Shown here: positions 1 to 34,774 of the stretch, in pieces | How the letters are laid out: each line of letters begins with the position of its first letter | Numbering within the stretch: the stretch's first letter is position 1 | DNA from: a gamma proteobacterium symbiont of Bathyaustriella thionipta | GTDB taxonomy: Bacteria > Pseudomonadota > Gammaproteobacteria > GRL18 | Assembly: GCA_025656775.1 (NCBI GenBank) | Contig: JAHXHI010000104.1 | Location: 1-34,774 of the forward strand | Direction of reading: 5' to 3' | DNA: 34,774 bases | The notes under the pieces: generated by a model | The model's database searches: none | What the model saw: only the letters and a program-made list of their open reading frames with translations | What the model was told of the DNA's origin: nothing | Translations under genes and position numbers: made by a program

Positions 1-87
1 CCACTCAAGAGAAAGGCTGAATTAAATCGTTAGCATTATGCTTTATGTCAAAAAAGGTGTTTTTGGAGTAATTCTACAGCCTCAACG
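1..87. repeat. Left arm of a perfect 87-bp inverted repeat (partner 34687..34773)
   Basis: ccactcaagagaaaggctgaattaaatcg...ctacagcctcaacg is the exact reverse complement of 34687-34773; one single-base indel separates it from 5 further matching bases. Confidence 0.97.
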
Positions 88-114
88 GCTTCATTATTAA
101 CATTTGGTTGTATT

Positions 115-984
115 ATGGATATAAGCAGCTCAATACATACGACTCATATCACGCACAGTTTTAGTACCTCCCATTCTGTTGTTAACACAGAAGGTGGTTT
201 TGTGCCTGCAACTAATCAGCAGACAGATAGCTTTACTTTTTCTGACAAAGCTCACTCCGCGCTACACACACTTGAGCCATTTGAGGACAAAAGCCTTGCC
301 CAAACAAAACAATATGAAGCGGATATAATTAAGTCTCCATTTGCTGAAGGGAAAGAACCATTAGCTGGTGAAGAGCCTTTAGCTAATAATGAGCCTTCAG
401 CGAATAAAGCCTTTTTAGATGACAAAAAATCAGCGGATGAAAGTGCTCCTGAGAGTAAAAAATCTTTATTTAATGAAGCGCTCTCTGAAGATGAATTGTT
501 GGAAGTTGAAGAATTAAAGCGTCGTGATACAGAAGTCAGAGCTCATGAGCAGGCACATATGTCTGCTGCGGGTAATCTGGCACAGGGTGGAGCCAATTTC
601 TCATTTGAAACAGGTCCTGATGGTAAACGCTATGCAGTGGGGGGAGATGTCAGTATCGATACCTCGCCAGTAACCGGTGATCCTCAGGCAACTCTGAGAA
701 AAGCACAACAAATTCGAAGAGCGGCATCAGCCCCTGTTGATCCTTCATCTCAGGATCGTTCTGTGGCGGCACAGGCAGCAAGAATGGAAGCACAGGCCCG
801 TGTAGAAATTTCTCAACAGGTGAGAGCAAAGCAAACGGAATATATTGATCAGAATACCCCGGAAATTGATTTTTTGGGTCCGCAAAACGAGCGAAATGAA
901 CAAAATATTCAGGATACTTACACAAAAATTCAAAATAGCAGTGTTCTTCAGGAGCAAAGAAGCTTTATTGATTTCTTTATTTAA
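115..984 (+). CDS. SprA-related putative metalloprotease family protein
   Basis: ORF 289 aa; EVRAHEQAHMSAAG (HExxH-type motif) and AVGGDVSIDTSPVTGDPQATLRKAQQIRRAA, which resemble the SprA-related family; low-complexity N-terminus. Confidence 0.8.
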   Translation: MDISSSIHTTHITHSFSTSHSVVNTEGGFVPATNQQTDSFTFSDKAHSALHTLEPFEDKSLAQTKQYEADIIKSPFAEGKEPLAGEEPLANNEPSANKAFLDDKKSADESAPESKKSLFNEALSEDELLEVEELKRRDTEVRAHEQAHMSAAGNLAQGGANFSFETGPDGKRYAVGGDVSIDTSPVTGDPQATLRKAQQIRRAASAPVDPSSQDRSVAAQAARMEAQARVEISQQVRAKQTEYIDQNTPEIDFLGPQNERNEQNIQDTYTKIQNSSVLQEQRSFIDFFI

Positions 985-992
985 GTGCGCTT

Positions 993-1643
993 CTAGAGAT
1001 AATATGCACCCTTGGTCATCACCTTAGAAGTAATGCTCATCGCTAATTTGACTGCTGCAGGTAAATCCGCACCACCGGCATTTTCAGCAATAACAGCATG
1101 ACGTAATTCATCATCTTTCATTTGTTCTAATATGGCACGGCTTTTATGATCATCAGGAGATAGTTGCACTAAATGGCTTTCCAGATGGCGAACCACCTGA
1201 TGTTCTGTTTCAGAAACAAATCCCAGACTCCATTTATCACCGACTTTTCCGGCTATGGCACCAATTGTCAAAGATCCCATATACCAAAAAGGACTTAAAT
1301 AGCTGACATGTGTACCGAGTTCTTTACAACGGCTGTCACACCAGTCTAAATGATCGTTTTCTTCCTGTGCGGCACGATTCATTTGTTCTCGTACTGCGGA
1401 TAATTTAGCGGTGAGTGCCTGCCCCTGATAAAGTCCCTGAGCAGAGACCTCACCTGCATGATTAATACGCATCAAACGACCAGCCAGTTCTTTATCAGAC
1501 TCACTGAGCGCTCCTTCAGACTGATTATCTGCAGGATTTTTTCTTTCTGTAACCTCAGGCGCACCTAAAAGTGTTCTTACTCCGTTATCAATATGAAATA
1601 AAAACTGATCAAGCGCAGAATACTGCCGATTAGATGATGACAT
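993..1643 (-). CDS. coq7: 2-polyprenyl-3-methyl-6-methoxy-1,4-benzoquinone monooxygenase (Coq7-type diiron hydroxylase)
   Basis: RMNHAGEVSAQGLYQGQAL and EENDHLDWCDSR, typical Coq7 motifs; length 216 aa. Confidence 0.93.
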   Translation of the reverse strand: MSSSNRQYSALDQFLFHIDNGVRTLLGAPEVTERKNPADNQSEGALSESDKELAGRLMRINHAGEVSAQGLYQGQALTAKLSAVREQMNRAAQEENDHLDWCDSRCKELGTHVSYLSPFWYMGSLTIGAIAGKVGDKWSLGFVSETEHQVVRHLESHLVQLSPDDHKSRAILEQMKDDELRHAVIAENAGGADLPAAVKLAMSITSKVMTKGAYYL

Positions 1644-1662
1644 AGAGACCTCTCTATTTAAA

Positions 1663-2934
1663 TTAATTAAGGTTTAACTGTCGTGCCAATAGGCGTACAG
1701 GATGAATGACTTCAATTTTTTGCCCAGACATTACCTCTTGTTTTTCAAGTCCTTGCTTAAAATGCAGGCTGCAGCCAATGTTTGATGAAACAAGTGTATT
1801 GTATTGTTGGTGTGCAATCGCCTCTATTTTATCATCAAGGAGATGATTTGCCACATCAGGGTATTGCAGCATATAACTACCGGCAGCACCACAACAATAG
1901 TTATCATTGAGTTTACTTAAGTGAATACCGGGAATATGCGTTAATAATTCAAATAAAAGTGTCTCTTCTTTTAATACATTTTTTAAACTGCATGGGATAT
2001 GAACGCCAATTTTTTCATTCAAAGGAGAAAATTGTATATTGCTGGATTCAATGGCATGAGATAAAAAAGAAATGGCATCGACACTTTTACGACTGAACTC
2101 ATCTGCTTCTGAGCTATCTAATAACTGCTTATAGTCTTTAAGATGTGCAGAACAACTATTATTAAGAGAAATAATGGCCTGACTTTCCTGAAGTAATGAT
2201 TTAAAGCATTCAATATTTTGTGTTGCCAGCGTTTGCATTGTATGAGCGTCGCCCTGGCGCACACTGATTGCACCACAGCATTGTTGTTGTTCAGGGATAA
2301 TGACATCAATTAAGCAGGCATTTAATAATAATATGATATCTTTAAGTACCTGCTGTTCAAACAGGTCACTGCTGCAGCCCTTAAATAAAATAACCTGTAC
2401 CTTGCTTTGTGAATGAACACCAGGATCCTTAGGTGCAGGATAATATTCTTCTAGTGGTGAAGCCTGAGAAGAATCAGCAGCAATCTCATGGCTAAATTGT
2501 CTGACAGCAGCATAATTAGATTGTTTGCTTAATAATGACTGAAAAGGGGAAAGTGTTTTTACCGCCAGTTTTAACAGAGGATGAAAATAGGGGGTTATCA
2601 GCACCTTCTCAATCATTTTTTGCATGAATGGTCGTTGATAAACTGGGTATTGTGCCTTAACAAGTTCTCTGCCTAAACGGCTAATCTGGCCATAATCCAC
2701 CTGGGATGGGCAGATTTTTTCACAGGCACGACACCCCAAACAATGATCAAGTGATATGAGCAGCGCTTTAGACGGTTCTAATTGTTCCTCTGATAATGCC
2801 TTAAGCAGAGAAATTCGACCACGCGGTGATTCATTCTCAGTTTTAAAAACATGGTAAGTTGGGCAATGTGGGATGCAGATCCCGCAGAGAACACATTGAT
2901 TTGCAAGCTGAGAAATTGTTTTATGAATAGTCAA
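1663..2934 (-). CDS. GlcF-like (Fe-S)-binding protein, glycolate oxidase iron-sulfur subunit type
   Basis: Two 4Fe-4S motifs (CVLCGICIPHCPTY, CLGCRACEKICPSQ) plus two CCG-domain motifs (QCCGAISV, YCCGAAGSY). Confidence 0.85.
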   Translation of the reverse strand: MTIHKTISQLANQCVLCGICIPHCPTYHVFKTENESPRGRISLLKALSEEQLEPSKALLISLDHCLGCRACEKICPSQVDYGQISRLGRELVKAQYPVYQRPFMQKMIEKVLITPYFHPLLKLAVKTLSPFQSLLSKQSNYAAVRQFSHEIAADSSQASPLEEYYPAPKDPGVHSQSKVQVILFKGCSSDLFEQQVLKDIILLLNACLIDVIIPEQQQCCGAISVRQGDAHTMQTLATQNIECFKSLLQESQAIISLNNSCSAHLKDYKQLLDSSEADEFSRKSVDAISFLSHAIESSNIQFSPLNEKIGVHIPCSLKNVLKEETLLFELLTHIPGIHLSKLNDNYCCGAAGSYMLQYPDVANHLLDDKIEAIAHQQYNTLVSSNIGCSLHFKQGLEKQEVMSGQKIEVIHPVRLLARQLNLN

Positions 2935-3016
2935 AAAAGGAATAATCCGAAGCCAGAGAGTATAATGTTGTATTATAACACCTCAATATAAAACAATAAG
3001 GTAATCGCAAGCTAAT

Positions 3017-3331
3017 ATGTCATATTATTCAAAACATGTTTTTTTCTGTACCAATGATCGGGAGGATGGCGGGCCGTGCTGTCAACGTTTTAATACCCGA
3101 AAAATGCGTAAATATGTTAAAAATAAATGTAAAGAACTGGGGATTCATGGCGAAGATCAAGTACGCATCAATAGCGGTGGTTGTATGGGACGTTGTAATG
3201 AAGGCCCAGTGATTGTAGTTTACCCAGAAGCTATTTGGTATACCTTTGTTGATGAAGAAGACCTCGATGAAATCATACAACAGCACTTGTTAAAAGGACA
3301 AATTGTTCAACGATTACAATTACCAGGCTAA
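3017..3331 (+). CDS. Thioredoxin-like [2Fe-2S] ferredoxin domain protein
   Basis: HVFFCTNDREDGGPCCQ...RINSGGCMGRCNEGPVIVVYPEAIWYTFV, characteristic of stand-alone (2Fe-2S) ferredoxins. Confidence 0.9.
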   Translation: MSYYSKHVFFCTNDREDGGPCCQRFNTRKMRKYVKNKCKELGIHGEDQVRINSGGCMGRCNEGPVIVVYPEAIWYTFVDEEDLDEIIQQHLLKGQIVQRLQLPG

Positions 3332-3400
3332 CGGAAACGAATCTAATGTTTGAACTAAGTCCGTTTATTGTAAATTAAAACTATTTTAATGAATATGTGC

Positions 3401-3429
3401 TTGACATACAGGAGCTATATAAGTATATT
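3401..3429 (+). promoter_or_regulatory. Predicted sigma70 promoter of an intergenic sRNA unit
   Basis: TTGACA (3401-3406), 17-nt spacer, TATATT (3424-3429). Confidence 0.65.
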
Positions 3430-3435
3430 ATTATT

Positions 3436-3546
3436 CAACTGATTACTGTTCACATGATGTGACAGCAGTTATTTTATACCTCCATCCTCCTTTGGTGGTT
3501 TTTAAAATGGCGCAGCTCCCCCCCCTTAGTTGCGCCTTATTTTTTT
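3436..3546 (+). ncRNA. Putative C-rich / anti-Shine-Dalgarno small RNA
   Basis: Three successive hairpins: AACTG..CAGTT (3437-3470); ACCtCCA-[TCCTCCTT]-TGGtGGT (3478-3499) with anti-SD loop; GGCGCAGCT-[CCCCCCCCTT]-AGTTGCGCC (3509-3536) followed by TTATTTTTTT. 5' end inferred from the promoter. Confidence 0.6.
3509..3546 (+). terminator. Rho-independent terminator with C8 loop
   Basis: 9-bp stem GGCGCAGCT/AGTTGCGCC (one G-U pair) and T-rich tail. Confidence 0.85.
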
Positions 3547-3820
3547 CTCCATTTCTTTTATACATTACCTAAAATTAAAGACAATCAAGAGCAGTAATTT
3601 CAGTAACTATTTTTGATAAAAAGCTTTTTAAATAGTAAAAAGTCATGTATAATCTCGTGCTCTTTGAATCACAAGTGTTTATTCAGGCTGGTTCGGTTCA
3701 GTGAATCGATTTAATTATCTGGTTATAATGAGAAAAGTTAAAATCAGATTGCTTAAAGCAGAGTAGCCAGACAAAATACTTATATTGAATAAACCAAATA
3801 AATATACAGGCGCTGTAAAA

Positions 3821-4249
3821 ATGAAGACATATAGTGCGAAACCAGAAACTGTTGAACGTGACTGGTATATCGTTGATGCTGAAAACAAAACCCTGGGTCG
3901 TCTGTCAACAGAAATTGCCAGACGTCTTCGTGGTAAACATAAACCAGAATACACTCCTCACGTAGATACAGGTGATTACATTGTTGTGATCAATGCTGAA
4001 AAAGTCTATGTCAGCGGTAACAAAAGAACCGATAAAATGTACCACCACCATACGGGTTATGTCGGTAATTTAAAAAGCATCAGTTTTGACAAGCTGATCG
4101 AAAGAGCACCTGAACGTGTTATTGAGACAGCAGTTAAAGGTATGTTACCTAAAAATCCTTTAGGTCGTGCCATGTACAAGAAGATGAAAGTCTATGCAGG
4201 TAGTGAGCATCCTCATACTGCACAACAACCCAAGACTCTCGAAATATAA
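3821..4249 (+). CDS. rplM: 50S ribosomal protein L13
   Basis: [65 protein letters not shown]-track start at 3785 is upstream of the likely start at 3821. Confidence 0.97.
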
Positions 4250-4295
4250 ACGGCGCAGCTTAAATAAATCGTTTAAGCTAAAAACAGGATAAATT

Positions 4296-4685
4296 ATGAC
4301 TACTCAATATTATGCAACAGGTCGCCGTAAAAGCTCATCTGCACGCGTTTATTTACGTCCAGGTAAAGGTGACATCACAATTAACAATCGTCCAATTGAA
4401 GTATTCTTTGGTCGTGAAACATCAAGAATGGTCGTTCGTCAGCCTCTGGAATTAACAGAAATGCTGGAAAAGTTTGATGTGATGATTAATGTTAACGGAG
4501 GTGGTATCACCGGTCAGGCGGGTGCAATTCGTCACGGCATTACTCGTGCTCTTATCGAGTATGATGAAGCACTACGTACTCCACTGCGAAAAGCTGGATT
4601 CGTAACACGTGATGCACGTCAGGTCGAACGTAAGAAAATTGGTCTGCATAAAGCACGTAAGCGTCCACAATACTCAAAACGTTAA
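4296..4685 (+). CDS. rpsI: 30S ribosomal protein S9
   Basis: [21 protein letters not shown]...[20 protein letters not shown]; directly follows rplM. Confidence 0.98.
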
Positions 4686-4692
4686 GCGTATT

Positions 4693-4762
4693 CAGACAAC
4701 AATATCTATTGTTGTCTGGTGTAGAAAAAAGCCCTGTCGAGCAATCGCCAGGGCTTTTTTTA
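4693..4762 (+). terminator. Two stacked hairpins ending the rplM-rpsI operon
   Basis: CAGACAACAAT-atct-ATTGTTGTCTG (4693-4718), then AGCCCTG...CAGGGCT with flanking A and T tracts (about 4725-4762). Confidence 0.85.
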
Positions 4763-5046
4763 TGCAACATTATCGGTTACATCAGTAGTGAATAAACAGG
4801 GTAAAACAAATATCTAGTCATAATATTATTGATATAAACGCTTTTACGCTCAAATTCTACATAATAAAAATAAAATGTTGTAAAAAAACAACTATAAAAA
4901 CAGATAAAATATTAATTCAACTTGTTATAAAGAATCTCTAAGTGATTGATAAAATATTTTTAAGGTAAAAAATATGTTTTTGTTGTAATAAAACAACAGT
5001 TTTTTTATGTGATTTATAAAAAATGTCGTTTTTTTTTTAAAAAGTG

Positions 5047-5075
5047 TTGCATTATAGATAAAAAGAGCATAAATT
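5047..5075 (+). promoter_or_regulatory. Possible sigma70 promoter of the porin gene
   Basis: TTGCAT, 17-nt spacer, TAAATT, about 117 bp upstream of the porin start. Confidence 0.4.
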
Positions 5076-5191
5076 AGGACCTGTCAGTGAAACATTGCTC
5101 CAAAAACTGTGAATAATTTATCTGTACACAACTTTTGAAGCAAAAAACAAAGATTAACGTCTTAAAATTTTTATAATACTAAGGAAATAAA

Positions 5192-6304
5192 ATGAAAAAA
5201 TTAATTGCTGCTGCTGTTGCTGCTGCCGTAATCGCGCCTGTTACTGCGATGGCTTCTGGACCAGTTCTATATGGTAAGTTACAGATGTCTATCAACGCGC
5301 TTGATAACAATGGTTCAACTACTGCCGGAAACGAATATAGCGAAGTCAGCTTAAACTCTAACCACTCACGTCTGGGTATTAAAGGTTCTGAAGACTTAGG
5401 TAATGGCATGAAAGTCGGTTACTTAATCGAGTGGCAGGTTGATATGGATGGTGATGGCAGTAACTCTGGTGGTGCTGATCTGGGTGAACGTAACCGTGCT
5501 GTTACTTTGTCTGGTGACTGGGGTACTATGCTAGCGGGTCGTTGGGATACGCCTGTTAAATCTGTTGGTCGTAAAGTTGATTTATTCCCTGAGCGTTTAG
5601 GTGATAACCGTAACATGAACTCTAACGGTGTTTTATTAGACCTTCGTGTTCCAAATGTACTTGCTTATGTTACTCCAAACATGAACGGCTTTAGCTCTAC
5701 TATTGGTTATGTTTTTGATGCTGGTACTGGTTTTGCTACACCAGGTGCACCTGCTGATAATTCAGACAACTCTGCATTTTCTATCAATGGTATCTATAAC
5801 AACGGTCCTATCTATGTAGGTGTTGGTTACCAGGATGTTTATGATGCTAATGTTGTTGGTTCTGATAACCAGAAGACTATTCGTGTAGCGGGTTCTTATG
5901 CTTTTGGTGATTTCAAAGTACTAGGTAGCTATACTGATGTCAGCAATGCTGGTACAACTGATGGCTGGGATACAGATATCTGGTCACTTGGTGCATCTTA
6001 CAAGATGGGCAACAACACCATTAAAGTACAGCTAACTGAACGTGATGAGTATGATGATGCTAAAGACATGCCTAACAGCGGTGATGAGACAGGTGCTAAG
6101 CAATGGGCAATCGCTCTTGACCACACAATGTCTAAGCGTACTACAGTTTACGTAGAATATGCAGATCTGAGCAACGATGACAATAGTACTTCAAGATCTT
6201 GGGCTGCAGCAGGTGGTAACACTGCAGGCGTAGGTACTAATGCTGCTGGTACTAAAAACCGGGATACTGATGGTTTCGGCGTTGGTATTATCCACAAGTT
6301 CTAA
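5192..6304 (+). CDS. Gram-negative porin (16-strand general porin type)
   Basis: Signal peptide MKKLIAAAVAAAVIAPVTAMA; GPVLYGKLQMSIN start, RNRAVTLSGDWGTMLAGRWDTP, C-terminal ..GVGIIHKF. Confidence 0.92.
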   Translation: MKKLIAAAVAAAVIAPVTAMASGPVLYGKLQMSINALDNNGSTTAGNEYSEVSLNSNHSRLGIKGSEDLGNGMKVGYLIEWQVDMDGDGSNSGGADLGERNRAVTLSGDWGTMLAGRWDTPVKSVGRKVDLFPERLGDNRNMNSNGVLLDLRVPNVLAYVTPNMNGFSSTIGYVFDAGTGFATPGAPADNSDNSAFSINGIYNNGPIYVGVGYQDVYDANVVGSDNQKTIRVAGSYAFGDFKVLGSYTDVSNAGTTDGWDTDIWSLGASYKMGNNTIKVQLTERDEYDDAKDMPNSGDETGAKQWAIALDHTMSKRTTVYVEYADLSNDDNSTSRSWAAAGGNTAGVGTNAAGTKNRDTDGFGVGIIHKF

Positions 6305-6395
6305 GTCTTGTCTCTTATAAAGAGAATAAGAATTCTGACTTAGCGGCTCTCTTAGTAGAGAGCAAGCTAAACAGAAATTAGAATGCGTTTTGTTC

Positions 6396-6433
6396 TAAGA
6401 GAAGGGTAGTCAGAAATGACTACCCTTCTCTTA
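6396..6433 (+). terminator. Long hairpin downstream of the porin gene
   Basis: TAAGAGAAGGGTAGTC-agaaat-GACTACCCTTCTCTTA, perfect 16-bp stem. Confidence 0.75.
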
Positions 6434-6436
6434 TCT

Positions 6437-6462
6437 TATCAATGGGGTCAGAGTAAATTGAT
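6437..6462 (+). repeat. REP-like element copy 1
   Basis: TATCAATGGGGTCAGAGTAAATTGAT; ATCAAT/ATTGAT stem. Confidence 0.8.
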
Positions 6463-6573
6463 TTCTGATAATTTCCTCTAAAATTGGTTTTCCAAACAAT
6501 TTAAAACGTTTAGCAAGTTTTTGCTGAGATAAGTGAGCAATGTTAACCATGCCAAAAAATTTTCAAAGCATCG

Positions 6574-7293
6574 CTAGCAATGATTTTCTTTTCTAAGCTT
6601 GTATTGAGCTGATTTTCTATCACCGCCGCGTAATGAAGGGGAGGCACGTCTGCCGGTTTGCTTCTCAACTTGTTTTTTAAAGTTCTTTTCACCTAATACC
6701 CATGCTTTATTGGTTGTTGTGCGAATTTCCTCTAATGTCTTATCGTTTAATTCTTGAGCAAATAATGTCAGGTAGGCTGTTTGTCTTTCTTTATCGGTAT
6801 TACCAAGAGACTGATAGCAAGCATGTGGAGTAATAAGATTGACATTTTTCCCCAGGGCATTTTTTTTAAAACTGGACCAGGGGTAATCTGCAGGGTGTGA
6901 TACCATCTGTGCTCGAACAGGATTCAATTCAATATAACGACTAACCGTTAATAAATAGTTTTCACTATCTACGAGTGTTGATTTAAATCGGCCTTCCCAT
7001 AATGTACCACTTCGTTGGTATGTTTGATTAATATAACGCACATAATATCGACCTAGAGATTGAAGTAACCGACTTACGCCTTCTGAATCCTCTGGAGTTA
7101 AAAGTAAATGGACATGATTGGTCATTAATATATAACTGTGAATTTGAACTTTATATTTTTTACTGTATTCATTGAGTTTATCTAAATAAACAGTATAGTC
7201 TTGCTCAGAAAAAAAGCAGGCCTGATGATTATTACCCCTCTGAATAACATGTTGAGGGATTCCTGGTAAATTGAGTCGTGGTAATCTTGCCAT
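6574..7293 (-). CDS. REP-associated tyrosine transposase (Y1_Tnp / IS200-like)
   Basis: MARLPRLNLPGIPQHVIQRGNNHQACFF, MTNHVHLLLTPED (HUH motif), GTLWEGRFKSTLVDSENYLLTVSRYIELNPVRA. Confidence 0.95.
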   Translation of the reverse strand: MARLPRLNLPGIPQHVIQRGNNHQACFFSEQDYTVYLDKLNEYSKKYKVQIHSYILMTNHVHLLLTPEDSEGVSRLLQSLGRYYVRYINQTYQRSGTLWEGRFKSTLVDSENYLLTVSRYIELNPVRAQMVSHPADYPWSSFKKNALGKNVNLITPHACYQSLGNTDKERQTAYLTLFAQELNDKTLEEIRTTTNKAWVLGEKNFKKQVEKQTGRRASPSLRGGDRKSAQYKLRKENHC

Positions 7294-7365
7294 CGTTTAA
7301 CCATTTGCTTAATTTTAACTCGATTGATTGATAGTAAGAGTAAAGGAGAAAAATGATAAAATCAA

Positions 7366-7390
7366 ATCAATGACTCTGACCCCATTGATA
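7366..7390 (-). repeat. REP-like element copy 2 (inverted)
   Basis: Reverse complement reads TATCAATGGGGTCAGAGTCATTGAT. Confidence 0.8.
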
Positions 7391-7456
7391 AAAAAACTAT
7401 TTGTTTGCTTTCCTTGTTATAATAACCAGCTTAATTCCTTTGCTTATTTGTGTCTA

Positions 7457-10400
7457 ATGACTGACTTATCAAAAAAAATATTAACCAATATTCGTGAAAT
7501 TCCGTATAACTATACCTCTTTTTCCGATCGTGAAATTATTATCCGATTTCTGGGTGAAAAAGCCTGGGATGTACTCAATACACTTCGTTCTAAACGAGTG
7601 ACCGGGCGTTCAGCAAGAATGCTCTTTGAGGTATTGGGTGATATTTGGGTGGTGTCACGAAATCCGTTTATTGAAGATGACTTAATTGAAAACCCAAAAC
7701 GTCGTGATGCCTTATTAGAAGCGCTGAATCATCGCTTAACCCAGATTCGTTTACGTGCTGACGGCAATAAATCTGTGCTGGAGCTCTTATCCCGAACAGA
7801 AAAAGCGGTTAATGAATTTAAAGTCTGGTTAATTGAAAGTGAGATTAAACGCCGTAAAGTTTATAAAAAACTCATTAAAGTAACACGCAAAGATAATATT
7901 TGCTTTGATGGCTTGTCTCGGGTGAGCCATGTGACGGATGCCAGTGACTGGCGTGTTGAATTTCCTTTTGTGGTGCTGACACCTGATACAGAAGATGAAG
8001 TACAGACACTCGTGCAAGGCTGTATTGACCTGGGTTTGGCAATTATTCCCCGTGGCGGGGGGACCGGTTACACTGGTGGAGCGGTGCCTCTTAGCGCTAA
8101 CTCGGTGGTTATTAATACCGAAAAATTAGATTCTTTGGGCAAGGTGGTTCAACAGTCTATTACTTGTCGAACAGATGAACAGGCTGATGCCTGTGAAATA
8201 ATGGTACCAACTGCTGCAACGGGAGCGGGTGTCGTCACACGACGAGTCTCTGATTTGGCTGACGAGCAGGGACTGGTTTTCGCTGTTGACCCAACCTCTC
8301 AGGATGCCTCCTGTATTGGTGGTAATATTGCGATGAATGCCGGTGGTAAAAAAGCAGTTATGTGGGGCACGACACTGGATAATCTGCTTTCCTGGAAAAT
8401 GGTGACACCAGACGCACGCTGGATGACTGTTGAGCGTCTGGAGCATAATCTGGGCAAGATTCATGAACTGAAAATAGCACGTTTTAAAGTCACTCGTTTT
8501 GCCTCTAATGGTAAAGACATTGATAGCGAAAAGATCCTTGAAATTCCGGGTAAAGAGCTGCGTAAACAGGGCTTAGGTAAAGATGTGACCAATAAATTTT
8601 TGGGTGGCTTACCAGCTGTTCAAAAAGAAGGTTGTGATGGTATTGTGACTTCTGCGGTGTTTATTTTACATAAAATGCCAGCACATGTTCGAACTATTTG
8701 TATGGAATTCTTTGGTTCTGATATGGGTAATTCAGTCCCTGCTATTGTAGAAACTATTGACTACCTTAAAACCCAAAAGAATATTGTTCTGGCTGGATTA
8801 GAACATCTTGATGAACGTTATATTAAAGCCGTCGGTTATTCCACCAAATCACCTAAATCTGAATTACCCAAAATGGTGTTATTAGCCGATATTGCTTCTG
8901 ATGATGAAAATGCTGTTGCTCAGGCTGCTTCTAAAGTGGTGCAGTTGGCGAATGCTCGGGACGCCGAAGGTTTTATTGCTGTCAGTCCTGAAGCAAGAAA
9001 ATATTTTTGGTTAGATAGAGCACGAACTGCAGCAATTGCCTCACATACCAATGCCTTTAAAGTGAATGAAGATGTGGTGATTCCACTGGATAAATTGGCA
9101 GAATATACCTTGGGTATTGAGCGTATTAACATTATTCATTCGATAAAAAATAAATTAAAAATTATTCATGCAGTAGATAATTATCTGCACACCGATCTGA
9201 AAATGACTTCAGATAATCCTGATTTCGAAGGTTCTTCAGAAGCTGAGCATATTATTCAGGACAAAAAAGAAGCCGCCTTAAAATTAACTTCTGAAATTCA
9301 ACTGCGTTGGAATACGCTGCTTAAAAATCTGGATACACCAGCACAGCAATTTAGTCATAAAATTAGCACCGAACACCTGTTATTCCAATGTGATGACAAT
9401 AAAAACATGACTTTTTTTGAGTTGTTACAAAAAAGAATTCTCAGGATATCTTATCGTGATGAAGTTGAAAAACCACTGAAGGAACTGTTTAGTGGTCTTA
9501 ACCTGTCAGATGTGAATGAGCATCTGGATCAAATTCATGCCGAGATACGCCCAGGACGTTTATTTGTAGCGACCCATATGCATGCTGGTGATGGCAATGT
9601 ACATACCAATATTCCAGTGCATTCTAATGACTATGAAATGCTGCACACTGCAGAAAAAGTCGTGGCAGAAATTATGGCTTTAGCAGAGTCGCTGGGTGGG
9701 GTTATCTCTGGCGAACATGGTATTGGTATTACCAAACTGCAGTTTTTAGGTGATGATATATTATCGGCTTTTAAAGGCTACAAAGATCAGGTTGATCCTG
9801 ATAATCATTTTAATCCAGGTAAACTGATGGTCGGTTCCGGCCTGGAAAAAGCCTATACTCCGTCATTACAGTTATTGCAGCAAGAAGCGTTGATTCTTGA
9901 AGCCAGTGAACTGGGTTCTTTGAATAACGAGATTAAAGACTGTCTACGCTGTGGTAAATGTAAGCCTGTGTGTAATACACATATTCCCAGAGCTAACCTG
10001 CTTTATTCTCCTCGTAATAAAATCCTGGGTACAGGATTGATCATGGAGGCCTTCCTCTATGAAGAACAAACGCGACGGGGTATTTCACTGCGACATTTTG
10101 ATGAAATGAATGATGTGGCTGATCACTGTACGGTCTGTCATAAATGCTTGAATCCTTGTCCTGTGAATATTGACTTTGGTGATGTGTCGATTCGTATGCG
10201 TACCATTTTGCGTAATCACAAGCAAAGGCGTTTTTCTCTCACCAGTAAAGCCGCGATGGCATTTCTGAATGTAACCGACCCTTCTACCATCAAAATGATG
10301 CGTAAGGTCATGATTGAATGGTCATATAAAGGTCAGCGTCTGGGACATAAACTGGCTAAACATTTTGGCTTGATTCCCAAGGGAAAACAGCCTCATGTGA

Positions 10401-11374
10401 CACATGGAAAAATGCCTATCAAAGCACAAGTGGTTAATTTTGTTAAAAAACCCATGCCTTCAGATATTCCAAGCCAGACAACAAGGCAATTGCTAGGAAT
10501 TGAAGACAGTACTACGATTCCAATATTAAGGAATGCAGGCAAACTCAATGGTGCTGAAGAGACTGATGCAGTTTTTTATTTTCCCGGTTGTGGTTCAGAA
10601 CGATTATTTAGTCAGATTGGTATGGCGACTTTAGCGATGTTATACCATGCCGGTGCACAGACAGTATTACCTCCCAGTTATCTCTGCTGTGGTTATCCGC
10701 AAACTGCGGGTGGTGAAGAGGTAAAAGGGCAGGCAATATCTACAGAAAACCAGGTATTATTTCATCGTATAGCCAATACATTAAACTATATGGATATAAA
10801 AACCGTTTTAGTGTCATGTGGTACCTGCATGGATCAATTACTGCATTATCAATTCCAGAAAATATTTCCTGATTGCCGGTTATTGGATATTCATGAATAT
10901 CTGGCAGAAAAGGGATATAGTCTGGATGCAGAACATCAGGCCGTTGGCTATATCTATCATGATCCCTGCCATACACCTATTAAGACTGAACAGCCCTTGA
11001 ATGTCGCTAAATCAATTTTAGGAGACAATGTTGTATTATCTGATCGGTGTTGTGGTGAGTCAGGTACTTTAGCGGTCTCAAGACCGGATATTTCGACCCA
11101 GCTGCGCTATCGTAAACAAGAAGAATTAAGTAATAATATCAGCAGCCTGACTGAAAGCACACGCGCTATAAATGATGGCTTGCCGAAGGAACAGCCCAAA
11201 CTGGTTACGACCTGCCCGGCCTGTCAACAAGGTTTAAATCGCTACCGTGGAGAAACCGGCATGACAGCGGAATATATTGTAGTGGAATTGTGTCAGAAAA
11301 TATTAGGTGATAATTGGCAAAAACAGTTTATTGAAGACGTTGCTAATGGTGGTATAGAAAGAGTCTTATTGTAG
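7457..11374 (+). CDS. DUF3683-type FAD-linked oxidase / Fe-S / CCG-domain fusion oxidoreductase (about 1305 aa)
   Basis: N-terminal DUF3683-like region; FAD-binding [18 protein letters not shown] oxidase C-terminal [10 protein letters not shown]...[11 protein letters not shown]; 4Fe-4[12 protein letters not shown] and [16 protein letters not shown] motifs LCCGYP and RCCGESG. Start 7457 chosen because the track ORF start (7328) reads through the REP element. Confidence 0.85.
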
Positions 11375-11448
11375 AAGGGATTATAGAATAGCGTTGCCTG
11401 GTTGATAATCTGGAAAACTTAATCAACCGGGCAATTTTTGCATGAAGC

Positions 11449-12105
11449 TTAAAAGCCTTCTTTTACGCCATTGGGTGTTCCCACTAGCAGTACATCAGCA
11501 GGGCGCATAGCAAACAAACCATTAGTGACCACACCCACAATATCATTGAGTTGTTCTTCGAGCTTCACAGGTTCCATGATCTCCATACCATGCACATCAA
11601 GAATGACATTACCATTGTCAGTGGTGAAACCTTCTCGCAGCACGGGTTCGCCACCCAGTTTCACAATTTCTCTGGCAACATAGCTGCGAGCCATTGGAAT
11701 CACTTCAACCGGTAAAGGGAATTTACCCATATAGCTGACGAGTTTGCTTTCATCGACGATGCAGACAAACTTATCAGCTACTGCTGCAACGATTTTTTCA
11801 CGAGTTAATGCACCGCCGCCGCCTTTTATTAGGTGCAAAGCCTTATTGGTTTCATCAGCACCATCAATATAAACAGACATTTCACTGACTGAGTTCAAAT
11901 CAAAGACTTCGATCCCATGTCCACGTAAACGTTCTGCCGTTGCTTCTGAACTTGCGACAGCACCTTCAATTTTATGTTTAATTTTGGCCAGTTCATCGAT
12001 AAAGAAATTAGCAGTAGAACCTGTGCCAACACCAATAATCGTATCAGGTACAACATGTTCAATTGCTGCTTGTGCAACGGCTTGTTTCATTTCATCTTGA
12101 TTCAT
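11449..12105 (-). CDS. rpiA: Ribose-5-phosphate isomerase A
   Basis: [46 protein letters not shown]. Confidence 0.97.
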
Positions 12106-12206
12106 TTATTTCTCCAAATATCACCAGCCAATAGAGTAGTGACTTATTGTTATAATCTGTATTTTGTGGAGTATTATCCTTGATTTACAAATAAATCACC
12201 AGAATA

Positions 12207-12232
12207 TATCAATGGGGTCAGAGTGAATTGAT
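12207..12232 (+). repeat. Orphan REP-like element copy 3
   Basis: TATCAATGGGGTCAGAGTGAATTGAT; palindromic flanks extend to ATATCAAT/ATTGATAT; no transposase alongside. Confidence 0.8.
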
Positions 12233-12274
12233 ATGCAATAGACATATTCTGAAAATATTGGTAATTTAGCGGCT

Positions 12275-13789
12275 ATGTTAGAAAGTTATGTAAAAAAGAT
12301 ACTTAAAGCGCGTGTTTACGAAATTGTCGATAAGGTACCGTTGGATTCAGCCGTTAATTTATCACTGCGTACAAACAATAAAATCCTGTTAAAAAGAGAA
12401 GATCTGCAGCCGGTTTTTTCCTTTAAACTGCGTGGTGCCTATAACAAAATGGTACAGCTGAGTCAGGAAGAAAAAGACCATGGGGTTATTGCCGCATCAG
12501 CAGGCAATCATGCTCAGGGGGTTGCTCTGTCTGCTAATAAAATTGGTGTTGAGGCAGTCATTGTGATGCCTAAAACAACGCCTGACATTAAAGTGACAGC
12601 TGTTAAGCGCTTAGGCGGTAAAGTCGTATTATTTGGTAATAGTTATGATGAGGCCTATCAACATGCCCGGCAGCTTGAAAAAGTGGAGGGCTGGACTTTT
12701 ATTCATCCCTATGATGATCCCGATGTCATAGCCGGACAAGGCACTATTGCGATGGAAATTATGCAGCAATGTGACGTTGAGCCTGAAGCTATCTTTGTTC
12801 CAGTTGGTGGTGGTGGTTTGATTGCCGGTGTTGCGGCTTATGTGAAATATCTTTATCCACAGATTAAAATTATTGGGGTCGAACCCGATGATGCAAGTTC
12901 GATGCATGATGCCTTAATCGCCAAAAAACGCATCACATTAGATCAGGTGGGTATTTTTGCTGATGGTGTTGCAGTTAAACAGGTGGGTGAAGAAACTTTC
13001 AGGGTGGCCGAACAGTGTGTTGATGATGTGATTCTGGTAAATGCTGATGAAATCTGTGCTGCTATCAAAGACATTTTTGATGATACCCGTACAGTGACTG
13101 AACCCGCAGGAGCACTTGCTGTGGCGGGTCTGAAAAAATATATTAAAAAGCATGATATCAATAACCAAACGTTTGTGGCGATTAATAGTGGTGCCAACAT
13201 CAATTTTGATCGTTTACGTCATGTGGCTGAACGTGCCGAATTAGGTGAACATAGAGAATTACTTTTTTCAGCGACAATTGATGAACGTCCAGGCAGTTTT
13301 CTTAAATTCTGCAAAATTGTCGGCACTCGGGGGATCACAGAATTCAATTATCGTTATTCACATGATTCCCTGGCTCATGTGTTTGTCGGTGTTAAAGCCT
13401 CCCATGCTGAAGAAGAAAAAGTAGTGCTTTTTGAGGCATTGGCTAAAAAAGGCTATTCTGTCATTGATCTCAGTGATAATGAAATTGCTAAACTGCATTT
13501 GCGCCATATGGTCGGTGGACATGCACCTGAAGCCCATAATGAACATCTCTATCGCTTTGAATTTCCTGAACGTCCCGGCGCATTATTGCGTTTTTTAAGT
13601 GGCATGGGACAAAACTGGAACATTAGCTTGTTTCATTACCGTAATCATGGTGCTGCATTTGGCCGTGTACTTGCAGGTATACAGGTTCCTGATGAGGATT
13701 TGATAGCCTTTCATCAATATCTGGATGACCTGGGATATAACTATTGGGATGAAACCCAGAACCCAGCCTACAAAGAATTTCTGGGTTAA
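12275..13789 (+). CDS. ilvA: Threonine ammonia-lyase, biosynthetic
   Basis: KREDLQPVFSFKLRGAYNKM (PLP lysine region), SAGNHAQGVA, PVGGGGLIAGVA, two C-terminal regulatory (ACT-like) regions. Confidence 0.97.
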   Translation: MLESYVKKILKARVYEIVDKVPLDSAVNLSLRTNNKILLKREDLQPVFSFKLRGAYNKMVQLSQEEKDHGVIAASAGNHAQGVALSANKIGVEAVIVMPKTTPDIKVTAVKRLGGKVVLFGNSYDEAYQHARQLEKVEGWTFIHPYDDPDVIAGQGTIAMEIMQQCDVEPEAIFVPVGGGGLIAGVAAYVKYLYPQIKIIGVEPDDASSMHDALIAKKRITLDQVGIFADGVAVKQVGEETFRVAEQCVDDVILVNADEICAAIKDIFDDTRTVTEPAGALAVAGLKKYIKKHDINNQTFVAINSGANINFDRLRHVAERAELGEHRELLFSATIDERPGSFLKFCKIVGTRGITEFNYRYSHDSLAHVFVGVKASHAEEEKVVLFEALAKKGYSVIDLSDNEIAKLHLRHMVGGHAPEAHNEHLYRFEFPERPGALLRFLSGMGQNWNISLFHYRNHGAAFGRVLAGIQVPDEDLIAFHQYLDDLGYNYWDETQNPAYKEFLG

Positions 13790-13883
13790 TCCTTGAAAAT
13801 GTAGGAAAACCCTTGCATTAAAATATAAATATTGGCAATATACCTACAAGTAATAGGGGTAGTGTATTTTTTATACCCATAAT

Positions 13884-13971
13884 ACAGGATAAACTAGAGT
13901 AAGAAATAAATTTCAACTCTACCTAACACAGGATAAAGTAGAGTAAGAAATAAATTTCAACTCTACCTAAT
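13884..13971. repeat. Two tandem copies of a 44-bp hairpin-forming unit
   Basis: acaggataaa[c/g]tagagtaagaaataaatttcaactctacctaa repeated with period 44; copy 2 forms GTAGAGTaaGAAATaaATTTCaACTCTAC. Confidence 0.9.
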
Positions 13972-14103
13972 AATAAAAACTAATAAAATAAAGTAATTTC
14001 TTTGAAGGGGTTTGAGTGAATTATTATAGCTCATATAGTGTAAAAAAATAGTGGCTTAAAGAACTGTTTTGGGCCTGATAAGCGTTTGGTTCGTAAAACA
14101 TTA

Positions 14104-14205
14104 ATGAATAAAAAAAGCGGTTTTAAACAAGATCCATTGATTGTTTTAACTTATTTTGTTTTAGCCGGTGTGCTGATTAGCGGTTTTGCTTCATTTGGTT
14201 TGTAA
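14104..14205 (+). CDS. Possible 33-aa single-pass membrane microprotein
   Basis: MNKKSGFKQDPLIVLTYFVLAGVLISGFASFGL*; basic N-terminus then hydrophobic helix; no clear Shine-Dalgarno. Confidence 0.35.
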   Translation: MNKKSGFKQDPLIVLTYFVLAGVLISGFASFGL

Positions 14206-14210
14206 GTCTA

Positions 14211-14840
14211 TTACCGGTTAAAATAGTTCAATCGTCTTTCAGTGACGATGGCATTTAAAGCAATATCCCAGGTGTGAGACTCCAGTTTCTTTACTCGTTG
14301 TATTTCATGTGCTATGCCGACAAACTTTGGTTTTAAAGCCCGGGATTTTATATCGCCTGACTTTAAATGTTGTAGTGCGCGATCGTAATAGCCTCCTCCC
14401 ATACCCATCCGATTTCCTTGTTCATCAAAGCCAACCAGTGGTGCCAGAACCAGGTCCATTTGCTGTGCTGTTTTTAATTGTTTTTTCTGATATATCGGTT
14501 CAAGAATACCAAAGCAATTTTTTTTCAGCTGAGTTTGTGCGTCATAGGGTGCGAAATACATAATGGCATGTCTCCTGGATAAAATAACAGGCAGATAACA
14601 TTTTTTAGAGTGGCCATGCAATTTATTGATCAAAAAAGAGAGATCAACCTCGCCATCGGCGGATAAATATAGGGCAATATGTCTAGAGTGTTTATAAAAC
14701 TTTGAATGGATTATTCTTTGTGAGATCCTTTTTGCATGTTGGTGCTGCTTCATTTTAGGCAGGTGTCGCCGTTTAATACGTAAACTTTGGCGCAATGCAT
14801 AGGACTGTTGATTATAAATAACTGACTTAGAAGATGTCAT
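14211..14840 (-). CDS. fau: 5-formyltetrahydrofolate cyclo-ligase
   Basis: LVLAPLVGFDEQGNRMGMGGGYYDRAL; classical position next to 6S RNA and zapA. Confidence 0.93.
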   Translation of the reverse strand: MTSSKSVIYNQQSYALRQSLRIKRRHLPKMKQHQHAKRISQRIIHSKFYKHSRHIALYLSADGEVDLSFLINKLHGHSKKCYLPVILSRRHAIMYFAPYDAQTQLKKNCFGILEPIYQKKQLKTAQQMDLVLAPLVGFDEQGNRMGMGGGYYDRALQHLKSGDIKSRALKPKFVGIAHEIQRVKKLESHTWDIALNAIVTERRLNYFNR

Positions 14841-14885
14841 AATTTAAAGAAGACGGCTTATTGACATATAAAATAAGAGAAATAA

Positions 14886-15090
14886 AGGTGGAAGAACAAT
14901 CTAAACCGTCGCTCACTTTCGCTCTTGAACCTATCGGTTCAAGTGGAGATATGACTGATCAATTAGGCTTTCTGCTCTCTTTCTATGAAAGGGCAGGCAT
15001 GCACACATGATCAGGCGCGCATCTCCGGGGTAAAAGATTACGGCTCAAGAAGTACCCAGTAGCTAACTTGTTCAGGTAGAACTTCCACAC
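14886..15090 (-). ncRNA. ssrS: 6S RNA
   Basis: Between zapA and fau on the minus strand; contains CTTGAACCgatAGGTTCAAG hairpin as in enterobacterial 6S; closing stem GTGGAAG/CTTCCAC brackets the RNA. Ends approximate. Confidence 0.85.
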
Positions 15091-15137
15091 ACGTTAAGTA
15101 TAGCATTTTTGACTGCAAGGGTAAAAAAAGTAAAAAT

Positions 15138-15452
15138 TTAAGAGAGTTCCATTTGCTTGCTTTCATTGACAACACCATCAATTTTTTCTCTTAACTGGCG
15201 AAGGTGTTGTGTAAGCTGGTTGTCACTAACAGTCTGCTGTTGCTGTTGCAATAGCTCGTGTGCCAGATTAAGCGCGGCCATGACTGCGATACGATCACTG
15301 CCGATAACCTTGCCACTGGCTTTAATTTCAAGCATTTTGTTGTTTAATAACTTAGCAGAATCTTCAAGACTTTCCTTGTGATTGGGTGCACAGGCAATAC
15401 GGTAGTCTTTTTCCAGGATTTTGACTGTAACGGGAACGACTTCTTCTTTCAT
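15138..15452 (-). CDS. zapA: Cell division protein ZapA
   Basis: VTVKILEKDYRIACAPNHKESLEDSAKLLNNKMLEIKASGKVIGSDRIAVMAALNLAHELL. Confidence 0.93.
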   Translation of the reverse strand: MKEEVVPVTVKILEKDYRIACAPNHKESLEDSAKLLNNKMLEIKASGKVIGSDRIAVMAALNLAHELLQQQQQTVSDNQLTQHLRQLREKIDGVVNESKQMELS

Positions 15453-15682
15453 CCGTTACTCTCCATGGCTTTTAGACGATTGATAATAGCTTCAACACGG
15501 GTTCGTGCGGTTTCTGTTTTTTCCATAAGTCTGGACCGTTCAACTTGTAGAAATTCTTGTTGTGAGCGTAACTGAACGTTTTCTTCTTTGAGCTGGCTGA
15601 TGGTGTCAAGTAATATATTAACACTTTCATCCAGACGCTTGAGTTCGATATCAGTATCAGCGACTATTGCATTGTCTACCAT
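15449..15682 (-). CDS. TIGR02449-family coiled-coil protein
   Basis: LKRLDESVNILLDTISQLKEENVQLRSQQEFLQVERSRLMEKTETARTRVEAIINRLKAME; overlaps the zapA start. Confidence 0.75.
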   Translation of the reverse strand: MVDNAIVADTDIELKRLDESVNILLDTISQLKEENVQLRSQQEFLQVERSRLMEKTETARTRVEAIINRLKAMESNG

Positions 15683-15988
15683 AATGTAGAAGAACCTGTT
15701 ACATTGATTTTTATAAGAGCCCTCAGCTAAATTTTAAATTTGTCGGCTATCGTTTTGCTAACATAAAATAGCAAATAGACGTTGAAAAATTTTATATTAG
15801 ATGAGAGTTAAGCCTCTATATTAAAATTCATTGTGGCAATGGTCAATGGTTAAAACAACAATCTATAACGGAATTAGGGTTTACTGGGGTATAATTCCCG
15901 TATAAATGCAATAAATCACAAATTTTTACAGATACATGGCCTTTTAAATTAACTCGTGTGTATGTGAAACAGTGTTTCTAAAAGTAAG

Positions 15989-16621
15989 TTGAGTAATGGT
16001 ATGACGATAGAGATAAATATTGAGCAAATAAAGGCTGATCTTATCAAGCTGGATAGTGAATTATCACCCTCTGAAGTCCATGGGACGTTATGTGGTGTAT
16101 TATGCGGCAAAAGTGACATCAATGTTCATGAGTGGTTATCCCTTACATTATTAAGAGAGACTGAAAATGCTTCACAGGCTGTGATGGCTCGTGATCTATT
16201 ACTTGAGGCCATAACAGAATCATTCAAAAGTTTCTTTTTAGCAACAGTCACCGCACTTTCTGATAATAATCTTAATTTTTATCCACTTTTACCGGAAGAT
16301 GAAAGTGAATCTGTGCGACTTGAAGCCATTGCGGAATGGGCACAGGGCTTTTTAATGGGGCTCAGTCTTGCCGGGATTAAAAGTTTTTCTGAGTACCCGG
16401 AAGAAGTGACTGAATTTGTTGAGGCAATGGCATCAATTTCAACAGCGGGTGACTATGATTTGGCGGGTGACGAATCAGATGAGGAAGCCATTATTGAATT
16501 TATTGAATTTATACGCATGGGGGTTTTGTTCTTAAATGAAGAAATGAACCCAATGCGAGTGCCAGTTGATATTCCGGATTCAATTTCGGATTCACTTTCG
16601 TCTAATAAAAATGTGCATTAG
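15989..16621 (+). CDS. ygfB: UPF0149 family protein YgfB
   Basis: SPSEVHGTLCGVLCGK, WAQGFLMGLSLAG, FIEFIRMGVLFLNEEM; upstream of pepP. Confidence 0.92.
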   Translation: MSNGMTIEINIEQIKADLIKLDSELSPSEVHGTLCGVLCGKSDINVHEWLSLTLLRETENASQAVMARDLLLEAITESFKSFFLATVTALSDNNLNFYPLLPEDESESVRLEAIAEWAQGFLMGLSLAGIKSFSEYPEEVTEFVEAMASISTAGDYDLAGDESDEEAIIEFIEFIRMGVLFLNEEMNPMRVPVDIPDSISDSLSSNKNVH

Positions 16622-16654
16622 AGTTTGACCAGTAATTATTTAAACTAAAAAAAT

Positions 16655-18115
16655 ATGATTGATATAAAAGAATTTACCAAACGCAGAAAACATTTAATGC
16701 AGGATATGGGCAAAGATAGTATTGCCATTCTTGCCACAGCAGGTGAGCAGGTTAGAAATCGTGATGTGAATTATGCTTTCAGACCCGACAGTGACTTTCT
16801 TTATCTGGCCGGATTTTGGGAGCCTGAAGCGGTTTTGGTGCTTATCCCAGGTCGTAAACATGGTGAATATGTACTGTTTTGTCGGGAAAAAGATGAAACA
16901 CAGGAAATATGGCATGGCCGTCGTGCTGGTCAGGAAGGAGTACTGGACTCTTATGGTGCTGATGACTCTTTTCCTATTACGGATATTGATGAAATTTTAC
17001 CCGGTCTTATGGAAAATAAAACACGGGTATTTTATACCATGGGTATACATGCTGATTTTGATCAGCGCTTAACTGGCTGGGTTAATCAATTAAAGCAAAA
17101 AGTGCGAATGGGAATCACTGCCCCCGGTGAATTTGTGGCTTTAGACCATCTATTGCATGAGATGCGTCTGTTTAAATCGGCTACTGAAATAAAAATGATG
17201 AAAAAGGCTGCCTCAGTATCATGCAAGGCACATGAGAGATTAATTAAAATCTGTCAGCCGGAAATGCAGGAATACCAGCTTGAAGCAGAATTTGTGCATG
17301 AATGTATGTTCAACGGTTGTCGGGATCTGGCCTATCCCTCCATTGTTGGTGGTGGTGAAAATGGTTGTATTCTGCATTACACAGAAAATAATGCCACTCT
17401 CAAAGATGGTGAACTGGTACTGGTTGATGCCGGGGGTGAATATCAGGGCTATGCCTCAGATATCACCCGTACTTACCCGGTTAACGGACGCTTTTCAGCA
17501 GAGCAGAAAGCCCTTTATGAGCTGGTGCTGGAGGCACAGGCAGCGGCAATTAACATGGTATACCCTGGAAGCCACTGGAATGCCCCCCATGAAGCGGCAG
17601 TTAAGGTGATCACTAAAGGTTTAGTGCGTCTGGGTTTACTAAAAGGACGTATTGATAAGCTGATTAAAGATGAAGCCTATAAACCTTTTTATATGCACCG
17701 TACGGGACATTGGCTAGGCCTTGATGTTCATGATGTCGGTGATTATAAAGTTGATAACGAATGGCGTATGTTAGAGCCGGGTATGGTACTGACTATTGAA
17801 CCGGGTATTTATACCGGTGAGAATCGAAAAATTGCGAAAAAATGGCGCAATATCGGTATTCGTATTGAAGACGATGTGCGTGTTACACGGACAGGTCATG
17901 ACGTTCTGACACTTAAAGCCCCAAAATCCGTTGCAGCGATAGAAGCGCTAATGGCCTCAGTAAACAGGCGCTTATCTAATCCTGTTGATAATGAAGTGAT
18001 GATTAAGAAAAAAAGCGTGACAAAGAAAAAAGTGGTCAGGAAAAGTAGCCGCTTAAAAAAAGCCACCAGAAAAAAAGCGGTGCGTAAAAAAGCGATAAGC
18101 AGAAATAATAATTAG
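16655..18115 (+). CDS. pepP: Xaa-Pro aminopeptidase with Lys/Arg-rich C-terminal extension
   Basis: RRKHLMQDMG, NYAFRPDSDFLYLAGF, VDAGGEYQGYASDITRTYPV, HRTGHWLGLDVHDVG, EPGIY; tail KKKSVTKKKVVRKSSRLKKATRKKAVRKKAISRNNN. Confidence 0.95.
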   Translation: MIDIKEFTKRRKHLMQDMGKDSIAILATAGEQVRNRDVNYAFRPDSDFLYLAGFWEPEAVLVLIPGRKHGEYVLFCREKDETQEIWHGRRAGQEGVLDSYGADDSFPITDIDEILPGLMENKTRVFYTMGIHADFDQRLTGWVNQLKQKVRMGITAPGEFVALDHLLHEMRLFKSATEIKMMKKAASVSCKAHERLIKICQPEMQEYQLEAEFVHECMFNGCRDLAYPSIVGGGENGCILHYTENNATLKDGELVLVDAGGEYQGYASDITRTYPVNGRFSAEQKALYELVLEAQAAAINMVYPGSHWNAPHEAAVKVITKGLVRLGLLKGRIDKLIKDEAYKPFYMHRTGHWLGLDVHDVGDYKVDNEWRMLEPGMVLTIEPGIYTGENRKIAKKWRNIGIRIEDDVRVTRTGHDVLTLKAPKSVAAIEALMASVNRRLSNPVDNEVMIKKKSVTKKKVVRKSSRLKKATRKKAVRKKAISRNNN

Positions 18116-18131
18116 CAGGAAAGCAAGCTGA

Positions 18132-19406
18132 ATGACACAACAATCAAATCCACATTTTGATATTATTATTGTTGGCGGCGGTATGGCTGGAGCCACTATG
18201 GCGCTTGCTCTGGCACCATTAAAATTGAGCCTTGCTGTCATTGAAGCACATCCTTATCAGGATGAGAAAACTCAGCCCAGCTTTGATGACCGATGCCTGG
18301 CTCTGGCATGGAGCTCAAGACAGATTTATCATGCCATGGGAATATGGGATAAGCTGGCACAATGTGATGGTGATGGTTTTGCCGCCATAAAACATATTCA
18401 TATCTCTGACCGGGGACATCTGGGAATTACCCGGCTTGATCATCAAAAAGAAGGTGTGCCGGCTCTTGGCTATGTGGTAGAAAGTCGTGTTGTGGGTGAA
18501 GTTCTGCTGCATGAAATGCAGAACACTGACAATATAAGCATTTTTTCCCCGGCAACTGTTCAGCAAGTAGAAACAAGCACTGAACAAGTCAAAGTCAGTA
18601 TTCAGTTTGAGCAAAAGACACAGAGTATGACCGCTGGATTAATGATTGTAGCTGACGGTGTTAATTCTCGAACCAGAGCCTCTCTCGGGATTCAGATTAA
18701 TCAGCAGTCTTATGCACAAACAGCTATCATTGCGAATATAGAAACAGAAATGCCCCACCAGAATGTGGCCTATGAGCGCTTTACTGACTCCGGACCGCTT
18801 GCTGTTCTTCCGCTAACCCGTAATCGCTGTTCTCTGGTGTGGACTGCCCGTGATGATCAGGTTGCTGATATTATGGCAATGAATGATGCTGAATTTCTCA
18901 GCGCATTGCAGCAGCGCTTTGGCTATCGTCTGGGACAAATTATCAGGACCGGACGCAGAGCAGCCTATCCATTAGTACTGATGACTATCAATAATGATAC
19001 TTTAGCTCATCAAAACCGGATTGCACTGATTGGCAATGCCGCTCATGGTGTACATCCGGTAGCAGGACAGGGCTTTAATCTTGGACTGCGTGATATTTCT
19101 GCATTAGCGGAATTAATTGCTGCAGAAATGCAGCACACTAAACAGGGTGATCCAGGTAATAAAGATTTATTAACAGCCTATTGGCAATGGCGTCAGGCAG
19201 ATATTCGACAAGTGACTAATATTACCAATAGTCTGATTAAACTTTTTTCAAATCAGTCAACCCCCCTTGCTGTATTGAGAAACTCGGGACTATTGATGGC
19301 TGATATCATGTCACCCCTTAAGCATGCTATTGCTCATGAAGCAATGGGCAGCGGTAAACTGCAGGGCAAATTAAGTAAAATGGCTGTGGGCCGGTCACTT
19401 TATTAA
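18132..19406 (+). CDS. ubiH: 2-octaprenyl-6-methoxyphenol hydroxylase, UbiH-type FAD monooxygenase
   Basis: DIIIVGGGMAGATMALALAPL, DDRCLALAWSSRQI, LIGNAAHGVHPVAGQGFNLGLRD; follows pepP. Confidence 0.9.
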   Translation: MTQQSNPHFDIIIVGGGMAGATMALALAPLKLSLAVIEAHPYQDEKTQPSFDDRCLALAWSSRQIYHAMGIWDKLAQCDGDGFAAIKHIHISDRGHLGITRLDHQKEGVPALGYVVESRVVGEVLLHEMQNTDNISIFSPATVQQVETSTEQVKVSIQFEQKTQSMTAGLMIVADGVNSRTRASLGIQINQQSYAQTAIIANIETEMPHQNVAYERFTDSGPLAVLPLTRNRCSLVWTARDDQVADIMAMNDAEFLSALQQRFGYRLGQIIRTGRRAAYPLVLMTINNDTLAHQNRIALIGNAAHGVHPVAGQGFNLGLRDISALAELIAAEMQHTKQGDPGNKDLLTAYWQWRQADIRQVTNITNSLIKLFSNQSTPLAVLRNSGLLMADIMSPLKHAIAHEAMGSGKLQGKLSKMAVGRSLY

Positions 19407-19508
19407 ATACGCTTTTAAAAAACGATAAATTCAGGATTACAGGTTAAATTATCGATATCAAGAAAGCGATGTTCAGTCGTTATAGATTGATGTCAGGTTG
19501 GATAATAT

Positions 19509-20768
19509 ATGGCAAATACAAATACAATAAATGATAAAAAAGCTTACGATATTATTATTGTCGGCGGTGGCATGGTTGGCGCAACTCTGGCTTGTGCACT
19601 GGGTAATAGTGCAATGAAAGTCGCTGTTATTGAAGCACATCAAAGTGATTTTAACTGGTCGGAAAATTCTCATGATATTCGTGTCAGTGCACTCACCCAT
19701 GCCAGTCAGCATATATTTGAAAACCTGGGTGTCTGGCCGTCAATGCAGCATGATGGTGTCGCTGCCTATAATAAAATGAATGTCTGGGATGCCAGTGGGC
19801 AGGGACAAATTCACTTTAATAGTGTTGAAGTGGGTCAGGTGGACCTGGGTCATATTGTTGAAAACCGGGTAATTCAAAAAGCGGTACAAAAGAAATTAGC
19901 AGATTTTGAAAATATTGATTTATTAATGCCGCTACAGCTGCAGTCAATGACTCTGAGTGAAAGCGGAGCTGAACTTATTACCAGCGATGGCCAGCACTTG
20001 AGTGCCGAGTTGGTGGTGGGTGCTGATGGTGCTAATTCCTGGGTAAGAAAACAAGCCGATATTGCTCTGAATAGCTGGGCCTATCATCAAACAGCCGTGG
20101 TGTGTAATGTTAAAACATCTGAGTCTCATCAGGATGCCTGCTGGCAGCAATTTATGCCCGAAGGTCCACTGGCCTTTTTACCATTAGCTGATGGACAAAG
20201 TTCTATTGTCTGGTCAACTACGGAAGAAAAATCACAAGCTCTGGTTAATATGGATGAAAAGTCCTTTAATCAGGAACTGCAAATGACTTTTGGCAGCTCT
20301 TTAGGGCGAATTCAACTGACTTCAGAGCGGGGTGCTTTTCCGTTACGCTTGAGACATGCTAAACACTATGTTCAGGAACATCTGGCACTTGTTGGTGATG
20401 CAGCACATACGGTACACCCGTTGGCAGGACAGGGTGTAAACCTGGGGTTACTGGATGCGGTGGTGCTGGCCGAAGAAGTAATTCGAGCTCATGAAAAAAA
20501 GCGTGCCCTGGGAGCTTTGTCTACCTTAAGACGTTACGAGCGCCGCAGAAAAGTGGATAATATTGCGATGCTGGCCGCTATGGATGCTTTTAAACGTTTG
20601 TTCAGTAATGATATCACGCCACTTAAACTACTACGTAATGCAGGCTTAAACCTTGCTGATAAGTTTACTCCGTTTAAGAATCTGATGATCAAACGTGCCA
20701 TGGGGTATTCAGGTACGGGCTTAAATGAACCCTTGCCTCATTTAGCCAGAATGAACCTTGATTTATAA
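19509..20768 (+). CDS. ubiI: UbiI-type ubiquinone biosynthesis FAD monooxygenase
   Basis: DIIIVGGGMVGATLACALGN, DIRVSALTHASQHIFENLGVW, LVGDAAHTVHPLAGQGVNLGLLD; pepP-ubiH-ubiI synteny. Confidence 0.85.
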   Translation: MANTNTINDKKAYDIIIVGGGMVGATLACALGNSAMKVAVIEAHQSDFNWSENSHDIRVSALTHASQHIFENLGVWPSMQHDGVAAYNKMNVWDASGQGQIHFNSVEVGQVDLGHIVENRVIQKAVQKKLADFENIDLLMPLQLQSMTLSESGAELITSDGQHLSAELVVGADGANSWVRKQADIALNSWAYHQTAVVCNVKTSESHQDACWQQFMPEGPLAFLPLADGQSSIVWSTTEEKSQALVNMDEKSFNQELQMTFGSSLGRIQLTSERGAFPLRLRHAKHYVQEHLALVGDAAHTVHPLAGQGVNLGLLDAVVLAEEVIRAHEKKRALGALSTLRRYERRRKVDNIAMLAAMDAFKRLFSNDITPLKLLRNAGLNLADKFTPFKNLMIKRAMGYSGTGLNEPLPHLARMNLDL

Positions 20769-20921
20769 TATTAATCGACATCTTAAATACACTATTCATG
20801 CTGCGTAATGTATTCATGGTTTTTAACTGCATGGGTGAATTTTTTTTGCAGAAAACTCAGCAATGCAGGCTGTAATTGACACAACCGCTCAACATAAAGT
20901 GATATAAATTTATCTGTTATT

Positions 20922-21968
20922 TTATTTTTTAAAAATAACACTATGGGTAATATCTAACTTAATCCCTAACAGACTATTAATCGCATGATTATGGTGGCTG
21001 GGAGTGATGCATAATACATGACTGTTATCATTAATTTTCAAGGTAAATAAAAATTCAGCACCGCGAAATATCTTGTCAGTAATCTCTAATTGATAGCTGC
21101 TATCATCATCGTGAACAATATCATCCGGTCGGATAAGAATTTCTACCGGGGTATTTTCTCTGCAGCCTTCAGGCAGTGTGCCGTAAATAATTCCAAGTTC
21201 TGTTTTAATTGAATTGATGGTTAAAACCTTACCTGGCAGCATGACTCCCTGACCAATAAAATTTGCAGCGTATCTGCTGGCTGGTCTGTGGTAAAGGTTA
21301 TAAGGGGTATCCCATTGAATCATTTTACCCTGATGTAATAAACCGACCTTATCAGCCATGTCAAAGGCTTCCTGCTGATCATGTGTGACCAGAATGGCAG
21401 AAATTCCTTCATGTTTAATAATTTTTCTTACTTCGGTTGCAAGTTGTTCTCTCAGTGTGACATCAAGGCTGGAAAATGGCTCGTCCAGTAATAACAGATC
21501 AGGCTTTGGTGCTAATGCTCTTGCCAGTGCAACTCTTTGTTGCTGACCACCTGATAACTGGTGGGGAAATTTATCAGCAATGTCTGCCAGGCCTATTAAT
21601 TCAAGCAACTCACTGACACGTTGATTAACACGCTCTTTTGATTGTTTGAGCAGACCAAAGGCAATATTCTTTTTAATAGACATGTGAGGGAATAGCGCAA
21701 AGTCCTGAAACACCATGCCAATGTTTCTTTGTTCGGGTGGAGTATTGATCTGTCTGTCATTAATCATTTGATTGCGCAGACTGATTTCACCTTTATCCGG
21801 CTTTTCAAAGCCGGCAATACTGCGTAATAAGGTGGTTTTGCCACAGCCGCTTGAACCTAATAAACAGCCTATTTCGCCCTCATTCAATTCCAGCTCAACA
21901 TCTTTAATCACTTTATGGGCACCGTAACTGAGAGAAATATTATTTAATTGTAATAGTGCTTTAGTCAT
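20922..21968 (-). CDS. Fe3+-type ABC transporter ATP-binding protein (FbpC-like)
   Basis: LLGSSGCGKTTLLRSIAGFEKPDKG, LSGGQQQRVALARALAPKPDLLLLDEPFSSLD; likely start MTKALLQLNN at 21968. Confidence 0.9.
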   Translation of the reverse strand: MTKALLQLNNISLSYGAHKVIKDVELELNEGEIGCLLGSSGCGKTTLLRSIAGFEKPDKGEISLRNQMINDRQINTPPEQRNIGMVFQDFALFPHMSIKKNIAFGLLKQSKERVNQRVSELLELIGLADIADKFPHQLSGGQQQRVALARALAPKPDLLLLDEPFSSLDVTLREQLATEVRKIIKHEGISAILVTHDQQEAFDMADKVGLLHQGKMIQWDTPYNLYHRPASRYAANFIGQGVMLPGKVLTINSIKTELGIIYGTLPEGCRENTPVEILIRPDDIVHDDDSSYQLEITDKIFRGAEFLFTLKINDNSHVLCITPSHHNHAINSLLGIKLDITHSVIFKK

Positions 21969-23637
21969 TAGATGAAGGCTCTTGATTGGCTGATGGCTCA
22001 TAAAAATTCCTGGTGATGGACAGGCTGAGTAAAATAACAGGAATAATGCCTGTCAATACAATCATAATCGCTGCACTTGAGGCATCAGCTAGTCGTTCAT
22101 CGGCTGCCAGTTCATAAGCTCTGACAGCCAGTGTATTAAAATTAAATGGGCGTAATAATAAGGTGGCAGGCAGTTCTTTAAGTATGTCAACAAAAACCAG
22201 TAATACTGCCGTTAGTAATGTCGTGCGCATAATCGGAATATGGATTTTCTGTAAAACCTGAATTGGTTTATAGCCCATTGAGCGTGCAGCATCATCCATT
22301 GATGGTTTTATTTTCCCCAGAGAGGATTCAACTGAGCCTGTGGATACAGCCAGAAAGCGTACCAGATATGAAAAAACTAACGCAAACAATGTACCGGATA
22401 ATAAAAGTCCGGTGGAAAAATCAAACTGACTTCTGGTCCAGTCATCAACAGTGTTATCCAGCCAGGCAAAGGGTATAACAATACCAATGGCAATCACCGT
22501 TCCGGGAATGGCATAGCCCATCGAGGCAATTCGAACCATGAGATGAATAACAGGAGAATTTTTTAAGCGTTGACCATAGCTCATAAACAATGCCAGAATC
22601 AATGCCAGTATTGCGGTTACTATTGCCAGACTCAGACTGTGGAATACCAGAGTGTAAAAATCACTATTAATCATTTGCTCAGCGGTTTCAATGGTCCAGA
22701 CAGATAATTGCGCAAAAGGTAAACCGAAGCCAAGCAGCAGAGGTATCAGGCAGGTAATAAAAGCCAGCCAGCCTTTCTTAAACGTTAATTGAATACGTTT
22801 TGCATGCGCCTGATGACCAATATGCTGATGATAACGTGCCTGTCGCCGTGAAAAACGTTCAATAACGATCAAAACAAAAACAAATAATAATAAAATGGAC
22901 GCTAATTGTGATGCCGCAGAGGCATCACCCAGGCCAAACCAGGTACGAAAAATTCCGGTGGTAAAGGTGGTCACACCAAAATATTCTACGGTACCAAAAT
23001 CTGCCAGAGTTTCCATGAGGGCTAAAGAAAGCCCGGTCACAATGGCCGGTCTTGCCATCGGCAGGGCAATGGCAAAGAAACTTTTCCAGGGACCCATACC
23101 AAGAGAGCGGCTGGCTTCAAGAGTGACACTGGATTGTTCTAAAAATGCTGCGCGTGTGAGTAAATAAACATAGGGGTACAGAACCAGTGACAGCATCATC
23201 ATGGCACCGCCAATAGAACGTACTTCGGGAAACCAGTAGTCTCTTGCTCCCCAGCCAAAAGTTTCTCTGATAAGCGTTTGTACCGGACCGGAAAAATCTA
23301 ACATACCGGTATAAGTGTAGGCAATGATATAAGCAGGCATTGCTAATGGCAGCAATAATGCCCATTGAAAAATTTTTCGACCGGGAAATTCACAAAGACT
23401 GGTAAGCCAGGCAGTTGTGATACCAATACTTAATGTACCTAAGCTCACACCTAGCATCAATAACAGAGAATTAACAATATAATCAGAAAGTACGGTATCA
23501 ACAAGGTGGTTCCAGACATCACTGGGGCCTTGAAAAACAAAGCTGAAGACGGTGATCACCGGCACAGCAAAGAGCAGGGTGATAGTAAGGATACCAAGCT
23601 GCCAGCGATCAGTCATTTGTCTAAAGAATTGATACAA
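21961..23637 (-). CDS. Fe3+-type ABC transporter permease (FbpB-like, duplicated BPD permease)
   Basis: 558 aa; two inner-membrane permease modules (EASRSLGMGPWKSFFAIALPMARPAIVTG; DAARSMGYKPIQVLQKIHIPIMRTTLL). Confidence 0.9.
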   Translation of the reverse strand: MYQFFRQMTDRWQLGILTITLLFAVPVITVFSFVFQGPSDVWNHLVDTVLSDYIVNSLLLMLGVSLGTLSIGITTAWLTSLCEFPGRKIFQWALLLPLAMPAYIIAYTYTGMLDFSGPVQTLIRETFGWGARDYWFPEVRSIGGAMMMLSLVLYPYVYLLTRAAFLEQSSVTLEASRSLGMGPWKSFFAIALPMARPAIVTGLSLALMETLADFGTVEYFGVTTFTTGIFRTWFGLGDASAASQLASILLLFVFVLIVIERFSRRQARYHQHIGHQAHAKRIQLTFKKGWLAFITCLIPLLLGFGLPFAQLSVWTIETAEQMINSDFYTLVFHSLSLAIVTAILALILALFMSYGQRLKNSPVIHLMVRIASMGYAIPGTVIAIGIVIPFAWLDNTVDDWTRSQFDFSTGLLLSGTLFALVFSYLVRFLAVSTGSVESSLGKIKPSMDDAARSMGYKPIQVLQKIHIPIMRTTLLTAVLLVFVDILKELPATLLLRPFNFNTLAVRAYELAADERLADASSAAIMIVLTGIIPVILLSLSITRNFYEPSANQEPSSND

Positions 23638-23641
23638 TATG

Positions 23642-24712
23642 TTATTTCCAGCCAGCTCTATCCATTATTTTAACGGCTTGGGCATTATTAGCGCCTAATT
23701 GATTCAGATTAATCGTATCAGCTTTAAACTCGCCCCAGTTTTTGAGCAGTTCACTGGCAGCAACATCTTTGCGTACAGGGTATTCAAAGTTGACATCAGC
23801 ATACCAGCGTTGTGCTTTTTTGGTCGCTAGAAACTCAATCAGCTTTTGGGCGTTAGCGGTATTTTTTGCATATTTGGTTACACCGGCGCCGCTGACATTA
23901 ACATGAGTGCCACGGTCACCTTGATTGGGCCAGAAAATAGCGACCGCTTCTGCTGCCTTTTTTTGATCAGCCTTTTTACCTGTCAGCATTTTGCCATAAT
24001 AATAAGTATTAGCAATAGCAATATCACATTGACCTGAAGCGGCTCCTTTTATCTGATCACGATCCCCTACCTTAGGTTTACGTGCAAAATTTTTAACAAA
24101 GTCATTGGTCCATTGTTGTGCTTTGTCGTTGCCATCTGCAGCCAGCATGGAAGCCAGTAATGATTGATTATAGATGTTATTAGAAGAACGGATACAGATA
24201 CGGCCTTTAAACTGACTATCTGCTAATGCCTCATAAGTTGAAAGATCGTTAGGATCAACGCTGTCTTTGACATAAAAAATGGGTCTGGCACGCATAGAGA
24301 GCCCATACCAGTAGCCTTCAGGATCACGTAAATTATCAGGAATGGCATTGTTGAGAGCATCAGAGTTAATGGTCTGTAATACACCTGCTGATTTAGCACG
24401 ATATAACCGGACGGCATCAGTGGTAATAAATACATCAGCATGGGTATTTTTACCTTCTGACTTAATACGCTGCAGCAACGCATCAGCCTTACCGGTAATG
24501 AGGTTAACTTTAATACCTGTCTGCTCACTGAAGTCATCAATGATTGGTTTAATTAATGCCTCTTTTCGGGCAGAATAAAGATTGACTTCCTGTAAATTCT
24601 GAGCGGCATAAAGTGGCAGCGCAATAAGGCTGATCAATAAAACTCCCAGCAACCCTTTAAATGAACAGAATAAAAACGGTATTTTAGTGTATAAATTTTT
24701 TTTAAAAAACAT
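23642..24712 (-). CDS. Fe3+-type ABC transporter substrate-binding protein (FbpA-like)
   Basis: VNLYSARKEALIKPIIDDFSEQTGIKVNLITGKADALLQRIKSEGKNTHADVFITTDA; probable start at MFFKKNLY downstream of the track start. Confidence 0.9.
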   Translation of the reverse strand: MFFKKNLYTKIPFLFCSFKGLLGVLLISLIALPLYAAQNLQEVNLYSARKEALIKPIIDDFSEQTGIKVNLITGKADALLQRIKSEGKNTHADVFITTDAVRLYRAKSAGVLQTINSDALNNAIPDNLRDPEGYWYGLSMRARPIFYVKDSVDPNDLSTYEALADSQFKGRICIRSSNNIYNQSLLASMLAADGNDKAQQWTNDFVKNFARKPKVGDRDQIKGAASGQCDIAIANTYYYGKMLTGKKADQKKAAEAVAIFWPNQGDRGTHVNVSGAGVTKYAKNTANAQKLIEFLATKKAQRWYADVNFEYPVRKDVAASELLKNWGEFKADTINLNQLGANNAQAVKIMDRAGWK

Positions 24713-24831
24713 ATTTGCAAAACCCTCTGTTAAGTTAATGGATAAATCATACATATATAGCAACATTTATAAGAGGAAGAGTGTGCCTATCTCAGTTACA
24801 ATCATTTTTAACAACTAAAATTGAATAAAAA

Positions 24832-25272
24832 ATGAAAGATTTTGAAACAAGTACTTCAATATTAAGAATTTCTAATCAGGTCGTCATACCTGATCATGAA
24901 ATTGAGCTGAATTTTATTCGTGCTCAGGGTTCTGGCGGGCAAAATGTCAATAAAGTGTCAACCGCCGTGCATTTAAGGTTTGATATCAGAGGATCGTCAT
25001 TGCCGGCCATTTATAAAGAGCGGCTTGTGCAACACAAAGATCATCATATCAGCGCTGAAGGTATCATTATTATTAAGGCACAGCGTTTTCGTACGCAGGA
25101 AAAGAATCGTGAAGATGCCCGGCAGAGGTTACTGGAAATTATACAAAAAGCGATGGTGACCAGAAAAAAAAGAAAGCCGACTAAGCCGACACGAGGTTCG
25201 CAACGACGTCGTATGGAGAAAAAATCAAAGCAGGGTAAGCAAAAAGCCCTGAGACGAAAAGTGGATTATTAA
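24832..25272 (+). CDS. arfB: Alternative ribosome-rescue factor / peptidyl-tRNA hydrolase ArfB
   Basis: [24 protein letters not shown] (GGQ motif) and very basic C-terminal tail. Confidence 0.95.
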
Positions 25273-25360
25273 CTGTTTTATCAGTTTGAAGGTAATGCGA
25301 TCGACAAAGAGTATTTGCCTGCTAATTAAATAAACGGTATCATTACCCGCTCGATGCATA

Positions 25361-25550
25361 TCTGTATGGGAGAGAATGATTGTCAGCAATCATCACCGAA
25401 GGCGCAACTCACCCGGAAACGCTCAGGTTTCAGAACTGTACAGACCCAGGAATTTATTGATAATTCCTCGTTGACTCTGGAGAGAGATTGTAAGGTATCA
25501 ATCCACCGAAGGGGCTTAAGCTCTCAGGTAGTTGGACAGAGGGGTGAAAA
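25361..25550 (+). promoter_or_regulatory. Tandem glycine riboswitch
   Basis: Two aptamer-like units: gggagagaatg...atcaccgaaggcgcaac...ctcaggtttcagaactgtacaga and ctggagagagattg...atccaccgaaggggcttaagctctcaggtagttggacagaggggtg; upstream of gcv genes. Confidence 0.93.
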
Positions 25551-25688
25551 TAATCACTTAATCAGCGCTCATTTATCAGCGTGGTAAAGTGGCTATCTTC
25601 AAGCGCAGGATAAAAGTTTTTTCTTGCCACCCTGAATTGTTAAACTACATGATTATAATCCAGGGGTTATAATCCGAGACAGCGTAAA

Positions 25689-26678
25689 ATGAACACAGAG
25701 TCAGACGTATCACATCAGCAGACCGATAAGACGCTGAATAATCAGGGGTTAAAAATCACCCCGGCAAAACGAATTATTCCCGTTTTTGATCATTCAGACA
25801 AACCCAATTCATCTCGCATGCCGACTTATATTCGCCAGGCATTGACCGATAAAACTCACTTTTCTGAAACAGCATCCAGTGTACATGACAATAAGCTGGT
25901 CACTGTATGTGAAGAAGCTCATTGTCCTAATCGTAATGAGTGCTGGAATCGCGGTACTGCTACCTTTATGCTGCTGGGGGATACCTGTACCCGTGCCTGT
26001 GGCTTTTGTGCGGTAAAAACAGGCTCACCAGATAGTGTTGACCAGTCAGAGCCAGCCCGAATTACTCAAGCCGTATCAGAAATGGTATTAGATTTTGTGG
26101 TTCTCACCTCGGTTAATCGTGATGAGCTGCCGGATGGTGGAGCCACTATTTTTGCCAATACTTTGCTTGAATTACGAAAAATGAACTCAGCCATCGGAGT
26201 GGAATTTTTAACCCCGGATTTTAGAAGTTGTCAGGAAAAAGCCATTGCGATTGTGGCTGAGACTCTGGCTGTTGCTCCTTATAGCGGTGAAGAAGCGATA
26301 CGTCTCATCTGGGGGCATAATATTGAAACCGTACCTTCGTTATATAAAGAAGTTCGCAAAGGCAGTAAATATGAGCGTTCATTAGAAATGCTGCGCCTTG
26401 CTGCAGAAGTGAACGATGTAGAAACCAAGTCATCAATTATTTTAGGACTGGGTGAGACAGAAGAAGAAGTGTATCAGGTGATGCAGGACTTACGTGCCAA
26501 TCAAGTCAGTCGAATTGCTCTGGGACAATATCTCAGACCGACACGATACCACCTTCCGGTCAAAGAATATCTGGCACTGGAACAATTTTCAGAGTATGAA
26601 AAAATGGCTCAGGCACTTGGTTTCAGCTGGGTGAAATCCGGCCCAATGGTACGTTCATCGTATCATGCGGAAGAATAA
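25689..26678 (+). CDS. lipA: Lipoyl synthase (LipA-like), gcv-linked
   Basis: CEEAHCPNRNEC (auxiliary cluster), CTRACGFC (radical SAM), LGLGETEEEV, LGQYLRPTRYHLPV, VRSSYHAE. Confidence 0.92.
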   Translation: MNTESDVSHQQTDKTLNNQGLKITPAKRIIPVFDHSDKPNSSRMPTYIRQALTDKTHFSETASSVHDNKLVTVCEEAHCPNRNECWNRGTATFMLLGDTCTRACGFCAVKTGSPDSVDQSEPARITQAVSEMVLDFVVLTSVNRDELPDGGATIFANTLLELRKMNSAIGVEFLTPDFRSCQEKAIAIVAETLAVAPYSGEEAIRLIWGHNIETVPSLYKEVRKGSKYERSLEMLRLAAEVNDVETKSSIILGLGETEEEVYQVMQDLRANQVSRIALGQYLRPTRYHLPVKEYLALEQFSEYEKMAQALGFSWVKSGPMVRSSYHAEE

Positions 26679-26765
26679 TCAGATAGTGCTGCAGCATCTT
26701 TGTGCGCTGCCTTGTCCGGTATTATTTACATGTTTATAGACTTACAACAAAGTGAACAATTTATT

Positions 26766-27908
26766 ATGACTAATGACACTCTAAAACAAGCCTCTCTTAA
26801 AAAGACACCTCTTATTAAAGCCCATCAGAATATGGGAGCGAAGCTGGTTGATTTTGGCGGCTGGAATATGCCTATCCATTACGGTTCTCAAATCGATGAG
26901 CACCATTATGTCAGAAAACAAGCGGGCATGTTTGACGTATGCCATATGACGATTGTCGACTTACGCGGCAGCGAAGTGGTGGCTTATCTGGCAAAACTGC
27001 TGGCGAACGATGTGGCAAAAATTGCCGATAAACCAGGTAAGGCACTTTATAGCTGTATGCTCAATAATAGCGGTGGTGTGATCGATGATTTGATCATTTA
27101 TTCCATGGAATCCACCTGGGTTTGGGTGGTTGTAAACTCCGCTACCAGAGAAAAAGATATTGCCTGGATGCGTACGCAAATAGGTTCGATGGCTGTGGAT
27201 TTGAATGAGCGTGATGATTTAGCCATGATTGCGGTGCAAGGCCCTGATGCCAGAAAACTGGCCGCTCAGGCGCTGGGTGATGAAATTGCCGGTGCACAGG
27301 AGTTGAAACCCTTTAATGCCCTATTAATTAATGCCGGTGCTGAAAATGAACGTTTTGTGGCTCGTACGGGTTATACGGGTGAAGATGGTTATGAAATAGT
27401 ATGTGCCAATGATCAGGCTGAAGCCATGTGGAACCAGTTAGCTGATGCCGGTGTCAAGCCCTGTGGGTTAGGTGCCCGTGATACTCTGAGGCTTGAAGCA
27501 GGTATGAATCTTTACGGTAATGATATGGATGAAAACCAGTCGCCACTGGAAAGTGGTTTAAGCTGGACCGTTGATTTTAATAATGAACAACGTCAGTTTA
27601 TTGGTCGTGAGGCATTAGAAAAGCAAAAGAAACAGGGTTTAAAATATAAATTTGTCGGCCTGATCCTCAAGGGTAAAGGTATTTTACGAGCGCATCAAAA
27701 AGTAATGCTGGAAGGTGCTGGAGACGACACTAATGAAGGCGAGCTGACCAGTGGTAGTTTCTCGCCCACAATGCAGCAAGCCATTGGTTTTGCCAGAGTA
27801 CCGGTTGAGACAGGTGATAGCTGTCTGGTTGAAATACGAAAAAAACAATTAGCAGCGCAAGTGGTTAAATTACCATTTGTACGTCAGGGTAAGATTTTGG
27901 TTAATTAA
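26766..27908 (+). CDS. gcvT: Glycine cleavage system aminomethyltransferase T
   Basis: KKTPLIKAHQNMGAKLVDFGGWNMPIHYGSQIDEHHYVRKQAGMFDVCHM; start placed at MTNDTLKQ (26766). Confidence 0.95.
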   Translation: MTNDTLKQASLKKTPLIKAHQNMGAKLVDFGGWNMPIHYGSQIDEHHYVRKQAGMFDVCHMTIVDLRGSEVVAYLAKLLANDVAKIADKPGKALYSCMLNNSGGVIDDLIIYSMESTWVWVVVNSATREKDIAWMRTQIGSMAVDLNERDDLAMIAVQGPDARKLAAQALGDEIAGAQELKPFNALLINAGAENERFVARTGYTGEDGYEIVCANDQAEAMWNQLADAGVKPCGLGARDTLRLEAGMNLYGNDMDENQSPLESGLSWTVDFNNEQRQFIGREALEKQKKQGLKYKFVGLILKGKGILRAHQKVMLEGAGDDTNEGELTSGSFSPTMQQAIGFARVPVETGDSCLVEIRKKQLAAQVVKLPFVRQGKILVN

Positions 27909-27980
27909 ATCATAGACCTTTTATAATTTGGTAAACTAACAATAGTTAATAACACACATTCAAAATACAAGGTAAAAAAA

Positions 27981-28376
27981 ATGAGTGATATCCCAAAAGA
28001 ATTAAAATATACAACCTCCCATGAATGGGTTCGTACGGAAGATGACGGCTCACTAACCGTCGGTATCACTGAGCATGCTCAAGGTCTGTTAGGTGATATG
28101 GTTTTTGTTGAATTACCTGAAGTGGGTGATGACTTTGAAGCAGAACAGGATTGTGCTGTGGTTGAATCAGTGAAGGCTGCATCCGATATTTACTGCCCGA
28201 TTGAAGGGCAGGTCGTTGCAGTTAATGAGGAATTGGAAGACTCTCCAGAGCAGATTAATGTGAATGCCTATCATGAAGGCTGGATTTTCCGTATACAACC
28301 CGTTAATGCCAGTCATATTGATAATTTAATGGGAGCTGATGAATATGCTGAGTTGGTTGAATCTGAATCACACTAA
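27981..28376 (+). CDS. gcvH: Glycine cleavage system H protein
   Basis: [40 protein letters not shown]...[17 protein letters not shown] (lipoyl-lysine ESVKAAS). Confidence 0.97.
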
Positions 28377-28404
28377 TTAGTATCCATCCATTTATTCTGC
28401 ATTT

Positions 28405-28434
28405 AACTCCCCCCTTCTAAAGAAAGGGGGGGTT
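28405..28434 (+). terminator. G/C-run hairpin in the gcvH-gcvPA intergenic region
   Basis: aactCCCCCCTTctaaagAAAGGGGGGGtt followed by a weak T tract. Confidence 0.5.
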
Positions 28435-28471
28435 ATTTATAGTGACCTGTTTTTCTGTTTGAGATAAAAGA

Positions 28472-29890
28472 ATGCCTTATATACCCCATACACCGAATGA
28501 AGTGAAAGAAATGCTTCGTGTCATTGGTGCTGACTCCATTAATGACTTATTTGATGAAATCCCTCAGGAATTGCGTACAGACATCAGTGCAATACCCTTA
28601 GGAAAGTCTGAAATGGCTGTACAGCGTCAGCTATCTGAAAAGTCTAACATTGATGGCACGCCTTTGTGTTTTGCCGGTGGCGGTGCATATGAGCATCATA
28701 TTCCCGCAGCCTTATGGCAGGTTGCCACTCGTGGGGAATTTTATTCTGCGTATACACCGTATCAGGCAGAAGCGAGTCAGGGGACATTACAGGTTATCTA
28801 TGAATTTCAAAGCATGATTGCCAGCCTGATGGCAATGGATGTCTCGAATGCCTCTTTATATGATGGGGCTTCCGGTTTAGCCGAAGCGGTTTTAATGGCG
28901 GTGCGAGCCAATCGTAAGGCAAAATCAAAACGAATTTTGATGCCTAAGTCTGTGTCACCCGTGTACCGTCAGGTGGTTGAAACAATCGTAAAAAATCAGG
29001 GGATCACACTGGATTTGATTGATTTTGAACTAACAACCGGCAGCATGGATCCCCTTTCTGTAAAAAATCAGTTTAATAATGATGAAGCATTTGCGGCTCT
29101 GGTCATACCACAGCCTAATTATTTTGGCTCTCTTGAAGAAGTACATCAGCTGACCGATTGGGCACATGAACAGGGTGGTTTGGTCATTACACAGGTCAAT
29201 CCTATTGCCATGTCTTTATTAGAAGCGCCTGGAAACTGGGGTAAGAACGGTGCTGATATCGCTGTTGGTGAAGCTCAGCCTCTGGGTATTCCACTGTCAT
29301 CGGGCGGACCCTATATTGGTTTTATAGCCTGTAAACAAAAACTGGTGAGACAATTACCAGGCCGTATTGTGGGGCGGACTGTTGATCTGGATGGTAAGCC
29401 GGGGTTTTCATTGACACTACAGGCCAGAGAACAGCATATCCGTCGTTCCAAGGCCACCTCAAATATTTGTACTAATCAAGGGCTGATGGCAACCGCCGTG
29501 ACCATGTATCTTTCTTTTCTGGGTACAGACGGTATGCAAAAAGTAGCAGCCTCATGTGTGGCTAATACACAGAAGTTAATGGCGCTATTAGAAGAAAGTT
29601 CAGTGATTCAATTTCCTTTTGGCAAAACGGTTTTTCATGAATTTGTTGTCGCATTAGACGTGCCTGTAGAGCTTGTGCTGGAGCGTTTGGCAGAAGAAGA
29701 TATTGTTGGCGGGATTAATCTTTGTTTACAGCAAACTAACCAGCAAGCAGCAGACGAGCATAAAAATCACTTATTAATTTGCGTGACGGAAACAAAAACT
29801 GAAGAAGAACTACAGTTTTTCTCAAATACACTTATTAATATCTGTTCGGACATTAGTTCTCAAAGCAGCAGTGAAGGAGAACAGAAATGA
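28472..29890 (+). CDS. gcvPA: Glycine dehydrogenase (decarboxylating) subunit 1
   Basis: [68 protein letters not shown]. Confidence 0.96.
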
Positions 29891-31383
29891 GTAAAAGAAT
29901 CGTTGAACAAAATGCAGACACATTAATCTTTGAACTATCTGATCAGACTCGTCGCAGTACGTCACTTGCACCTGATATTGATGTTAATGAGGTGTGTCTT
30001 GAGCTACCTGATCATCTACAACGTAAGAAAACATTAGAATTGCCTCAAGTGGGTGAATTACAGGTGTTACGTCATTATACTCGACTATCACAAAAGAACT
30101 TTTCTATTGATACACACTTTTATCCTTTAGGCTCTTGTACCATGAAATACAATCCGCGTGTTTGTAATACTCTGGCGCAATTACCGGGTTTTACCAGTCG
30201 GCACCCAATGGCACATGCTTCAATGAGTCAGGGAGTCATGAGTTGTCTGTTTGATTTGCAGACGATGCTGAAGGAAGCCACGGGGATGAAGCAAGTGTCA
30301 TTGACGCCTATGGCCGGTGCTCAGGGTGAGTTTGCCGGTGTCGCAATGATACGCGCTTATCATGATAATAATAACGATACCCAGCGCAGTGAAATTATTG
30401 TGCCTGATGCGGCTCATGGCACCAATCCAGCGACTGCCGTGATGTGTGGTTATAAAGTAAAAGAAATACCCACCAATGAACATGGGGATATTGATATTGA
30501 GGCTCTGGAAAAAATTATCGGTCCTCAGACTGCGGGTATCATGTTAACTAACCCATCAACCCTGGGTGTTTTTGAGCGTAAAATTAAACTCATTGCAGAT
30601 ATGATCCATAAAGCAGGTGGTCTGCTTTATTATGATGGTGCTAACCTTAATGCGATTTTAGGAAAGGTTAAACCGGGCGATATGGGCTTTGATGTGATTC
30701 ATATGAATCTGCATAAAACCTTCTCTACACCTCATGGCGGCGGTGGTCCTGGTTCGGGGCCCATAGGTGTAAGTGAACGCTTACAACCCTTCGTTCCTGT
30801 ACCTATTGTAGGTCACAGTGACAAAAAAGGTTATTATTGGATCACCGAAGAAGAATTGCCATTAAGTATCGGCCGCTTATCCGCATGGATGGGCAATGTA
30901 GGCATCTTATTGCGTGCTTATATTTATGCCTTATTATTAGGCCGTGATGGTATGGAGCGTGTGGCTGATTTCGCTACCTTGAATGCCAATTATTTGTTAA
31001 AACGTTTAATGGCTGCAGATTTTGAAATGGCTTTTCCGGAACGTCGCGCCAGTCATGAGTTTATTCTGACCTTGCGCAAAGAAATGAAAGAATATGGCAC
31101 CAGTGCCATGGATTTTGCCAAGCGTTTGCTGGATTATGGCTTTCATGCACCCACAACCTATTTCCCGCTGTTAGTGCCGGAATGTTTTTTGATCGAACCC
31201 ACAGAAACCGAAAGCAGGGCTGATTTAGATGCTTTTGTCGAGACCTTGATTAAGATTAGAGAAGAGGCTGAACAATCACCTGATTTATTAAAAGGTGCGC
31301 CTTTTGAGTTACCCGTCAGGCGTTTAGATGATGTCAAAGCTGCCAGAGAGCTGGATTTGAATTTTTACTACTCGGAAGCTTGA
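29887..31383 (+). CDS. gcvPB: Glycine dehydrogenase (decarboxylating) subunit 2
   Basis: [17 protein letters not shown]-like start, [37 protein letters not shown] (PLP lysine region). Confidence 0.96.
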
Positions 31384-31501
31384 GCCAGGCAAAAAATTAG
31401 CAAGCATAATTTCGAATGTTTAAATGACTAAAAAACAGGCGGGTAAAATTTTTTGTTATATAAAACCTGATACTTCTCAAACGAAAGGAAATTAGCTGGA
31501 A

Positions 31502-31861
31502 ATGAAACCAGGTAAAACAGGCATTGCCCGTATTATTGCTGCGGGAGGCTATTCATGGCAGGGCTTAACGGCTGCGTTTCAACATGAGGCTGCTTTTCGG
31601 CAGGAGCTTTTCCTGGCGCTTGTTCTTTTGCCGATGGCTATCTGGTTAGCAGACAACAGCCTTGAATCGGCGTTGATGATTGCCTGTTTGTTTATTGTTT
31701 TAATTGCAGAGATACTTAATTCTGCAATTGAAGCAGTCGTTGATCGCTTTGGTCCAGAACAACATGAATTATCAGGAAGAGCAAAAGATATGGGGTCAGC
31801 TGCTGTCTTCCTGTCCCTGGTAAATGTGGTGGTTGTCTGGGCGCTTGTTTTATTTTTTTAA
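31502..31861 (+). CDS. dgkA: Diacylglycerol kinase
   Basis: AFQHEAAFRQELFLAL, AEILNSAIEAVVDRFGPEQHELSGRAKDMGSAAV. Confidence 0.95.
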   Translation: MKPGKTGIARIIAAGGYSWQGLTAAFQHEAAFRQELFLALVLLPMAIWLADNSLESALMIACLFIVLIAEILNSAIEAVVDRFGPEQHELSGRAKDMGSAAVFLSLVNVVVVWALVLFF

Positions 31862-31924
31862 CCTTTAACTTTTTCAAAAAAATATCAGTATCTAAAAAAT
31901 TCATTTTAATTATCAAGGAACATT

Positions 31925-32857
31925 ATGACAGCTCTTATTTGCGGCTCTGTTGCTTATGACCATATTATGGTTTTTCCCGATTATTTTAAAAACCATATAT
32001 TGCCAGATAAAATTCATATGTTGAATGTTTCCTTTCTGGTACCTGATATGCGTCGTGAGTTTGGTGGTTGTGCTGGTAATATAGCCTATACACTAAAGCT
32101 TCTTGGTGGTGATGGTGCCTTGATGGCAACGGTTGGCTCCGATTTTTCAGCATACGAAAAATGGCTGGCGCAATGCGGAATTTCCAGTCAATACATAAAA
32201 GAAATTGATGATAGCTATACGGGACAGGCTTTTATTACCACTGATCAGGATGACAACCAGATTACTGCTTTTCATCCGGGGGCAATGGGTGAATCACAGC
32301 AAAACAAAGTCGCTGATGCTGAAGGTGTCACTATTGGGATTGTTTCACCTGATGGTCGTGACGGCATGATTGAGCATGCTCGCCAATTTTCAGAGGCAAA
32401 CATTCCCTTTATCTTTGATCCTGGTCAGGGTATGCCAATGTTTAGCGGAGATGATCTAAAAATATTTTTAAAACAAGCAACCTGGCTTACTGTTAATGAT
32501 TATGAAATGCAGCTGTTTCTCGATAAAACTGGAATGACACCCGCTGAAGTGGCTGAGCAGGTAGAAGCATTGGTGATCACTCGAGGTAGTGAAGGCGCTG
32601 AAATTATTACCAGAGATAGCAATATTATGATTCCGGTTGTTGAGGTGGATGATATACTGGATCCTACCGGTTGTGGGGATGCATTTCGCAGTGGTTTGCT
32701 TTATGGCTTGATGAATGATCTGGATTGGGAAGTAACAGGACGTATTGCCAGTTTATTGGGGGCTATCAAGATTACACATCATGGCACTCAAAATCATCAT
32801 TTTACAATGGCTGAATTTAAGGCGCGCTTTAAATCTGTTTTTGATATGAGTTTTTAA
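31925..32857 (+). CDS. PfkB-family carbohydrate (adenosine-type) kinase
   Basis: GSVAYDHIMVFPDYF, FGGCAGNIAYTLKLLGGDGALMATVGSD, DPTGCGDAFRSGLLYGL. Confidence 0.9.
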   Translation: MTALICGSVAYDHIMVFPDYFKNHILPDKIHMLNVSFLVPDMRREFGGCAGNIAYTLKLLGGDGALMATVGSDFSAYEKWLAQCGISSQYIKEIDDSYTGQAFITTDQDDNQITAFHPGAMGESQQNKVADAEGVTIGIVSPDGRDGMIEHARQFSEANIPFIFDPGQGMPMFSGDDLKIFLKQATWLTVNDYEMQLFLDKTGMTPAEVAEQVEALVITRGSEGAEIITRDSNIMIPVVEVDDILDPTGCGDAFRSGLLYGLMNDLDWEVTGRIASLLGAIKITHHGTQNHHFTMAEFKARFKSVFDMSF

Positions 32858-32861
32858 TTAA

Positions 32862-32915
32862 ATAAAAAGACAAAAGAGCCGTAACATTGAAATGATAAGC
32901 CTTTTGTCTTTTTAT
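32862..32915. terminator. Terminator-like inverted repeat
   Basis: ATAAAAAGACAAAAG...CTTTTGTCTTTTTAT, 15-bp stem. Confidence 0.75.
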
Positions 32916-33173
32916 GCCATTTTTCATCCCTTTTTATCCTCAGTATGTTGAAAATGTCGTGTTCTGTGTTTTCGGTCTCATTTCTTAAAAAATTGTATAT
33001 CACTTAACAAAATGTCAGCATAATACTACAAATTCATTTTAAATAAAGAAAATTTTACGTATTTATATTGCATCACCAAATTGATAAGGGTATAAATAAA
33101 TTTATTTAAAAGCGACAAAAAAGATTCAAAAATCCTTCTGTCATAATCAAGTTATTTTTTAAGGGATATAAAA

Positions 33174-33395
33174 ATGGATAAACGCGAAGTAGGTACCGTG
33201 AAATGGTTTAATAATGCCAAAGGATTTGGTTTTATCGTTCTTGAAGAGCATGATGATATTTTTGTTCATTTCCGCTCAATTCGTGGTGAAGGATACCGTA
33301 CTCTTAAGCAGGGAGCTGATGTTGAATTTAATCTGGTGACAGGACAGAAAGGTTTGCAGGCAGAAGATGTTATCCCGCTGGATAAACAACCCTGA
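33174..33395 (+). CDS. Cold-shock domain protein
   Basis: [15 protein letters not shown] (RNP1-like) and [10 protein letters not shown] (RNP2-like). Confidence 0.95.
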
Positions 33396-33516
33396 TCCAA
33401 TTCAGTGACAGGTTCTTGGTATTATCATGCCGAGGTCTGTGACAAAATACAAAAATTCAATGGATCAATGTTGTTAATAGTAAAGCAATGTCTGATCCTG
33501 AGATTTAAAACTCATA

Positions 33517-33972
33517 ATGAAATATTTAGCGCTATTAACGTATTTAATCCTGCCGATATCTGTTCCAGCCCAAATAATCTATAAGTGTACTAACTCTGAT
33601 AACAGCATTAGTTTTCAAGGTGATCCCTGTACGTTAAAGCAATCCAGTAAGCGTATTGATATTGAAGTGGGTCCGGCTCATACGGGAACGCCATGGTATA
33701 AAAATCGTGGCAGTGCTCATACAGTAGGAAGTGCTGATCCTGTTTATCGTCAGAATAAAAAAGTAAATAAGGTTGTTAAGAAAAAAAATGATAACACTTG
33801 CCAGCACTATAAAGACCGTCTTAACGATGCGCAAGAAATAAGATGGGACATAAAAAAAAGGCGTTATTATAGTCGCAGTCAAAAAGACATTTATGAACGA
33901 CGAATTTCAGATGCTAAGAATGATGTCGCCAAGCACTGTCATGCTCAAAGCAGAGGTTTAAGCTCGAATTGA
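33517..33972 (+). CDS. DUF4124-domain protein with signal peptide
   Basis: MKYLALLTYLILPISVPAQIIYKCTNSDNSISFQGDPC. Confidence 0.75.
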   Translation: MKYLALLTYLILPISVPAQIIYKCTNSDNSISFQGDPCTLKQSSKRIDIEVGPAHTGTPWYKNRGSAHTVGSADPVYRQNKKVNKVVKKKNDNTCQHYKDRLNDAQEIRWDIKKRRYYSRSQKDIYERRISDAKNDVAKHCHAQSRGLSSN

Positions 33973-34250
33973 TTGAGCACTCAAAGTCTCAGTATCATTG
34001 AGGTATATAATGACAATTGTTCACAAAATACGGCCTTTCAAAACACTGGTGTGACTCACTGAATAAGCACACAATCCTTAGCTGATAAAACTGATGTTCT
34101 GTGAAAGAGAAGTTAAATTAAAAGGGGGAGATGCGCTCTTCAACCATAATCAATAGCGACTTAAAATTATTTTTTTACCTTTGATCCAAGTTACTCCGCT
34201 ATTTATGCTATTATTAGCCCCTTTTATAAGCAGCAATGAGCTATTTAATT

Positions 34251-34700
34251 ATGAGCAGTGAATTATCATCCATACACTTGAAAAAAGGTCAGGAACGCCG
34301 ACTCAATCAAGGGCACCTATGGGTATATAGTAATGAAATTGATACGCAAAAAACATCGTTAAAGAGCTTTACTGCCGGAGAGCAAGTTGTGGTGGTTTCT
34401 CATCAGGGTAAAGCACTCGGTATTGCCTATATTAATCCTCACTCATTAATTGCTGCTCGTTTGGTAAGCCGCAAAACGTGCGTGGCACTAGACCGCTCAC
34501 TTTTTGTACATCGTATTAAAATTGCACTGTCGCTTAGAGAAAAACTGTTTGCTAAACCATTTTATCGTCTTATTTTTGGTGAGAGTGATTTACTGCCCGG
34601 TATCGTCGTTGATCGATTCAATGATATTTTAGTGGTGCAGATCACTACGGCAGGTATGGAACAACAACGTCAGGCACTGATTGAAGCGTTGAGGCTGTAG
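34251..34700 (+). pseudogene. rlmI: 23S rRNA m5C methyltransferase RlmI, N-terminal PUA part only (truncated at the terminal repeat)
   Basis: LKKGQERRLNQGHLWVYSNEI, FGESDLLPGIVVDRFNDILVVQITTAGMEQQRQALIEAL then RL* inside the inverted repeat; the catalytic domain is absent. Confidence 0.8.
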
Positions 34701-34773
34701 AATTACTCCAAAAACACCTTTTTTGACATAAAGCATAATGCTAACGATTTAATTCAGCCTTTCTCTTGAGTGG
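34687..34773. repeat. Right arm of a perfect 87-bp inverted repeat (partner 1..87)
   Basis: Exact reverse complement of positions 1-87. Confidence 0.97.
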
Positions 34774-34774
34774 C

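Follow-up and report, generated by a model that had tools for sequence, protein, structure and literature searches.

What lies in the gap between a ferredoxin gene and rplM in this symbiont genome, and to which described RNAs is it related? The initial annotation of the window (the whole 34.8-kb stretch of DNA analysed here) placed an independent small RNA (sRNA) unit in this gap, consisting of a promoter, a first hairpin, a second hairpin with an anti-Shine-Dalgarno (anti-SD) loop and a third hairpin that acts as an intrinsic terminator, and we recovered each of these elements at the positions proposed (Table 1). The 160-nt fold has a predicted energy of −36.7 kcal/mol, compared with −23.1 ± 2.9 kcal/mol for shuffled sequences (z −4.6; 0 of 200 shuffles as good). 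Within 2 kb no sigma70-like site matches better than this promoter, and its TTGAC is retained in 131 of 162 distinct homologous upstream regions versus 7.6% of random stretches from the same loci. Transcription would start at about 3435–3438. CCTCCTT and a run of eight C residues (C8) each occur once in the window, both inside the unit. As a sequence, the gap contains what looks like a complete transcription unit, from which an independently transcribed RNA of ~110 nt is predicted. A small coding ORF was considered and rejected: reading frames that cross the unit are unanchored or contain interruptions, and from relative to relative the length of the C run differs by single bases.

Table 1. 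Features of the sRNA locus, its gene neighbourhood and other elements in the window.
Feature	Position	Strand	Evidence or remark
coq7, upstream neighbour common with S17-type loci	993–1643	−	PF03232
2Fe-2S ferredoxin gene, upstream neighbour	3017–3331	+	PF01257 weak, below cut-off; syntenic in relatives
sigma70-type promoter, TTGACA-N17-TATATT	3401–3429	+	11/12 consensus matches; TTGAC kept upstream of homologues
Hairpin 1, variable 5' domain	3437–3470	+	Fold; both-sided changes at two pairs among close relatives
Hairpin 2, anti-SD loop UCCUCCUU	3478–3499	+	Fold; core invariant in L001–L018
Conserved core CUCCAUCCUCCUUUGGUGG	3480–3498	+	Exact 19-mer in at least 118 named contigs
Intrinsic terminator, with T tail	3509–3546	+	Fold; compensatory changes in 4 pairs
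Terminator stem	3509–3517/3528–3536	+	Fold
Terminator C8 loop	3518–3525	+	Fold
rplM (L13), downstream neighbour	3821–4249	+	PF00572
rpsI (S9), downstream of rplM	4296–4685	+	ORF; position, homology to searched loci, tblastn neighbours
IS200-like Y1 transposase ORF	6574–7293	−	PF01797; possibly REP-associated
6S RNA	14894–15081	−	RF00013, 51.3 bits
Tandem glycine riboswitch aptamers	25357–25549	+	RF00504

Conservation of the stems and loops relative to the flanking DNA had been set beforehand as a test of the annotation. BLAST matches within the same genus and family span about query positions 15/16 to 145–150 of 160 and end at the edges of the unit, so that conservation is bounded by the promoter and the terminator while the spacing to rplM varies, and in the comparative alignment four pairs of the terminator stem carry changes on both sides. 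The both-sided changes in hairpin 1 are a weak signal, and in other genera different stable hairpins stand in its place. Exact copies of the 19-base core CTCCATCCTCCTTTGGTGG occur in at least 118 contigs from named genomes, mostly sulfur-oxidising Gammaproteobacteria, in a list of copies chosen by exact identity to this core. The carriers include Thiothrix, Beggiatoa, Thiomargarita, Thiocapsa, Chromatium and Halochromatium, and further Thioalkalivibrio, Sedimenticola, Thiodiazotropha and Arenicella. The annotation had also advised a covariance search in related genomes. Of 369 genomes sampled from the class, 131 matched our model R1, built from hairpin 2 and the terminator of the sRNA, at E ≤ 0.01, a threshold at which a few of the 131 are chance matches (visibly unrelated ones were set aside by eye). 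In a phylum sample, 3 of the 16 genomes with a match lay outside the class. The proposed anti-SD loop of hairpin 2 was borne out, with UCCUCC preserved in all 65 of the less selected class matches. CTC stands directly before CTCC in 99 of 120 named copies, and we therefore write the family core as CUCCUCCAUCCUCCUUUGGUGG; the window has ACCUCC instead. The conservation test speaks for the annotation, and judged from these comparisons the sRNA gene is real and widely conserved.

Some copies are arranged differently. Three tandem sRNA cores lie at positions 5785–6024 (+) of L116, a Thiotrichaceae contig, and tandem copies were likewise observed in G380, G295, G195 and G163. In L074, L109 and L129 the core is preceded by a different common sequence, CCAAAGGCAGTATCGYAGTAG, which suggests an exchanged 5' domain.

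Hairpin 2 can be drawn in two registers, namely that of the initial annotation and CCAUC[CUCCUUU]GGUGG, the form drawn for the Rfam family RF02278. The former is 2.4 kcal/mol more stable in the window itself. Over 36 variants, 95.0% of cells are paired in the RF02278 register versus 87.2% in the other, and pair 9–19 of the RF02278 register occurs as UG, UA and CG and is never broken. Because shuffle controls of hairpin 2 covariation were not significant for either register, only the percentage of pairing and the variant pair 9–19 favour the RF02278 form. Most bases of CUCCUU are exposed in either register.

The C8 loop of the terminator, which the annotation had put forward as a second pairing seed, is not shared across the family. 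Of 120 distinct named copies, 75 have 1–3 C residues as their longest run ahead of the tail, and in seven of the 120 the run reaches at least 8; within the genus and family of the window the run in the terminator loop is 8–11 long. The C8 loop is peculiar to this genus and family; conservation lies in the CUCC stretch and in the UCCUCCUU loop. An RNA that mainly sequesters a protein recognising C-rich loops, or that acts as an RNA sponge, would be in keeping with the several C-rich loops, including the C8–C11 terminator loop in the genus; we regard this as quite unlikely, given that conservation of the C run ends with the genus and family and that the anti-SD loop is the invariant part.

The gammaproteobacterial copies are often flanked upstream by a divergent coq7 and downstream by rplM-rpsI. 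The gene rplM follows within 1 kb on the same strand, at a median distance of about 230 nt, in 50 of 120 named copies, a position that would also suit an element acting in cis, as a leader or attenuator of rplM-rpsI, and not in trans as an sRNA. Such a leader would always precede rplM and lack a terminator of its own. The unit, however, does have such a terminator at its end, and in 49 of the 120 named copies rplM is missing from the first kb although more than 1.5 kb of downstream sequence is available. In addition, the L017 copy adjoins tgt/queA-like ORFs, tandem copies exist, and the betaproteobacterial homologues are stand-alone sRNAs (PMC5688073). We therefore consider a cis-acting leader very improbable.

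The homology of the sRNA extends to RNAs described from Betaproteobacteria. Rfam at gathering thresholds gave no match at the sRNA locus, and RF02278 (Betaproteobacteria toxic sRNA; cut-off 50 bits) did not match the window even at E ≤ 10. At a permissive threshold, RF02278 matches gammaproteobacterial copies at the same coordinates in many genomes, with up to 48.7 bits, and a bridging sequence, L288 (CUCCUCCAUCCUCCUCCUUUGGUGGAUU), scores 65.6 bits. The wider family of Bordetella pertussis S17 and Burkholderia cenocepacia ncS27 is defined by a CUCC stretch, a hairpin with a UCCUCCU-type loop and a terminator hairpin, all of which are present here, and by a location at coq7 or rplM-rpsI, which is likewise found. 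S17 of B. pertussis adjoins coq7 (PMC11722255). Among loci over the RF02278 cut-off, L286 and L287 precede rplM-rpsI by ~270 nt, and coq7 is the neighbour of L285 and L295; the 'beta' label of such single loci is taken from RF02278 score and neighbourhood, not from taxonomy. This location is the strongest point for the kinship.

Because of the sub-cut-off RF02278 matches, the intermediates and the synteny, we place the gammaproteobacterial sRNA as an ortholog in the wider S17/ncS27 family. Short C-rich motifs recur in the sRNAs of other groups (sX13, CcsR) and the gammaproteobacterial copies stay under the RF02278 cut-off, both of which would agree with a convergence of anti-SD hairpins in an unrelated family. 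The stem-loop sequence in common with few inserted bases, the intermediates and the common coq7/rplM neighbourhood argue against convergence and make it unlikely. The annotation's term 'undescribed' holds for the gammaproteobacterial branch but not for the family, as the RNA belongs with RF02278/S17/ncS27 by sequence, architecture and neighbourhood. No description of gammaproteobacterial versions of S17/ncS27-type RNAs was found in the literature searched. The extension of the family suggests that both the name and the cut-off of RF02278 are drawn too narrowly.

The betaproteobacterial relatives give an indication of function. S17 represses via sites complementary to ribosome-binding sites (RBS) (PMC11722255), growth is slowed when ncS27 is overexpressed, and targets in amino-acid and carbohydrate uptake are predicted for the double-hairpin RNAs (PMC5688073). 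From the sequence and from these experiments we infer SD pairing: an sRNA of ~110 nt, made from its own promoter and ended at its own terminator, would pair through the exposed UCCUCCUU loop and the neighbouring CUCC stretch with purine-rich SD sequences in a restricted set of mRNAs, and would block ribosome binding on mRNAs with strong SDs. We consider it likely that the sRNA is the gammaproteobacterial ortholog of the RF02278/S17/ncS27 double-hairpin RNAs and an SD-pairing repressor of this limited kind. In the genome to which the window belongs (G000), AAGGAGG, the perfect complement of the anti-SD motif, precedes ATG (N3–9) 16 times, versus 19 times for a reversed-pattern control, so that genome-wide strong-SD enrichment was not detected; the 16S 3' end pattern was not found in this draft genome. 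Because AAGGAGG-ATG is rare and not above the reversed control, SD pairing should be selective and global titration is not favoured. Of the global translational repressor that had been suggested, the repressor is probable by homology with the relatives, and the truly global SD titration is not favoured.

Genes with strong SDs include dsrA (TIGR02064 above cut-off), ccoO, nuoK and a gene for a diheme cytochrome c. Within the genus, AAGGAGG is conserved before ccoO in eight of the nine closest copies and before the diheme cytochrome c gene in all nine; before dsrA it is found in some copies only. Upstream of the diheme cytochrome c gene (L377–L385), a small hairpin encloses AAGGAGG; its stem reads GGTC/GACC in some relatives and GATC/GATC in others, and the computed duplex energy of this site with the sRNA core is −21 to −27 kcal/mol. 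We hypothesize that dsrA, ccoO and the diheme cytochrome c gene, which were picked as targets after looking, would be repressed, the sRNA acting as a brake on sulfur oxidation and respiration. Conserved strong SDs can also reflect high expression alone, and the drafts of G001, G006 and G009, which have conserved cytochrome sites, gave no convincing sRNA match. As a separate observation, L317 encodes at 541–1503 (−) a Met/Gly-rich, collagen-like protein that looks secreted and whose gene has a strong SD; that this is a sulfur-globule protein is a guess. A more far-reaching and tentative scenario, which we hold to be doubtful, is that an ancient anti-SD sRNA at coq7-rplM predates the split of Beta- and Gammaproteobacteria and that sulfur-oxidising Gammaproteobacteria retained it to restrain sulfur oxidation and respiration at the level of translation through these three genes; for one of them the contact would be a loop-loop interaction with an SD that sits in a covarying RBS hairpin.

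An sRNA family reported only from Betaproteobacteria now extends to a large part of the Gammaproteobacteria. The gammaproteobacterial hosts include purple sulfur bacteria, relatives of Beggiatoa and Thiothrix, and bivalve symbionts, for which no base-pairing sRNA is described in the literature searched. The cultivable carriers Thiocapsa, Thioalkalivibrio and Thiothrix are hosts for testing SD-mimic regulation of energy metabolism.

Several other sRNA families resemble the RNA described here. NmsRA of Neisseria acts via anti-SD motifs on TCA-cycle genes, and mutations in these motifs relieved the slow growth that NmsRA causes in E. coli (PMC5362039). NmsRA and NmsRB (RF02877) are alike in having two anti-SD motifs, tandem copies and repression by RBS pairing, which is known for them and predicted here, but they differ in gene neighbourhood. 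None of the loci scanned exceeded the RF02877 cut-off of 52 bits (best 26.4 and 25.9 bits in L017 and L015), and the suspected Neisseria-like loci L264 and L290 gave weak matches to R1 and RF02278. The sRNA sX13 of Xanthomonas has three hairpins with C-rich loops, as does the gammaproteobacterial sRNA, and targets G-rich stretches close to start codons (PMC3771888). It differs in its CCCC/CCCCC loops, in place of UCCUCCUU here, and is reported only in Xanthomonadaceae; in the window, poly-C is confined to the terminator loop instead of occurring as CCCC-type loops in three hairpins, and no homology between sX13 and the gammaproteobacterial sRNA was found. The CcsR1, ar14 and cuckoo RNAs of Alphaproteobacteria carry CCUCC-type anti-SD motifs in their loops. 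These motifs are common to the present sRNA, and the initial annotation had drawn its comparison with this group; the matches are weak and sub-cut-off (RF02791, CcsR1: 24.7 bits versus a cut-off of 65.3), so that membership was rejected. R1 is almost absent outside the class (3 other genomes of the phylum). The nearest kin of the present sRNA are instead found among RNAs of Beta- and Gammaproteobacteria. Compared with RF02278, S17 and the B. cenocepacia RNAs ncS03, ncS05, ncS27 and ncS62, the gammaproteobacterial sRNA falls below the Rfam cut-off, has a loop region about 3–4 nt shorter, an extra hairpin 1 and its own promoter close upstream, and in the window it carries ACCUCC rather than CUCCUCC together with the C8 terminator loop; common to all of them are the CUCC 5' stretch, the anti-SD hairpin, the terminator hairpin and the coq7 or rplM neighbourhood.
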